Shown here in pieces: positions 1 through 64,000 of a DNA stretch of 64,000 nt. A model generated the notes under the pieces. The model searched no databases and was not told where the DNA came from. It saw nothing but the letters and a program-made list of their open reading frames with translations. Each line of letters starts with the position of its first letter. The first letter of the stretch is position 1. Source of the DNA: Bacteroidia bacterium. GTDB taxonomy: Bacteria; Bacteroidota; Bacteroidia; Flavobacteriales_D; Sanyastnellaceae. Where the stretch lies: assembly GCA_030427925.1 (NCBI GenBank), contig JAUICJ010000002.1, positions 124,001-188,000 of the forward strand. The letters run 5' to 3'. Both the position numbers and the translations under genes were made by a program.

Positions 1-364
1 GGGTGGACGCATCGGCTCCCACCGCTGCATCCCGCACGAACACGCTCTTCCCGTCCAGGTGCGCCACCATGTCCGCATGCAGTTGCGCGAAGTGATCCGG
101 GCTGAGTGGTTGGTTGACCGCGCCCCAATCAACCTCGTCGTGCGTCAGGCCATCGTCTACGATGAACCGGTCTTTCGGAGAGCGCCCGGTGAACTTCCCG
201 GTGTCCACCGCGAGGGCTCCGCTGTTGGTGAGCACTCCTTCACCGCGAAGGAGGGTTTGAACGACCAATTTGGCCGGTGGAAGGTTCCAGTGTGCGCGTG
301 CAACGCCTTCCAGTCCGATGGCCTCCAACGAGGCGTCGAACGGTGTGTTTCCAACATGTTTCAT
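1..364 (-). CDS. pckA: Phosphoenolpyruvate carboxykinase (ATP), N-terminal part, cut by window edge
   Basis: Reading the minus strand from ATG at 364 gives an open frame of 121 codons that runs off the left edge, so only the N-terminal part is present. It contains the ATP-PEPCK signature around residues 54-66 (DTGKFTGRSPKDR, followed by FIVDD), which binds substrate in this family. The enzyme converts oxaloacetate and ATP to phosphoenolpyruvate, CO2 and ADP, the entry step of gluconeogenesis in the cytosol. A TAnnTTTG box lies 28 bases upstream. An overlapping ATG at 357 is in a different frame and does not encode the family. The rest of the gene lies outside the window. Confidence 0.93.
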   Translation of the reverse strand, partial: MKHVGNTPFDASLEAIGLEGVARAHWNLPPAKLVVQTLLRGEGVLTNSGALAVDTGKFTGRSPKDRFIVDDGLTHDEVDWGAVNQPLSPDHFAQLHADMVAHLDGKSVFVRDAAVGADAST

Positions 365-392
365 AGAGAACTGTTCATTGCATTTCCCGATA

Positions 393-400
393 CAAAGGTA
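393..400 (-). promoter_or_regulatory. Putative pckA -7 promoter box
   Basis: The minus strand reads TACCTTTG, a perfect match to the Bacteroidota -7 consensus TAnnTTTG, 28 bases before the pckA ATG. No TTG (-33) is seen at 19-21 bases upstream, so only half of the promoter is supported. Confidence 0.5.
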
Positions 401-405
401 GGCAA

Positions 406-804
406 TCAGCGGGGGCGGGGGGTGAGGTGGAAGAAGATTTGGCCTGCGGCCCAAACCCACGCCCCGATCATCAGTGCCCCGCCATACGGAATCACGGCCC
501 CAAACGCCGACTCGGGATTCACCCCCTTCACGAGCAGTCCGCCCGCAAATCCCGTAAGGCCCAACGTGAGCAAGCGCTCTGGCCAAGGCGCGGCCTGCGG
601 CATGAACGACGGCCGCAACGCGACCAGCGCCACGGTGCCCACGCCCATGGTCACCGCGTACCGCCCCGCCAACGCCCAACGCTCTGCCCCTTCCGTCCAT
701 CCCCGCGCCTCCAAGGCGTGCACGCCGACGGCACCCACCGCGATGCCCAACGCCACCCAAATCGCCCCCACAGCCGCCCACCGTCCTTGCGCATTCCGTT
801 CCAT
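406..804 (-). CDS. DUF423 family small membrane protein
   Basis: 132 residues, four hydrophobic segments (about residues 9-31, 48-64, 79-94, 101-122). The first helix with a GVHAL-type end, the central aromatic/alanine segment (GRYAVTMGVG) and the C-terminal IPYGGALMIGAW stretch fit the DUF423 (YgdD-like) inner-membrane family, usually 120-130 residues. The function of the family is not established. It stands between pckA, which it reads towards in the same direction, and a divergently transcribed secreted protein. Start chosen at the only ATG before the first helix. Confidence 0.75.
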   Translation of the reverse strand: MERNAQGRWAAVGAIWVALGIAVGAVGVHALEARGWTEGAERWALAGRYAVTMGVGTVALVALRPSFMPQAAPWPERLLTLGLTGFAGGLLVKGVNPESAFGAVIPYGGALMIGAWVWAAGQIFFHLTPRPR

Positions 805-884
805 GACTGCGAAGTTAATGTCCGCCGCGCAGAACCTTCCTGACCCGCCGCACCTGGAATCGCCGCATTTTCCGCATCTTTCGG

Positions 885-3158
885 ATGAAATTGAATCCGA
901 TGAACACCCGAACCCTGTCGCTGTGGAGCGCCTTGTGCAGCGGAATGCTGACCTTGACCGCCCAAACCCCTTTCTCCTGGTCCCCTTCCGCAGGTCCCGT
1001 GGTCTCCATCAACGGCAACGCGCTGGATCACCCATTTGCCGGAGGGTTGACGGCGCCGCAATGGTCTTCAATCGACTTTGACTTGGACGGTGACGACGAC
1101 TTGTTCGCGTTCGATCGCGATGGGGAGCGGGTGTTGCTTTTCGAGCGGCTTCCGGATGGGCGATTCGTCGAGCGGTTGGATTGGGAAATGGGGTGGCCGG
1201 ATTTGCAGCATTGGGTGCTGCTGCGCGATTACGATTGCGATGGGCAGGCGGACTTGTTTACCGGATTCCAAAACAGCGTCCACGTGTACCGCAACGTGAT
1301 GACGCCTGCGACTGCGGGCACGCCGGCGTTCGAATTGGCGGCCCAACCGTTGATGGCTTCATGGAATTTCGGAGGCGGAGACGAGGACCTGTCCGTGCTG
1401 TGCCTGACCATCGACAAACCCGCCATCGGCGACTTCAACGGCGACGGCGCGTTGGACATCGTGACCTTCACGGAGACGAGCTCCACGCTCTACGCCTTCA
1501 CGGGACTGACGGCGTGTGGATTGGATTTCGAGTGCACGAACCGGTGCTTCGGCATGTGGAACGAGGGGTTCGAGGACAACAGCGTGTTCATCGGTGCGGA
1601 CCATTCGTGCAGCTTCAATGTGGTCGACCCGCGTGCGGCGCGCCCAGCGAGCGGCGGCGGATACCGGCATGCAGGAGGCACCGTTTCGCTGTTGCACTTG
1701 GACGACGAAACGCCGTTGCCGGACTTGCTCGTGGGCGATGTGTCGTACCCAACGCTCGTGGCGTTGCTGCTCGATGACGCGGTGGACGGCCAAGACAGCA
1801 CGGTCTTCGCCGACCCGTACTTTCCTTCCCTCCTTCCGCACAGTGGCCCCGAGGATACGCTGAGCGTGCCGCGCTTCCCCGCCGCCTATCCGGTGGATTA
1901 CGATGCGGACGGCATCACGGACTTGGTGGTTTCGCCGAACACGCACATCGAAACGGACGACGATGCTTCGGTGCACGTTTGGCGGAATGCGGGCACCGAG
2001 ACCGCGCCGGTTTGGGAATGGGTGACGGACCGGTTCATTCAGGAAGGCATGCTGGATGTGGGGCGCGGGGCGGCGCCGGTTTGGGTGGACCTCGATGGGG
2101 ATGGGTTGCTCGATTTGGCCTTGGCAAACAAGGAGCGGTATGAAGGCATCGGCATGACGCCTACGGAGCTCGCCCTTTTCAAGAATACGGGAACGGCGCA
2201 GGAAGCCGCCTTCGAGTTGTGGACGGAAAGCGCCATCGATTTTGCGACCAACGGCATTGAAAGCGCATACCCCGCGTTCGGCGACCTCGACGGGGACGGA
2301 GATCTGGATGCGGTGGTGGGAGATGAACTCGGCGTGCTGCACAGTTACGTCAACGTGGCGGGTCCTGGAGCGTGGCCGGAGTTCGAATTGGACCAATTGG
2401 CACTGGTTGACTCCGATGGAGGGCTCATCGATGTGGGCCAATTCGCGGCGCCGCAGCTGGTGGATGTGCAGGGCGATGGGATGCTGGACCTCGTGGTGGG
2501 GCACAAAAACGGCACCCTGAAGCTCTTCCTCGGTTGCGAAAGCGGGTGGTGCTCGCAGGGGGATTGGGCCGGTATTCAAGTGGACAACCAATTGGGCATC
2601 AATGGATACAGCGTGCCGTGTTTGTACGAAGATGCGGCGGGTCTGCGCGTGTTCGTGGCGAATGAAACCGGGCGCGTTCAGGATTTCGGGGTGGTGGACG
2701 CCGCGAACTGGGCCGCGGAATTGCCTGAGGTGGACGACGCCATCGGAGGATTCGCTCCGGGCTTGCGAGCGGCCGCGTCCATGGGCGATTTGAACGGGGA
2801 CGGACTTCCGGAATTGGCCATTGGCATCCAAAACGGCGGCGTCAGGTTGTACGCCAGCGGTCCGTTGTCGGTGGATGAATCGGAGCGGACGCCTGCGGAC
2901 TTCGCGGTCTACCCCAATCCAGGCTCTTCCGACCGCCCCAGTGCGCTCCGTCCGCTCCATGGAAACGGGCAAGCCGGCACGGTGGACGTGTGGACGCTGC
3001 TGGGCGGTCAGCTGCTGGGCGCCTCCCTCCCCGAGGGCTGGACGGAATGGGCCTTGCCCGAGGTGGCGCCCGGTGCGTACCTCGTGCGGTTTACACCAAC
3101 GAAAACGGGAGCCGCACCTGCGGCCCCCGTGTCATTTCGTTGGTTCGTTCAGGACTGA
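885..3158 (+). CDS. Secreted FG-GAP/VCBS repeat protein with T9SS sorting domain
   Basis: 757 residues. The N-terminus is a signal peptide ending near TLTAQT. The body holds at least eight calcium-binding-type repeats of the form D-x-D/N-x-D-G-x-x-D-L/I (for example DFDLDGDDDL, DFNGDGALDI, DYDADGITDL, DLDGDGLLDL, DLNGDGLPEL), as in FG-GAP beta-propellers. The end (YPNPGSS and the following roughly 75 residues) is a T9SS type A sorting domain, so the protein is probably exported across the outer membrane and anchored or released. Cys pairs in the middle suggest disulfides. ATG at 900 (MNTRTL) is an alternative start with an equally good signal peptide. Its stop directly abuts the convergent mdh stop. 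Ligand unknown. Confidence 0.85.
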   Translation: MKLNPMNTRTLSLWSALCSGMLTLTAQTPFSWSPSAGPVVSINGNALDHPFAGGLTAPQWSSIDFDLDGDDDLFAFDRDGERVLLFERLPDGRFVERLDWEMGWPDLQHWVLLRDYDCDGQADLFTGFQNSVHVYRNVMTPATAGTPAFELAAQPLMASWNFGGGDEDLSVLCLTIDKPAIGDFNGDGALDIVTFTETSSTLYAFTGLTACGLDFECTNRCFGMWNEGFEDNSVFIGADHSCSFNVVDPRAARPASGGGYRHAGGTVSLLHLDDETPLPDLLVGDVSYPTLVALLLDDAVDGQDSTVFADPYFPSLLPHSGPEDTLSVPRFPAAYPVDYDADGITDLVVSPNTHIETDDDASVHVWRNAGTETAPVWEWVTDRFIQEGMLDVGRGAAPVWVDLDGDGLLDLALANKERYEGIGMTPTELALFKNTGTAQEAAFELWTESAIDFATNGIESAYPAFGDLDGDGDLDAVVGDELGVLHSYVNVAGPGAWPEFELDQLALVDSDGGLIDVGQFAAPQLVDVQGDGMLDLVVGHKNGTLKLFLGCESGWCSQGDWAGIQVDNQLGINGYSVPCLYEDAAGLRVFVANETGRVQDFGVVDAANWAAELPEVDDAIGGFAPGLRAAASMGDLNGDGLPELAIGIQNGGVRLYASGPLSVDESERTPADFAVYPNPGSSDRPSALRPLHGNGQAGTVDVWTLLGGQLLGASLPEGWTEWALPEVAPGAYLVRFTPTKTGAAPAAPVSFRWFVQD

Positions 3159-4100
3159 TCAGGCCTTTTCCGCGTTCATGCGGTCGAGGACGTCGGCCAC
3201 CGAACGCACAGCCGCTTCGCTGTTCGCCAACAGGGCCTTTTCATCGTCGTTCAAGTCGAGCTCGATGATTTCTTCGACGCCGTTCTTGCCCAACTTCACA
3301 GGCGCCCCGATGTACAGGTCGTTGATGCCGTACTCGCCGGTCAACCAAACGCAAGCGGGGAAAATGCGCTTCTGGTCGCGCACGATGGCTTCGACCATTT
3401 GGGCCGCCGCAGCACCCGGCGCATACCAAGCGGAGGTGCCGAGCAGGTTCACGATTTCGCCGCCTCCCTTCTGGGTGCGCTCGATGATCGCGTCCAACTC
3501 CTCCTTTCCAATCAACTCGGTCACGGGAATGCCGCCGACCGTGGTGTAGCGGGGAAGCGGCACCATCGTATCGCCGTGTCCGCCCATCAACACCGCTTGG
3601 ATGTCCTTCGGGCTGACGTCGAGGGCTTCCGCCAAGAACGCGCGGTAACGCGCCGTGTCCAAAATGCCCGCCATGCCCACCACGCGCTTCGAGTCGATGC
3701 CCGCGGAGAGGTAAGCGCAGTAGGTCATCACGTCGAGTGGGTTCGAAACCACCACGATGATGGCGTCGGGGCTGTGCTGCATGATTTGTTCCGTCACGCT
3801 GCTCACGATGCCCGCGTTGGTCGCGATCAAATCGTCGCGGCTCATTCCGGGCTTGCGCGGCAAACCGCTCGTGATCACCACCACATCCGATCCGGCCGTG
3901 CGCGCGTAGTCGTTGGTGACGCCCACCGTCCGGGTGTCGTACAAGTTGATGGGAGCGGTTTCCCAAATATCCAGCGCCTTGCCTTCAGCAAAGCCCTCTT
4001 TGATGTCCAACAGGACGACTTCGTTGGCGACCTCGCGAGTGGCCAACACGTTGGCACACGTGGCCCCCACATTTCCAGCGCCTACTACGGTAACTTTCAT
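3159..4100 (-). CDS. mdh: Malate dehydrogenase, LDH-type
   Basis: 313 residues, the usual length for LDH-like MDH. It oxidises malate to oxaloacetate with NAD+ in the citric acid cycle. Visible features: glycine-rich NAD motif GAGNVGA (7-13), Asp32 after beta2 that favours NAD, substrate arginines Arg82 and Arg88 in the mobile loop ([10 protein letters not shown]), Asn120 (VVSNPLDV), Asp148/Arg151 and catalytic His175 (GGHGDT). The Arg at position 82 distinguishes it from lactate dehydrogenase, which has Gln. A TAnnTTTG box lies 33 bases upstream. No terminator is visible, because the gene end touches the convergent gene. Confidence 0.96.
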
Positions 4101-4133
4101 GGAGTTGAGTTAAGTGATCGAAAAATTGCGTTG

Positions 4134-4141
4134 CAAAACTA
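4134..4141 (-). promoter_or_regulatory. Putative mdh -7 promoter box
   Basis: Minus strand TAGTTTTG matches TAnnTTTG, 33 bases upstream of the mdh ATG at 4100. No clear TTG at the -33 spacing. Confidence 0.5.
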
Positions 4142-4262
4142 CAACACCCTCAACGGTTCGAAGGGTTCACAGATCGGGTCTTGTGCATAAAAAAGGACAA
4201 AACCGCGTTGAACTCGAAGCGGGGCGCGAATGCCACCCGCGCAGTTCGCTTAAATTCGTGGC

Positions 4263-5342
4263 ATGCAAAAGTTTGGAGTGATGGCCGCTTGGGCGGCGAC
4301 GTTGATTTCTTGGGGGGCGTGGGCCCAGCCCGGGGCCGGGGAGTTGGGGCGCGTGCCGGATGGGGAATTGGGGGTGGACTACAACGTGGTCGATGCGGCG
4401 GGGGCTCGGCAGGGCAAGTGGGTTCGGGTTTGGCCTGATGGCACCTTGTACTACGAAGGCCAATTCGCGAACGACGCGCCCACTGGGACCTTCACCTTCT
4501 ATTTCGAAACCGGCGAAGTGATGTCGCGCATCGAACACGCGGAGAACCCCCGTTCCATGCAGGCAACGCACTACACCCCCAACGGCAACGTGCGCGCAAC
4601 CGGAGGCTACTGGACCTCCGATGTGCTCGACGAGGCGGGTGAACCCATCCGCGTCAAAGACGGCGATTGGAAGTATTACGACCAAGCGGGCACGTTGCGC
4701 ATCGAGGAGCAGTGGGCGAAAGGCGAATTGAATGGCATTTACGCCGCGTACGATAAATACGGCAAGGTGGTCGAAAAGGGGGAGTACGCGAACGGGGAGA
4801 AAAATGGCACCTGGGTCACCTTCAACGAGCGCGGCAAGGTGCTCAACCGCGTGCAGTACGCGGGCGGGCAGTTCCATGGAGATTATGAAGTCAACGACGA
4901 CTTGGGCCGAAACTTGGTGGTGGGGCGACATGCCTACGGCCAGCCCATCGGTGCATGGGTCGAATACAATTCCGACCGGACGGTGCACGTGGTGCGCAAG
5001 TTCGAGGACGGCGAAGTCGTGATGGAACGTTACGAAAATGGACTCCAAGCCGAGTTCTTCAAGGACGAGCGTCCGAAGCTCGAAGTGCATTGGGAGAATG
5101 GAAAGCGCCACGGAGCGTTCGTTGAATGGCACGACAACGGCGAATGGGTCATCACCGAAGAGACGGACCCGGCCACCGGCGAGTCGGAAAGCCGGCGCAT
5201 CATTCAAGGCCAAACCACGGCCCGCGAAGGCACCTACTTCGCCGGGGAACTCCACGGGGTGGTGCTCAGCTTTGATGTGTCGGGACGGTTGTTGGCGCGC
5301 GAGACCTACGATCACGGGCAGTTGATCGACCGCACCGAATGA
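4263..5342 (+). CDS. Exported MORN/YwqK-like repeat protein
   Basis: 359 residues with a signal peptide (cleavage likely after WGAWAQ, about residue 22). The body is built of tandem units of about 20-25 residues of the pattern G-x-W-x-x-Y/F-x-x-x-G-x-x-x-x-x-x-x-Y-x-x-G (for example GKWVRVWPDG, GTWVTFNERG, GAFVEWHDNG), as in MORN-like/YwqK repeat proteins of Bacteroidota. These are beta-hairpin repeats. YwqK itself is named an antitoxin, but that role should not be carried over here. It has no T9SS sorting domain. Its stop overlaps the start of the protease gene by ATGA, so the two are probably co-translated. Function unknown. Confidence 0.75.
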   Translation: MQKFGVMAAWAATLISWGAWAQPGAGELGRVPDGELGVDYNVVDAAGARQGKWVRVWPDGTLYYEGQFANDAPTGTFTFYFETGEVMSRIEHAENPRSMQATHYTPNGNVRATGGYWTSDVLDEAGEPIRVKDGDWKYYDQAGTLRIEEQWAKGELNGIYAAYDKYGKVVEKGEYANGEKNGTWVTFNERGKVLNRVQYAGGQFHGDYEVNDDLGRNLVVGRHAYGQPIGAWVEYNSDRTVHVVRKFEDGEVVMERYENGLQAEFFKDERPKLEVHWENGKRHGAFVEWHDNGEWVITEETDPATGESESRRIIQGQTTAREGTYFAGELHGVVLSFDVSGRLLARETYDHGQLIDRTE

Positions 5343-6982
5343 AACGGGGTGTGGCATGGGTCGTGGCCAGCGCATGGGCTTGGGCGGCCACGGCGCAGAC
5401 CGCTCCCCTGCGGTATTGGGTGCATTTCACGGGGAAAACCGATGCGCCCGGGTATGTGCATTCGTTGGAAGCTCCGGAGGCTTTCTTGTCAGAACGTTCG
5501 CTCAATCGGCGGGCAGCGCAAGGGATTGCGCTGGATGAAACGGACTTGCCTGTGGCTGCGGCTTATGTGCAAGCGGTCGAAGCCGTGCCGGGATTCGAGG
5601 TGGTCCTTGAGAGCAAGTGGCTGAACGCGGTGACGGTCCGGGCCGCAGATTCGACGGCATCCACCGAAGCCTTGTCGGCGCTGCCCTTTGTTACGGAGGT
5701 GCGGAGCGTGGCGGTTTGGGCCGGTGATGCGCGTCCGCCGGAAGTTGCGTCACCTCGGGGCCCCGAAGTCGCTCCCTCGGAATACGGCAAAGGCTGGGTC
5801 GCGCTGAACCAATTGAACGGTCAAGCCCTGCATGCGCTCGGCTACCGCGGAGCCGGCAAATGGATCGCGGTGCTCGACGCGGGGTACGATGCGGCGGACC
5901 GATTGCCGGTCTTCGATCGGGCGTTCGCGGAAGGACGCATCGTGGAAGGCATCGACGCCATGCGGTCACAGGGCGGACTGTTCGCCCACCACCGGCACGG
6001 CACGAGCGTCCTCGGAACCATGGCGGCGTGGTGGCCCGACAGCCTCATCGGCACCGCTCCGGACGCCACCTACGTCTTGTACCGGACGGAAGATGCATAC
6101 AGCGAGTACCTCATCGAGGAAGACTACTGGGTCGTGGCCGCGGAGCACGCGGACAGCTTGGGGGTGGATTTGATGAACACCAGCCTCGGGTATTCGCTGT
6201 TCGACGACCCGGAGATGAACCATTCGTGGGAAGATTTGGATGGCCAAACCACCCACATCGCCCGAGGCATGTCCCTCGCCGCATCCAAGGGCATCCTGTG
6301 CGTCACGAGTGCGGGAAACAGCGGCAACAGCGCATGGCACCGCATCACCACCCCTGCGGACGCCCACGACATCCTCGCCGTGGGGGCCGTGGATGCCAAC
6401 GGAACGCACGCGTCGTTCAGCGGGTTTGGTCCTTCGGCCGACGGGCGCGTGAAGCCCGAAGTCATGGCATTGGGCGTGGCCGCTGCTTACCCCACGCACG
6501 ACACGTTGGTGAAAACCGGAAACGGCACGTCCTTCGCCTCCCCCATCCTGTGCGGCTTGGCAGCTTGCCTTTGGGAATCAGCGCCCCATGCCACTGCAGC
6601 CGATGTGCGGTGGGCCATCCGGACTTCTGCCCACCTCGCCACCGCCCCGAACGACAGCATGGGGTATGGCATTCCCGACTTCGGCATTGCGCGCGCCTTG
6701 CTTCGTCCACAAGTCACCGAAGCCCCTGCTGCCGTGGAGGTGTTTCCCAACCCCGCGACCGACCGCGTGCGCTTCACGCTGTCCGGCGGGACGGAGGGGA
6801 TGGCTCGGGTGAGGTGGTTCGGGCTCAACGGCCGGCTCATCGCGGACGAAACCGCCTACCTCTGGGCCACGGAAGACGGGGCTTCTGGATGGATCGATGT
6901 GAACGTTGCGCCAGGAGGTTATGTGCTCATTGTGGACCCGCAAATCGGCGAGCGAGGGCGCGGCGTGGTGATCGTTCAGTAA
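5339..6982 (+). CDS. Subtilisin-like (S8) serine protease with T9SS sorting domain
   Basis: 547 residues: signal peptide (1-19), a prodomain-like region (about 25-130, with the FLSERSLNRRAAQGI motif typical of Bacteroidota S8 proteases), peptidase S8 domain with Asp180 (AVLDAGYD), His220 (HRHGTSVLGT), oxyanion Asn327 (TSAGNSGN) and Ser398 (GNGTSFASP), and a C-terminal T9SS type A domain starting at VFPNPATDRV (about 464). The complete catalytic triad predicts an active secreted endopeptidase. The start overlaps the upstream YwqK-like gene by ATGA. The 3' end overlaps the convergent rarA stop by 7 bases. Confidence 0.93.
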   Translation: MKRGVAWVVASAWAWAATAQTAPLRYWVHFTGKTDAPGYVHSLEAPEAFLSERSLNRRAAQGIALDETDLPVAAAYVQAVEAVPGFEVVLESKWLNAVTVRAADSTASTEALSALPFVTEVRSVAVWAGDARPPEVASPRGPEVAPSEYGKGWVALNQLNGQALHALGYRGAGKWIAVLDAGYDAADRLPVFDRAFAEGRIVEGIDAMRSQGGLFAHHRHGTSVLGTMAAWWPDSLIGTAPDATYVLYRTEDAYSEYLIEEDYWVVAAEHADSLGVDLMNTSLGYSLFDDPEMNHSWEDLDGQTTHIARGMSLAASKGILCVTSAGNSGNSAWHRITTPADAHDILAVGAVDANGTHASFSGFGPSADGRVKPEVMALGVAAAYPTHDTLVKTGNGTSFASPILCGLAACLWESAPHATAADVRWAIRTSAHLATAPNDSMGYGIPDFGIARALLRPQVTEAPAAVEVFPNPATDRVRFTLSGGTEGMARVRWFGLNGRLIADETAYLWATEDGASGWIDVNVAPGGYVLIVDPQIGERGRGVVIVQ

Positions 6983-8259
6983 CCGTATTTTTCCTTCCAG
7001 AGTCGGCGCAATTCGGCGCGCATTTGGGCCTCTCGGGGGGTGTCACCGGGTTCGAACAACCGGGTTCCTGCGATGGCTTCCGGAAGGAGCTCCTGGCCGC
7101 TGAAACCGCCAGCGGCGTCGTGATCGTAGGCATACGATGCGCCGTAACCGAGTTCCTTCATCAGCGCTGTGGGGGCGTTGCGCAGGGCCATCGGGATGGG
7201 CAGGTCTCCGGTTTGGCGCACCAAGGCCTGCGCACTTCCAATCGCCTTGTACGAAGCATTGCTCTTCGGGCTCGAGGCCAAATACACCGCGCATTGGCTC
7301 AACACAATCCGCCCCTCAGGCATGCCAATCCGCTCGAGCGCCTCGAAGGCCGCATTCGCCATGACGAGCGCCGTGGGATTCGCTAGGCCGATGTCCTCTG
7401 AAGCGGAAATGACGAGCCGACGGGCGATGAACTTGGCGTCTTCTCCCCCTTCGATCATCCGGGCGAGGTAGTAAACGGCGGCGTTCGGATCGCTCCCCCG
7501 GATGCTTTTGATGAAGGCCGAAACGATGTCATAATGCGCTTCTCCTGTCTTATCGTACTGAACGGGATTCGCTTGGATGACGGCCTCGACCGCCGCGTTG
7601 GTGACCACGGCAGGTGTGGCGCCCAATCCGCCGACCACCAATTCCAACACGTTCAACAAGCGGCGGCCGTCTCCCCCTGAGGCCCGCAGCAACGCCTCCC
7701 ACTCCTCGACGCGGGCCTCCTTCGCTTGCAGCCAGTCGTCCCCTGCGATCGCCCGGTGCACCAAGGCCTTCAACGCCTCGGCATCGAAGGCTTGCAACAC
7801 GTACACTTGGCAGCGGCTGCGCAACGCTGGAATGACCTCGAACGACGGATTCTCGGTGGTGGCACCGATGAGCGTGACGAGTCCTTTTTCCACCGCACCG
7901 AGCAAGCTGTCTTGCTGGCTCTTCGAAAACCGGTGGATCTCGTCGATGAACAAGATGGCTCGACCCGCAAACAGCCCCGCGCGCTCCACGCTGGCGATGA
8001 CCTCGCGAACTTCCTTCACTCCGCTGTGAATGGCGCTGAGCTGATGGAACGGTCGGCCCGAATGCTCGGCGAGGATGCGGGCCAACGTGGTTTTCCCGAC
8101 GCCAGGCGGTCCCCACAAGATCATGGACGGCAAGCTCCCCTGCTTGAGCGCTCGGCGCAAAAGCGCGTCTTCGCCGACGAGGTGCCCCTGTCCCACGTAG
8201 TCCTCGAAAGTCCGCGGACGCATGCGTTCCGCCAAAGGGGTGGATTCGTTGTGCATCAT
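6976..8259 (-). CDS. rarA: Replication-associated recombination protein A (AAA+ ATPase)
   Basis: 427 residues, normal for RarA/MgsA/WRNIP1. Walker A GPPGVGKTT (about 50-58), Walker B LFIDEIHR (Asp106, Glu107), sensor region GATTENPSF, and the C-terminal tetramerisation domain (IKSIRGSDPNAAVYYLARM). It acts at stalled replication forks with SSB. Start chosen at ATG 8259 because it overlaps the upstream acyltransferase stop by ATGA; ATG 8256 is the only near alternative. It is the last gene of a three-gene run (MBL hydrolase, acyltransferase, rarA). It overlaps the convergent protease gene by 7 bases. Confidence 0.95.
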   Translation of the reverse strand: MMHNESTPLAERMRPRTFEDYVGQGHLVGEDALLRRALKQGSLPSMILWGPPGVGKTTLARILAEHSGRPFHQLSAIHSGVKEVREVIASVERAGLFAGRAILFIDEIHRFSKSQQDSLLGAVEKGLVTLIGATTENPSFEVIPALRSRCQVYVLQAFDAEALKALVHRAIAGDDWLQAKEARVEEWEALLRASGGDGRRLLNVLELVVGGLGATPAVVTNAAVEAVIQANPVQYDKTGEAHYDIVSAFIKSIRGSDPNAAVYYLARMIEGGEDAKFIARRLVISASEDIGLANPTALVMANAAFEALERIGMPEGRIVLSQCAVYLASSPKSNASYKAIGSAQALVRQTGDLPIPMALRNAPTALMKELGYGASYAYDHDAAGGFSGQELLPEAIAGTRLFEPGDTPREAQMRAELRRLWKEKYGY

Positions 8260-9155
8260 GTCGTTCGCGGGTGGAGGGGTGCGTCGGCAGGCCGTCGGTG
8301 CTTCCAGCGTTTGTGCGTCCAGAGCCAATGGGCGGGTTCCTGAACGATGTCCGCCTCGAGCAAATCGATGCACCGCCGCAAGATGTCGCCTTCCGGCAAA
8401 CTTCGTGGGGCCTCGGTCACGAGTTCGTAGCGGCACGCGTAGTGGCCGCGACTGACCTTCGTGATGTGGCCGAAAACCACCGGCATGTCGTGTTGGCGAG
8501 CGAACTGCTCCAAGCCCCAGTACCAAGCGGTTTCCTGATTCAGAAAGGGCGTCCACCACGATTTCTGCGGGTCTGCCGGGCTCTGGTCAAAACCGAACAC
8601 CACCGCCTGCTTCGGCTCCGCTTCCGGGCTCAACCGCTCGGCGCCCCAGGATTTGGCTTCGATGGTGGGGATCATTTTCAAGCCAAACCGCTCCCGAGAT
8701 TGCCGCATGACGCGGTCCATGTGCGGATCGGACAACCGCTTGTAAATCGCCGTCACTTGGTGGCGAAGCGCACGGTCCGCGGTGACCGCATACAGTTCCC
8801 AGTTGTTGAGGTGTCCTCCGGCGATGACCACGTGACGCCCCTCCGCATGGAGCCGATCCAGCACTTCCGTTCCTTCATACCGCATCCGCTTGGACACCAC
8901 GTCCTCCCTCACCGTGAAGTGCTTGATGACCTCCACCACCAAGTCCCCAAAATGCCGACCAAACTCCCGTTCCAATTCCTTCAACTCCGACGCAGAACGC
9001 CCTGGAAAAGAACGCTTCAAATTTCCTTGAATGACGTTTCTCCTGTACCCCAAACCGCGCATGACCACCAGCGACAGCATGGAAGACGCTCCGTATAGCA
9101 GGGCATACGGGAATCGGCTCAGTGGCCGAAGCACAAGGTAGAACAGCGCCTTCAT
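8256..9155 (-). CDS. LpxL/HtrB-family lipid A acyltransferase
   Basis: 299 residues. A hydrophobic N-terminal anchor (about 15-35) is followed by the LpxL/LpxM acyltransferase fold. The catalytic HX4E motif is visible as HLNNWE (His115-Glu120), with downstream R and PADPQKSWW-type segments. It probably adds a late acyl chain to lipid A at the inner face of the inner membrane. The start at 9155 overlaps the upstream MBL gene by ATGA, and its own stop overlaps rarA by ATGA, so the long upstream reading-frame extension to 9881 is not coding. Which acyl position it modifies cannot be told from sequence. Confidence 0.88.
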   Translation of the reverse strand: MKALFYLVLRPLSRFPYALLYGASSMLSLVVMRGLGYRRNVIQGNLKRSFPGRSASELKELEREFGRHFGDLVVEVIKHFTVREDVVSKRMRYEGTEVLDRLHAEGRHVVIAGGHLNNWELYAVTADRALRHQVTAIYKRLSDPHMDRVMRQSRERFGLKMIPTIEAKSWGAERLSPEAEPKQAVVFGFDQSPADPQKSWWTPFLNQETAWYWGLEQFARQHDMPVVFGHITKVSRGHYACRYELVTEAPRSLPEGDILRRCIDLLEADIVQEPAHWLWTHKRWKHRRPADAPLHPRTT

Positions 9156-9946
9156 GCGGTGGGCGTGTGTTCCGGCCCGTCGCTCGTCACCGAGAGGCCA
9201 TCCACTGCGGGGAAGACGCCCTTCGGCAGCTCGGCTGCAACGTCGGCGGTGAGGCCCATTTGGTGGGAAAAATGCGTGAGGTAGGCAGCGCGTGGCTGGA
9301 CTTTTTCCACGATTTGTAACGCCTCCTCCAAGTTGAAGTGGCTGACGTGCGGTGCTCGACGCAAGGCATTGATGACCAACACATCGACGCCCTGCAACCG
9401 TTCCCAAGTCAATGGTTCGAGGTGATTCGCGTCGGTGATGTAAGCGAGGCCACCGATGCGGAACCCCATCACGGGCATGCGCGCGTGCAAGGCGGGCAAG
9501 GGCCACCAGCGGGCGTCGCCGATTTCGAAGGGTGCCTCGGTGATGCGGTGCATGGCGATGCGCGGAATGCCGGGGTATGCATCGGGTGCGAATATGTAGT
9601 GGAACTCGCGGCGAAGGGCTTGCTCCACGGCTTCCGTCGCGTAGACGGGCATGTCGCGTTGGTGGATGAAGTTGTAGGCGCGGACGTCGTCCAGGCCCGC
9701 GACGTGGTCTTTGTGCTCGTGGGTGAACACGACCGCGTGAAGGTCCGTCACCTGTTCGCGAAGCATCTGTTGGCGAAAATCCGGGCCCGCGTCGATGGAG
9801 CTGGTTCGCCCGCCCGCCCGAACGACCGCGGAGGTCCGAAGCCTTTGGTCGCGGGGGTCGGATGACGTGCAGACGGCGCACGTGCAGCCGATGACGGGAA
9901 CGCCTTGGGAAGTGCCCGTGCCCGTAAAGGTGAGTTCAACACGCAT
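9152..9946 (-). CDS. MBL-fold metallohydrolase, PhnP-like
   Basis: 264 residues. Metal-binding motif HEHKDH at 76-81, a second His in AGPDF/ALHARMPV regions, and Asp in YITDANH fit the metallo-beta-lactamase fold. A CTCAVC cluster near residue 21 resembles the structural Cys of PhnP-type phosphodiesterases. Substrate unknown; cyclic phosphodiesters are the family precedent. First gene of the operon with the acyltransferase and rarA, coupled by ATGA. A TACCTTCG box sits only 4 bases upstream of this ATG (9951-9958), close for a promoter. Confidence 0.82.
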   Translation of the reverse strand: MRVELTFTGTGTSQGVPVIGCTCAVCTSSDPRDQRLRTSAVVRAGGRTSSIDAGPDFRQQMLREQVTDLHAVVFTHEHKDHVAGLDDVRAYNFIHQRDMPVYATEAVEQALRREFHYIFAPDAYPGIPRIAMHRITEAPFEIGDARWWPLPALHARMPVMGFRIGGLAYITDANHLEPLTWERLQGVDVLVINALRRAPHVSHFNLEEALQIVEKVQPRAAYLTHFSHQMGLTADVAAELPKGVFPAVDGLSVTSDGPEHTPTA

Positions 9947-9977
9947 GGGACGAAGGTACGCTTGGGGGCAGGAAAAT

Positions 9978-10007
9978 TTGGCTTGAAAGCGCGTACCTTT
10001 ACCTTTG
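9978..10007 (+). promoter_or_regulatory. Bacteroidota-type promoter for the 10 kb gene
   Basis: TTG at 9978-9980, a 19-base spacer, then TACCTTTG at 10000-10007: a complete match to the phylum consensus TTG-N19-23-TAnnTTTG. Transcription would begin about 10012-10015, so the TTG that could be read as a start codon at 10005 is part of the -7 box. Confidence 0.75.
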
Positions 10008-11534
10008 ACTACGGATGTTGAAACCCTGAATCCTCGCGCCTTGGACCCCAATCGCGTCATCCTCTCGGCCAAACAAAAGGCCCTTCGCATCAACCTCAAC
10101 CAGGACCTCTACGGAACGTTCGCGGAAATCGGCGCCGGCCAAGAAGTCGTGCGGCACTTCTTCCGCGCGGGCGGGGCTTCGGGCACGATTGCCAAGGCCA
10201 TCTCCGCCTACGACAAGGACTTCTCCGATGCCATCTACGGCAAGGAGGCGAAAGGCCGTTACGTCTGCGAGGCCCGCTTGGTGAAGATGTTGCAACACGA
10301 GTACCGTTTGATGACCACGCGGCTTGACCGCAAAGACCATCCGACGAAGCACTTCTTCGCCTTTGCGAACACCGTTGCGACCATCAATTACCACAAGACG
10401 ATTCAAGGGCACGGGTGGTTCGGTTTGAAGTTTCAAACGGCGCCGGAGCGCGAACCGAGTGAAGTCATCTTGCACGCGCGGTTGCATGAGCAGGATGCCC
10501 TGTTGCAGCAGCAAACGGTCGGCATCCTCGGGGTGAATTTGATTTACGGGTCGTTGTTCTTGCACAAGCGCCCGAAGGATTTGTTGCAATCGCTGTACGA
10601 TGAGTTGGACCGGGATCAGGTGGAAATCGACATGATCCAAATGAACGGCCCGGACTTTGAAGGCGTGGACAACCGGTTGTTGAGCTTGCAACTCGTCAAG
10701 AACGGAATGACCGATGCGGTGATTTTCAGCCCGGACGGGCGGAATTTGCAAGCGGCAGATGTGCTGTACAAGAAAAACATTTTGGCCATCCGCGGCTCCT
10801 TCCGACCGGTCACGAAGGTGAACATCGATATGATTGCCAAAGGCTTGCGCAAGTTCAAGCAGGAGTGCAAAGTGGACCCCAGGTCCCTCCAAGTGCTCTT
10901 CGAAATCACCCTGAATAACCTGTCATCCGAAGGCGACATCGACGAACAGGACTTCTTGGATCGAGCGGACATTCTGTGCAACATTGGCCAAACCGTGCTC
11001 ATCTCCAACTACCAGAAGTACTACAAACTGATCGAGTTCTTCTCCCGGTACACGAAGAAGCGCATGGGCCTCATCCTCGGTGCGGGATCGCTCGTAGAAG
11101 TGTTCAACGAAAAGTATTACCGCGACCTGAATGGAGGCATCCTCGAATCCTTTGGCATCTTGTTTTCGCGCGACCTGAAGATTTACTTGTATCCGTGGAA
11201 GGACGAATCTTCGGAAGCGCTCTGGACATCCACCACAACGCCCATCCATCCGCGCCTCAAGCCGTTGTACGAGTACCTGCTCTTCAACAAGCGCATCGTG
11301 GACATCGAGGACTACGACCCGGAGATCCTTGACATTTTCAGCCGGACCGCGCTGCAGCGGATTCGCGAAGGCGAGGAAGGCTGGGAGGCCATGGTGCCGG
11401 ACTTTGTGGATCAAATCATCAAGGACAAATGCCTGTTCGGTTACTGCGGCTCCACGCCACCGTCCAAGCCGATGGACAAGGACGAAATCGCGGCGGCGGC
11501 AGCGCGGGCCATCGACCACGACACGTCCAACTGA
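10005..11534 (+). CDS. Conserved cytosolic protein, function unknown
   Basis: Up to 509 residues, no signal peptide or membrane segment. The N-terminal third is strongly patterned (RINLNQDLYGTFAEIGAGQ, then GTIAKAISAYDKDFSDAIYG) and the middle contains a short VDNRLLSLQLVKNG stretch. From memory similar proteins recur in Bacteroidota and some cyanobacteria under inconsistent names, so I assign no function. There is no ATG in this part of the frame. The first possible start, TTG 10005, lies inside a perfect -7 promoter box, so the true start is probably downstream; TTG at 10041 (residue 13, reading LDPNR) is the best candidate. It ends just before a bidirectional terminator shared with rpoC. 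Confidence 0.8.
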   Translation: MTTDVETLNPRALDPNRVILSAKQKALRINLNQDLYGTFAEIGAGQEVVRHFFRAGGASGTIAKAISAYDKDFSDAIYGKEAKGRYVCEARLVKMLQHEYRLMTTRLDRKDHPTKHFFAFANTVATINYHKTIQGHGWFGLKFQTAPEREPSEVILHARLHEQDALLQQQTVGILGVNLIYGSLFLHKRPKDLLQSLYDELDRDQVEIDMIQMNGPDFEGVDNRLLSLQLVKNGMTDAVIFSPDGRNLQAADVLYKKNILAIRGSFRPVTKVNIDMIAKGLRKFKQECKVDPRSLQVLFEITLNNLSSEGDIDEQDFLDRADILCNIGQTVLISNYQKYYKLIEFFSRYTKKRMGLILGAGSLVEVFNEKYYRDLNGGILESFGILFSRDLKIYLYPWKDESSEALWTSTTTPIHPRLKPLYEYLLFNKRIVDIEDYDPEILDIFSRTALQRIREGEEGWEAMVPDFVDQIIKDKCLFGYCGSTPPSKPMDKDEIAAAAARAIDHDTSN

Positions 11535-11550
11535 CTTCGTGCAGTAGATG

Positions 11551-11588
11551 GTAAAAAAAAGACCGGGCGATGAGCCCGGTCTTTTTTT
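11551..11588. terminator. Bidirectional intrinsic terminator between the 10 kb gene and rpoC
   Basis: Eight-base perfect stem GACCGGGC / GCCCGGTC (11561-11568 and 11574-11581), loop GATGA, flanked by an A8 run on the left and a T7 run on the right. It can end transcription of the plus gene ending at 11534 and of rpoC ending at 11606. Confidence 0.93.
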
Positions 11589-11605
11589 ATTCAAATCGGT
11601 AAGCC

Positions 11606-15915
<4,310 letters not shown>

Positions 15916-15919
<4 letters not shown>

Positions 15920-18900
15920 TCAAACGTAACGGTCAAGCCCAAGCCACGGAGTTCGTGCAACAACACGTTGAACGATTCCGGGATGCCGGGCGTCGGCATG
16001 GGGTCGCCCTTGACGATGGCCTCGTAGGCGCGAGCCCGGCCCATGACGTCGTCGGACTTGACGGTCAGGATTTCTTGGAGGATGTTGGCGGCACCGAACG
16101 CCTCGAGCGCCCAAACCTCCATCTCCCCGAAACGCTGCCCACCGAACTGCGCCTTACCACCAAGCGGTTGCTGGGTGATGAGGGAGTACGGGCCGATGGA
16201 ACGCGCGTGCATTTTGTCGTCGACCATGTGGCTCAGTTTGATCATGTAAATGACGCCAACTGTCGCCGGTTGGTCGAACCGCTCGCCCGTGCCCCCATCG
16301 TAGAGGTAGGTCACGCCGCACTCGGGTACGCCCGCTTCGTTCGTGATTTCGGTGATTTGCTCCAGGGTTGCACCATCGAAAATCGGCGTGGCGTAGGTGC
16401 GGCCCAATTTTTGGCCAGCCCAACCCAACACCGTCTCGTAAATCTGACCCAGGTTCATCCGAGAAGGAACGCCAAGCGGGTTCAACACGATGTCCACTGG
16501 CGTACCATCTTCGAGGAACGGCATGTCTTCTGCGCGGACGATGCGGGCAACGATGCCCTTGTTTCCGTGGCGACCGGCCATCTTATCTCCGACCTTGAGC
16601 TTGCGCTTTTTCGCCACGTACACTTTCGCGAGCTTGATGATTCCGCTTGGGAGTTCATCCCCAACCGTTACTTGGAACTTCTTGCGCTTGTATGCCCCGA
16701 GCAGGTCGTTGTACTTCAGGTGGAAGTTGTGGATCAACCGGCGAACCAACGCATTCGTTTCGTCATCGCGCACCCAGCCATCGCTGTTGATGGTCAGGTA
16801 ATCCAAACTTCCCAAGATGCGTTGCGTGAACTTAACGCCCTTCTTGACCTGTTCTTCTTTGTAGTAGTTGTTGACGCCCTGAGAAACCTTACCGCCCACG
16901 AGCTTCATGAGCTTGTCGACCAAGATTTTCTTCAGGTCATTGGCTTCTCCATCGAATTCCTTGTCGATTTTTTCGAGGATGGCCTTGTCAGCCGCCTTCG
17001 ACTTGCGGTCCTTGATGGCACGAGAGAACAGTTTCTTGTCAATGACCACACCTTGTCCTGAAGGGGGCATTTTAAGGGAGGCGTCCTTCACGTCTCCCGC
17101 CTTATCGCCGAAGATGGCGCGAAGCAGCTTTTCCTCGGGACTCGGATCGGATTCGCCCTTCGGCGTGATCTTTCCGATGAGGATATCGCCCTCTTTCACC
17201 TCGGCTCCGATGCGGATCAAACCGTGTTCGTCAAGGTCTTTTGTCGCTTCTTCCGAAACGTTCGGAATGTCGCTGGTCAATTCCTCCACTCCACGCTTCG
17301 TGTCCCGCACCTCGAGCACGTACTCATCGATGTGAAGCGACGTGAAGACGTCCTCACGAACTACACGCTCAGAAATCACGATGGCATCCTCGAAGTTGAA
17401 GCCCTTCCACGGCATGAAGGCGACCTTCATGTTTTGGCCGAGAGCCAACTCACCGTTGTCGGTGCTGTAGCCTTCGACCAGGATTTGGCCTGCGCTGACT
17501 TTTTGGCCCTTCGTGACCAAGGGGCGCAAATTCGCGCAGGTACCTTGGTTTGTGCGCATGAATTTCGTCACGGGATACACCACGGTATCGTCTTCGAACG
17601 AAACCAAGCGATCCGACTCGTCCATGTCATATTGGATGTGGATCTCATCCGAATCCACGTACGTCACCACCCCGTCGCCCTCGGCGCGGAGCAAGACCCT
17701 CGAATCCTCAGCGACGCCTTTCTCAATGCCCGTGCCGACAATCGGCGCATCAGGGCGCATCAATGGAACGGCCTGGCGCATCATGTTCGACCCCATCAGG
17801 GCGCGGTTAGCATCATCGTGCTCAAGGAACGGAATGAGGGATGCAGCGATGGACGCGATTTGGTTCGGAGCGACATCCATGTAGTTCAGCTGATCCGGCG
17901 CCACCTGAGGGAAATCCCCCTCCATACGGGCCTTCACAATCGGATTCAAGAACGTGCCGTCCTTTGAAACCGGGGCATTCGCCTGAGCAATCAAGTGCGT
18001 ATCTTCCTCCTCCGCGCTCAAGTAGATGATGTCACCGGGATCCGTTGAAACCTTCCCTTCCGACACTTTGCGGTAGGGCGTCTCGATGAAGCCAAGCCGA
18101 TTCACCTTCGCATAGACACAAAGTGAACTGATCAAACCAATGTTCGGGCCTTCCGGAGTCTCAATGGTGCACAAACGACCGTAGTGCGTGTAGTGAACGT
18201 CACGAACCTCAAAACCTGCGCGTTCGCGCGAAAGTCCCCCCGGACCGAGGGCCGAAATCCGCCGCTTGTGCGTGACCTCGCTCAGCGGGTTGGTTTGGTC
18301 CATGAATTGCGACAGCTGGTTCGTTCCGAAAAAGCTGTTGATCACCGAGCTCAGGGTCTTGGCATTGATCAAATCCGTTGGCGTGAAGACCTCGTTGTCA
18401 CGCACATTCATGCGTTCGCGAATGGTCCGCGCCATCCGTGCCAAGCCGACACCAAACTGGTTGTACAGCTGCTCACCGACTGTGCGAATCCGACGGTTCG
18501 ACAAGTGGTCAATGTCATCCACGTCAGCGTTCGAATTCACCAAGTCCAACAAGTACTTGATGATCTTCAGGATGTCGGCCGTGGTCAGGGTCCGATCCTG
18601 CACATCGTCTTCAATGCCCAACTTCCGGTTGATCCGGAAACGGCCAACCTCTCCCAAATCGTACCGCTGTTCCGAAAAGAACAGCTTATCAATCACCCCG
18701 CGTGCCGTTTCCAAATCGGGTGGCTCCGCATTCCGCAATTGCTTGTAGATGTACTCCACCGCATCCTTCTCCGAATTCGAACTGTCCTTCTGGAGGGTGT
18801 TGTAAATGATGGCGTAATCCGCCTGGTTGATGTCTTCCTTGTGGAGAATGATGCTCTTTGCACCCGATTCCAAAATCAAATCAACGTGCTCTTTCTCCAG

Positions 18901-19734
18901 CTCCGTTTCCCGATCCAGAATCACCTCATTCCGCTCAATGCTGACCACCTCTCCGGTATCTTCATCAACGAAGTCTTCCACCCACGTGCGCAACACCCGA
19001 GCAGCCAAACGGCGACCGATGACGCGCTTGAGGCCTGCCTTGCTGACCTTCACCTCATCCGCCAAGTCAAAGATGTCCAGGATGTCCCGGTCCGTTTCGT
19101 AACCGATGGCACGCAAGAGCGTGGTCACGGGCAACTTTTTCTTCCGGTCAATGTACGCGTACATGACGCTGTTGATGTCCGTGGCGAATTCAATCCACGA
19201 GCCCTTGAACGGAATGATCCGCGCGCTGTAGAGCTTCGTACCGTTCGCGTGGCGGCTCTGTCCAAAGAAAACCCCCGGTGAACGGTGCAACTGATTCACA
19301 ATGACACGCTCAGCACCGTTGACTACAAATGACCCCTGGGGAGTCATGTACGGAATCGTGCCGAGGTACACATCCTGGACGATGGTCTCGAAATCCTCGT
19401 GCTCCGGATCCGTGCAGTACAACTTCAGCTTTGCCTTCAAAGGCACGCTGTACGTCAATCCCCGCTCAATGCATTCTTGGATGCTGTATCGCGGCGGATC
19501 TACGAAGTAATCGAGGAATTCCAACACGAATTGGTTGCGCGTGTCGGAAATGGGGAAGTTCTCGCTGAACACCTTAAACAATCCTTCCTTCTCACGATTC
19601 TCCGGGTTGGTTTCCAACTGGAAGAACTCTTGGAAGGAACGCAATTGGATGTCCAAGAAATCTGGACGATCGGCAGGCAGTTCAACGGACGTGAAGCTAA
19701 AGCGCTCCGGCTTTGGGGTTTTCACCAAGGTCAT
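15916..19734 (-). CDS. rpoB: RNA polymerase beta subunit
   Basis: 1272 residues from ATG 19734; an in-frame TTG at 19746 would add four residues (LHRT) but the ATG is more likely. Conserved rifampicin-pocket segment [34 protein letters not shown] is present, with Ser, Asp, His, Arg and Ser at the usual resistance positions in wild-type form. The C-terminal [18 protein letters not shown] segment is also canonical. Partner of RpoC in the core enzyme. Coupled to rpoC by ATGA; preceded by a hairpin between rplL and rpoB. Confidence 0.98.
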
Positions 19735-19798
19735 GGTGCGATGCAATCAAGGATGAGAACAGACGGCGGTGGTGATGCAGGTTCGGACAAGGCAAAAG

Positions 19799-19833
19799 AG
19801 GTCCAGGCGGGGACCTGCGCCCCACCTGGACCT
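19799..19833 (-). terminator. Hairpin between rplL and rpoB (attenuator candidate)
   Basis: On the minus strand a nine-pair stem AGGTCCAGG / CCTGGACCT, one mismatch, then GGGG / CCCC around a seven-base loop, followed by TCTTTTG. The short imperfect T run suggests partial termination. In E. coli the rplL-rpoB gap also holds an attenuator; the comparison is inference. Confidence 0.6.
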
Positions 19834-19856
19834 TCGAAAAGGATCAGTCGTTGTGC

Positions 19857-20234
19857 TTACTTGAGCTCAACTTCTGCACCGGCTTCTTCGAGTTGCGATT
19901 TCAAGGCTTCAGCCTCGTCCTTGGTCACGCCCTCCTTAATCGGAGCAGGTGCACCATCGACGATTTCCTTAGCCTCTTTCAACCCGAGACCGGTCAATTC
20001 TTTCACTGCCTTCACAACCGCGAGTTTCGCGCTTCCAGCAGACTTCAGAATCACATCGAATTCGGTCTTCTCCTCAGCAGCTGCGGCGTCTCCACCTGCT
20101 CCTGGGCCAGCGACCGCCACTGCAGCAGCAGCAGGCTCGATGCCGTATTCGTCTTTCAAAATCGCAGCCAGCTCGTTAACCTCCTTGACGGTCAAGTTTA
20201 CCAGCTCTTCGGCCATTGCTTTCAAATCAGCCAT
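19857..20234 (-). CDS. rplL: 50S ribosomal protein L7/L12
   Basis: 125 residues: N-terminal dimerisation helices (to about 40), the Ala/Gly-rich hinge ([19 protein letters not shown], about 53-71) and the C-terminal factor-binding domain with [23 protein letters not shown]. Forms the flexible stalk on L10 that recruits EF-Tu, EF-G and other GTPases. Follows rplJ by 41 bases, the standard order. Confidence 0.97.
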
Positions 20235-20275
20235 AGTTCGTGTTTTTGAGTTGTTCGTTTAATGTTGGATTGCGA

Positions 20276-20800
20276 TTAAGCACCCCGCTCTTCGAGGGCC
20301 TTAACCAAACCAGAAATCGTATGACCACCGGATTGCAACGCTCCGAGGACGTTCTTCGCAGGCGATTGCAACAATGCAACGACGTCTGCGATGACCTCTT
20401 CCTTCGACTTGATGGACGAAAGGGCGTCAATTTGGTTGTCACCGATAAAGCAAGCTGAGTCGACGTATGCCGCTTTCAACTTAGGCAATTCAGACTTCTT
20501 CCGAAGCTCCTTGATCACTTTAGCAGGCAGATTGCCCACTTCAGAGGTCATGAGAACGGTTTGGCCTTTCAGGGTCTCGTACAACTCACTGAAGTCTTTG
20601 TCTTCAATGCGCTCCATGGCCTGACGGAGGAGGGTGTTTTTCACCACACGCACCGTAATGCCCTTGCTGTAGCACTCGCGTCGGAAATTGGAAGTCTGCG
20701 CAGAGTTCATGCCGGACGCATCCGCCAAGTACACCACGTTCCGCTCCGCCAAGACCTGCGAGAGTTCTTCGATCAGGAGATTTTTATCTGCTCGAGTCAT
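20276..20800 (-). CDS. rplJ: 50S ribosomal protein L10
   Basis: 174 residues, normal length. N-terminal KNLLIEELSQVLAERNVVYLADASGM and central RVVKNTLLRQAM rRNA-binding region fit L10. The C-terminal helix binds L7/L12 dimers. Only 19 bases separate it from rplA, which leaves no room for a long autoregulatory leader directly upstream. Confidence 0.97.
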   Translation of the reverse strand: MTRADKNLLIEELSQVLAERNVVYLADASGMNSAQTSNFRRECYSKGITVRVVKNTLLRQAMERIEDKDFSELYETLKGQTVLMTSEVGNLPAKVIKELRKKSELPKLKAAYVDSACFIGDNQIDALSSIKSKEEVIADVVALLQSPAKNVLGALQSGGHTISGLVKALEERGA

Positions 20801-20819
20801 GTTTTCTCAGGTTAGGCAA

Positions 20820-21515
20820 TCAAGCGATTGCAGATTTCAAGTCCACCCGAATACCGGGTCCCATGGTCGAGCTCAAAAAGATGCTCATGACATAGGTTCC
20901 CTTTGCAGCTGCCGGCTTCAACCGCATCAAGGTTGACAACAGTTCGTGCGCGTTTTCCTCAATCTTGCTCGCCTCGAAAGAAGCTTTGCCAACTGAGGCA
21001 TGCACGATGCCGTATTTGTCCACCTTGAAGTCGATCTTACCGGACTTCACTTCGTTCACAGCCTTGCCAACTTCCATGGTCACGGTTCCCGATTTGGGAT
21101 TTGGCATGAGACCGCGCGGTCCGAGAATTCGGCCCAACGCACCCACTTTGCCCATGACCTGGGGGGTGGTAATGATTACATCCACGTCGGTCCAACCCTC
21201 CTTGATCTTCGTCACGTACTCGTCGAGTCCTACGTAATCTGCGCCAGCGTCTTTTGCTTCCTGCTCTTTGTCAGGGTTGCACAACACCAGCACGCGGACA
21301 TCCTTACCCGTTCCGTGAGGAAGGGAAACGACGCCACGAACCATTTGGTTCGCTTTACGCGGGTCCACGCCGAGGCGCACAGCCAGATCCACAGAAGCGT
21401 CGAACTTCGTGCGCGAAAACTCCTTCACGAGGGAAGCAGCCTCCGACAGCGAATACGCCTTGTCAGCGTCGAACTTCTCGGCAATGGCCTTTTGGTTCTT
21501 AGTTAATCGTCCCAT
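20820..21515 (-). CDS. rplA: 50S ribosomal protein L1
   Basis: 231 residues. Contains [24 protein letters not shown] and the signature [17 protein letters not shown], with the C-terminal GPGIRVD. Binds 23S rRNA at the L1 stalk and is often a translational repressor of its own operon. Follows rplK by 18 bases. Confidence 0.98.
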
Positions 21516-21533
21516 TTTGCGCGTTTTCTGACG

Positions 21534-21971
21534 TTAGAAGGGTCGTTCACCTTCGACAACGATGCCCATGCTTCGCGCTGTTCCTGCAACCATCCGCATA
21601 GCGGAATCAACAGAAAAACAGTTCAAATCGGCCATCTTGTCTTCTGCAATGGTGCGGATCACATCCCAGTTCACTTTCGCAACCTTCTTCCGGTTCGGCT
21701 CACTTGAACCGCCTTTCAATTTGGCGGCTTCCATGAGTTGAACAGCGGCAGGAGCTGTGCGAATGACAAAGTCGAACGACTTGTCGTTGTAAACCGTGAT
21801 GATCACGGGGCAAACCTTCCCAGCCTTATCCTGAGTCCGAGCATTGAACTGCTTACAGAACTCCATGATGTTCACACCCTTCGCACCGAGAGCCGGTCCT
21901 ACGGGGGGTGATGGGTTGGCAGCACCACCGCGAATTTGCAGTTTGATGAGTGCAGCTACTTCTTTAGCCAT
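21534..21971 (-). CDS. rplK: 50S ribosomal protein L11
   Basis: 145 residues. N-terminal proline-rich thiostrepton-binding part [20 protein letters not shown] is intact, as is the C-terminal rRNA-binding domain ending AGTARSMGI. Needed for GTPase-centre function and RelA-type stringent signalling in bacteria. First ribosomal gene of the rplKAJL cluster, 87 bases after nusG. Confidence 0.98.
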
Positions 21972-22058
21972 TATTCATGTATATAGTGAACAGTCCTCGA
22001 CACGCGCAAAGGGAAGCATTAAAGGGACATTGCGACCGCCCAGGCTGTCTGTTCCATG

Positions 22059-22607
22059 TTATTCTTTTTCCACCTGGAGATAGCCCAACTCGACCGGAGT
22101 CTTCCGACCGAAGATTTTGACCATCACCTTCAGTTTCTTCTTGTCTTCGTTAACCTCTTCGATGTTGCCCGTGAAGCCGTTGAAGGGACCATCGGTCACT
22201 TTGACCGCCTCACCCACTTTGAACGGGATGCTGATTTCCTCCTCCGCATCCACCAAATCATCGATCACACCGAGGATGCGGTTCATCTCGTTCTGCCGAA
22301 CCGGCAACGGTTCCCCACGCTTCTCAGCGCCTAGAAAACCAATTACCCCCGTCACATTCCGGATGAGGTGAGGCACCTCTCCAACCAAAGCCGCCTCAAC
22401 GTAGATGTAGCCCGGAAACATGTTGGTTTCCTTGCTGACCTTTTTACCGTTGCGGATTTGGAAAACCTTTTGAACGGGGATCAAGATTTGGCCTACATAG
22501 TGCTGCAACCCTTCAGCTGCAATGACGGCCTCAATGGTCTCACGAATTTTCTTCTCTTGACCACTGATGGCACGCACTACGTACCATTTCTTTTCGATAT
22601 CACTCAT
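22059..22607 (-). CDS. nusG: Transcription termination/antitermination factor NusG
   Basis: 182 residues from ATG 22607; GTG 22619 would add four residues. NGN domain ([16 protein letters not shown] through FPGYIYVEA) and C-terminal KOW domain ([31 protein letters not shown]). Couples RNA polymerase to ribosome or Rho. Lies directly after secE, as in most bacteria. Confidence 0.97.
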
Positions 22608-22622
22608 CGTTGAAGACACGAA

Positions 22623-22841
22623 TCAGAAGAGCTTGTAAATCAACCCCACCAAACCGCTCCAAATGCTGTCGTCGCTATTCACACCAAAGACCCAGTCCAT
22701 GATGAACACCACCGCAGCGATGATGATTGAAGCAACAAACACGAGCACCGATGAACCTTGCAGCTCACGCCACGTCGGCCAGGTCACTTTCGTAACCAAC
22801 TCCTCGTAGGAGTCTTTGAAGTATTGGGTGATTTGAGACAT
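22623..22841 (-). CDS. secE: Preprotein translocase subunit SecE
   Basis: 72 residues, the short single-helix form. Conserved amphipathic segment EELVTKVTWPTWRELQGSS precedes one transmembrane helix (about 30-48). Partner of SecY. The frame stays open upstream through the tRNA-Trp gene to 22889, but the ATG at 22841 (MSQITQYF) gives the correct SecE N-terminus. 16 bases before nusG. Confidence 0.93.
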   Translation of the reverse strand: MSQITQYFKDSYEELVTKVTWPTWRELQGSSVLVFVASIIIAAVVFIMDWVFGVNSDDSIWSGLVGLIYKLF

Positions 22842-22858
22842 CTCGTATCTGATTTTAG

Positions 22859-22931
22859 CACGGGCGGCAGGACTCGAACCTGCAACCAATGGTTTTGGAG
22901 ACCACTACTCTACCAATTGAGCTACGCCCGT
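22859..22931 (-). tRNA. tRNA-Trp (CCA anticodon)
   Basis: Cloverleaf of 73 bases on the minus strand: acceptor ACGGGCG / CGCCCGT, discriminator G, D arm TAGCTCAATTGGTAGAG, anticodon loop CTCCAAA with anticodon CCA, T arm GGTTCGAGTCC. The 3' CCA is not encoded. It sits between tuf and secE, the usual place in Bacteroidota and many other bacteria. Confidence 0.96.
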
Positions 22932-22937
22932 AGATGA

Positions 22938-22972
22938 GGAAGAAGGCGACCCCATCGGAGGCGCCTTCTTCC
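22938..22972 (-). other. Strong hairpin without T tract between tuf and tRNA-Trp
   Basis: Eleven perfect pairs GGAAGAAGGCG / CGCCTTCTTCC with a 13-base loop that can pair further (CCTCC / GGGG). No T run follows. It could protect the tuf mRNA 3' end or serve as a processing site before the tRNA, or be a weak terminator. Confidence 0.6.
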
Positions 22973-22996
22973 GTGAAATTCATCGAAAGCCTGGGA

Positions 22997-24184
22997 TTAG
23001 GCAATCACCTCGGTGACCTGACCAGCACCCACCGTACGGCCACCCTCACGGATAGCGAAACGGAGGCCCTTGTCCATCGCAACCGGGCTGATCAACTTCA
23101 CGTTGATCGTGACGTTATCACCAGGCATGACCATCTCGCGGCCTTCCTCCAACGAAATCTCGCCAGTCACGTCCGTCGTACGGAAGTAGAACTGTGGGCG
23201 GTACTTGTTGTGGAATGGCGTGTGACGGCCACCTTCTTCTTTCTTCAAGATGTAGACCTCAGCTTTGAAGTCCGTGTGCGGCGTGATGCTGTTCGGCTTC
23301 GCGATCACCATACCACGACGGATGTCCTTCTTGTCGATGCCGCGGAGCAACAAACCAACGTTGTCACCTGCTTCACCGCGGTCGAGGATCTTGCGGAACA
23401 TCTCAACACCCGTGATGGTCGACTTCATCTTCTCCTCTTGCATGCCGAGGATATCAACTTCGTCACCCGTGTTGATGACACCGGTCTCAATGCGGCCGGT
23501 TGCCACCGTACCACGACCCGTGATCGTGAACACGTCCTCCACAGACATCAAGAAAGGCTTCTCGTTGTCACGGGGTGGGATCTCAATCCAAGAATCAACA
23601 GCTTCCATCAACTGCATGACCGTCTCAACCCACTTCGGCTCACCGTTCAATGCACCAAGTGCAGAACCTTGAACCACAGGACCGTTGTCACCGTCGTACT
23701 CGTAGAAGCTCAACAAATCGCGGATTTCCATCTCAACGAGCTCGAGCAATTCGGAGTCGTCGACCATGTCAACCTTGTTCATGAAGACCACGATGCGCGG
23801 AATGCCCACCTGACGTCCGAGCAGGATGTGCTCGCGCGTCTGTGGCATGGGACCATCCGTTGCAGCGACCACGAGGATAGCGCCGTCCATTTGGGCGGCA
23901 CCCGTGACCATGTTCTTCACGTAGTCAGCGTGGCCGGGGCAGTCGACGTGCGCGTAGTGGCGAGCCGCAGTTTGGTACTCGACGTGCGACGAGTTGATCG
24001 TGATCCCACGCTCCTTTTCTTCAGGGGCGTTGTCGATTTGGTCGAACGAACGGGCTTCGCTGTAACCAGCGTCTGCCATTACTTTCGTGATTGCCGCGGT
24101 AAGGGTGGTCTTCCCGTGGTCGACGTGACCAATGGTACCAATGTTCACGTGCGGCTTGGACCGGTCAAACGTTTCTTTAGCCAT
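22997..24184 (-). CDS. tuf: Translation elongation factor EF-Tu
   Basis: 395 residues. G1 GHVDHGKTT (about 18-26), G3 [13 protein letters not shown]4 NKVD and G5 SAL motifs all intact; domain II/III end with [11 protein letters not shown]. Delivers aminoacyl-tRNA to the ribosome. It is cotranscribed with the four tRNAs upstream and followed by tRNA-Trp and secE. Only copy in the window. Confidence 0.98.
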
Positions 24185-24233
24185 AGCCTAGCTGTTTTGA
24201 TTAACTGTGTGATTACACTTTGAATGAGACAAG

Positions 24234-24305
<72 letters not shown>

Positions 24306-24325
24306 TTTAAACAAACCCCGAAGGG

Positions 24326-24401
24326 TGGAGCGGAAGACGAGATTCGAACTCGCGACATTCAGCTTGGAAGGCTGATGCTCTACCAACTGAGCTACTTCCG
24401 C
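24326..24401 (-). tRNA. tRNA-Gly (UCC anticodon)
   Basis: Acceptor GCGGAAG / CTTCCGC, discriminator T, encoded CCA at 24326-24328. Anticodon stem TCAGC / GCTGA with loop CTTCCAA, anticodon TCC. Confidence 0.96.
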
Positions 24402-24426
24402 AAAATCGACCGCGTTCGGTCGATGG

Positions 24427-24512
24427 TGGTGGGGGTAATAGGATTCGAACCTATTCAGTCGTAGACAACAGATTTACAGTCTGCCCCGGCTCTCCAACTC
24501 CGGCGTACCCCC
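24427..24512 (-). tRNA. tRNA-Tyr (GUA anticodon)
   Basis: 86 bases, with the long variable arm of bacterial tRNA-Tyr. Acceptor GGGGGTA / TACCCCC, discriminator A, encoded CCA. Anticodon loop CTGTAAA, anticodon GTA. Confidence 0.96.
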
Positions 24513-24534
24513 GATGGTACTTTTTGTATCCTGG

Positions 24535-24611
24535 TGGAGCCGATGGAGGGATTCGAACCCCCGACCCGCTGATTACAAATCAGCTGCTCTGGCCAACTGA
24601 GCTACACCGGC
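24535..24611 (-). tRNA. tRNA-Thr (UGU anticodon)
   Basis: Acceptor GCCGGTG / CATCGGC (with G-T-tolerant pairing), discriminator T, encoded CCA. Anticodon stem GCTGA / TCAGC with loop TTTGTAA, anticodon TGT. First gene of the tRNA-tuf transcript. Confidence 0.96.
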
Positions 24612-24633
24612 ATACGTTTCAAAGAACTGCGAC

Positions 24634-24662
24634 AAAAAAAGCCGCCCTGTTTTCAGGACGGC
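24634..24662 (-). terminator. Intrinsic terminator downstream of hpf, abutting the tRNA-tuf promoter
   Basis: Minus strand GCCGTCCTG / CAGGGCGGC (nine pairs including one U-G), loop AAAA, followed by T7 at 24640-24634. Its 5' arm begins at the last base of the -7 box of the tRNA-tuf promoter, so transcripts from that promoter lack most of that arm, while read-through from hpf would contain the whole hairpin. Confidence 0.85.
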
Positions 24663-24691
24663 AAATGTAGTCAACAATCTTCTCAGACCAA
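24662..24691 (-). promoter_or_regulatory. Promoter of the tRNA-tuf-secE-nusG-ribosomal run
   Basis: On the minus strand TTG at 24691-24689, a 19-base spacer and TACATTTG at 24669-24662: a full consensus match about 50 bases before tRNA-Thr(UGU). Expected start around 24656, inside the terminator's 5' arm. Confidence 0.8.
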
Positions 24692-24692
24692 A

Positions 24693-24736
24693 CGCTCGGC
24701 ACCATTTTTATCGAAAAAAATTGAGGGTGCCGAGCG
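24693..24736 (-). repeat. 11-base perfect inverted repeat with AT-rich loop, 3' of hpf
   Basis: CGCTCGGCACC at 24693-24703 and GGTGCCGAGCG at 24726-24736, separated by 22 AT-rich bases containing an A7 run. It lies between the hpf stop and the -33 box of the tRNA-tuf promoter. It may stabilise the hpf mRNA end or bind a dimeric regulator; no T tract good enough for a terminator follows on the minus strand. Confidence 0.6.
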
Positions 24737-24753
24737 ATGGTGTGAGCAGCTGG

Positions 24754-25047
24754 TTAGGCGATGTGCTTTCGGGACTTCTTTAATTGCCTGCGCAGGGCTT
24801 CAACAGTCTCGTCACAGGCCGCCTCAAAACTGGGCGCTTGACGTTTCGCAAAGAGGTCCGCTCCTGGAATATGAAGCTTGATTTCCGTGACCTTGTTTCC
24901 CTTCTCCGCATCCTTCTCCAAGCGAAGGAATACTTCTCCTGAAATCAGGTGATCGTGGAAAGTATTCAGTTTCTCCAACTTGCTTTGGATGAAATCAAGC
25001 AGACGTTGGTCCGCGTCAAAATGAATGGAGTGAATCTGTACCTGCAT
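24754..25047 (-). CDS. hpf: Ribosome hibernation promoting factor, short form (HPF/RaiA family)
   Basis: 97 residues, the short HPF/YfiA length without the C-terminal dimerisation domain of long HPF. Beta-alpha-beta-beta-beta-alpha pattern with IHFDADQRLLDFIQSKLEKL and a basic C-terminal helix (EALRRQLKKSRKH). Binds the 30S decoding site to silence ribosomes. Directly follows xerC (12 bases), the usual Bacteroidota order rpsU-xerC-hpf. Confidence 0.88.
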   Translation of the reverse strand: MQVQIHSIHFDADQRLLDFIQSKLEKLNTFHDHLISGEVFLRLEKDAEKGNKVTEIKLHIPGADLFAKRQAPSFEAACDETVEALRRQLKKSRKHIA

Positions 25048-25059
25048 GGCACGTGCGTT

Positions 25060-25962
25060 TTAATCACCCTCCCTAGAACGTTTGTCCAAAGGGCTGGCTT
25101 GGTGAAACTCTTTCAGCCGTGCAAGCGAATGGTGCGTATAAACCTGGGTTGAATTGAGCGAGGAATGACCCAACAAGTCCTTCACCGCCGTCAACTCCGC
25201 CCCCCGGTTTAACAGGTGGGTAGCGAACGTGTGACGCAATACGTGCGGACTGCATTGCTGCAGGGAGCTCACTTCCTTAAGGTAGTGATTGACTCTTCGG
25301 TAAACAAACGATGGATACATCGAGCGTCCAGCGTCTGAAATGAAGAGCCATTCCACATCATATGGCCGAGTGTTCAAATGGTCTTGGATGCTGTTCAACG
25401 TTTCAGGCAATAACGGAACCCTTCGCTCTTTGGCTCCTTTACCCCAAACGCGCAATTCATGTCGATTCGCATCCACATCGACAACTTTTAATGCAATCAA
25501 CTCGCTGAGGCGCACGCCCGTTTCATAAAGCAACGCCATCATGCTGCGATCGCGCCTCCCCTTCCAATCCGAACCGAATACCTCCTCATCGAATAAATCC
25601 CTCATCGCGTGCTCCGGCACAACGCGCGGAAGTCGCTTTTCCAATTTAGGTAAGGACACCGATTCGGCAGGATCATGGTTCATCTCACCCGTGCGCTTCG
25701 CAAAGCGCACAAAGGTGCGGTAGGCAGAGACTTTCCTATGTATCGTACGCGGAGCTTTCCCCTCCCGCATCATCTCAACCACCCAGGTCCGGAGCCACTC
25801 CGACTTCACGTTGTGTAAATCCGAAACATCGAAGCGCTGCTCCAAAAAACGAACAAACTGGTTCAAATCAGAACGGTAGCACCGCAACGTATGAACGGAA
25901 CCACGCTTCTCCTTCTGAAGGAATGCGAGGAATTCGGCGATATGTTGGTTCGTAGTTGGCAA
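25060..25962 (-). CDS. xerC: Tyrosine recombinase, XerC/XerD type
   Basis: 300 residues from TTG 25962. N-terminal SAM-like core-binding domain (about 5-95) and catalytic domain with Arg151 (TGVRLSEL), Lys175, His240 and Arg243 (HVLRHTFATHLL), His266 (GHSSLNS) and the nucleophile Tyr275 (TQVYTH), all present. Housekeeping chromosome-dimer resolvase at dif, judged by the rpsU-xerC-hpf context rather than a mobile element. No ATG is available: the frame continues to 26019 but that extension runs through the rpsU terminator, so a TTG start just after it is likely. Confidence 0.9.
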   Translation of the reverse strand: MPTTNQHIAEFLAFLQKEKRGSVHTLRCYRSDLNQFVRFLEQRFDVSDLHNVKSEWLRTWVVEMMREGKAPRTIHRKVSAYRTFVRFAKRTGEMNHDPAESVSLPKLEKRLPRVVPEHAMRDLFDEEVFGSDWKGRRDRSMMALLYETGVRLSELIALKVVDVDANRHELRVWGKGAKERRVPLLPETLNSIQDHLNTRPYDVEWLFISDAGRSMYPSFVYRRVNHYLKEVSSLQQCSPHVLRHTFATHLLNRGAELTAVKDLLGHSSLNSTQVYTHHSLARLKEFHQASPLDKRSREGD

Positions 25963-25966
25963 AATG

Positions 25967-26006
25967 AAAAAAGGGCGAAAGTCGCTTGACAATTTCGCCC
26001 TTTTTT
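25967..26006. terminator. Bidirectional terminator after rpsU
   Basis: Stem GGGCGAAA / TTTCGCCC (25973-25980, 25993-26000) with an inner GTC / GAC pairing, A6 on the left and T6 on the right. On the minus strand it follows rpsU by about 20 bases and immediately precedes the xerC start. Confidence 0.88.
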
Positions 26007-26026
26007 CACAAGAAAACAAACCTTTT

Positions 26027-26218
26027 TTACTCGTTCTTCAAGTTCAGTCCATTCTTGTATACTGCCTTCTTCATGGCTTCACGCCGAACCACGCTCGGCT
26101 TAACGAATTCCCGACGATTGCGCAACTCGCGCATCTTCTTCGTGCGGTCGAATTTCTTCTTGAAACGCTTCAGCGAGCGTTCGATGTTGTCGCCTTCTTT
26201 TACTTGAATCGAGAGCAT
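26027..26218 (-). CDS. rpsU: 30S ribosomal protein S21
   Basis: 63 residues, highly basic, with KEGDNIERSLKRFKKKFDRTKKMRELRNRREF, the S21 pattern. Binds near the anti-Shine-Dalgarno end of 16S rRNA. In Bacteroidota, where Shine-Dalgarno use is low, S21 has been linked to hiding the anti-SD. Preceded by a good promoter and followed by a terminator. Confidence 0.95.
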   Translation of the reverse strand: MLSIQVKEGDNIERSLKRFKKKFDRTKKMRELRNRREFVKPSVVRREAMKKAVYKNGLNLKNE

Positions 26219-26236
26219 GGTCTTCTAATTGGGGTG

Positions 26237-26267
26237 CGAAGATAAGCTAGACAGCTTGACTGACCAA
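26237..26267 (-). promoter_or_regulatory. Putative rpsU promoter with a TAnnTTCG variant -7 box
   Basis: Minus strand TTG at 26267-26265, 20-base spacer, then TATCTTCG at 26244-26237, 18 bases before the ATG. The -7 box carries C instead of T at position 7. Confidence 0.55.
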
Positions 26268-26283
26268 AAACTAGGATGAAAAA

Positions 26284-27432
26284 TCACGCTTTGAGCAATT
26301 CCCTGCTGATGACGAGTTTTTGGATCTCACTGGTGCCTTCACCGATGGTGCACAACTTCGAATCCCGGTAGTACTTCTCCGCTGGATAGTCCTTCGTGTA
26401 GCCATACCCCCCGAGCACCTGCACCGCATCGGTCGCCACCCGCACGGCCACCTCACTGGCCTCGTACTTTGCCATGGCGCTCTCCTTGGTCACGGGCAAT
26501 CCCCGTTCTTTCAAGTCGCACGCTTGATCGATGAGGAGTTCTGCAGCTTCAATTTGGACGCGCATGTCCGCCAATTTGAAGGCGATGGCTTGGAAATTGG
26601 AAATGGGCTGCCCAAATTGTTCGCGCTCTTTGGAATAGGCCAAAGCCGTGTCAAATGCTCCCTTCGCAATGCCCAATGCCAACGAAGCGATGCTGATGCG
26701 CCCACCGTCCAGGATTTTCATTGCTTGGATGAAGCCTTCCCCCACCTCGCCCAACACCTGATCGTCGGGAACTAAGCACGATGAGAAAATCATTTCCGCC
26801 GTTTCGCTTGCGCGCATCCCGAGCTTGTTTTCCTTTTTGCCGCCTGAAAAACCAGGAGCACCGCGTTCAACCACGAAGGCTGTGATGCCCCGGCTGTCCA
26901 ACAATTCACCTGTCCGAGCGAGCACCACCGCAACGTCTCCTGACAGGCCGTGGGTGATCCAATTCTTCGCGCCATTCAACACCCACCCGCCTCGGGCATC
27001 ATCACGGGTCGCCACACATTGCATGCGCATGGCATCGGACCCGGTGTTGGCTTCCGTCAACCCCCAAGCCCCAATGTGCTCACCCGAGGCCAACCGAGGA
27101 AGCCAACGCTGCATTTGTTGCTCGGTTCCAAACATGAAAATGTGATTGGTGCACAAGCTGTTGTGTGCAGCCATGGACAAGCCGATGGAACCACAAACAC
27201 GCGCCAACTCTTGGATGGCCACTTTGTACTCGAAGTAACCCAAACCCGCTCCTCCGTACTGTTCGGGGACGAGCATGCCCATTAACCCCATTTGGCCCAT
27301 TTCCGCGAACAATGCCCGAGGGAACTCCTGGGACTCGTCCCACACCATCCTATTCGGCAAAATGGATTGCTGTGCAAACGCACTTACGGATTGAAGAATG
27401 AGCTGTTGCTGCTCGGTCGGTCGAAAATTCAT
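26284..27432 (-). CDS. Acyl-CoA dehydrogenase
   Basis: 382 residues, the normal length of the short/medium-chain acyl-CoA dehydrogenase group. Signatures [13 protein letters not shown] (FAD/acyl binding) and the C-terminal [33 protein letters not shown], whose Glu in GEGTSEIQ is the usual catalytic base. Removes hydrogens at C2-C3 of an acyl-CoA in fatty-acid or branched-chain amino-acid breakdown, passing electrons to ETF. The chain length preferred cannot be told. Runs 27 bases after apt. Confidence 0.93.
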
Positions 27433-27459
27433 GACGTAAAGGCTCGGGTGATCATTGCA

Positions 27460-27996
27460 CTATACCTTCAGTAAAGGTCGTGTGAATTCTGCTCCCGAAG
27501 CAAGTCGGTCTCGGCCGAAAAGAAAAGTCAATTCCACCAAAAAAGACCACGCGACCACCTCGGCCCGAGCTTGCTCCACCAATTCACGACAAGCGGCCGC
27601 CGTCCCCCCCGTGGCCAACACGTCGTCGTGCACCAAAACGCGTTGCCCAGGCTTTAAGGCATCCTGCTGAAGTTCCATGACCGCCTCACCGTATTCGAGT
27701 GCATAGGCCTGTCGGTACACCGGCCCCGGCAACTTGCCTTGTTTGCGAACCAGCACAAAGGGCACCTCAAGCGCGATGGCTAGCGGAAGCCCCATCAGGA
27801 ACCCGCGACTCTCTACCCCCGCGACAGCATCCACCCGCCAAGAGCGGGCATCTGCGGCCAACCCCTTCACCACATTCTGGCAAAGAATCGGATCGGCCCA
27901 AACCCCGGACAAATCCTTGAACACCACCCCCGGCTTTGGAAAATCCGTGACATCCCGAACCGCCTGTTTGAACCGCTGAATCGTGCCTTCATCCAT
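27460..27996 (-). CDS. apt: Adenine phosphoribosyltransferase
   Basis: 178 residues from ATG 27996. PRPP-binding motif VLVHDDVLATGGTAAA and the GVESRGFLMGLPLA and VRKQGKLPG segments identify APRT, which makes AMP from adenine and PRPP (purine salvage). The frame is open to 28086 but the extension is not family-like. Follows the helix-hairpin-helix gene by 28 bases. Confidence 0.95.
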   Translation of the reverse strand: MDEGTIQRFKQAVRDVTDFPKPGVVFKDLSGVWADPILCQNVVKGLAADARSWRVDAVAGVESRGFLMGLPLAIALEVPFVLVRKQGKLPGPVYRQAYALEYGEAVMELQQDALKPGQRVLVHDDVLATGGTAAACRELVEQARAEVVAWSFLVELTFLFGRDRLASGAEFTRPLLKV

Positions 27997-28024
27997 GGGC
28001 CCAAGATACGTCGTGCGCGATGGA

Positions 28025-28657
28025 TCAGTCGACGCAGGTGCAGCACCGCAAATAGGGTTTCCACTTGGAGAATAAACTGTCACCAATCGGCGGGTGGCTT
28101 GCCAATTCGTCTAGCTGAGTGATCGGATGTGCGCTGCGATAGCGCTCGATGGAGCGCGCCCCTTGCACGCCAATGTACGGATGGCGTCGCAGGGAAGCCC
28201 ATGAGGCCGTGTCTGCGCAGAGGGGATGAATCTTGGTGGCGTCCACTTCCACGCGCTGCGACACCACGGCAAAAGCCAAGGAGTCCATCCCATACACTTC
28301 GCTCAATTGGGCGACTTCGAAAAAACCGCCCAGCGCGGAGCGAAATCGGATGATGCGCCCCGCGAGCGTCGGCCCAATGAACGGCAACGCTTCTAGCCCA
28401 GCCGAATCCGCAGCATTCAACTCAACGGGGCCAGCACGCTTCACTGGCCGCGATGCCGGAGCCGCTTTGGACGGGGAAGGGCGTTGCCTGAACGGCCGAC
28501 CCTGCGGGGGAACCGCTTCGAGAAAGGCCATCAAATTCGACACCCGCCAATCCGGTTCCTCGAGCGGTACTGATTGGTTTACCAACGACCACACCCACGC
28601 AATTCCCCACGAAATCAGGACCAACAACAATCCTCCTCGCCCCACCATTCTCCTCAT
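28025..28657 (-). CDS. Membrane-anchored helix-hairpin-helix (ComEA-like) protein
   Basis: 210 residues. One N-terminal transmembrane segment (about 8-26), a Pro/Arg-rich linker, then at least two helix-hairpin-helix units: VELNAADSAGLEALPFIGPTLAGRIIRFR (about 78-106) and RRHPYIGVQGARSIERYR (about 157-174), with LASHPPIGDSLFSKWKPYL as a third, degenerate one. This is the periplasmic DNA-binding layout of ComEA-type proteins, but such HhH proteins are common in Bacteroidota without proven competence. C-terminal CCTC motif is odd. DNA uptake is a possibility only. Confidence 0.75.
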   Translation of the reverse strand: MRRMVGRGGLLLVLISWGIAWVWSLVNQSVPLEEPDWRVSNLMAFLEAVPPQGRPFRQRPSPSKAAPASRPVKRAGPVELNAADSAGLEALPFIGPTLAGRIIRFRSALGGFFEVAQLSEVYGMDSLAFAVVSQRVEVDATKIHPLCADTASWASLRRHPYIGVQGARSIERYRSAHPITQLDELASHPPIGDSLFSKWKPYLRCCTCVD

Positions 28658-28677
28658 GTCCGTCCATCTTTTGAAGT

Positions 28678-30249
28678 TTAACCAAAGCGTTGGATTTCAC
28701 CGGAACGAATTCGACGGAAATAATCCTGCAAATCCGCGCGCACCTCAGATGCCAAGAAATACAACCCCAACACGTTCGGGAAGCACATCGCAAAAATCAT
28801 GGCATCCCCAAAATCGAATACGCTGCTCGCCGAAATGGCACTGCCAACCACCACGAACAAGCAAAAGATCACTTTATACGATACGTCTGAAGCGCGGGAC
28901 TCTCCAAACAAGAACGTCCACGCCTTCAATCCATAGTAGCTCCAGCTGATCATCGTGGAAAGCGCAAACAAAATGACCGCCACAGACAACACAACGGGAA
29001 ACCAACTCATGGTCTGCTCAAACGCACTCGAAGTCAGTTCGATGGCTTGCAACTCTTTTGCCTGAGCGGCCAACATCGCAGCCTCTTGGCCGATGGAACC
29101 GTAGCCAGAAATCACAATCACCAAGGCCGTCATGGTGCAAATGACCACGGTATCGATGAACGGCTCCAACAGCGCCACAAGGCCCTCGGATATCGGCTCG
29201 TCCGTCTTCGCTGCACTGTGAGCAATGGAGGCCGAACCGATGCCTGCCTCATTTGAAAAAGCAGCGCGTTGGAATCCCACGATGAGCACACCAATCAATC
29301 CTCCGTAAGCGGCGTCCGGTGAGAATGCGCTCTCGAAGATGGTAGCAAACGCGCCAGGAACAGCACCGAGATTGCCAAAAATGACCACCAACGCGCCGGC
29401 TACGTAGATGCCTACCATCAACGGCACCACCTTATCGGTAACGCGCGCGATGCTCCGAATCCCCCCGATGATGATGAGCCCCACCACCACGGCCATGACA
29501 GCGCCGAACATCCAACCCTGCCCCGCGAGGAAGGACGCTTCCCCCCCCGTGACTTCGATCAACTGCTGCGTCGCTTGGTTGATTTGGACCATATTGCCCC
29601 CACCGAAGGACCCCCCGATGCACGCCACTGCGAAAATGATGGCCAATACCTTACCCAAGCCCGCTTTCCCTTGCTTCTTCAATCCATCCCGCAAGTAATA
29701 CATCGGTCCGCCAGAAACACTCCCGTCCGGATTCTGGCGGCGGTATTTCGTGCCCAACGTGCACTCGACAAACTTCGAACTCATGCCCAACAAGCCGGCC
29801 AGGATCATCCAAAACGTAGCACCGGGACCTCCCAAGGAAACCGCAAACGCGACGCCAGCAATGTTTCCTACCCCGACCGTCCCACTAAGGGCAGCCGTCA
29901 ACGCTTGAAAATGGCTCACTTCGCCGGCATGAGCGGGGTTATCGTACTTGCCGCGAACCACCTCAATCGTATGGCGAATGGCGCGAATGTTTACAAACCG
30001 GAAGTAAACAGTGAAGATCAACGCACCGAGCAACAACCAAATCAACACGAAGGGAACGCTCCGCCCTCCCGGCAACGTGAGCTCGAAGAAAATGACCTTC
30101 ATGATCGCGCCCGTAATGGGCTCCATGACGGAATTGATGCGGTCATCGAAGGTGAGCTCGGTTTGTTGGGCGCGAGCAGGGACCTGCATCAAAGCGAGGA
30201 ACAACGTTGAAAGTGCTGCGATTAAACGTGGCATGGTGTTGATTTTCAT
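28678..30249 (-). CDS. Alanine/glycine:cation symporter (AGCS family)
   Basis: 523 residues, about eleven transmembrane helices. Conserved AGCS stretch [29 protein letters not shown] (around 122-150), [17 protein letters not shown], and [21 protein letters not shown]. Takes up alanine or glycine with Na+ (or H+). An N-terminal hydrophobic segment ending in ARAQQ resembles a signal peptide, which is common in the Bacteroidota members. A TATATTCG box lies 66 bases upstream. Amino-acid preference is not predictable. Confidence 0.92.
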
Positions 30250-30315
30250 GGATTCTCCAGTTCCAAAACGCCCCCTCCCGCCTCGGGGAAGGGTCGGTTT
30301 CAGAACACGAACCGC

Positions 30316-30323
30316 CGAATATA
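30316..30323 (-). promoter_or_regulatory. Possible -7 box for the AGCS symporter
   Basis: Minus strand TATATTCG (TAnnTTCG variant), 66 bases before the ATG. No TTG at the expected spacing, so support is weak. Confidence 0.3.
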
Positions 30324-30398
30324 CAACGAGGCTCGAATGTGACCCGCCTCACGCGTGCACCACTTTATCAACGAGGAACGGGAATTTGTGGGCGGGGG

Positions 30399-31445
30399 TC
30401 AGTACGCAGGTGGGGTGACTCCGAGGATGCGGTTGAGCTTGTTGATTTGGTCCACATTGCCCAGGACAAACAACTTGCACGCATCATCCAACGGCGTCTC
30501 CGGCCCCGGATTGATGACGTATTCCCCCGTAGCCCGCTTCAAGCCGATGACGTTGACTCCGATGCGGTTGCGCGCGTCCAACTCTCCCAGGGTCGGCACC
30601 TTGATGCGAGCAGGCAATCCGCCCACCGGGACTTCCTCCAAATTCACCGCGTCCGCTCCTTGGATGCGGATGTGATCCATGAACTCCATGACGTCCGGGA
30701 TGGCGACCAACGTGGCCATGTGCGCACCGCCTACGCGGTCCGGCATGATGACGTTGCGCGCCCCCGCCACCCGCAATTTCTTCACCGCGTTGCGATCGGA
30801 CGCTCGCGAAATGATGAGCAAATCCGGGTGCTGCTCCCGCGCTGCGAGGACGACGTACAGGTTTTGGGCGTCGTCGGGAAGGGTGGTCAACAGGGCGCGG
30901 GCGCGGGCGATGCCCGCTGCGATCAAATGCTCATCGCGGGTGGCGTCTCCTTGGATGACCAAGCAACCTTCCGCCTTGAGTCGATTCGCTTTTTCCGCGT
31001 CGTTTTCGATGATGACCACTTTATGGTGGTGCTCGAGCAGCTCTTCAATGGCCTTCTCGCCCACCCGGCCGGCTCCGCAAATGATGACGTGATTCTCCAT
31101 TCGTTGAAGGGTTCGGTGAAATCGCAGGGTTCGGATTTGGTCTCGGTACTCGCCGTTGAAAAAGTAATTCGACAAGACCGTAATCGAATAGGCAACGGTG
31201 CCCAAGTTTGCGAAGATCAGCAAGCTCGTGAACGCACGCCCCAGCGGCGACAAGGGCCGGATTTCGCCGAATCCCACCGTCGACACGGTGATGACTGTCA
31301 TGTAAACCGCATCGCTCAAGGAATACCCTTCGATGCTCATGAACCCCAACACCCCGACCACCAGTGCGGCAATGATCAACGATGCGGCGATGACCACGTG
31401 GGTGGACAGCCGAACATTGAAAAAGACGTCGGTGATGCGTCGCAT
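30399..31445 (-). CDS. Two-helix potassium channel with RCK (TrkA-N/TrkA-C) domain
   Basis: 348 residues: two transmembrane helices around a pore loop with selectivity filter TVGFGE (56-61), then an RCK domain with nucleotide motif GAGRVGEKA (about 114-122) and a C-terminal RCK-C part. The filter has Phe where most K+ channels have Tyr (GYG), a known natural variant. Layout is that of MthK-like ligand-gated channels. Last gene of the coupled run starting at the porE-like gene, 3 bases after pyrF. Confidence 0.9.
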   Translation of the reverse strand: MRRITDVFFNVRLSTHVVIAASLIIAALVVGVLGFMSIEGYSLSDAVYMTVITVSTVGFGEIRPLSPLGRAFTSLLIFANLGTVAYSITVLSNYFFNGEYRDQIRTLRFHRTLQRMENHVIICGAGRVGEKAIEELLEHHHKVVIIENDAEKANRLKAEGCLVIQGDATRDEHLIAAGIARARALLTTLPDDAQNLYVVLAAREQHPDLLIISRASDRNAVKKLRVAGARNVIMPDRVGGAHMATLVAIPDVMEFMDHIRIQGADAVNLEEVPVGGLPARIKVPTLGELDARNRIGVNVIGLKRATGEYVINPGPETPLDDACKLFVLGNVDQINKLNRILGVTPPAY

Positions 31446-31448
31446 GGG

Positions 31449-32270
31449 TTACAATCCGCGTTCTTGACAAATTTCGCGCATCTCAGCATGCAATTCCAAC
31501 GCAGCAGCGCGAGCCGCTTCGGCGAAATCCGAACCACTGGACGCATACAAGATGCCGCGCGACGAATTGACCAGCAAGCCGCAGTCGGCATTCCAACCCG
31601 CCTCAGCAACCTCCCGAACGGTTCCGCCTTGCGCCCCTACGCCGGGAACCAAGAAAAAGTGATCCGGCGCGAGGGAACGCACGTGCCGCAGGCCTTCCGG
31701 GCGAGTGGCCCCAACGACGTACATCAAGTTGTCCGAAGTTCCCCACGATTGGGACGTGACCACGACGTGCTCGTGAAGCGGCGGCTCGCCGTGGAATTCG
31801 AAATCGTCCGCGCTCGGATTCGACGTCAGCGCCAACAGCACCGTCCAGCGATCCTCGAACGCCGTAAATGGAGTCACCGAATCGGCCCCCATGTAGGGAG
31901 CCACCGTGACGCCCCCTGCGTTCAACGAATCGAAGAAGGCCCGAGCGTAACACGTTGCGGTGGAACCGATGTCGCCCCGCTTCGCATCGGCGATGACCAA
32001 ACAGCCTTCCGGTGCTGCCGCCACAATGCGCTCCAACGCCGCCCATCCCGCGCTGCCGTATTGCTCGAAGAAGGCGAGGTTGGGCTTGAAGGCCACGGCG
32101 TGTTCGGCGGTTGCGCGCATGACTTCGAGGCAAAAGCGCTCCATGCCATCCACCGTGGGCTCAATGCCGTCGGGCATGCGTTCGGGAACCGGGTCCAAGC
32201 CCACGCACAAGAAGGATTGCTTCGAACGGATGGCCTGGACCAGTCGGGATTTGGGAGTGGAATTAAGCAT
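31449..32270 (-). CDS. pyrF: Orotidine 5'-phosphate decarboxylase
   Basis: 273 residues, the longer type-2 OMP decarboxylase. The catalytic Asp-Lys-Asp array is seen in VIADAKRGDIGSTA. Makes UMP from OMP, the last step of de novo pyrimidine synthesis. The start overlaps the prfA stop by eight bases. Confidence 0.95.
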   Translation of the reverse strand: MLNSTPKSRLVQAIRSKQSFLCVGLDPVPERMPDGIEPTVDGMERFCLEVMRATAEHAVAFKPNLAFFEQYGSAGWAALERIVAAAPEGCLVIADAKRGDIGSTATCYARAFFDSLNAGGVTVAPYMGADSVTPFTAFEDRWTVLLALTSNPSADDFEFHGEPPLHEHVVVTSQSWGTSDNLMYVVGATRPEGLRHVRSLAPDHFFLVPGVGAQGGTVREVAEAGWNADCGLLVNSSRGILYASSGSDFAEAARAAALELHAEMREICQERGL

Positions 32271-33348
32271 GTTTCAGCAATTCGGTTTGTTCTGCGAGGT
32301 GCAAGGCGTCGAGGAGGGGATCCAACTCTCCGCCCAAAATGGCCGGCAGGTCATGCAGCGTCAGCCCGATGCGGTGATCGGTCACCCGTCCTTGCGGGAA
32401 GTTGTAGGTGCGGATCTTGGCAGAGCGGTCGCCGGTGGAAACGAGGGACTTGCGTTCGGCGGCTTGGGCACTTCTTTGGCGGTCGCGCTCGGCTTCGAAC
32501 AGGCGCGTTCGCAAGACTTCGAGGGCGTGATCGTAATTCGCGTGCTGGGAGCGACCGTCTTGGCATTCCACCACGATTCCGGATGGCAGGTGCGTGAGCC
32601 GAACGGCGGATTCGGTTTTGTTCACGTGCTGCCCGCCTGCCCCACTTGCTCGGAAGGTGTCGCGGCGTACATCGGCCAAATTCAACTCGACATCCACCTC
32701 CTCGGCCACGGGCAAAATCGCCACCGTGGCCGCGCTCGTGTGGACGCGTCCTTGCGATTCCGTTTCGGGAACGCGCTGCACGCGGTGCACACCACTTTCG
32801 AACTTCAATCGGCCGTACACCCCATCGCCATCCAGGCGGGCCACCACCTCCTTGAATCCCCCCACCGTGCCTTCCTGTGCAGAAATGAACTCCAACCGCC
32901 AACCTTGCTGTTCCGCGTACCGCACGTACATGCGGTAGACCTCACCTGCGAAGAGTGCTGCCTCATCGCCTCCGGTCCCCGCTCGCACCTCGAGCATGGC
33001 CGAGCGGTCATCCGCTGCATCCCGCGGCAACAACATGATGCGCCCCGCCTCAAAGCTCGCCCGCAACTGCGCTTCCAACACCGGCAATTCTTCGCGGGCC
33101 AACTCCCTGTAGTCGGCGTCCGCCCCTTTCAGCCATTCTTGAGCCTGGATCAGGTCCTCGTGGAGGCGTCGCATCCCATCCGCGTGAAGCACGATGGGCT
33201 CCAGTTGGCGGTATTCCCTCATCAAATCCCGGTAGCGGGTTTGGTCCGCGATGACATCGGGGTCCCCGACGGACTTTTCCACTTCGTGAAAGCGATCCTT
33301 CACGGAAGCGAGTTTGGCCAACAGCGCCTCCACTTCCCCCATGGCCAT
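32263..33348 (-). CDS. prfA: Peptide chain release factor 1
   Basis: 361 residues. Peptidyl-tRNA hydrolysis motif GGQ in GAGGQHVNKTESAVRLTH, and the stop-codon reading tripeptide region RVPETESQGRVHTSAAT (PET, fitting the RF1 P-x-T pattern). Releases peptides at UAA and UAG. Start chosen at ATG 33348 because it forms TGATG with the purM stop; TTG 33351 is one codon pair upstream. Between purM and pyrF in a tightly packed operon. Confidence 0.96.
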   Translation of the reverse strand: MAMGEVEALLAKLASVKDRFHEVEKSVGDPDVIADQTRYRDLMREYRQLEPIVLHADGMRRLHEDLIQAQEWLKGADADYRELAREELPVLEAQLRASFEAGRIMLLPRDAADDRSAMLEVRAGTGGDEAALFAGEVYRMYVRYAEQQGWRLEFISAQEGTVGGFKEVVARLDGDGVYGRLKFESGVHRVQRVPETESQGRVHTSAATVAILPVAEEVDVELNLADVRRDTFRASGAGGQHVNKTESAVRLTHLPSGIVVECQDGRSQHANYDHALEVLRTRLFEAERDRQRSAQAAERKSLVSTGDRSAKIRTYNFPQGRVTDHRIGLTLHDLPAILGGELDPLLDALHLAEQTELLKHA

Positions 33349-34523
33349 CAACTCGGGTAGACAAACGTCCCGTGCTCACCACTGACGGTGACTTTCGGGA
33401 CGTCCGAGGGTTCGCAACGGCCGATGATTTGGGCTTCCACCCCCATGGACTGCGCCGTGGCGATGATGGCCTCGGCCGCCTGTTCATCCGTGTAGATTTC
33501 CATGCGATGTCCCATGTTGAACACCGTGTACATCTCGCGCCAGTCCGTTCCCGACTCGGCTTGAATCATGCGGAACAGCGGCGGCGTTGGAAACAAGTGG
33601 TCCTTGACAACGTGCACGCCCTCAATGAAGTGAAGCACTTTCGTTTGTGCACCACCGCTGCAATGGACCATGCCGTGGATGCGATGCCGCCACTCGGGCA
33701 AGATGGCTTGAATGATGGGGGCGTACGTCCGGGTTGGGGACAAAACCAATTGGCCCGCATCCAGCGGAACCCCTTCCACCGCATCCGTCAGCCCCTTCGT
33801 CCCCGTGTAAACCCACTGTTCGTCAGTGAACGGGTCCACGCTCTCGGGGAAACGCTGGAGCAATTCCTTGCGGAACACGTCGTGCCGCGCACTCGTGAGC
33901 CCATTCGAGCCCATTCCCCCGTTGTACCGGGACTCCCAACGCGCCTGCCCAAAACTCGCCAAGCCCACCACCACATCGCCCGGGGCAATGCGGCCGTTGT
34001 CAATGACCTCATCCCGACGCATCCGAGCCACCACCGTCGAATCCACGATCACGGTGCGAACGAGGTCTCCCACATCCGCCGTTTCTCCTCCGGTGGAACG
34101 AATGTCCAAGCCCTCTGCGCGCAACTCTTGAAGCAGCTCCTCAGTCCCTTCGATGAGGGCCTTCACCACCTCGCCGGGAATCACATGCTTGTTGCGCCCA
34201 ATGGTGCTCGACACCAAGATGGGCCCCAACGCCCCAACGCAAAGCAAATCGTCCACGTTCATGATGAGCGCGTCCTGGGCAATTCCCTTCCAAACGGACA
34301 AATCGCCCGTTTCCTTCCAATACATGTAGGCCAGTGCGGACTTCGTCCCCGCCCCATCGGCATGCATCACAATGCAGTGTTCCGAACTCCCCGTGAGGTA
34401 GTCCGGAACCACTTTGCAAAACGCCCGACTGAAAAGCCCCTTGTCGACGTCCGCAATGGCGGCGTGGACATCTTCTTTGCCTGCCGACACTCCGCGACTG
34501 GCATACCGGCTTGCTTCCGTCAT
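33348..34523 (-). CDS. purM: Phosphoribosylformylglycinamidine cyclo-ligase (AIR synthetase), divergent long form
   Basis: 391 residues from ATG 34523, longer than the E. coli enzyme (about 345) but like the Bacteroidota form. SRYASRGVSAGKEDVHAAI at the N-terminus, VMHADGAGTKSALAYMYWKETGD, and STGGETADVGDLVRT are PurM signatures; ATP and FGAM are used to close the imidazole ring of AIR. The start overlaps the porE-like stop by ATGA. The reading frame is open further up (to 34721) inside porE but that is not PurM sequence. Confidence 0.93.
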   Translation of the reverse strand: MTEASRYASRGVSAGKEDVHAAIADVDKGLFSRAFCKVVPDYLTGSSEHCIVMHADGAGTKSALAYMYWKETGDLSVWKGIAQDALIMNVDDLLCVGALGPILVSSTIGRNKHVIPGEVVKALIEGTEELLQELRAEGLDIRSTGGETADVGDLVRTVIVDSTVVARMRRDEVIDNGRIAPGDVVVGLASFGQARWESRYNGGMGSNGLTSARHDVFRKELLQRFPESVDPFTDEQWVYTGTKGLTDAVEGVPLDAGQLVLSPTRTYAPIIQAILPEWRHRIHGMVHCSGGAQTKVLHFIEGVHVVKDHLFPTPPLFRMIQAESGTDWREMYTVFNMGHRMEIYTDEQAAEAIIATAQSMGVEAQIIGRCEPSDVPKVTVSGEHGTFVYPS

Positions 34524-36526
34524 TCCGAGGCTTTGGGTACGTAATCGAATCGCAAAATGCGGAACACCGTTCGGCGGTTCTTTTGGTGAGCGGCCTCCTT
34601 TTCCTCGTTCGTTGCCATGGCGTTGATCTCCGCATCGGAAATCAAGAGTTGCTCCTCCCCGCGTCCCACAGCCACCAAGCGCTCGGCTTCGATGCCACGG
34701 CTGATGAGGTAATCCACACACGTTTGGGCACGGCGTTGGCTGAGGTCCATGTTCGATGCATTCCCACCGCGGCTGTCCGTATGAGCCTCCAACTGAATGA
34801 CGAAGGTCTCGTTCACCTGCAGCAATTCCAACAAGTAATTCAGCGAGTCCGCCGAATTCACTTCTTCGTTGATGAGCAAGCTCGCCTGGTTGAACGGGTA
34901 CAAGACCAACGGCATGGGGTATTCCTTTTCAGAAATCTCCTTGAGGAAGTATTCCCGAGCCATCGTCGTGCTTTCGGTCAGTCCGACTGTCGAGAACTTG
35001 TCTCCCGTGCCGATGTAACCATCGTTCTTCACTTCCACGGTGTAGGTGGTGTTCTTTTGGATTTCATCTTCACACAGGGAAACACCCCCGTCCGCATCCG
35101 CAGTCAATGCCCAAGAATTGCCATCGCTGCCCTGCACCGTGATCGAACCCATCAATGGAATCCCGGTATCGTAATCGTAGACGTTCGCCCGGAAGCAGAA
35201 TTCGATGTCCGGCAGTTCAAAGCTGTACAAATCGTCTTTTCCTTTTCCACCGGGACGGCTTGAGGTGAAAATTCCGCCGTCTTGACCTTCGTAGAAGATG
35301 ATGCCAAAATCATCCGATGAACTGTTGAGAGGGTAAGGCAAAACCTCCACCTCACCGAACTGCATCTCCCCCTCCATGGGCATGGCCCGAACGATGTCGA
35401 GTCCGCCCAATCCCCCGTAACCATGAGAACTGAAGTACAGTGCACCGTCGTAGCGCATGGCCGGGAACATCTCGTCCTCGGGCGTGTTGATGCCTGGCCC
35501 CAAATTCACCGGTTCACCGAAACGGTCCTCGCGATCGTCGTACTTCACGTACCAAATGTCCTTACCGCCTTGCCCTCCTTCCATGTCTGAAACGAACAGC
35601 AGGTAATCGCCTTCGGGCGACATCGCAGGGTGCCCCACTTGCGAACTGTCATTCGCCTCGCGGTTCACCAAATCGACCAATTCGGACGGGCCCATTCGGG
35701 TGCCCATGACGCTGGAACGGTAGATGTCGCAGGCGTAGTTGTTGTCGTTTTCGACGATGCACCGGGTGAAGTACATCGTTTTGAACTTCTTATCGAAGGT
35801 TACCGTGCCCTCATTCGACGGGGTGTTTACCGTGTTGTTCAGGGGTTCCGGGGTGCTCCAACGGCCTTTTTTATCCTGCTCTGCGCGGAACAAATCCATG
35901 AAGCTCTGGCCCGTGATGGGATCTTCACCCGATCCGGTAGCAGACTCGCGGGAGGAGGCGAACACGATTTCATCGGATTTCTTGGATGCGAAGCCCGCAC
36001 CGAAATCGTAGGCGTCAGAATTGAGCAGCAACAGGTTTTGGACCACATAACGCGAAGGGGGTTCGTCCAACGCCAAGGCATCGTCATCGGCTTGCTGGAT
36101 GCGGGCTCGAGAAACCGAAGCGTCTCCGCCCTTTTCAGCATAGGTCTGGAACCACTCGATGGCCTCGTCGAATTCCTGTTGCGCCATCATGATGTCGCCG
36201 TAGTGCAAATAAACTTCCGGATGATCTTCTCCATAGCGCAAGCCGATGGCCTTGTCGTACCATTCTTCAGCCGCATCCGGTGTCAGCATCAACCGAAAAC
36301 ACTCGCCCACCATGTAGGCACAGCGCGCTTTCTCTTCGATGTCATCCTTGATGCGCGGGTACGCTTTGATGTACTCCTTTGAGGCTTCGTAATAGCCGCC
36401 CCGCTCGAAATGTCCATCCGCTTCAGCGGTGGCATCCGATTGGGCAAAGGCGGACGTCGCGCCCACGAGGAAAAGCAGGAGGGCAACGCCCATCCGCGAT
36501 AGAACTACTTGCAGGGTCTGTGGCAT
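34520..36526 (-). CDS. PorE-like outer membrane protein: TPR, beta-propeller, CRD, OmpA C-terminal domain
   Basis: 668 residues: signal peptide (to about 29, TSAFAQ), TPR-like repeats (about 35-140), a PD40/WD40-like beta-propeller (about 165-420, with units such as GHPAMSPEGDYLLFVSD and FPAMRYDGALYFSSHG), a carboxypeptidase-regulatory-like beta domain (about 430-500) and an OmpA-type peptidoglycan-binding domain (LEAHTDSRGGNASNMDLSQRRAQ, about 580-602). This domain order is that of PorE, a T9SS component described in Porphyromonas, and also of the wider PD40-OmpA family. A type I signal and no clear lipobox were seen, unlike lipoprotein PorE. It is coupled to purM by ATGA. Confidence 0.85.
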   Translation of the reverse strand: MPQTLQVVLSRMGVALLLFLVGATSAFAQSDATAEADGHFERGGYYEASKEYIKAYPRIKDDIEEKARCAYMVGECFRLMLTPDAAEEWYDKAIGLRYGEDHPEVYLHYGDIMMAQQEFDEAIEWFQTYAEKGGDASVSRARIQQADDDALALDEPPSRYVVQNLLLLNSDAYDFGAGFASKKSDEIVFASSRESATGSGEDPITGQSFMDLFRAEQDKKGRWSTPEPLNNTVNTPSNEGTVTFDKKFKTMYFTRCIVENDNNYACDIYRSSVMGTRMGPSELVDLVNREANDSSQVGHPAMSPEGDYLLFVSDMEGGQGGKDIWYVKYDDREDRFGEPVNLGPGINTPEDEMFPAMRYDGALYFSSHGYGGLGGLDIVRAMPMEGEMQFGEVEVLPYPLNSSSDDFGIIFYEGQDGGIFTSSRPGGKGKDDLYSFELPDIEFCFRANVYDYDTGIPLMGSITVQGSDGNSWALTADADGGVSLCEDEIQKNTTYTVEVKNDGYIGTGDKFSTVGLTESTTMAREYFLKEISEKEYPMPLVLYPFNQASLLINEEVNSADSLNYLLELLQVNETFVIQLEAHTDSRGGNASNMDLSQRRAQTCVDYLISRGIEAERLVAVGRGEEQLLISDAEINAMATNEEKEAAHQKNRRTVFRILRFDYVPKASE

Positions 36527-36600
36527 TCTGAATCGCTTATAACAATTGCCGAAAGTAACACAATGGCTTCAATTCCGCGGGACATGTTGGGAAAATTGAC

Positions 36601-36626
36601 GAAAAAAGGCCCGGCATCGCCGGGCC
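36601..36626 (-). terminator. Intrinsic terminator of glnN
   Basis: Minus strand GGCCCGGC / GCCGGGCC with a three-base loop, followed by T6. Lies 23 bases after the glnN stop. Confidence 0.92.
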
Positions 36627-36648
36627 CTTCTCATTCAATCCTGTGCAA

Positions 36649-38835
36649 TCAGCGAGTGAACAACAATTCCGCGAACTTCGGCAAAGGCCAAATCGCATCG
36701 TCCACCACCCGCTCCAATTCGGAGCAAATTGCCGCGAGGGCTTCCATTTGGGGCATCACCTCGTGGGCGTAGCGTTTCGCTTTGTCCAGGACAGCGTCTT
36801 GCGCCTCCGCTTGGTCGTGCAACGCTTCGAGGGCATTCGCTGCACCGTGCAATTCCTGAGTGAGTTCACAAGCGCGGAGCAACAGGGTCCGTTGAGCAGC
36901 CGAGAGCTCACCCACCTCGCTTCCGAGGACGGCATTCAAGCCTTGGATGTTGGTCACGAGGCCGTTTTGGTACTTGATGACCGCGGGCATGATGACGCTG
37001 CGGGCCATGTTCATGAGCACGCGGTATTCGATTTGGCGCTTCAAGATGTAAGCCTCCAATTCCACTTCCACCCGCGCGTGCACCTCCTCCGGACGCAGCA
37101 CCTTCAGGTCGTCGAACATTTTCACCACATCGGGGCGCATCAACACTTCCAAGGCATCCGGCGTGGTGCGCAAATTCGCAAGCCCCCGGCGCTCCGCTTC
37201 CTGTCGCCACTCCTCCGAGTACCCGTTGCCTTCAAAGCGGATCGCCTTGCTCGCGGTGATGAGCTTTTGCAATTCCTTCAAAATGGCATCGTCCTTCTTT
37301 TCGCCCCCCGCAATGCGTTCGTCGACCGCCACTTTGAACGCTTCGAGTTGCTCGGCAACGATGGTGTTGAGCACGGTCATCGGAACCGCACAATTCGCGG
37401 TGCTGCCCACCGCGCGCAATTCGAACTTGTTTCCCGTGAAGGCGAACGGTGACGTGCGGTTGCGGTCCGTGTTGTCCAACAGCGCCTCGGGGATGCGACC
37501 GATTTCCAACTTCAATGCCGTCTTGTCATCTGGCGTCAAAGCCCCTGCCCCGATGCTCGCCTCGAGCTCGTCCAACAGGTTCGACAGCTGCGTGCCGATG
37601 AACGCGCTGATGATGGCCGGGGGCGCCTCGTTGGCTCCCAACCGGTGGTCGTTGCCCACGCTGGCAATGGACGCGCGCACCACATCGGCGCGCTTGTGCA
37701 AGGCCGCCAAGGTGTTGACGAAGAACGTCAAGAAGCGCATGTTCGTCTTCGGCGTGTTCCCCGGCTTGAGCAGGTTGACGCCGGTGTCCGTGCCGAGCGA
37801 CCAGTTGTTGTGCTTGCCGCTTCCGTTGAGTCCCGGGAAAGGCTTCTCATGGAGGAGCACCCGGAAATCGTGCTTGCGCGCGACCTTCTCCATGATCTCC
37901 ATGAGCTGGAGGTTGTGGTCGTTGGCCAAATTCGCTTCCTCGAATACCGGAGCGCATTCGAATTGGTTCGGTGCCACCTCGTTGTGGCGGGTGGTCACCG
38001 GAATGCCCAGGCGGTGCGCTTCGTATTCAAACTCCTTCATGAACGCCGTGGCCCGCGCGGGAATGCTTCCGAAATAGTGGTCGTCCAGCTGCTGTCCTTT
38101 CGCTGGAGGCGCACCAAACAGCGCCCGCCCCGTCATCTGCAAATCCGGGCGCGCGGCGAACAAGCTTTTGTCCACCAAAAAGTACTCTTGCTCCCATCCC
38201 AACGTCGCGTTGACCTTCGTCACGTTCTTATCGAAGTATTGGCACACCTCCGTAGCGGCCCGGTCAATGCGGCTCAATGCCTTGAGCAACGGCATCTTGT
38301 TGTCCAGTGCGAAGCCCGTGTAGCTGATGAAAATCGTGGGAATGCAGAGCGTGCTGTCCACCACAAACGCCGGGCTCGTCGGGTCCCACAAGGTGTAACC
38401 GCGCGCCTCAAACGTGTTCCGGATGCCGCCGTTCGGGAAAGAACTCGCGTCCGGCTCTTGTTGCACCAACAACGTGCCATCGAAGCGCTCGATGGCGCGA
38501 CCATCGCCCACGGGCTCAATGAAGCTGTCGTGCTTCTCCGCAGTCGCTCCGGTCAACGGCTGGAACCAGTGCGTGTAGTGCGTGGCACCGCGGCTGATGG
38601 CCCATTCCTTCATGGCTGCTGCAGCCTGGTCAGCCACCTTGCGGTCGAGCGGCGTGTGGCGCTCCATCGCCTCCACGATGCTCTTGAACGCTTCATCGGT
38701 CAAGTACTCCCGCATGTTGTGCAGGTGGAACGCGTTCTCGCCGTAGTAGGCCGAGATCTTGTTGTGAGGACGTTCGCGGTGCTTTGGAACCCGTTCCAAA
38801 ACATCCTTCAAGGCTTGCTGGCGTGCGATGCTCAT
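36649..38835 (-). CDS. glnN: Glutamine synthetase type III
   Basis: 728 residues from ATG 38835, the long GSIII form typical of Bacteroidota. Catalytic segments GWEQEYFLVD, NEVAPNQFECAPVFEEAN, NGSGKHNNWS and NRTSPFAFTGNKFELRA are intact. Makes glutamine from glutamate and ammonia with ATP. An in-frame TTG at 38859 adds eight residues but falls inside a TAnnTTTG promoter box, so ATG 38835 is preferred. Monocistronic: own promoter box upstream, own terminator downstream. Confidence 0.96.
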   Translation of the reverse strand: MSIARQQALKDVLERVPKHRERPHNKISAYYGENAFHLHNMREYLTDEAFKSIVEAMERHTPLDRKVADQAAAAMKEWAISRGATHYTHWFQPLTGATAEKHDSFIEPVGDGRAIERFDGTLLVQQEPDASSFPNGGIRNTFEARGYTLWDPTSPAFVVDSTLCIPTIFISYTGFALDNKMPLLKALSRIDRAATEVCQYFDKNVTKVNATLGWEQEYFLVDKSLFAARPDLQMTGRALFGAPPAKGQQLDDHYFGSIPARATAFMKEFEYEAHRLGIPVTTRHNEVAPNQFECAPVFEEANLANDHNLQLMEIMEKVARKHDFRVLLHEKPFPGLNGSGKHNNWSLGTDTGVNLLKPGNTPKTNMRFLTFFVNTLAALHKRADVVRASIASVGNDHRLGANEAPPAIISAFIGTQLSNLLDELEASIGAGALTPDDKTALKLEIGRIPEALLDNTDRNRTSPFAFTGNKFELRAVGSTANCAVPMTVLNTIVAEQLEAFKVAVDERIAGGEKKDDAILKELQKLITASKAIRFEGNGYSEEWRQEAERRGLANLRTTPDALEVLMRPDVVKMFDDLKVLRPEEVHARVEVELEAYILKRQIEYRVLMNMARSVIMPAVIKYQNGLVTNIQGLNAVLGSEVGELSAAQRTLLLRACELTQELHGAANALEALHDQAEAQDAVLDKAKRYAHEVMPQMEALAAICSELERVVDDAIWPLPKFAELLFTR

Positions 38836-38856
38836 GGGAGAAAATGTTGTTGCGGG

Positions 38857-38864
38857 CAAAATTA
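38857..38864 (-). promoter_or_regulatory. Putative glnN -7 promoter box
   Basis: Minus strand TAATTTTG, a perfect TAnnTTTG, 21 bases before the ATG. No TTG at 19-23 spacing, so a regulator may assist. Confidence 0.55.
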
Positions 38865-38890
38865 CCCCTCAACGACACACCCCCATCCCC

Positions 38891-38950
38891 GAAAAAACAA
38901 GTTTTTTATCAACACCCCCTAAAAAAAGAGGGGCCCGCACGAAAAAACAA
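38891..38950. repeat. Two 10-base direct repeats 50 bases apart upstream of glnN
   Basis: GAAAAAACAA occurs at 38891-38900 and again at 38941-38950, exactly 50 bases (about five helical turns) apart. The first copy is followed by GTTTTTT, giving a local palindrome. The region lies between glnN and the end of the PNGase F-like gene. Could be operator sites; also part of an AT-rich stretch between otherwise GC-rich genes. Confidence 0.4.
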
Positions 38951-38992
38951 CAATTTTTCCGCGCACACCCCTCTCCAGGACGACCCCGCGGA

Positions 38993-41900
38993 TCAATTCA
39001 CCTGGATCCACGTACCGTCACCCCCCGAGGCCCCCACCACTTCGATGTGGTACGTCCCGGGCGCAAGACCTGAAACCGACAACGTCAACCCCGAATCGCC
39101 GGGACGAACCGTTCCCTCCCGAACCAAGCCCCCCCGCACGTCCCGCAGCACGTACCGATCCGGCTGGAACATCGCATCCCACTGCACCTGCACCCGGTCC
39201 GTTGCCGGATTCGGGAAGGCGCGGACCTGCGGATTCAAGGCCACCTCGGGCTCGTCGACCGACACGATGTTCGTTTGGAAGAAGAACGCCTGCGAAATCG
39301 ACTTGCCAAAATCGGGTTCGAACACGATGAAGTTGCCGCTGGCCACTTTCTTCAAGCGGACGTACCCCGCGCCATCGTTGTTCGCCCAGAAGCTCATGCC
39401 GTCGTCGCCGCTGTCGTTCACCGTGAAGCGGTAGCAGCCTTGGTTCAGTGCGATGGTGTCGCGGACGGTGGCGTTGACTTCGCTGTACCCCCGAGACCAA
39501 ACCACGTTCCCCGCCGCATCGGTCAACTCCACCGTTGTCTCGATTGGAAACAGGTTCGTCTTCGTCCACACCACGATGCGGTTGTCGTCCAAATCGTTGT
39601 ACGCCCACGTCGGCACGCGATGGAAATCGGAACGGGCCGTGTTGTTTCCGGGCTCTTCATCGCCGGTGGCCGTGACCGTCACTTCGAACGTGAGGAGCTC
39701 GTCGTCGCCGCCTTCGTGGAACATCGGGTCGTCGAACGGCAAGGCCACCGCCTCGGTTTCGAGGAACCCGAGTTCGCCCGTCCATTCAAAGGTCTGCTCG
39801 ACGCCGCCCACGATGCCGTAGGTGAAGGTGCAGGCCGTCAACGGCGCCGACCCGTTGTTGCGCAACACCACTTCGGGCGACTCGCAGACCGGGTTCACCC
39901 GGCTCCGGAGCTTGAAGTCCGTCGGGGAAAGGATGTCGGCGATTTCGGCGTCGGCCAGCATGTTGGGTGGGCCGTAGGCGATGATTTGGCCTTCCATCCG
40001 GTAGTTGCCATCCGGATCCCACTGGATGTCGTAATCCACGTCGAAGGGCTCGCCCGACGTGAGCAACGGCGTCAGCTCGAAGGTTCGCGTGTCCACGAGG
40101 TCGCCGGGGCACCAGCCCGCGCGGTCGTAAATCCACGTGCCGCCTTGCGGGTAGAGCGGGTTGTCGGCGCACTCGCGCATGATCTGCCACGTCCATTGCG
40201 GCTCGCCGTTCACTTCCACCGTGTGCAAGTTGTTGCAGAACTCGCCGCAGTTGTTGCCGCTGCCGAAGCCGTGGCCGCTGGCGCGGGTCACGAGCCGGAA
40301 CATGCTTTCGTCCGGGGCGGGCGTGAAGGTGTGCTCGACGATTTGGTCATCGAAGGTGTTCAAGTTGATGGTGCCCTGCCAAAACGATTCCACGCGCTTC
40401 ACATCGCGGGGCGGCGTGCCGTGGATGAACGCGAACTTCAAGTCCAGCAACTCCTGCCAGTTTCCGGCCTCGAGTTCGACGCTGTCGCGCAGCAGCGGCA
40501 GGTAGTCCGTCACGTCCACCACCCACGTCCAGCCGTCGTCGTCGAGGGTCAGGTTGATGCCGTACGGGGTGATGTACCGGGCGAGCTCGTAGCGATCGAC
40601 CACTTCGAAGGGCACGCCATAATAGGTGACTTCCTCGTTCTCGTAGGGCGTGATTTCACCGAGCATGGGCGCGGTGGCGAGGACTTCTCCGTCGGGGGTG
40701 CGCGTCGTGATTTGGGTTTCCACGGGATAGCCGTAGGCCAAATCCACCCACTGCGCCGAATTCCCCACCGCCGCCCACTCCGACACGCTCACGGGCGCAA
40801 TCGGATCGAGGACGTCCACGGTGTACGACGCGGGCTCGCCGTACGCCGCGCCCGTCGCCCAGCCGAACGATGGCTTGACCTGGGTGGCGTAGGGGCCGGC
40901 ATTCAGGAAGGCCTCCACGCCGAGGTGCTGCTGGCGGTCGGCATCGCCGTGCAACCAGCCCGCATCGGCCGGGGAACCGTTGGGCGCGTCGAACGATTCG
41001 TGCACCGCGAGGTCCGCCAGCGCCGGATGGCCCGCCAAATCGGTCACGGCCTTCCACGCGTCGATGGTGGCTTCGTCGAGGGCCACGGTCCACACCCGAA
41101 ACTCCTCCAAATCCCCGCGGTAGAAATTGCTCGTCGAAAACGAATTCGAACCGAGCACGAACCGCACCACTTCTCCGAACGCATTGTCCTTTTCCGTGCC
41201 GGAGTGCCAGAGTTCGCCGTTCAGGTAAACCGCCATCGTGCCCGCTGAGGCGTCTTTCGTGAACGCCCAGTGATTCCATTGCCCCTCGTAGTCGGCTGCT
41301 CCAGCCGCCGCATCGATGCGGTCGTAGCCGCCGTCGTAGCCGGCGTCCCAGTATACGCGGCCGTTCGACCAGGGAAGGTGCACGTTGAGTTCGCGCTGTC
41401 CCGCTGCGTTGTGGCCTTCGAAGATGCTGTTGTTCTCGGGTTGGAATTCGGGGGTGCCGCGCTGCCAGCATTCGACCGTGACTTGGTCGTTCAAGGCCGA
41501 GAAGGCATCGGGGTCGATTTCCACGTGGTCCCCGCCGTTGAGGGCCAAGTAGTTGCCGGCGGCGGAGGCGGTCCAGGTTTGGCCTACAGCTGATTCCGTG
41601 GCCCAAAACCCCGTCGCGTCCCACCCGGCGCCATCCCAAGCGCACTCCACGACCACCGGCGAAGCGCCATCCCACGTCCACGGCGCATCGAACGCCCAAT
41701 AACTCGTCCCATTCGCCGCCAAGCCCGTGTAAACCGTCGCCCAATCCGCATCCACGAAACCGGCCAGCGTGTCGGCGGGGGCGTGGGCAAGGCGCACCTG
41801 AACCCGCGTGTCGGGGATCAAGTCGGCATCCCACGGCAAATAAAATCCGTCGATGGGGCCAGCCGGCAGCTGCATCGCAACGAGCTCACCCGCCGTCCAA

Positions 41901-42421
41901 AGCCACTGCGCACGTCCGGCGCCCGTGGCGAATGGCGCCCCGGGCTGTTCGGGGTTCGAGCTGCCCGAAAACAGGGCTTCCGCCCCGAGCATGGTCGGAT
42001 GCTCGAACGCGTACCGCACCGTGTCGGCGGTGCCGTTCGTGGGCGCAAGCAAGAGCGAATCCGTTTCGAAATCGAGCGCGTTGATCTTCCACCTCGGCAC
42101 CGAGAACAAGCTGCTGTCCAACACCCCGGTGTGGTAGAACAAATAAGAATACGTCAAGTAATCCCACTCGCCGCAAGGAAAGCCCAAACCACCCGCCGTG
42201 CCGTCCTCGAAGCACTTCAACGTGTGGTACATCAGCACCTTCGAATACGATTGCCCGTTGTCCGAAGCGGGAAACTCAAACCACCGACGGCCAGGACTGT
42301 CGTAGGCGGTCGCGGGGTTGTTTTGGGCTTCCCAAGTGTACGTTTGCACCCACGTGGTGTCTTGCGCCTTCAGGCCAAATGCGGTCGCGCACAGCACAAC
42401 CAACAGGAACGGGATTCTCAT
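38993..42421 (-). CDS. Secreted PNGase F-like protein with inserted LamG-like domain and T9SS sorting domain
   Basis: 1142 residues from ATG 42421 (an in-frame TTG lies two codons upstream). Signal peptide to about residue 20. The N-terminal PNGase F-type region carries CGEWDYLTY (83-91). A concanavalin/LamG-like domain fills about 290-470 (HVEIDPDAFSALNDQVTVECW, VYLNGELWHSG). The C-terminal PNGase F-type domain has SGNNCGEFCNNLHTVEVNG and CADNPLYPQGGTW, RAGWCPGD. A T9SS domain begins at AFPNPATDRV. PNGase F cuts N-glycans from asparagine; whether this large homologue keeps that activity is not known. Probably outer-surface or released. Paired with the 2004-residue gene upstream. Confidence 0.85.
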   Translation of the reverse strand: MRIPFLLVVLCATAFGLKAQDTTWVQTYTWEAQNNPATAYDSPGRRWFEFPASDNGQSYSKVLMYHTLKCFEDGTAGGLGFPCGEWDYLTYSYLFYHTGVLDSSLFSVPRWKINALDFETDSLLLAPTNGTADTVRYAFEHPTMLGAEALFSGSSNPEQPGAPFATGAGRAQWLWTAGELVAMQLPAGPIDGFYLPWDADLIPDTRVQVRLAHAPADTLAGFVDADWATVYTGLAANGTSYWAFDAPWTWDGASPVVVECAWDGAGWDATGFWATESAVGQTWTASAAGNYLALNGGDHVEIDPDAFSALNDQVTVECWQRGTPEFQPENNSIFEGHNAAGQRELNVHLPWSNGRVYWDAGYDGGYDRIDAAAGAADYEGQWNHWAFTKDASAGTMAVYLNGELWHSGTEKDNAFGEVVRFVLGSNSFSTSNFYRGDLEEFRVWTVALDEATIDAWKAVTDLAGHPALADLAVHESFDAPNGSPADAGWLHGDADRQQHLGVEAFLNAGPYATQVKPSFGWATGAAYGEPASYTVDVLDPIAPVSVSEWAAVGNSAQWVDLAYGYPVETQITTRTPDGEVLATAPMLGEITPYENEEVTYYGVPFEVVDRYELARYITPYGINLTLDDDGWTWVVDVTDYLPLLRDSVELEAGNWQELLDLKFAFIHGTPPRDVKRVESFWQGTINLNTFDDQIVEHTFTPAPDESMFRLVTRASGHGFGSGNNCGEFCNNLHTVEVNGEPQWTWQIMRECADNPLYPQGGTWIYDRAGWCPGDLVDTRTFELTPLLTSGEPFDVDYDIQWDPDGNYRMEGQIIAYGPPNMLADAEIADILSPTDFKLRSRVNPVCESPEVVLRNNGSAPLTACTFTYGIVGGVEQTFEWTGELGFLETEAVALPFDDPMFHEGGDDELLTFEVTVTATGDEEPGNNTARSDFHRVPTWAYNDLDDNRIVVWTKTNLFPIETTVELTDAAGNVVWSRGYSEVNATVRDTIALNQGCYRFTVNDSGDDGMSFWANNDGAGYVRLKKVASGNFIVFEPDFGKSISQAFFFQTNIVSVDEPEVALNPQVRAFPNPATDRVQVQWDAMFQPDRYVLRDVRGGLVREGTVRPGDSGLTLSVSGLAPGTYHIEVVGASGGDGTWIQVN

Positions 42422-42439
42422 GGTCAACGAATTGTCGCG

Positions 42440-42470
42440 CCAATATACCCCGCGCAGGCCCTGGAATCAA
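42440..42470 (-). promoter_or_regulatory. Possible promoter of the PNGase F-like gene
   Basis: Minus strand TTG at 42470-42468, 20-base spacer, TATATTGG at 42447-42440 (one mismatch to TAnnTTTG), 18 bases before the ATG. The -33 element overlaps the stop of the upstream giant gene. Confidence 0.45.
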
Positions 42471-45400
42471 TTCGGCATGTCCGTGGTGAATTGCTCAACA
42501 TTCCCAAAAGCGGTTCCTGCTGCATTCGTGGCGAATACCTGATAGTAATAGGTCGTTTCTGGGTTCAAACCCGTCAAATCCGCGGTGATGCTGCTTCCAG
42601 TTTGGGTTCCTGCAACGGTGTTCGCCCCACTCGTCAAGTCCGAAGTGGTGCCGTAACGGAATCCCCGTGCGCTGATCGCCGCATCCCCATCGGACACGAG
42701 GGTTCCAGACAGGGTCGCCGCCGACTCGGTCACTCCGGATGAAAAGCCCGTGGTCACGATCGGCTCGAAATAACACGCTCCGTTCGCAGGATCGTCCCAG
42801 TTCGCCGCGGTCACATCGGAACACAGGTCACCGACATCGCACAAACCGTCCGCATCGGTGTCCGTTCCGTCCGCAGCAGGTTGTTGGAAGGAAGCCACAG
42901 GCTCAATCGGTTGACCCGGATTGGCCGCATCGAACGCTTCGTCCGTGCCATTCGCATCCCACCACAGGCCAAATGCCGCTTCGCAATCGTCGCACGTGTC
43001 GCCGTCGCTGTCTCCACAGGCGGCCGGATTCTGCGATTCACCTAGGGCCTCGTTGACGTCGAGGACGCCGTCGTTGTCGTCGTCGTCATCGCCATCATCG
43101 CACAGGCCATCGCCGTCGTAGTCGGGGCCGTCGTGCGCCGGCTGGAAGAAGGCGCTGTCGGGAGTCAGGGCGACACCGGGATCGGCCACATCGAAGGGCG
43201 AGCCCGTGCCGTGATCGGCCCACCACAAACCGAAGGCCGCCTCACAGTCGTCACAGGTGTCTCCGTCGCTGTCCCCGCAAGCGGCCGGATTCTGCGATTC
43301 GCCTGGGGCCTCGTTGACGTCGAGGACGCCGTCGTTGTCGTCGTCGTCGTCGCCGTCGTCGCACAGGCCATCCCCATCGTAGTCGGGTCCGTCGTTCGCT
43401 TCGTCCCAATACCCCCCGCTCGCAGGGGTGACATCGGGCACCTCGTAAAACAGCCCCGAATTGAAATTGAAGGCGCAATCGTCGCACCCGTCCTCATCGT
43501 GATCGAGGCAGATGGAAGCGTCATAATCGTTCGCATCCAATGGGATTTCACGGATTTGGATGAGGTAATCTCCCGATTCCACAACGAGGGTATCCAGGCT
43601 GGACGTGAGGCTATCCACGGCTGGGATTTGGTCCACTTCATACCAATGGATCACGTCGTCGCCTGCCGTGGCGTACACCCCGTCGTAGGCGTTGTACTGC
43701 TCGGTCACATCGGAAGCCGTTCCACCACTCCACGCCGTATACCGGACGAACAGGCCCTTCATGGGCGTGGTATTGAGCACCCGGTTGATGCGTCGGCCCA
43801 TGCCGCAAAGGGTGTCCGATTCAACGGATTCGTCCTCCGGAACGATGATGCCAACGAAGCCCGTACAGCCCGCATAGGCCGAATTTGCAGGCAAACTGTC
43901 CACCGATTCGATGGCGTGCACCACCGGGCCGCCATCCAACGGGCGCATGTGCTCGGTGATGAGCAGCACTTCCGGAACGCCATCGCCATCGCTGTCGTGG
44001 TCCCCTGCCTCAACCGTGTCCAACCGGAAGGTGATGCCGCCGGAAACCCACTCATTCGGGGCGCCTGTTGCCCCACCTTCAGGGGTGAAGTCGCCCGTCG
44101 CATTGGTCACCCAACCGGCGACATCGCGCCAATAACCCGCTCCGGGTACCCCCAAGTTCACCCATTGGAATCGGATGCTATCGAGGCGCACATTCGAAGT
44201 GGCATTCCACACCTCGAGGTAGTAATCCGCCAAACTATCGGCCACTCCCGCAGCATAATTTGGATTCGTCAGCGAGGCGACCCAATCGAAATTGGGGCCG
44301 TCGCGCAGCGGATCGAAGGTGCCCGAAGCGCAGTCGTCGCATCCGTCGAGGTCCACGTCCGTGCAGCGCAACGAGTCCCGCGGGGCCACGTCGTCTTCAT
44401 CAAGCACCCCGTCGTTGTCGTCATCGGGATCGCCGCGATCGCACAGGCCATCACCGTCGAAGTCGGCCCCGTCGTTCGCAGGGTCCGCGCCCATGCCCAA
44501 CGCACAATCGTCGCACAAATCTTGGTCCACATCGGCGCATTGCAAGCTGTCGCGCGTGGCGTCAAACGCCGACGTCAGGTCTCCCAACGGACCGTCCAGG
44601 GCATTCGGAACCCCGTCCGAATCGATGTCGTCGTCGTGCTCATCGCACAAACCGTCTTGGTCAAAATCGCCCGCTCCATCATTGGATGCGTCAGCATACG
44701 CCCCGTTGAAAAGGTCATCCAAATTTGGCAACACCAAGGAATCCAAATCCCCCCAAGCCGCCGCAAAATCGGCATCCGTCAGCTGGTCGCCCACCCACGC
44801 CCCATGGCGCGACTTCACGTAGACCAACCAATGCGCACGGCAATCGTTGCAGCCATCACCGTCCGCGTCGATGCAGTGCGAAGGATTGAATGGAGAAGCA
44901 TCGTCCGCGTCGGCGACGCCATCGTTGTCGTCATCGGGATCGCCGGAATCGCACAAGCCATCTTGGTCGAAATCGGGGCCGTCGTTCATCGGTTGGGCGA
45001 AGCCGTCCAAGCCCGCCAAATCGGGACGAATCGGCATGCCTGGGAGGGCCGCTTCAAACGCCGTTCCCGTGCCGTGCACAGCCCACCAAGCGTCGAAGGC
45101 GACGGTGCAGTCGTCGCAGCCGTCTCCATCCGCGTCACCGCAATGCCTCGGATCCTCCACGTCGGCCGTGCCACCGAGCGCCCATTCCGTGGCATCGGAG
45201 CGCCCGTCGTTGTCTCGGTCCAGCTCTGAAGCCGAACTGTCACACAGCCCGTCCCCGTCGTAATCCGTGGCATTGGCGCAATCGTCGCAGCCGTCGTTGT
45301 TTTTGTCGCCGCACAACGCCGAGTCGTAGGGAAACCCGTCGTTCGCGTCCTCGATGCCGTCGTTGTCATCGTCGGGATCTCCGTAATCGCACAACCCGTC

Positions 45401-48400
45401 ACCATCGCTGTCCTGACCATCGTTTGCGGGGTCGTACGAGCCGCTGTTGCAATCGTTGCATTTGTCGTTGTCCACGTCGCTGCACCAATTCGCATCTTCA
45501 GCGGGGATGTAGGCCACCACTTGGTATTGATCGAGGGTGCTCGGGCCTTCCCCCACCTCCAAGCGATCGGCTGGACAGCCCGCGGAGTTGGAAAGGTTGA
45601 AATTCTGATAGCGCCCTTGGCGGACCAAGATGGACTGGGCATCGCTCATGTATTGCTGCAAGGAGAGCGTGCTGTCGCCGGTTGAAACTTCTTCGAAGGA
45701 GACCAAAATCGGATCCGAAATGCCTTCGATTTCAGCGTCCACCCGAATGTTGCCATTCACGCCGACGAATTCATCCGCCCACCGCCGCACTTCCACCCCG
45801 CGCAACCCGAACAGCCGCGCCTCCATGACGATGGGTTCGAACGCCGTGGGGGCTTGTTCGAACTCGGCACCTGGGACGAACTGATAAATGGCCGTCTCGT
45901 TCAATTGGTACGTCGACTCCGGCGCGTATTCGAGCGAGGTGGTGCCCACGTTGTAGGCCCGATCCAATCCGATGCGCCCGATGTTGCGGGCAATGCTCCA
46001 CGATGGGGTGCGAAGTCCGGGGAAGCCGTACTTGCACGTCTTGCACTTCGTCCGCGTTTTGCACTTCACGCCAAACCAACTCAACACCTTGCACCCGAAC
46101 TTCTCGATGGCGTAAGCGGCGCACGAACCGAGGCTGGCCGCGAACTCCCCGATGCTGCCGGAGCAGGGAAAATCGAATCCAAAGCCGGGGATGATTTGGA
46201 CCCCATCAATGCCCGCATCGAAGTTGAACAACTTGAGGTACAAGCTGTCCGCGAAAATGTCTTCGCCGCGCACCGTGACCGGATCGTCGAGGATGGTCAA
46301 CGAAGGCACGAATTCCACGTGGTGGTCGTCGCATTCGGTTTGGAACTTGAATTCTTCATTGAGCGCAAGGGAAATCGAAGTGGCATCTGCCAACACCGTT
46401 CCGTCCGCGCGGATGACGTCGCGCGCAATCGGCTGGCCCAGGCTGTCCGTAAACGCAAGCGTCAACTGGACCTGCGGATCGTAATCGATGTTGAACGCAT
46501 TCTGGATGCTGAACTTGTTCTCGAGGTCGAACAGGTTGTATTCCATCCATATGTTCAGCAGCTGCAAGTCGCTGAGGTTGGCCAAACCCCAGTTCGCAAA
46601 ATTGATCAGGGAATTGTTGATGCCCGGCGGGTTCGAACCGACCGCCTCGGTCGCACAGTTCACCGCATCCAACGCGTTGACCACGTTCTGCAAGAACCCC
46701 AATCCCCCCGTCGACAGCTTCCAGATACTGATCCTCCCATCCTCGTCCGCCAGTTCTGCAAACTGCAACAGCGTGTTGTCCGCGCTCTTGCGCATTTCCA
46801 GGCCGGCAAGCGCAATGCAGTGGGGTGTCGGCAACACCGGCATGGGACAGTATTGCTCCAACACCGCCTCGAACGTGTCGAAGTAGTTGTGCCGCAGCTC
46901 CAGCCAACTCGAATTGTTCGTCGTCCGAGCCGTTAGGCCAAAATCCGACCCGATGCGCGGCACTTCGAGCAGCTCCGTCCTTGGACTGCGCAGCGTCAAA
47001 CTCAACCCGTACATGTCTTCGATGTCAAGCTGCGGTGCGGTCGTGAACCACGGAGCCGTCGACACCATGGAAGGAAACGTCGGCACGTTGATGCCCTCGA
47101 CCAAATCGTCCAGGCCGGCAGCTTCACCCAAAAAACCGCTCGACATCGGCGTGGAGAACCCGTTGGGCATCAACCCACTGAATGCCTCGGGCATCGTCGG
47201 CGAGCACAGCAACATCCAGGCGGGGATTTTCTTCGTTTTGGGCTTCGTTTGGTAGCGCTGCAAGCGGCCGGCGGTCTTCTGGCTCTGCTGGGTATTCGCT
47301 GCGCGCGACTTGCCGTTGGGAATGCGGATGGCTGGAAGGTGCTCGAGGAGCGGCATTTGGCTCATGCACAAATTCGAGTAATACAGCGTATCGCCGTCCT
47401 CGTCTTCGTAAAAATAGAAGGCCGGGCTGTTGCCCAACTTGAAGTTCGATTCATCGTATGGCCCGATGTGAAACTCCATTTCAGGGTATTCGAACTGCGT
47501 AAACTCCACGCCGGGAACCGAGGGGCTGAAGTTCCACGTCAAGTCGAAATCGTCCTCCACGAAGCAGTTGATGAATTCCACCGCGCCATCCAACGGCCCG
47601 GGCGAGGCGCTGAAGGAGAAACTCGGCAAGGCCGAATTGATGGAACTCGCCACTTCGTTGATGGCGGACTGCGTGGCCCCGAGCACCGTGTTGCCCGCAT
47701 CGTAAGCCGTGGACACCATCTCGTGATTCAACGCCGAAAGCTCCGGACGCGCGATCATGCCCAGGCCACCGTAAAAGCCGTCCGGTGCCACTCGAACCAC
47801 CGTCCACTCATCGTGCACGTTGAAATCGATGACGCGATAGCCCCATTCGGAGTTGTTCGTGAACGGACCAAGGTGAATGTCCAATCCGACTTCCGCTCCC
47901 ACCCCGAACGCGTTTTCGATGGATTTCTCCAGGTTGGGGGTCACCAAATCAATGAACCGCGAAGCATCGCTCTGCAGTTCCGCCTTCGGTCGCCCTTCGA
48001 CCTCGATGGTCACCAAGTCGCCTCGGTTGTAAGCCGGGATCTTCACCCGCAAATCGAAGGGGTAATCGACCCGCACTTCCGAATCTTCCACGTGCGTGCG
48101 TGCTGTCAACGCCAAGCCCGCGTAAGCATTGGCGACCGTTTCGATGCCCCATGTGCCCAGCGACCAATTCGGGCCGCCAATGGGACTCAAGTCAATGCCC
48201 GGCAGTTCGAACGTGAACCCCAAATTGGGCAATCCATAATCCGACGGAGGTTGGTTCTTCAAGCCCCACGCGTCCAAGTTGCTCGCTGTGAACGACGTGT
48301 TGCCGCTCAAGCTGAAGTTGATGGCTTCATCCACAATGACGTTGTCGGCGTCGATGCTGCCATCGCCGTACATGAGTTCTTGGCCTTGGATGACGAAATC

Positions 48401-48481
48401 GAGCGTGTCAACCTGTTGGGCCTGAAGGATTCCGATTGGGGCAAGCGCCACCAGAATCAGGGCGGGAACGAACTGCTTCAT
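42467..48481 (-). CDS. Giant secreted protein with thrombospondin type 3-like repeats and C-terminal FN3-like domain
   Basis: 2004 residues. Signal peptide to about 21 (ILQAQQ). The first roughly 950 residues match no family I recognise and include a Cys/Lys-rich patch (CKVLSWFGVKCKTRTKCKTC, about 804-823). From about 1040 to 1890 there are at least eight acidic modules of the form D-x-D-G-D-G-L-C-D-x-G-D-P/D-D-D-D-N-D-G, each followed by C-x-D-x-D-x-D-x-C-D-D-C: thrombospondin type 3 calcium-binding repeats with a regular Cys pattern. The last about 90 residues resemble an FN3 domain (TTGFSSGVTESAATLSG, LNPETTYYYQVFATNAAG). There is no YPNP-type T9SS domain, so its export route is unclear. 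Three bases after the 48.5 kb gene. Confidence 0.8.
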   Translation of the reverse strand: MKQFVPALILVALAPIGILQAQQVDTLDFVIQGQELMYGDGSIDADNVIVDEAINFSLSGNTSFTASNLDAWGLKNQPPSDYGLPNLGFTFELPGIDLSPIGGPNWSLGTWGIETVANAYAGLALTARTHVEDSEVRVDYPFDLRVKIPAYNRGDLVTIEVEGRPKAELQSDASRFIDLVTPNLEKSIENAFGVGAEVGLDIHLGPFTNNSEWGYRVIDFNVHDEWTVVRVAPDGFYGGLGMIARPELSALNHEMVSTAYDAGNTVLGATQSAINEVASSINSALPSFSFSASPGPLDGAVEFINCFVEDDFDLTWNFSPSVPGVEFTQFEYPEMEFHIGPYDESNFKLGNSPAFYFYEDEDGDTLYYSNLCMSQMPLLEHLPAIRIPNGKSRAANTQQSQKTAGRLQRYQTKPKTKKIPAWMLLCSPTMPEAFSGLMPNGFSTPMSSGFLGEAAGLDDLVEGINVPTFPSMVSTAPWFTTAPQLDIEDMYGLSLTLRSPRTELLEVPRIGSDFGLTARTTNNSSWLELRHNYFDTFEAVLEQYCPMPVLPTPHCIALAGLEMRKSADNTLLQFAELADEDGRISIWKLSTGGLGFLQNVVNALDAVNCATEAVGSNPPGINNSLINFANWGLANLSDLQLLNIWMEYNLFDLENKFSIQNAFNIDYDPQVQLTLAFTDSLGQPIARDVIRADGTVLADATSISLALNEEFKFQTECDDHHVEFVPSLTILDDPVTVRGEDIFADSLYLKLFNFDAGIDGVQIIPGFGFDFPCSGSIGEFAASLGSCAAYAIEKFGCKVLSWFGVKCKTRTKCKTCKYGFPGLRTPSWSIARNIGRIGLDRAYNVGTTSLEYAPESTYQLNETAIYQFVPGAEFEQAPTAFEPIVMEARLFGLRGVEVRRWADEFVGVNGNIRVDAEIEGISDPILVSFEEVSTGDSTLSLQQYMSDAQSILVRQGRYQNFNLSNSAGCPADRLEVGEGPSTLDQYQVVAYIPAEDANWCSDVDNDKCNDCNSGSYDPANDGQDSDGDGLCDYGDPDDDNDGIEDANDGFPYDSALCGDKNNDGCDDCANATDYDGDGLCDSSASELDRDNDGRSDATEWALGGTADVEDPRHCGDADGDGCDDCTVAFDAWWAVHGTGTAFEAALPGMPIRPDLAGLDGFAQPMNDGPDFDQDGLCDSGDPDDDNDGVADADDASPFNPSHCIDADGDGCNDCRAHWLVYVKSRHGAWVGDQLTDADFAAAWGDLDSLVLPNLDDLFNGAYADASNDGAGDFDQDGLCDEHDDDIDSDGVPNALDGPLGDLTSAFDATRDSLQCADVDQDLCDDCALGMGADPANDGADFDGDGLCDRGDPDDDNDGVLDEDDVAPRDSLRCTDVDLDGCDDCASGTFDPLRDGPNFDWVASLTNPNYAAGVADSLADYYLEVWNATSNVRLDSIRFQWVNLGVPGAGYWRDVAGWVTNATGDFTPEGGATGAPNEWVSGGITFRLDTVEAGDHDSDGDGVPEVLLITEHMRPLDGGPVVHAIESVDSLPANSAYAGCTGFVGIIVPEDESVESDTLCGMGRRINRVLNTTPMKGLFVRYTAWSGGTASDVTEQYNAYDGVYATAGDDVIHWYEVDQIPAVDSLTSSLDTLVVESGDYLIQIREIPLDANDYDASICLDHDEDGCDDCAFNFNSGLFYEVPDVTPASGGYWDEANDGPDYDGDGLCDDGDDDDDNDGVLDVNEAPGESQNPAACGDSDGDTCDDCEAAFGLWWADHGTGSPFDVADPGVALTPDSAFFQPAHDGPDYDGDGLCDDGDDDDDNDGVLDVNEALGESQNPAACGDSDGDTCDDCEAAFGLWWDANGTDEAFDAANPGQPIEPVASFQQPAADGTDTDADGLCDVGDLCSDVTAANWDDPANGACYFEPIVTTGFSSGVTESAATLSGTLVSDGDAAISARGFRYGTTSDLTSGANTVAGTQTGSSITADLTGLNPETTYYYQVFATNAAGTAFGNVEQFTTDMPN
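42960..43407 (-). repeat. Long imperfect direct repeat within the giant gene
   Basis: The stretch 42960-43146 recurs at 43221-43407, offset 261 bases (87 codons), with long identical runs such as the 43 bases starting GGGCCTCGTTGACGTCG. It encodes two near-identical thrombospondin-3 modules ending in CGDSDGDTCDDCEAAFGLWW, so a recent in-frame duplication is likely. Confidence 0.85.
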
Positions 48482-48484
48482 GGC

Positions 48485-49141
48485 TCAGCGCTTGCGGGGA
48501 TTGATTCGGCTTTGGTCCAAATAGTAGCTCATCTCCTTCGCACACATGTCTGCAAACTCCGAAGGCCAGTGCGCGACCACTTTAATGAGCCGCACCCCCC
48601 CCCCTTCGACGGCCTCGGCGTGGATGATTTGCCACTGCTCCCAGCGCTCCCCCTCGAATTCCATGCGGTATTTCGCCAAATAGTAGCGCTTGCCCGACGC
48701 CGAAGTCGTGGTTGTCAGCGAAATCGGAACCTTCTCGCCGCCGTATTCCGCACCGTGGAATTCGGTGGCCGCGAGGTCCTCAGCCCATTGGTCCGGATGG
48801 CTGTACCGACCATCCAGCTCCTCCTCGAACGCATCGAATGCCAACATGCTCATGCGCCGCAACGGGTCCACGTATCCGGGCAAATCCAAACTCACTTGAA
48901 ACAACGGAAGAACGGGAAATCGAATGGGCAATTCCGATTCTTTGCGCGCAGCCTCCAGGTCGTGGTCTTCGAACGTGGGCACCTTCCCAAATTCATACAA
49001 CAACCGCCCATCCTCCTTGCCCGAATCGCCCCCCGCGGATCCCGATCCCGCGGGCTGAGCCCCCACCGGGCGCACCTGCCCGTGGACCATCGTCGCAGCC
49101 CATCCGAAACACACCAACAACAACCAACGCATTGATTTCAT
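48485..49141 (-). CDS. Small exported protein of unknown function, partner of the giant repeat protein
   Basis: 218 residues from ATG 49141; ATG 49132 and 49150 are alternatives. Signal peptide to about 21 (MVHGQ), a Gly/Ser/Pro-rich stretch, then a mixed alpha/beta region with DLPGYVDPLRRMSMLAFDAFEEELDG and KRYYLAKYRMEFEGERWEQW. No family recognised and no T9SS domain. Its stop is 3 bases before the giant gene's start, so it is the first gene of that operon. The frame is open upstream to 49336 but the predicted signal peptide argues for the internal ATG. Confidence 0.7.
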   Translation of the reverse strand: MKSMRWLLLVCFGWAATMVHGQVRPVGAQPAGSGSAGGDSGKEDGRLLYEFGKVPTFEDHDLEAARKESELPIRFPVLPLFQVSLDLPGYVDPLRRMSMLAFDAFEEELDGRYSHPDQWAEDLAATEFHGAEYGGEKVPISLTTTTSASGKRYYLAKYRMEFEGERWEQWQIIHAEAVEGGGVRLIKVVAHWPSEFADMCAKEMSYYLDQSRINPRKR

Positions 49142-49440
49142 CGCACACATCTTTAGAAAATCCCTTGAATTTGGGATATCGAAATATCGAAGCTCACTTT
49201 TCTTCGTCCTAAGGGAATTAAGTGAACTGTGTGAACGGAGCACATACCCGACGCACAACTGCTTGATTTCGTGCGATTTCGACTCATACCGCTGTGCCGG
49301 ATTGGGCACACCTGTAATGGATTGAAAACGTGCCAATTTCCATCCGAATGCGGGGCATGTGTTTTTTTCGTTAAGGCGAGAACAACCTCTGGGTTGCTGG
49401 TGTACTTTCGCCCGCGCGATAACGATTGAAACACAACCGC
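49142..49440. other. Intergenic region between divergent operons
   Basis: About 300 bases between the 48.5 kb gene (minus) and the ATP-grasp gene (plus). It contains a tandem octamer ATATCGAA/ATATCGAA near 49174-49190, and a TACTTTCG box at 49403-49410 facing the plus gene. I see no conserved RNA, tRNA or coding signal. Confidence 0.5.
49403..49410 (+). promoter_or_regulatory. Possible -7 box for the ATP-grasp/DUF1704 operon
   Basis: TACTTTCG (TAnnTTCG variant), 30 bases before ATG 49441; no TTG at the right spacing upstream. Confidence 0.35.
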
Positions 49441-50472
49441 ATGAACGTCTGCTTCATCATGTACCCTTGGGAGGCCATCACCCCGGCTTCCGACAGCACG
49501 CTCCGCATGATCCACGAGTGCGCCAGCCGAGGACATCGGGTGGGCCTCACGACGGCACCCAATTTGACCATCCGCGATTCCACGACGATGGCGTTTTGTC
49601 GCATGTACGATACAGCGGTGAAGCCTTCGAAGTCGATTGAAACGTTCTACAAGCAGGCCAAATTCAAGGAGCAAATGCTCCCCCTCGCTGGCTTCGATGT
49701 CATCTTCATGCGGGCGAATCCGCCTTTGGACGCCACGGTGCTCAACTTCCTGGACTCCGTCAAGGACGACGTCCTCATCGTGAACAACGTCCTCGGGCTG
49801 CGCGAAGCGAACAACAAGCTGTACACCGCCGCCATGAACGGTCCTGGCGCTGAAATCACCCCGCGAACCTGGGTGTCGAAGAACAAGGAGTACCTCCAGC
49901 GGGTCATTCGGGACAACACCTCCCAAAAGATGATCATGAAGCCCCTGAACGGATTCGGGGGCAGCGGCGTCATCGTCATCGAAAAGAACGCCATCCAGAA
50001 CGTGAATTCGCTTTTGGACTTCTACATCTCGGGGAAGGGGAACGAATCGAATTACGTCATCATCCAGGACTACGTCGAAGGCGCGGACCAGGGCGATGTG
50101 CGGGTGTTGATGCTGCACGGTGAGCCCATCGGCGCGATGCGTCGGGTGCCGGCAGAAGGCGAAGCGCGCTCCAACGTCCACGCCGGCGGCAAGGCCGTCA
50201 AGCACGTGCTCACATCCGAGGAAAAGCGGGTGTGTCAACTCATCGGCCCGAAGCTCATTAAAGACGGGCTGTTTTTCGTCGGAATCGACCTCATCGGAGG
50301 CAAGCTCATCGAGGTCAACGTCCTGAGCCCCGGTGGCATTGTGAACATCAACCGCTTGAACAAGGTGAAGTTGCAAAAGCGCATCGTCGATTGGGCGGAG
50401 GACATGGTACGGCACCAGGCTTGGAGCCAAGAGCGTCGGGTTGCACTCAGAAGAACCGTGGACGAAGCGTGA
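49441..50472 (+). CDS. GshB-like ATP-grasp ligase
   Basis: 343 residues from ATG 49441 (TTG 49426 upstream in frame is not preferred). Resembles glutathione synthetase: N-terminal pre-ATP-grasp domain (GFDVIFMRANPP), ATP-binding KPLNGFGGSGVIVI, QDYVEGADQGDVRVLMLHGEPIGAMRR, and the Mg-binding end GLFFVGIDLIGGKLIEVNVLSPGGI. ATP-grasp enzymes make a carboxylate-amine bond via an acyl phosphate. No gshA is in the window, so glutathione synthesis is not implied. Overlaps the next gene by GTGA, strongly suggesting a shared pathway with the FGase-DUF1704 fusion. Confidence 0.85.
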   Translation: MNVCFIMYPWEAITPASDSTLRMIHECASRGHRVGLTTAPNLTIRDSTTMAFCRMYDTAVKPSKSIETFYKQAKFKEQMLPLAGFDVIFMRANPPLDATVLNFLDSVKDDVLIVNNVLGLREANNKLYTAAMNGPGAEITPRTWVSKNKEYLQRVIRDNTSQKMIMKPLNGFGGSGVIVIEKNAIQNVNSLLDFYISGKGNESNYVIIQDYVEGADQGDVRVLMLHGEPIGAMRRVPAEGEARSNVHAGGKAVKHVLTSEEKRVCQLIGPKLIKDGLFFVGIDLIGGKLIEVNVLSPGGIVNINRLNKVKLQKRIVDWAEDMVRHQAWSQERRVALRRTVDEA

Positions 50473-52481
50473 GGAAGCCGTTGCAATTGACCAGCGCCGA
50501 AATCATCGAACGGATTCGGGCGGGTCGCGACTTTGAAGCCGAAGCCACCGACACGGGGTTGCGCATTCGGATTACCGATTACGTGCCATTTGTGTGCACC
50601 GCCATCCATGCGGGAGGACGCATGCGGCACGAGCTCCAACTCAAATGCGCGCTGGACGAGTTCGACCGGTGGCAAGAGGAGGACCCGGATACGGACACCT
50701 TCATCGCCGCCATGCCCATCACGGTGGTGGGGCTGGATTCACGCTATGCCTACGACTTGAACCGGGCCCCGGACCAAGCCGTGTTCGATGAAGCGTGGGG
50801 GCGGAAGGTCTGGAGCCGGCCATTGAACCGGGAAGAACGGCAACGCTCGTTGGCGCGGCACCGGCGATTTTATGAGGTCATGGCCGCGTTGGTCGGGGAA
50901 ATTGAACGGCGGTTTGGGGGGTGCGTGGTGTACGACATCCACAGCTACAATTGGAAGCGGTGGGACCGCCCCGTGCCAACGTTCAACATCGGATCGGAAC
51001 GGTTGGACCCGAAGTGGGCCCCGGAGGTGGAGGCGTTTGCGGGGCATTTGGCCGAGCAGGAGCTCCCACATGAAATCGATACGGCGTGCGCGGTGAACGA
51101 CGTGTTCATGGGAAGGGGATACAATTTGGCCTTCATCAGTGAACGCTTTGACCAAACGCTGGTGCTCGCCACCGAAGTCAAAAAGGTCTACTGCGACGAA
51201 GAAACCGGCGAGCGGTACCCGGTCATCACCCGCGCCTTGCAGCAGGTGTTCAAGCAGGCCATCGTGTCGCACGCCTGGGCATTTGCCAAACGCCACACGC
51301 GCTACTCCAGCCCGGAAGCCGCACGCCTGCTCTCATCCGAACCGACGGACCAGGTCCTCCGTGTGGACGCGGAACTCCACCAACTCGTGCGCGGCTTCGA
51401 GGTCCTCAACCACGTCAACCCCATCAACGTCGAGCGGGAACGCCGGGCCTTTTTCGCGTCGAAAGGCGCCACGAATCCGCAATTCGCCTACCGACCGCTG
51501 CAACTCGAACCGTTCAAACTGAAGCGCCAGCTTTTGCGCATTCCGGTGGAACGCATCGAGGACGACAGCATCCGCGAGCTGTACGAAGCCACGATCAGCG
51601 CCTACCTCGACAAGGTGGATTTGTTGGCCACCCTCGGCTCACCGAATTTCCTCTACAACTCCTTGCGGTACTACGGCGCGCCGTCGGACCAGGACTTGAA
51701 GAATGCCCAGTATTTGCTGCACCTTCCGGAAGTGGAAGAAGAAGTCCGGCCGGAAAAGCGGGTGGGCACCGACGTCGCGCGCCAAGCCTTCCTCGAAGGC
51801 ATGGCCCATTACGGCTTTCAAGGCAAGGTCCAAGTCACCTCGCGCATCGTGGCTGACGCCATGGTGAACAACGCCGAGCGGAAGGTGCTGTTGAAAAAGG
51901 GCGCCACCTTCCGTCCGAAGGAATTGCGCTATTTGGTTCACCACGAAATCGGAGTCCACATGGTCACCACCATGAACGCTGCGCATCAGCCGCTCAAGCT
52001 GCTCAGCATCGGCACCCGGGTGGCCACGCGGACGCAAGAAGGCCTCGCGGTGTTGGCCGAGTACCTCAGTGGCAATACGACGTTGCGGCGGTTGAAAGAA
52101 CTCGCCTACCGGGTCATTGCCGTTGACCACATGGTCGGTGGTGCGGACTTCGTCGAAACGTACCGCCACCTCACGCGGGAACTCGAACTCGAAGCCCATT
52201 CCGCCTTCTCGCTCACCACCCGCGTGTACCGCGGAGGCGGACTCACGAAGGACTACCTGTATCTGCAGGGGCTGCGGGAGGTGTTTGAACTGTGGCGGAA
52301 CCAGGAAGATTTGAGCCCGTTGCTGCTGGGCAAATGCTCGATGGAATTCTACGACACCCTGCAGGAAATGATGCAGCGGGGGCTGTTGCATCCGCCGAAG
52401 TACATGCCGCTGCCGTTTACGGATCCAAGCCCCGAGTTGAACGACCCGTTGTTCGATTACATCGTGACGGGGATTCGGTGA
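50469..52481 (+). CDS. Fusion of N-formylglutamate amidohydrolase-like domain and DUF1704 (QEGLA/HExxxH) peptidase-like domain
   Basis: 670 residues from GTG 50469 (GTGA overlap with the ATP-grasp stop). Residues about 30-275 resemble N-formylglutamate amidohydrolase (CTAIHAGGRMRHEL, VVYDIHSYNWKR with Asp156/His158). Residues about 295-665 are DUF1704, named in bacteria the flavohemoglobin expression-modulating QEGLA motif protein: HHEIGVHMV gives HExxxH at 492-497 and TRTQEGLAVLAEYLSG supplies Glu524. The eukaryotic members (MATCAP) are zinc carboxypeptidases that remove the C-terminal tyrosine of tubulin. The bacterial substrate is unknown. Metal-dependent peptide or amide hydrolysis is inferred. 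No signal peptide, so cytosolic. The 3' end overlaps the convergent mannosyltransferase gene by 25 bases. Confidence 0.88.
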   Translation: MRKPLQLTSAEIIERIRAGRDFEAEATDTGLRIRITDYVPFVCTAIHAGGRMRHELQLKCALDEFDRWQEEDPDTDTFIAAMPITVVGLDSRYAYDLNRAPDQAVFDEAWGRKVWSRPLNREERQRSLARHRRFYEVMAALVGEIERRFGGCVVYDIHSYNWKRWDRPVPTFNIGSERLDPKWAPEVEAFAGHLAEQELPHEIDTACAVNDVFMGRGYNLAFISERFDQTLVLATEVKKVYCDEETGERYPVITRALQQVFKQAIVSHAWAFAKRHTRYSSPEAARLLSSEPTDQVLRVDAELHQLVRGFEVLNHVNPINVERERRAFFASKGATNPQFAYRPLQLEPFKLKRQLLRIPVERIEDDSIRELYEATISAYLDKVDLLATLGSPNFLYNSLRYYGAPSDQDLKNAQYLLHLPEVEEEVRPEKRVGTDVARQAFLEGMAHYGFQGKVQVTSRIVADAMVNNAERKVLLKKGATFRPKELRYLVHHEIGVHMVTTMNAAHQPLKLLSIGTRVATRTQEGLAVLAEYLSGNTTLRRLKELAYRVIAVDHMVGGADFVETYRHLTRELELEAHSAFSLTTRVYRGGGLTKDYLYLQGLREVFELWRNQEDLSPLLLGKCSMEFYDTLQEMMQRGLLHPPKYMPLPFTDPSPELNDPLFDYIVTGIR

Positions 52482-53746
52482 GGCTTGCGGGATTTGGCCT
52501 GCCAAATGTCCCACGCCACCGCCAACCCCACCACGCCCCAAAACGCCCCAAGGGCCCCCGCGTCCACCGGCAACCGTGCATAGTGCGCGTAACTCAACAC
52601 GCCCGCTCCCGCGACCCAAAACGGCCACCTCCACGGCGTGAACGCACCCAACGGCACGAGGTACATCAAATACCACGGGTGCACCGTCGTGGACAGGGCC
52701 AACCACAGCCCCCAACCGACCACCCACCGCTGCGGAAGAGTCCAGCGGGTGCGCGTGGCCGCCCACAACACCCCGAGTCCTCCTGCCGCCGTCATCACCG
52801 GTCCCAACCACCGAATCGGATTGTACCCCGTAAACGCCATGACCCCATTGCGCACGAGGTAATACGGGCCTGCGTGGAACTCAAACCGGTCCACGAACAA
52901 GCGCATGCTCACCCAAGCGAGCGCCGCGAACCCCGCAGCCCCCAAAGCCAGCACTGCCCAAACCCACCCCTCGCGCCTCCGTTCCGACCAACGGACCCAC
53001 GCCCACGCCGGCAACCCCAACACGGGCAACCACTTCAGGCCGATGGCGGCGGCAGCACCCAGGGCCGTCACCGCCCTGTTCCGCGGCCAGCTCAAAGCCG
53101 CCGCCACGCCCACCGCCACAACGGCCCATTCCAAATGCCCATTCGCCCCGCCCTCCAGCAGCACGACCGGGTGAAACGCATACGCGGCAGCCTCGCGGGG
53201 CGACCGGCCCCACCGTTGCAACAAACGCACCAAGCCCGCAACCACCGCCGCGTCTGCCAACAGCACAAGCCCCTGGTACACCGACCACCACGCCGACAAG
53301 GACTGCACTCCGAACCACCAAGGAAGCGCGAACACGAGCTGGGCCAAAGGCGGGTAAACTCCCGGATGATCCGGGCTGTTCATGCCGTCGAGCATCGACT
53401 CCGCGAGGGGAGACCAAGGGACCGGCAGACTGGCCTGCCACTGCGAAGGAACCACGCCGGTGGGCCAATGCCCTTGAACCAGGACCCACCCGTCCCATGC
53501 ATACCGCACCCAATCTTCGCTCAACTGAGGCATCGCGGGCGCCCACCACACCACGCACCGCAGCGCGACCGCAACGCCCATCAACCAAGCCGCGGAGTTC
53601 GGACCGCGGCGGCTCCACGTCCAAGCGAACAGCAGGGTCACCACCGCGTGGCCGAGCAGGGAAGGCATGGCGGACCGGGGTTCTCCGACGACCCACCAGG
53701 TCAGCAACAGCACCACCGGCGTGCCCACGATCCAGACCGCCTTCAT
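52457..53746 (-). CDS. GT-C type membrane glycosyltransferase (polyprenyl-phosphate-hexose dependent)
   Basis: 429 residues, about ten to eleven transmembrane helices. Early periplasmic loop has the EDWVRYAWDG motif (77-86), like the acidic-RYxWDG motif of GT87/DUF2029 mannosyltransferases. Such enzymes take a sugar from polyprenyl-phosphate on the periplasmic face. Start ATG 53746 overlaps the upstream GT2 stop by ATGA, so the frame's extension to 54271 is not used. Last gene of the three-gene glycosyltransferase run; acceptor unknown. Confidence 0.82.
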   Translation of the reverse strand: MKAVWIVGTPVVLLLTWWVVGEPRSAMPSLLGHAVVTLLFAWTWSRRGPNSAAWLMGVAVALRCVVWWAPAMPQLSEDWVRYAWDGWVLVQGHWPTGVVPSQWQASLPVPWSPLAESMLDGMNSPDHPGVYPPLAQLVFALPWWFGVQSLSAWWSVYQGLVLLADAAVVAGLVRLLQRWGRSPREAAAYAFHPVVLLEGGANGHLEWAVVAVGVAAALSWPRNRAVTALGAAAAIGLKWLPVLGLPAWAWVRWSERRREGWVWAVLALGAAGFAALAWVSMRLFVDRFEFHAGPYYLVRNGVMAFTGYNPIRWLGPVMTAAGGLGVLWAATRTRWTLPQRWVVGWGLWLALSTTVHPWYLMYLVPLGAFTPWRWPFWVAGAGVLSYAHYARLPVDAGALGAFWGVVGLAVAWDIWQAKSRKPHRIPVTM

Positions 53747-55149
53747 GGGGTGCGGGACATGTGGCCCACCCAGGCGTAACCCGCCGCGAGGAGCGCGTGA
53801 AACGGCAACAGTCCCCACTCGCCCACCCACGCGCCCAGCGCGATGCCCGCCGCGAAATAGAGGGACCAAAACCACTCCGCCGTCACCGACCGCGACACCA
53901 CTGCCGAGGCCATCCCGCCCTTCGGGGTGCGCACAAAGCCACCCGCCCTGCCCCGCCAACCCTGCCGAACCGATCGCACGTTGCGCCACGTCATTCCGGT
54001 TCCGAGGAGCAACATGCCGAGCAGTTGACGCGGGAACCACGAAGCGGATCCCCGGCGCTTGTGGGCCTCCGCGTACAGGGCGATGAGCACCAGCAACGCG
54101 GCGGCGAAAACGGCTCCGGTGGGCAGCACCCAACCGAATGCCCCGGACCATGCTTCGATTGCGACGAGCGGCACCGAGGCCGTGGTCATGAGCCAAACCG
54201 GAACGTGGATGGAACTGGCGAACAGTTGACCGAGGGCGTGCCGCCGGCGCGCCCCGCGGTAACTCCTCCAAATGGCGCGAACGTGCTTGCGTGCACAGCC
54301 CGCTCCGCCCGCGGTCCAGCGGTGTTGTTGGGAAGCGTATGCCCCAAACCGCGCGGGCAACTCGGCCGGTGCTTCCAGGTCATCGAGGTAGGCAACGCGC
54401 CAGCCCGCCAATTGCACCCGAATGCTGAGGTCAAAGTCCTCGGCCAGCGTATCCCCCATCCAGCCCCCGGCTTCGTCGATGGCCGAGCGCCGCCACACCC
54501 CCGCTGTTCCGTTGAATGCCGCCCAGCCGCCCAAGGCCGAACGCCCCCCCTGCTCCACCGTAAAATGGGCATCGAGGTTCAAGGCCTGGACGGAAGTCAA
54601 CGCGTTTTCGCTCCGATTCAAATGCGCCCAACGGGCTTGGACGGCTGCGGTTTGGGGTTGGCCGATGAGGGCTGCAGTTGCGCGTTCGAGGAAATCGGGT
54701 TCGGGGACGAAGTCGGCGTCGAAGATCGCCACAAAATCCGCATCGGGTGCGGCACGCAGGCCCGCGTCCAACGCCCCGGCCTTGAATCCCGATCGGTTCG
54801 TTCTCCGAAGGTGGGACCAACGAGCGGGATGTGTCGCCGCGTGGACATCGAGCCAGGCCGCCACCAATTCCGGAGTGGCATCGGTGCTGTCGTCGAGGAT
54901 TTGGATGTGCAAATCGCCTCCCGACCAACGGAGTCGTGCGATGGCGTTGAGCAAGCGCTGCGCCACGGCGGACTCGTTATAAACGGGGAGCTGAACGAGG
55001 AGGCTGCCTTCAGGACGGGGAGCATCAACCAGCGGAGGAGGCGCCTTGCGCAAGGCGCGCAGCAGGGCGAGCTGCATGCCGCCCTGAACGAGCATGGCCG
55101 TGCCTGCGAGGAAGTACAGGGAAACGAATGCGATCCAGAGGGCGGTCAT
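53743..55149 (-). CDS. Membrane GT2 glycosyltransferase, cellulose/mannan synthase-like
   Basis: 468 residues: an N-terminal membrane helix (5-25), a GT2 catalytic domain with LPVYNES (54-60), DD at 86-87, DAD 144-146, the base region LAED (235-238) and QQHRW (274-278), then four or so C-terminal transmembrane helices. The D, DxD, ED, QxxRW set is the processive GT2 pattern also found in ceramide glucosyltransferase and CslA-type enzymes. Product unknown. Coupled by ATGA on both sides to the other two glycosyltransferases. Confidence 0.85.
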   Translation of the reverse strand: MTALWIAFVSLYFLAGTAMLVQGGMQLALLRALRKAPPPLVDAPRPEGSLLVQLPVYNESAVAQRLLNAIARLRWSGGDLHIQILDDSTDATPELVAAWLDVHAATHPARWSHLRRTNRSGFKAGALDAGLRAAPDADFVAIFDADFVPEPDFLERATAALIGQPQTAAVQARWAHLNRSENALTSVQALNLDAHFTVEQGGRSALGGWAAFNGTAGVWRRSAIDEAGGWMGDTLAEDFDLSIRVQLAGWRVAYLDDLEAPAELPARFGAYASQQHRWTAGGAGCARKHVRAIWRSYRGARRRHALGQLFASSIHVPVWLMTTASVPLVAIEAWSGAFGWVLPTGAVFAAALLVLIALYAEAHKRRGSASWFPRQLLGMLLLGTGMTWRNVRSVRQGWRGRAGGFVRTPKGGMASAVVSRSVTAEWFWSLYFAAGIALGAWVGEWGLLPFHALLAAGYAWVGHMSRTP

Positions 55150-55847
55150 CCGCGTCGAAAGTGGAGGATGAACAAGGTGGACAGGATTTTATAGCCCGCG
55201 AGCACCGTGCCTTTCAGGGTGCCGCTGACTTTGGACTGGCCAATTCGCGGACGGTAATCGACGGGGACCTCGACGCCGCGAAGGCCCAGCTGCGCGGCCC
55301 GGATTTGCATTTCCACGGTCCAGCCATAATTGCGGTCCCGCATGCCGAGTTGTTCGTACGCGGAACGGGTGATGGCTCGGAAGGGACCGAGGTCCGTGTA
55401 GTGAACGCCGTAAATCCAGCGCATGAGGGTGGTGGCGAGCCAGTTGCCAAAGCGCTGTTGCGGCATCAGCGATCCGGCCTGCCGGTGTCCCAGCTCGCGG
55501 GAACCGATGACGAGGTCGGCGGATTGGGTGGCGAGGGGGTGAAGGAGATCGGTGATTTGGCCTGGAAAATCGCTGTAGTCGCCATCGAGGAACACGAGGG
55601 TCTGCGCGCCCGCCTCCAACGCCGCATCGATGCCCATCAAACACGCGGCGCCGTATCCGCGCTCCGGTTGGTGCAGCACGCGCGCCCCCGCTGCAGCCGC
55701 CACCTCCGCAGTCCGGTCCGAAGAACCGTTGTCCACCACCCAAACCCGCACCACCCCACTCGGGATGTCCGCAATCACCCGCCCAATGGCCTCCTCCTCA
55801 TTCAGCGCTGGAATGATGACATGCACCGCAAGACTCCCCCAATTCAT
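55146..55847 (-). CDS. GT2 glycosyltransferase, DPM1-like (polyprenyl-phosphate hexose synthase)
   Basis: 233 residues. GT-A fold with VIIPALNEEEAI (10-21), VVDNGSSDRT (37-46), DxD at 88-90 (FLDGDYSDFP), and DLGPFRAI. Like Dol-P-Man synthase, it would transfer a hexose from a nucleotide sugar to a polyprenyl phosphate, feeding the GT-C enzyme two genes on. Only one short hydrophobic C-terminal segment. Start ATG 55847; the stop overlaps the next gene by ATGA. Confidence 0.85.
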   Translation of the reverse strand: MNWGSLAVHVIIPALNEEEAIGRVIADIPSGVVRVWVVDNGSSDRTAEVAAAAGARVLHQPERGYGAACLMGIDAALEAGAQTLVFLDGDYSDFPGQITDLLHPLATQSADLVIGSRELGHRQAGSLMPQQRFGNWLATTLMRWIYGVHYTDLGPFRAITRSAYEQLGMRDRNYGWTVEMQIRAAQLGLRGVEVPVDYRPRIGQSKVSGTLKGTVLAGYKILSTLFILHFRRG

Positions 55848-55897
55848 GGGCGCAAGTTCGCACAGCCGCCGCGAACTTGGGTGCCTTCATTTCGGAA

Positions 55898-56248
55898 TCA
55901 GGCCAAATCCACTCCCGGCCGCGTCCACAGCCGGAACAGGCGCACCGCACGCGCCCACCCCCACGGCCGCAGCACGCGCTTCGTTTCGGCCACATACGGC
56001 TGTTCCACGAGCCGCGCGATGGGCGTGGACTCCATGGGCGATGAACCGGCCGAGCCATCCAAAGCGCCCGTGCGCGCCGCCACGTGGCAACTGCCCGCGC
56101 AGCAACTGCCCGGAACGTCCTTTTCCACGCACAACGTGGCTGCAATCGCCTCGCGGTGCTCGAAGAAGTTCAACACTTCGGCCAATTTCAAGCCGCTATT
56201 CAGGAGGAGCAACGCCCCCAAACCGATGAAAGCCATCCATTTGTTCAT
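55898..56248 (-). CDS. Small Cys-rich single-span protein of a Bacteroidota hypothetical family
   Basis: 116 residues from ATG 56248. One N-terminal helix (about 5-23), then NFFEHREAIAATLCVEKDVPGSCCAGSCHVA with Cys40, Cys49, Cys50 and Cys54-His55. I recognise this N-x-x-x-R-E-x-I-A-x-x-L-C-V-x-x-x-x-P-x-x-x-C-x-G-x-C core from unannotated Bacteroidota proteins often near TonB-dependent receptors. The cysteines look suited to binding a metal, but no function is established. Lies 77 bases after the aminotransferase. Confidence 0.72.
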   Translation of the reverse strand: MNKWMAFIGLGALLLLNSGLKLAEVLNFFEHREAIAATLCVEKDVPGSCCAGSCHVAARTGALDGSAGSSPMESTPIARLVEQPYVAETKRVLRPWGWARAVRLFRLWTRPGVDLA

Positions 56249-56325
56249 GGCACGCAAGGTGCGGACACTCCACCCGATGCCACCTGAGGCGGCGCAGTCC
56301 GCCAGCGACCGTCAACTGACCTCGA

Positions 56326-57525
56326 TCAGTTCGTGCGCCCCGGGTACACCGCCAAGGCCTCCCGCAAGATGTTCACTGCTTGGAGGATCTTCGGTACCCC
56401 CAAAACGTACGCCATCCGCACCTCATCGCGTCCTGCCCCTTCCGTCGCATAAAAGCCGCTGTTGGGCGCCAACATCACGGTCGCTCCTTGCCAATCGAAC
56501 GACTCGAGCAACCACTGGCAGAAGGTGTTCGCGTCGTCGATGGGAAACCGTGCCACGGCGTAAAATGCCCCTCCTGGGCGCGGACAGGTCACGCCGGGAA
56601 TGGACTGCAATCCGTCCACCAAGGCATCGCGGCGGGCAACGTATTGGGCGCGGACTTCCTCAAAGTAAGCCGCTGGAGTGTTGAGCGCTGCCTCGGAGGC
56701 GATTTGGGCCAAGGTCGGGGGGCTCAGTCGGGCCATGGCAAATTTCATCGCCGCACCGTAAACCGCCGCATTGCGCGTGACCAGTGCACCGATGCGCGCG
56801 CCGCACATGCTGTACCGCTTCGATACGCTGTCGATGACGATGGCGTGGTCTTCCAGACCGGGCAGGGAGAGGACGCTGCTCGGCAGGATGCCGGAATAGG
56901 CAAATTCCCGGTAGACTTCGTCTGCGAACAAATACAGGTCGTGTTCCCGGACCAAATCCGCCAACGCCGCCAACGCCTCATCGCTGTACACCGTCCCCGT
57001 CGGATTGCCGGGATTGCACACGAGGATGGCCTTCGTGCGGTCGGTGATGCGTTCGGCAAAGGCCGACATGGGCGGCAGCGCGAACCCGTCGTCGAGCCGC
57101 GCGGTTACCGGAACGATGCGCACGCCCGCCATTTCGGCAAAGCCGTTGTAGTTCGCGTAGAACGGCTCGGGGATGATGACTTCATCGCCCGGGTTCAGGC
57201 AGGACATGAAGGCAAAAACGAGGGCTTCGGATCCGCCGGTGGTGACCAGGATTTGGTCTGGGGTCACGTCCACACCGACCCCTGCATAATAGCGCGCCAA
57301 CCCCTCGCGGTACGAGGCAAAGCCCTCCGAAGGGCTGTACTCCAGGACCGACAAATCCGACTTCCGCACCGCATCCCACGCGACTTCCGGCGTGGCGATG
57401 TCGGGTTGACCGATGTTGAGGTGGATGACCTCACGACCGGCCGCTTTTGCAGCCACCGCGAAGCGAGCGAGCTTGCGGATGGGGCTGTCCGGCATGGACA
57501 GGCCTTTTTGAGAGAGGGTGGGCAT
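56326..57525 (-). CDS. PLP-dependent class I aminotransferase (AspC family)
   Basis: 399 residues, fold-type I. Schiff-base Lys236 (DSVSKRYSMCGARIG), Asp202 and Tyr205 (FADEVYREF), NPGNPTG motif (171-177), and the C-terminal Arg region. Most like aspartate or broad-specificity aminotransferases of the Ialpha group. Substrate not predictable beyond that. A TAAATTTG box lies 7 bases upstream, overlapping the GNAT stop codon, so it may also be transcribed on its own. Follows the GNAT gene by 12 bases. Confidence 0.92.
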   Translation of the reverse strand: MPTLSQKGLSMPDSPIRKLARFAVAAKAAGREVIHLNIGQPDIATPEVAWDAVRKSDLSVLEYSPSEGFASYREGLARYYAGVGVDVTPDQILVTTGGSEALVFAFMSCLNPGDEVIIPEPFYANYNGFAEMAGVRIVPVTARLDDGFALPPMSAFAERITDRTKAILVCNPGNPTGTVYSDEALAALADLVREHDLYLFADEVYREFAYSGILPSSVLSLPGLEDHAIVIDSVSKRYSMCGARIGALVTRNAAVYGAAMKFAMARLSPPTLAQIASEAALNTPAAYFEEVRAQYVARRDALVDGLQSIPGVTCPRPGGAFYAVARFPIDDANTFCQWLLESFDWQGATVMLAPNSGFYATEGAGRDEVRMAYVLGVPKILQAVNILREALAVYPGRTN

Positions 57526-57532
57526 GGCGGCG

Positions 57533-57540
57533 CAAATTTA
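57533..57540 (-). promoter_or_regulatory. Possible internal -7 box before the aminotransferase
   Basis: Minus strand TAAATTTG, perfect for TAnnTTTG, but only 7 bases before the ATG and sharing its TAA with the GNAT stop codon; no -33 TTG. Could be chance. Confidence 0.3.
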
Positions 57541-57993
57541 GAGCGGTCGCGCCATCATTCGATGGGGACCGATGAGGGGAATTTCATACGTGGAGGACAA
57601 AAACCGAAACCCTTGGGCCTCGTAGAACCGCAGCGCCACTTCGCGGGCGTCGCACCACAGAAATGCAGCGCCTTGGGAACGCGCGGCTTCGCAGGCGGCC
57701 TCGATGAGGGCTTCGCCGACGCGCTGTCGGCGCCACTCCGGGAGCACGCCCATGGCGCGCAGGCGACGGACGGGGGCATCCGTGGGAAGGGCTTCGGGGA
57801 AGCGATCGGAGCGCTGGTGGAAAAGCGAAGCGACCCCGACGATTTCGCCCGCCGGACTGAACGCGCCGAAATGCAGGGCGTCCGGCGCGTCGTCGAGGTC
57901 GATGGTGCACGACGCCACGTCGGGCCGGTGAGGCCACAGCACGCGGTGACGGACCGAGCGGGTTTCGGCGGAAGGAATGCGGTGTACCGTCAT
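57538..57993 (-). CDS. GNAT family N-acetyltransferase
   Basis: 151 residues. Acetyl-CoA loop RRLRAMGVLPEWRRQRVGEALIEAA (V-x-x-x-R-x-x-R-x-G/A pattern) and the C-terminal ALRFYEAQGFRFL are typical. Substrate unknown. The start overlaps the S4-protein stop by ATGA. Confidence 0.9.
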   Translation of the reverse strand: MTVHRIPSAETRSVRHRVLWPHRPDVASCTIDLDDAPDALHFGAFSPAGEIVGVASLFHQRSDRFPEALPTDAPVRRLRAMGVLPEWRRQRVGEALIEAACEAARSQGAAFLWCDAREVALRFYEAQGFRFLSSTYEIPLIGPHRMMARPL

Positions 57994-58349
57994 TTGAAGT
58001 AGCGTTCCCAGTCGCGGCGGTCGCGCTTGGTGGGGCGGCCGACGGGACGAAGGAGGTCTTTTTGGGCCTCGCGGATTTGTTCGAGCTTGGCGATTTCCTC
58101 CGGTGCGGTGATGTCGCGAACGAAGGCGTCAACGAGCGGCGCCCCGACTCGGCTCTTCGGAAATCCCGTAACCTCGTAGGTGAAATGAACCGCGCCTTTC
58201 CGCACCACGATCCGCTCCTGCCCTTTCAATTCGAGCGACGGCTTGACGGGTTTGTCGGCAATGAACACCTTGCCCTCGCGGCAATGCTTCGTCGCGAGCG
58301 AGCGGGTTTTGAAGAGGCGGACCGCCCAGAGGTACTTGTCGATGCGCAT
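57990..58349 (-). CDS. Hsp15-like S4-domain RNA-binding protein
   Basis: 119 residues. S4 domain MRIDKYLWAVRLFKTRSLATKHCREGKVFI at the N-terminus and a long basic C-terminal tail (GRPTKRDRRDWERYF). Hsp15 (HslR) binds free 50S subunits with a stalled peptide after heat shock. Length near that of Hsp15 (133). Coupled to GNAT by ATGA. Confidence 0.88.
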   Translation of the reverse strand: MRIDKYLWAVRLFKTRSLATKHCREGKVFIADKPVKPSLELKGQERIVVRKGAVHFTYEVTGFPKSRVGAPLVDAFVRDITAPEEIAKLEQIREAQKDLLRPVGRPTKRDRRDWERYFK

Positions 58350-58358
58350 GGGGGCAAG

Positions 58359-58796
58359 TTACGCGAGGGCGGTGAGCGAAACGACTGCGGATTCGGCGGC
58401 TTGGCGGGAGGCGAAGGCATGCCAAACCCGTTCCCGTCCGCCCCGCACGCACACCACATCCCAGTACTCCACGGCCGAGGCACGCGGGGCGCCACGGCGG
58501 TTCATCAGGGACTGCTTGTGGTGGACGCTCGCAAAGCGGTCGCCGGGTTCGATGCGGTGCCAGCGGCCCCAACGCACCCAGCGGGAACCGATGCGCCAGC
58601 CGGTGAATGAGCGGAAGCGGCCGTTGCGGATTTGGCCTCCGCTGCGGAGCAGAAACGGCCAAGGCGTCAAGGCCAGCGCGGCCGCCAGCGCGCCCCACAC
58701 CTGGTAACGGAGCGCCACGAAGACCGAGACCAACGGGACCAGGCCGAGCATCAGCCCCGCCCCTTGCACCCCATCGTCCCAGGTCTGCTCCTCCAT
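58359..58796 (-). CDS. Small two-helix membrane protein, TonB-receptor neighbour
   Basis: 145 residues from ATG 58796, which forms TGATG with the TonB receptor stop (GTG 58799 is the alternative). Two hydrophobic segments (about 13-31 and 33-50) followed by a basic, Trp-rich soluble tail (FTGWRIGSRWVRWGRWHRI). No family recognised. Coupling to the receptor may mean a linked role, but the receptor substrate is also unknown. Confidence 0.65.
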   Translation of the reverse strand: MEEQTWDDGVQGAGLMLGLVPLVSVFVALRYQVWGALAAALALTPWPFLLRSGGQIRNGRFRSFTGWRIGSRWVRWGRWHRIEPGDRFASVHHKQSLMNRRGAPRASAVEYWDVVCVRGGRERVWHAFASRQAAESAVVSLTALA

Positions 58797-61210
58797 CACA
58801 GTTCCACGATGATGCCCAGGGCGGGCAGGACGGTGCCGGCGCTCGGGTCGAGCACGCGGCGGTCATAAAAATTCGGGTCGTCGCTCAGGATCGGAGCACC
58901 GGTGAAGGGGTTGCGCACGACGTCGTTGACGGGCGGTTGCGGAACGGCGGCTCCGGTGGCGTTTTGGACTTCGAAGAAGACGTCAAGCGACCAGCGCTCG
59001 AAGAACCACTTGCGGTCCACGCGGATGTCGAGCTGGTGGAACGCCCCGTTGCGCTCCGCGTTCAATTGCGTGTAATCGGGGAGCGGACGACCGAAGTAAT
59101 TCCATTGGTCCACGGCGAAGGACTGCGGATCCACAGGCGTGTACGGCAGGCCACCGCTCACGAGCAAACGAGCGCCGAGCTCCCAACCGCTCTCCCACTT
59201 CTTCCCGCCGGTCATGCTGAGGATGTGGCGGTTGTCCCAACTCGAAGCCACCCATTCATCTTCCGACTGCTCGAATTCGCTCCGCACGAACGTGTACGCC
59301 AGCAACCCGTAAAATCCGCGGTTCAGGCGCTGTTGAATGAGCAGCTCCGTTCCGTAGGCCCGACCGACGCCATCAAACGTCACGGCTTCGTTGCCGACCA
59401 CCCCGAAGTCCGCCCCGAGGTTCGCCAAGGCAATGCCGCGGTTGACGCTCACTGGGGCGTTCAGGTACTTCTTCCAAAACCCTTCCAGCGAAATGACGCG
59501 GTTCGTCGCATCGCTCTCCCAACGCAATCCGGTGACGAGCTGCCGATTCGACAAATACCGCGCCTCGCTGCCCGCGTTGATCCGGTTGCCGCCTGCATCG
59601 GCGAACCCGAGGATGGTGTAGGCCGGCAGCTGCCGGTAGATGCCGGCGTTCGCGTTCCACGTCCAGCCCGGAGCAAAGGCCCAGCTGAGTGAGGCGCGCG
59701 GCGAGGTGTATTCAAGGGGATTGCGCAACCCCTCAGCTGCGGACGAACCGTCCAGTCGCAGGCCCGCGGACCACGTCAAGCGGTTGTCCCATATCCGCTG
59801 GCTCGCGTTCGCGAACGCCCCGTACTTCCAAGCCTTGAACGCGGAGCTGAATTCGACCGGACGAAGCACGTTGCTCGCATCGAGTTCTTGGCTCAAGGTG
59901 CTGTTCGTGTACTTCACGTATTCCGCGCCCAAACCGTAGGTGGCCTCCATCCCATTCGGGAAGGTCCGCCGCCGCTCCGCCCGGAATTTGTTTTCGATTT
60001 CGCGCGAAACGTAATCGCGCAGCAACGTCGAATCCGGGTTGTTGTCGGCGTTCTTGTAGGCCCGGTTGTTCAGCATGTTTCGGCTGGCCACGAAGGTCCA
60101 CCGGCCGTCGTCTTGGTAGCGATCCCACTTGGCGCCCTGCGTGTAATTCCACTGGGTTTGGACATCGAGGAAGCCCAAAATCGCGACCTGCTCCAAATAA
60201 TTGTCCGCCGTCGTGTCCTCCGCGATGGCGAGGTTCAGTTCGAAATCATCCAAGGCGCCAAGCCCAAGGACGGTGATGGCGTTGCGGTCATCGGGGCGCG
60301 CAGTCCATTTGAACTGGTAATCGTTGTAAATGGGCAGAAACGGCAAGCCGAGTGCCTTGAACAGCAGCTGGAGGTAACTGCGGCGAACGCTGGCAATCAG
60401 CGAACTGTTCTCGCCCGTGGGGCCTTCAAGCGTCAAGCCCAAATCGCTCGTCCCCACGACCAAGTTGGCCGTCCATTCGTCCGTCCGCGCCTCCTTGAAC
60501 TTGAATTCGAGGACGCTGCTCAATGCGTTGCCGCGTGCGGCGGGGAAGGCGCCGGCGTAGAAGTCGATGTTCTCGACGAGGTCGACGTTGATCATGCCCA
60601 CGGGGCCACCGCTCGCGCCTTGGGTGGCGAAGTGGTTGATGTTGGGGATTTCGATGCCGTCGATGTAAAAGCGGTTCTCGTTGGGCGCACCGCCTCGGAT
60701 GACGATGTCGTTGCGGAAGCTCGGGATGGCGGCGACGCCGGGCAGCGTGCGGATGGCCCGGCTGATGTCCCGACCGCCCCCGGGGTTGCGTTTGATTTCG
60801 TTGGTTCCGAGGCTGCGGACGCTGAGTGGGGCCTCAGCTTGGGTGGCCCGGCGTTCGACGACGACTTCAGCGGCCTCGATGGCGACGGCTTGTTCCGTCA
60901 ATCCGACCCGAATGACGGCCGGGCGCGCGGGAGTGACCTCGATTTCGTAGACGGTCTTCGTTTCGTAGCCGACGAAGGAGACGGTCACGTTGCGCAGGCC
61001 CGCAGGCACGTTGATCAACTCGAACGCGCCGTCAAAATCCGTGGAAGCCCCGGAGGCTTCGCCTTCGAGAACGACCGTGGCAAAGGGAATGGGGTCGTTG
61101 GATACGGCGTCGAACACGAAGCCGCGGATGGCTCCGGTTTGGCCCCACACCAGCAAGCCCTGCAGCAACAACGCACACAGCACGACGCTGCGAAATGCCA
61201 AATTCTTCAT
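58796..61210 (-). CDS. TonB-dependent outer membrane receptor
   Basis: 804 residues from ATG 61210 (ATG 61237 gives a poorer signal peptide). Signal peptide (to about 23), a CarboxypepD-regulatory-like domain (about 25-100, GAIRGFVFDAVSNDPIPFATVVLEG), plug domain with FRNDIVIRGGAPNENRFYIDGIEIPNI, and a 22-strand-type barrel ending LPALGIIVEL. No SusD partner is adjacent, so it is not a standard SusCD pair. Substrate unknown. 46 bases after dnaX. Confidence 0.9.
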   Translation of the reverse strand: MKNLAFRSVVLCALLLQGLLVWGQTGAIRGFVFDAVSNDPIPFATVVLEGEASGASTDFDGAFELINVPAGLRNVTVSFVGYETKTVYEIEVTPARPAVIRVGLTEQAVAIEAAEVVVERRATQAEAPLSVRSLGTNEIKRNPGGGRDISRAIRTLPGVAAIPSFRNDIVIRGGAPNENRFYIDGIEIPNINHFATQGASGGPVGMINVDLVENIDFYAGAFPAARGNALSSVLEFKFKEARTDEWTANLVVGTSDLGLTLEGPTGENSSLIASVRRSYLQLLFKALGLPFLPIYNDYQFKWTARPDDRNAITVLGLGALDDFELNLAIAEDTTADNYLEQVAILGFLDVQTQWNYTQGAKWDRYQDDGRWTFVASRNMLNNRAYKNADNNPDSTLLRDYVSREIENKFRAERRRTFPNGMEATYGLGAEYVKYTNSTLSQELDASNVLRPVEFSSAFKAWKYGAFANASQRIWDNRLTWSAGLRLDGSSAAEGLRNPLEYTSPRASLSWAFAPGWTWNANAGIYRQLPAYTILGFADAGGNRINAGSEARYLSNRQLVTGLRWESDATNRVISLEGFWKKYLNAPVSVNRGIALANLGADFGVVGNEAVTFDGVGRAYGTELLIQQRLNRGFYGLLAYTFVRSEFEQSEDEWVASSWDNRHILSMTGGKKWESGWELGARLLVSGGLPYTPVDPQSFAVDQWNYFGRPLPDYTQLNAERNGAFHQLDIRVDRKWFFERWSLDVFFEVQNATGAAVPQPPVNDVVRNPFTGAPILSDDPNFYDRRVLDPSAGTVLPALGIIVEL

Positions 61211-61255
61211 GACGTGAAAACAACTGAAGTTCGTCACGGTTCTGTCAGGGTCCCG

Positions 61256-62959
61256 TTATCGCAAATCCAAATCCAACCGCCGACGCAGCACGTCCAATCC
61301 GGGCTGCGCCGCGGCCATGGCGTCGTAGCGGTCGCGGTCGGTCATGAACTTCATGGTGGGCTCATCCCGTTCGGTGACGTTGACGCGCAGTTCCAGCCCC
61401 CCGTTCCGCAAGTTGCGGCGCAGGGCATCGAGCAAGTCAGGGCGCACGTCGGAAAGCTGTCCGAGTTGAACCTCGTTGATGACTTCGAGCTGCACGGTCT
61501 CCCCGTGCAATTCGAGTTTTGCACTCCGCAAGGTGGCGGCCAGGTTCGCCCGTTGATCCGCTTGCAGCCCCTGGGCGAACGCGTTGTAGGCCTGCTGGAC
61601 GGACTCCATCGTCACGGGATCTCGCCAGTCATCCGGAATCGGCGGAAGTTCTTCCGGCTTTTGTTCGCGGTCCGTCCCGACAACCAAGGAGTCCGGAACG
61701 ACCACTTTGACCGCGCGCTTCCTCAAGCCCCCGACCCGCATGGGTGGCGCTTCAGGGACCGGAGCCGGCGCCGACGAAGGGGCGGCAGCCGCTTGAACGG
61801 GGGGCGCTGCATCCGCCCTCAACGGGGCAGATTCCGAAGGTCGCCGACTGCGCCATGCGTCAGCCAGCACCGGAACCAATGAGGTTATTTTTTTTTTGTC
61901 CGCTTCCGAGAGGGAGCAGAGTTGCATCAGCGTCAGTTCCACCAGCAACCGCTGATGTTGGCTGCCTCGGTATTGCACGTCGGCCTGGTTGACGTGGTCC
62001 AAACCCCGAATCAGGAACACCAACGAGCACTTCGCGGCCTGCTCGGCATAACGCTTCTTCAAATCGTCCGGCCCTTCGATGAGCGAAGTCGTTGCCGCAT
62101 CCTTCGCCACGAGCACGTTTCGCAAATGCGCACCCAATCCCGAAATGAAATGGTGCGGATCGAATCCTCGCCGCACGATTTCATCCAACACCAAGAGGGC
62201 GGGCGCAACTTCGCCTGCCAAGGCGTGGTCCACTATCGAAAAATAGGTGTTGTGGTCAAGCACGTGCAGGTGCTCTGCGACCACATCGTAGGTCAAATTC
62301 CGCCCCGCAAACGCCACCAATTGGTCGAAAATACTCAGCGCATCCCGCAGCGCACCATCGGCCTTCTGCGCCACCACGTGCAACGCGGCTTCCTCCGCCG
62401 TCACCCCCTCCTTCTCCGCAATGCCTTGCAAGTGCTTCACCATGTCGTCCACCGTGATGCGGTGGAAATCGAAAATCTGGCAGCGCGACAAGATGGTGGG
62501 CAGGATCTTGTGCTTCTCCGTGGTCGCCAAAATGAATACCGCATGCGCCGGCGGCTCCTCCAACGTCTTCAAAAAGGCATTGAATGCAGCTTGGCTCAAC
62601 ATGTGCACCTCGTCGATGATGTACACCTTGTATTTGCCGCTCTGCGGGGGAATGCGCACCTGGTCCACAATCGACCGAATGTCCTCCACCTTGTTGTTGC
62701 TCGCCGCGTCAAGTTCGAACACATTGAACGCTTGGTCCTCGTCGTGACCGGCTTCGAACTGGTTGATGGCGCGGGCGAAAATCCGAGCAGAGGTCGTCTT
62801 TCCGACGCCACGGGGACCGCAGAACAGGTACGCCTGGGCGATTTGATTGCTGGAAATGGCCTGCTGCAGGGTGCGGGTGATGCCGGCTTGGCCCACCACG
62901 GCATCCCAATCTTGCGGGCGGTATTTCCTCGCGCTGACGGTGTAGTTCGCTTGCTCCAT
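61256..62959 (-). CDS. dnaX: DNA polymerase III gamma/tau subunit
   Basis: 567 residues. AAA+ domain with Walker A GPRGVGKTTSA (48-58), Walker B VYIIDEVH (112-119), SRC finger region LSRC (157-160), then a variable proline/alanine-rich tau tail. Clamp-loader ATPase. The zinc-module cysteines between the Walker motifs are missing (GHDEDQAFNVFELDAASNN), as I recall from other Bacteroidota. At 61888-61897 ten A residues on the minus strand code for Lys355-Lys357 and the start of Ile358; a slip of one base gives TAA at once (nine As) or a TGA about 13 codons on (eleven As), which would make a short gamma form of about 357-367 residues. Confidence 0.95.
   Translation of the reverse strand: MEQANYTVSARKYRPQDWDAVVGQAGITRTLQQAISSNQIAQAYLFCGPRGVGKTTSARIFARAINQFEAGHDEDQAFNVFELDAASNNKVEDIRSIVDQVRIPPQSGKYKVYIIDEVHMLSQAAFNAFLKTLEEPPAHAVFILATTEKHKILPTILSRCQIFDFHRITVDDMVKHLQGIAEKEGVTAEEAALHVVAQKADGALRDALSIFDQLVAFAGRNLTYDVVAEHLHVLDHNTYFSIVDHALAGEVAPALLVLDEIVRRGFDPHHFISGLGAHLRNVLVAKDAATTSLIEGPDDLKKRYAEQAAKCSLVFLIRGLDHVNQADVQYRGSQHQRLLVELTLMQLCSLSEADKKKITSLVPVLADAWRSRRPSESAPLRADAAPPVQAAAAPSSAPAPVPEAPPMRVGGLRKRAVKVVVPDSLVVGTDREQKPEELPPIPDDWRDPVTMESVQQAYNAFAQGLQADQRANLAATLRSAKLELHGETVQLEVINEVQLGQLSDVRPDLLDALRRNLRNGGLELRVNVTERDEPTMKFMTDRDRYDAMAAAQPGLDVLRRRLDLDLR
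61888..61897 (-). promoter_or_regulatory. A10 slippery run in dnaX (candidate programmed slippage site)
   Basis: Ten consecutive A on the coding strand after GAC (Asp354). Out-of-frame stops follow directly (TAA if one A is lost, TGA about 13 codons later if one is gained). In Thermus thermophilus, dnaX uses an A9 run for transcriptional slippage to make gamma. Confidence 0.6.
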
Positions 62960-63039
62960 GTGCGTGTTCGTTCTGCGAATATCGGTGGGCTTTCAGGCCA
63001 AAACCAACCCGCGTTTTCCACAATCGCCCCACACCCCCA

Positions 63040-63864
63040 TCAACGGCCCTTCGGCCCGCCCCACCAATTCCGGGGGAGCACCACCTCTCGCCTGCCCGGC
63101 ACGTTGTCGGCGTCGAGCGGATGCGGGATTTGGCGAGCCCAATCGCGGAACGCTGCTCGGTCGCGTCGGTGAAACGTCAGCTCCAGCAAAGGCGTCACCT
63201 CCACCCCTCGCACGCGCTTCGTGGCCATGTAGTTGTTCGGATGAGCATGCACCACCCGGTGGGTCTTCAACAGCCGGCCCAGCGCCGCCTCCACTACCGG
63301 GAGCAAGCCCGGACTTGCCCACCATTCAACGGAATGGAATTCGATGACCAAAATGCGGAACCGCTGAAGCAACTCGGGCGTTGCGTCCAACAGCACCTCG
63401 TATTCGGCTCCTTCGATGTCGATTTGGGCCATCAAATCCGCCGTAGCATCTACCGCCGACTCGTTCACCCAATCCTGCAAACTCAATCGATCGGCCCGCC
63501 CACGGGCGCCGACGAATTCCTTTCGAAAGTGCACGCCCGGCAAGGAAGCGATTCCCGATGCCGGTCCATCCACGGAAGCATCCGCGAGGAAAACCTCCAT
63601 GCCGCGGGCCAACGCGTCGGCCTCGAAGGCACTGGTTCGAGCAACGCCCGGTGAGAACAACGCGGCCAACGAACCGAGGTCATCTGGCACCAAATAGCCC
63701 CCATCGTGCGCCTCACCCATTCGAATCAACGGGATGCCTGTATCTTCAGGACGCAGCTGTTCGATCAGGCGGTTCAACCGTTCGCTTGTACGACCGGTGT
63801 GGAGGAAACCCAATCGCTCAGCAAACCGCAACATTCGGTGTTTCCATTCAAGGGAATGCTTCAT
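63040..63864 (-). CDS. FkbM-family methyltransferase-like protein
   Basis: 274 residues from ATG 63864 (the frame opens at 63927, but the earlier start overlaps the rpsF promoter region). Contains the FkbM-type GLY-rich start DGGYLVPDD, an SAM-binding region, and DLMAQIDIEGAEYEVLLD, the core FkbM signature. These enzymes O-methylate sugars or small molecules; a C-terminal part with THRVVHAHPNNYM is less typical. Substrate unknown. Divergent from rpsF. Confidence 0.8.
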   Translation of the reverse strand: MKHSLEWKHRMLRFAERLGFLHTGRTSERLNRLIEQLRPEDTGIPLIRMGEAHDGGYLVPDDLGSLAALFSPGVARTSAFEADALARGMEVFLADASVDGPASGIASLPGVHFRKEFVGARGRADRLSLQDWVNESAVDATADLMAQIDIEGAEYEVLLDATPELLQRFRILVIEFHSVEWWASPGLLPVVEAALGRLLKTHRVVHAHPNNYMATKRVRGVEVTPLLELTFHRRDRAAFRDWARQIPHPLDADNVPGRREVVLPRNWWGGPKGR

Positions 63865-63888
63865 CTGGACGAACTTAAACCTGTTGGC

Positions 63889-63919
63889 TTGGAATTCAAT
63901 GGAAGAGGATGTACTTTTG
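63889..63919 (+). promoter_or_regulatory. rpsF promoter
   Basis: TTG at 63889-63891, 20-base spacer, TACTTTTG at 63912-63919: full consensus, 26 bases before the rpsF ATG. Confidence 0.78.
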
Positions 63920-63945
63920 CGCCCCACTAATCTAAAAGTGTTCCT

Positions 63946-64000
63946 ATGAACCGTTACGAAACTGTTTTCATCATGACTCCCGTGCTGTCTGCCGAGCAGG
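63946..64000 (+). CDS. rpsF: 30S ribosomal protein S6, N-terminal part, cut by window edge
   Basis: The last 55 bases encode MNRYETVFIMTPVLSAEQ, the beginning of S6 (beta strand 1 with the conserved Tyr-Glu), then the window ends. The gene continues to the right, usually with rpsR and rplI. Confidence 0.9.
   Translation, partial: MNRYETVFIMTPVLSAEQ

Follow-up and report, generated by a model that had tools for sequence, protein, structure and literature searches.

The question raised by this locus is whether a run of ten adenines in a dnaX gene is a site of programmed slippage, by which one gene would yield the two DnaX proteins gamma and tau, and, if so, which machine slips. The window, i.e. 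the whole stretch of DNA that was analysed, comprises 64,000 nt of a Bacteroidia bacterium (GCA_030427925.1, JAUICJ010000002.1, positions 124,001–188,000, forward strand). The following features on its minus strand are relevant:

61256–62959, minus strand: dnaX, an open reading frame of 567 codons with the TIGR02397 dnaX_nterm signature; its zero-frame product is tau
61901–62959, minus strand: clamp-loader domains I–III, residues 1–353, assigned with Pfam and common to tau and the putative gamma
61888–61897, minus strand: the A10 run, a candidate slippery site, covering codons 355–357 and the first base of codon 358 (T10 on the plus strand)
61885–61887, minus strand: TAA that would end the gamma of an A9 message after K357, seen in the sequence and also in the same-genus relative L009
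61860–61862, minus strand: TGA that would end the gamma of an A11 message after residue 366, seen in the sequence
61259–61887, minus strand: tau-specific tail, codons 358–567, assigned from phmmer matches to the tail ends of named loci
61370–61612, minus strand: putative globular domain with a KH-like fold in the tau tail (residues about 450–530), from the predicted structure and its structural neighbours

The window protein matched TIGR02397 dnaX_nterm with 385.9 bits (cut-off 250) over residues 6–348. The Pfam domains DNA_pol3_delta2, DNAX_ATPase_lid and DNA_pol3_gamma3 were found, the last of them ending at residue 353, and the ATPase core, the lid and domain III are all present. A sequence-only reading had placed an A10 run near the end of the clamp-loader region, and it was verified that the run lies just past domain III. 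On the coding strand the site reads GAC AAA AAA AAA ATA ACC, and it contains the sole A10/T10 of the window. The neighbours of dnaX, both on the minus strand, are a gene for a TonB-receptor plug protein with a carboxypeptidase-regulatory-like domain (58796–61237) and an open reading frame with a weak match to FkbM methyltransferases, just under the cut-off of that family (63040–63927).

Messages with nine, ten and eleven As are predicted to encode DnaX proteins of 357, 567 and 366 residues, respectively. The sequence-only reading had expected that the shifted frames end at about residue 357 or 367; the former position was correct, while the latter stop follows residue 366. The codons at the site are unusual for this gene. 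Away from the site its lysines are encoded by 4 AAA versus 16 AAG codons, and ATA accounts for 1 of 24 isoleucine codons, whereas at the site three AAA codons are followed by an ATA isoleucine codon, which is the source of the TAA in the A9 register. The same-genus relative shares both the ATA and the TAA.

Our interpretation is that dnaX carries a programmed slippage site that yields gamma and tau, with RNA polymerase most likely the slipping machine, as in Thermus, and we hold this with considerable confidence. RNA polymerase would copy the ten-A run inexactly and would thereby produce messages with differing numbers of As. In the window, messages with ten As, or with ten plus or minus multiples of three, would be translated into tau with its 567 residues. 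Messages with other A counts would run into a stop after no more than about ten codons, yielding gamma of 357 or 366 residues, i.e. the clamp-loader subunit devoid of the tau tail. For numerous relatives, gamma would be the default product of the template, and tau would come from a slipped message.

It had also been argued that an A10 run is unlikely in a GC-rich genome. This turned out to be weak on its own, because 0.31 A10/T10 runs are expected per shuffled 64-kb window and 22 of 100 shuffles contained at least one. A single A10 being within the shuffle range, rarity was dropped as an argument, and the case for slippage is based on the comparison with relatives. Genome-wide, seven A10/T10 runs are present in 2.95 Mb. 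Of the other six, four are not covered by any stop-to-stop frame of 130 codons, and one was found by inspection to lie between two open reading frames taken as genes. At L005 1501–1510, in the same genome, an A10 abuts the ATG of a long open reading frame, overlapping it by one base; by inspection, this frame resembles the large chain of carbamoyl-phosphate synthase.

Sixty genomes of the same genus, the same family and the same order, including that of the window, were searched and their dnaX DNA was fetched; 58 of them were scored, the two left out being G022, which had fragments without the site, and G053, which had no dnaX match. A run of nine to eleven As was present in 58 of 58 relatives within 31 codons past domain III (49 A10, 7 A11, 2 A9), while no other run of at least nine As or Ts occurred in the rest of these dnaX genes (95.7 kb). 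Replacement of the lysine codons by AAG, which the sequence-only reading had named as evidence against slippage, was thus not encountered. The codon phase of the run, its flanking amino acids and the linker were all variable.

Also variable was the register of the tau tail relative to the N-terminal part. Of the 58 relatives, 28 have the tail in the zero frame, 9 in the +1 frame and 20 in the +2 frame, and the remaining one, at a contig end, could not be assigned. With the tail off-frame in 29 of 58 relatives, tau needs a shift there, and the shift-dependent product of these genes would be tau and not gamma, unlike in the window. In the off-frame relatives the N-terminal open reading frame is terminated close to the run, and a separate open reading frame of about 200–250 codons encodes the tail.

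Ten pairs of such split genes were compared, and the differences were counted by codon position in the tail frame. The third codon positions differed most in all ten pairs. The three closest pairs had 9/3/36, 12/4/77 and 19/15/82 differences at positions 1/2/3, and distant pairs were near saturation (e.g., 118/83/139). The excess of third-position differences in the tau frame indicates that the off-frame tail is translated. A start codon of its own was considered for the off-frame tail and rejected, as the first ATG lies 8–203 codons past the run, and more than 100 codons in five of ten cases (first member of each pair, ATG after the run only).

A quick maximum-likelihood tree of 57 relatives was built from the N-terminal part, which ends before the run; in its best version 14 register changes were counted, and the run was retained throughout; the well-supported branches alone force only 4, 3 and 5 changes when the registers are taken singly. 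A wider FastTree tree of 250 run-bearing genes gave 43 register changes.

The analysis was extended over the phylum Bacteroidota. After removal of identical N-terminal parts 307 distinct dnaX genes were obtained, and the run was present in 252 of them; its absence from the other 55 implies that some lineages can do without the device. An even draw over the class comprised 109 genomes, of which 105 were scored (G068 and G124 had no dnaX match, G072 was partial and L073 too short). A run of at least nine As, no more than 400 bases from the end of domain III, was found in 89 of the 105 (71 of them A10), and a narrower scan found it in 85. In the other classes of the phylum, for which 57 of 82 genomes were covered, taken mainly by ranking and not randomly, the run was present in 34 of 57 (16 A10, 18 A9); two others had no dnaX match.

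Among named loci the run was present in 64 of 79 that were scored, one of 80 being too short; the 80 are the best among at least 594 that were retrieved with six query peptides, one of them spanning the run, and therefore form a biased sample. Named carriers include Flavobacterium, Flagellimonas, Aquimarina, Chryseobacterium and Pedobacter as well as Mucilaginibacter, Sphingobacterium, Dyadobacter, Rufibacter and Hymenobacter, and 14 of the 15 loci without the run among these best 80 of at least 594 belong to the Bacteroidales, one of them to a Bacteroides. Elsewhere in the genes, runs of at least nine As were found five times in 179 kb (class), not at all in 98 kb (other classes) and three times in 133 kb (named loci), and runs of at least nine Ts were absent from all three sets.

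The phylum-wide set also linked the run to the register of the tail. The tail was off-frame in 87 of 250 run-bearing genes versus 1 of 51 without the run (Fisher p 1.2e-7), and in frame in 163 and 50, respectively; a test on independent pairs, of which there were too few, was not significant (median p 0.5). Left out of the register counts were the run-bearing L035 and L209, which lie at contig ends, and the run-less L149, L151, L194 and L268. The off-frames behind the run are closed. Both of them are shut within 10 codons in 232 of 250 run-bearing genes versus 26% for shuffled tail codons, and the median distance to an off-frame stop is 2.7 codons versus 10.7 at random tail places (duplicates still included). 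The run kept by all 58 scored relatives and off-frame stops far above the controls support programmed slippage at the A10, as the sequence-only reading had proposed.

Three genes deserve separate mention. L191, from a Bacteroidales MAG, has its tail off-frame without an A run and does not fit the picture; an assembly error or another route of shifting could account for it. L149, also from a Bacteroidales MAG, does not fit either, as it has an in-frame TAG just past domain III and its tail in the same frame. In L268, from a genome of 0.5 Mb, dnaX has a GC content of 0.18 and stops right past domain III; a search behind domain III gave no tail frame of 110 codons, and apparently only gamma is made.

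A further observation concerns residues 67–81 (62717–62761), which we take to be the zinc module of DnaX. In the window protein the cysteines of this module are missing. The segment was recognisable in 288 genes and contains no cysteine in 111 and at least three in 177; 19 further genes had no recognisable segment. The losses include Flavobacterium, Flagellimonas and a block of out-of-class genomes.

The tail itself was characterized with the last 143 residues of the window protein (residues 425–567). Of 75 named loci from the best 80 of at least 594, 66 have a tail end that is matched by these residues (phmmer, E<0.01), in-frame and off-frame tails included. Pfam yielded no match for the tail and a PDB sequence search no clear family. 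The structural model of these residues has a mean pLDDT of 89.8, and its best structural neighbours include domain I of DnaA (Z 9.0, rmsd 2.6, 79 residues) and DciA (Z 7.8). The scores of unrelated, ribosome-related KH-like chains come just below those of these two. The Foldseek E-values were weak (best 7.7e-3); a chain of the E. coli polymerase complex, 5fku_E, ranked 17th with an rmsd of 12.8, and domain V of E. coli tau did not stand out among the structure matches. The predicted tail fits a KH-like domain as in replication proteins; together, these matches neither prove nor exclude homology to domain V of E. coli tau.

Slippage at the run can be envisaged during transcription or during translation. 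The E. coli dnaX gene uses –1 ribosomal frameshifting at A_AAA_AAG, and a ribosome that shifts on A-rich codons, instead of an RNA polymerase that slips, could make the second product also here. Every A10 contains A_AAA_AAA, and the E. coli heptamer A_AAA_AAG is found in the zero frame of 82 of 250 genes, although not in that of the window, where a T follows the run. The run is however longer than a slip heptamer needs to be, with a length of exactly 10 in 189 of 250 genes. Moreover, one closed off-frame would suffice for the ribosome, yet both are closed in the vast majority of genes, and a tail in the +1 register (14 of 250 genes) is out of reach of –1 slippage. The stimulatory elements gave a mixed picture. 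An SD-like sequence upstream of the run was commoner in relatives (18 of 58) than in controls (13.8%). On average, downstream structure did not exceed that at other places in the gene (57 relatives, mean rank 0.47), which gives a hairpin no general support as a stimulator, though in 6 of 57 the structure was in the top 5% of its own gene. Chlorobium phaeobacteroides is cited in PMC5009743 as a candidate with stimulators like those of E. coli. In the window's genome, the tRNAs that were read included a single tRNA-Lys (UUU) (35 matches, 30 with given loci and 3 read as neighbours; two of 81 and 85 bases were left out), which is compatible with the ribosome and does not favour transcription, and the number of tRNA-Lys was thus discarded as a discriminator. 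Judged from these sequence features, RNA polymerase appears to be the better candidate, because tau occurs in the +1 and in the –1 (+2) register, both off-frames are closed, mean structure is not raised, and the run roughly equals the RNA-DNA hybrid within RNA polymerase in length. Shifts in both directions with the same run are regarded as a sign of transcriptional realignment in Antonov 2013 (PMC3711429). A ribosomal origin is unlikely overall, but the SD-like enrichment, the six structured relatives, the heptamer and the single tRNA-Lys suggest that ribosomal slippage may contribute in some species.

It is very unlikely that the run merely reflects a conserved lysine-rich linker past domain III of a single product. 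K-K-K or K-K-N is indeed common at the site and most run-bearing genes have their tail in frame, but lysine could be encoded by AAG, as the window dnaX prefers elsewhere, and the run begins at all three codon positions, encodes 25 different tetrapeptides and is present in 16 dnaX genes with a GC content of at least 55% and up to 67%. The off-frame tails and the split relatives contradict a linker directly. Replication slippage that toggles the gene between generations, i.e. a contingency locus, has even less to recommend it: run length and register do vary, with A10 tau+2 and A9 tau+1 within Flavobacterium, but the length of 10 prevails in all three registers, and the clamp loader would be expected to need both products at once. 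Homopolymers are in general prone to sequencing error, but it is scarcely conceivable that the A10 is a sequencing or assembly error, since the run recurs in 252 of the 307 distinct genes of the phylum, named isolates included, and the tau of the window is in frame with ten As.

Directly visible in the sequences are the A run and how it is conserved, the closure of the off-frames and the coding constraint on the off-frame tails of relatives. We infer from them that slippage occurs and that it is transcriptional; the two products would presumably act as gamma and tau, in a ratio that is likewise a matter of inference. A more far-reaching idea, to which we give about even chances, is that dnaX is register-blind across the Bacteroidota. 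The run would spread the messages over three frames, the register would drift, and selection would act on a run of about 10 and on closed off-frames. With messages in all frames, gain or loss of a single base nearby, a change that would destroy a different gene, would only swap the default product of the template.

Transcriptional slippage at the A9 run of Thermus thermophilus dnaX was reportedly described by Larsen et al. in 2000. The kind of site is thus already known, and the window gene belongs to it. According to PMC1088944 and PMC5009743, gamma arises in Thermus through transcriptional slippage at the A9 of dnaX, where the two other frames are stopped as well, and the mRNA evidence described for the device comes from this genus. 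The window resembles T. thermophilus in the late A run, the zero-frame tau and the near stops in both frames, with a predicted gamma here. They differ in that Thermus has an A9 with mRNA evidence and two tRNA-Lys (PMC5009743), whereas the window has an A10 seen in the sequence, and one tRNA-Lys was seen. In Antonov 2013 (PMC3711429), 17 split dnaX genes are reported, nine with 10 As, for which slippage was proposed and in which tau needs a shift. The off-frame relatives described here are alike in gene, A10 and proposed slippage; all 17 are however of the –1 type, whereas tau is in frame in the window and the relatives occur in three registers. With E. coli dnaX the proposal shares the generation of gamma and tau from one gene, but the window lacks A_AAA_AAG, the relatives show no mean excess of structure, and both off-frames are stopped. 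In the open PMC literature, supplements excluded, no report was found of phylum-wide conservation of the run together with repeated register switching.

For annotation, the split of tau over two frames in 87 of 250 run-bearing genes should lead an ordinary gene caller to annotate a short DnaX and an orphan open reading frame. The natural register switches offer a ready-made test of the spread of messages over the frames and of the need for gamma. Taken together, the results indicate that selection maintains both gamma and tau over much of a large phylum.
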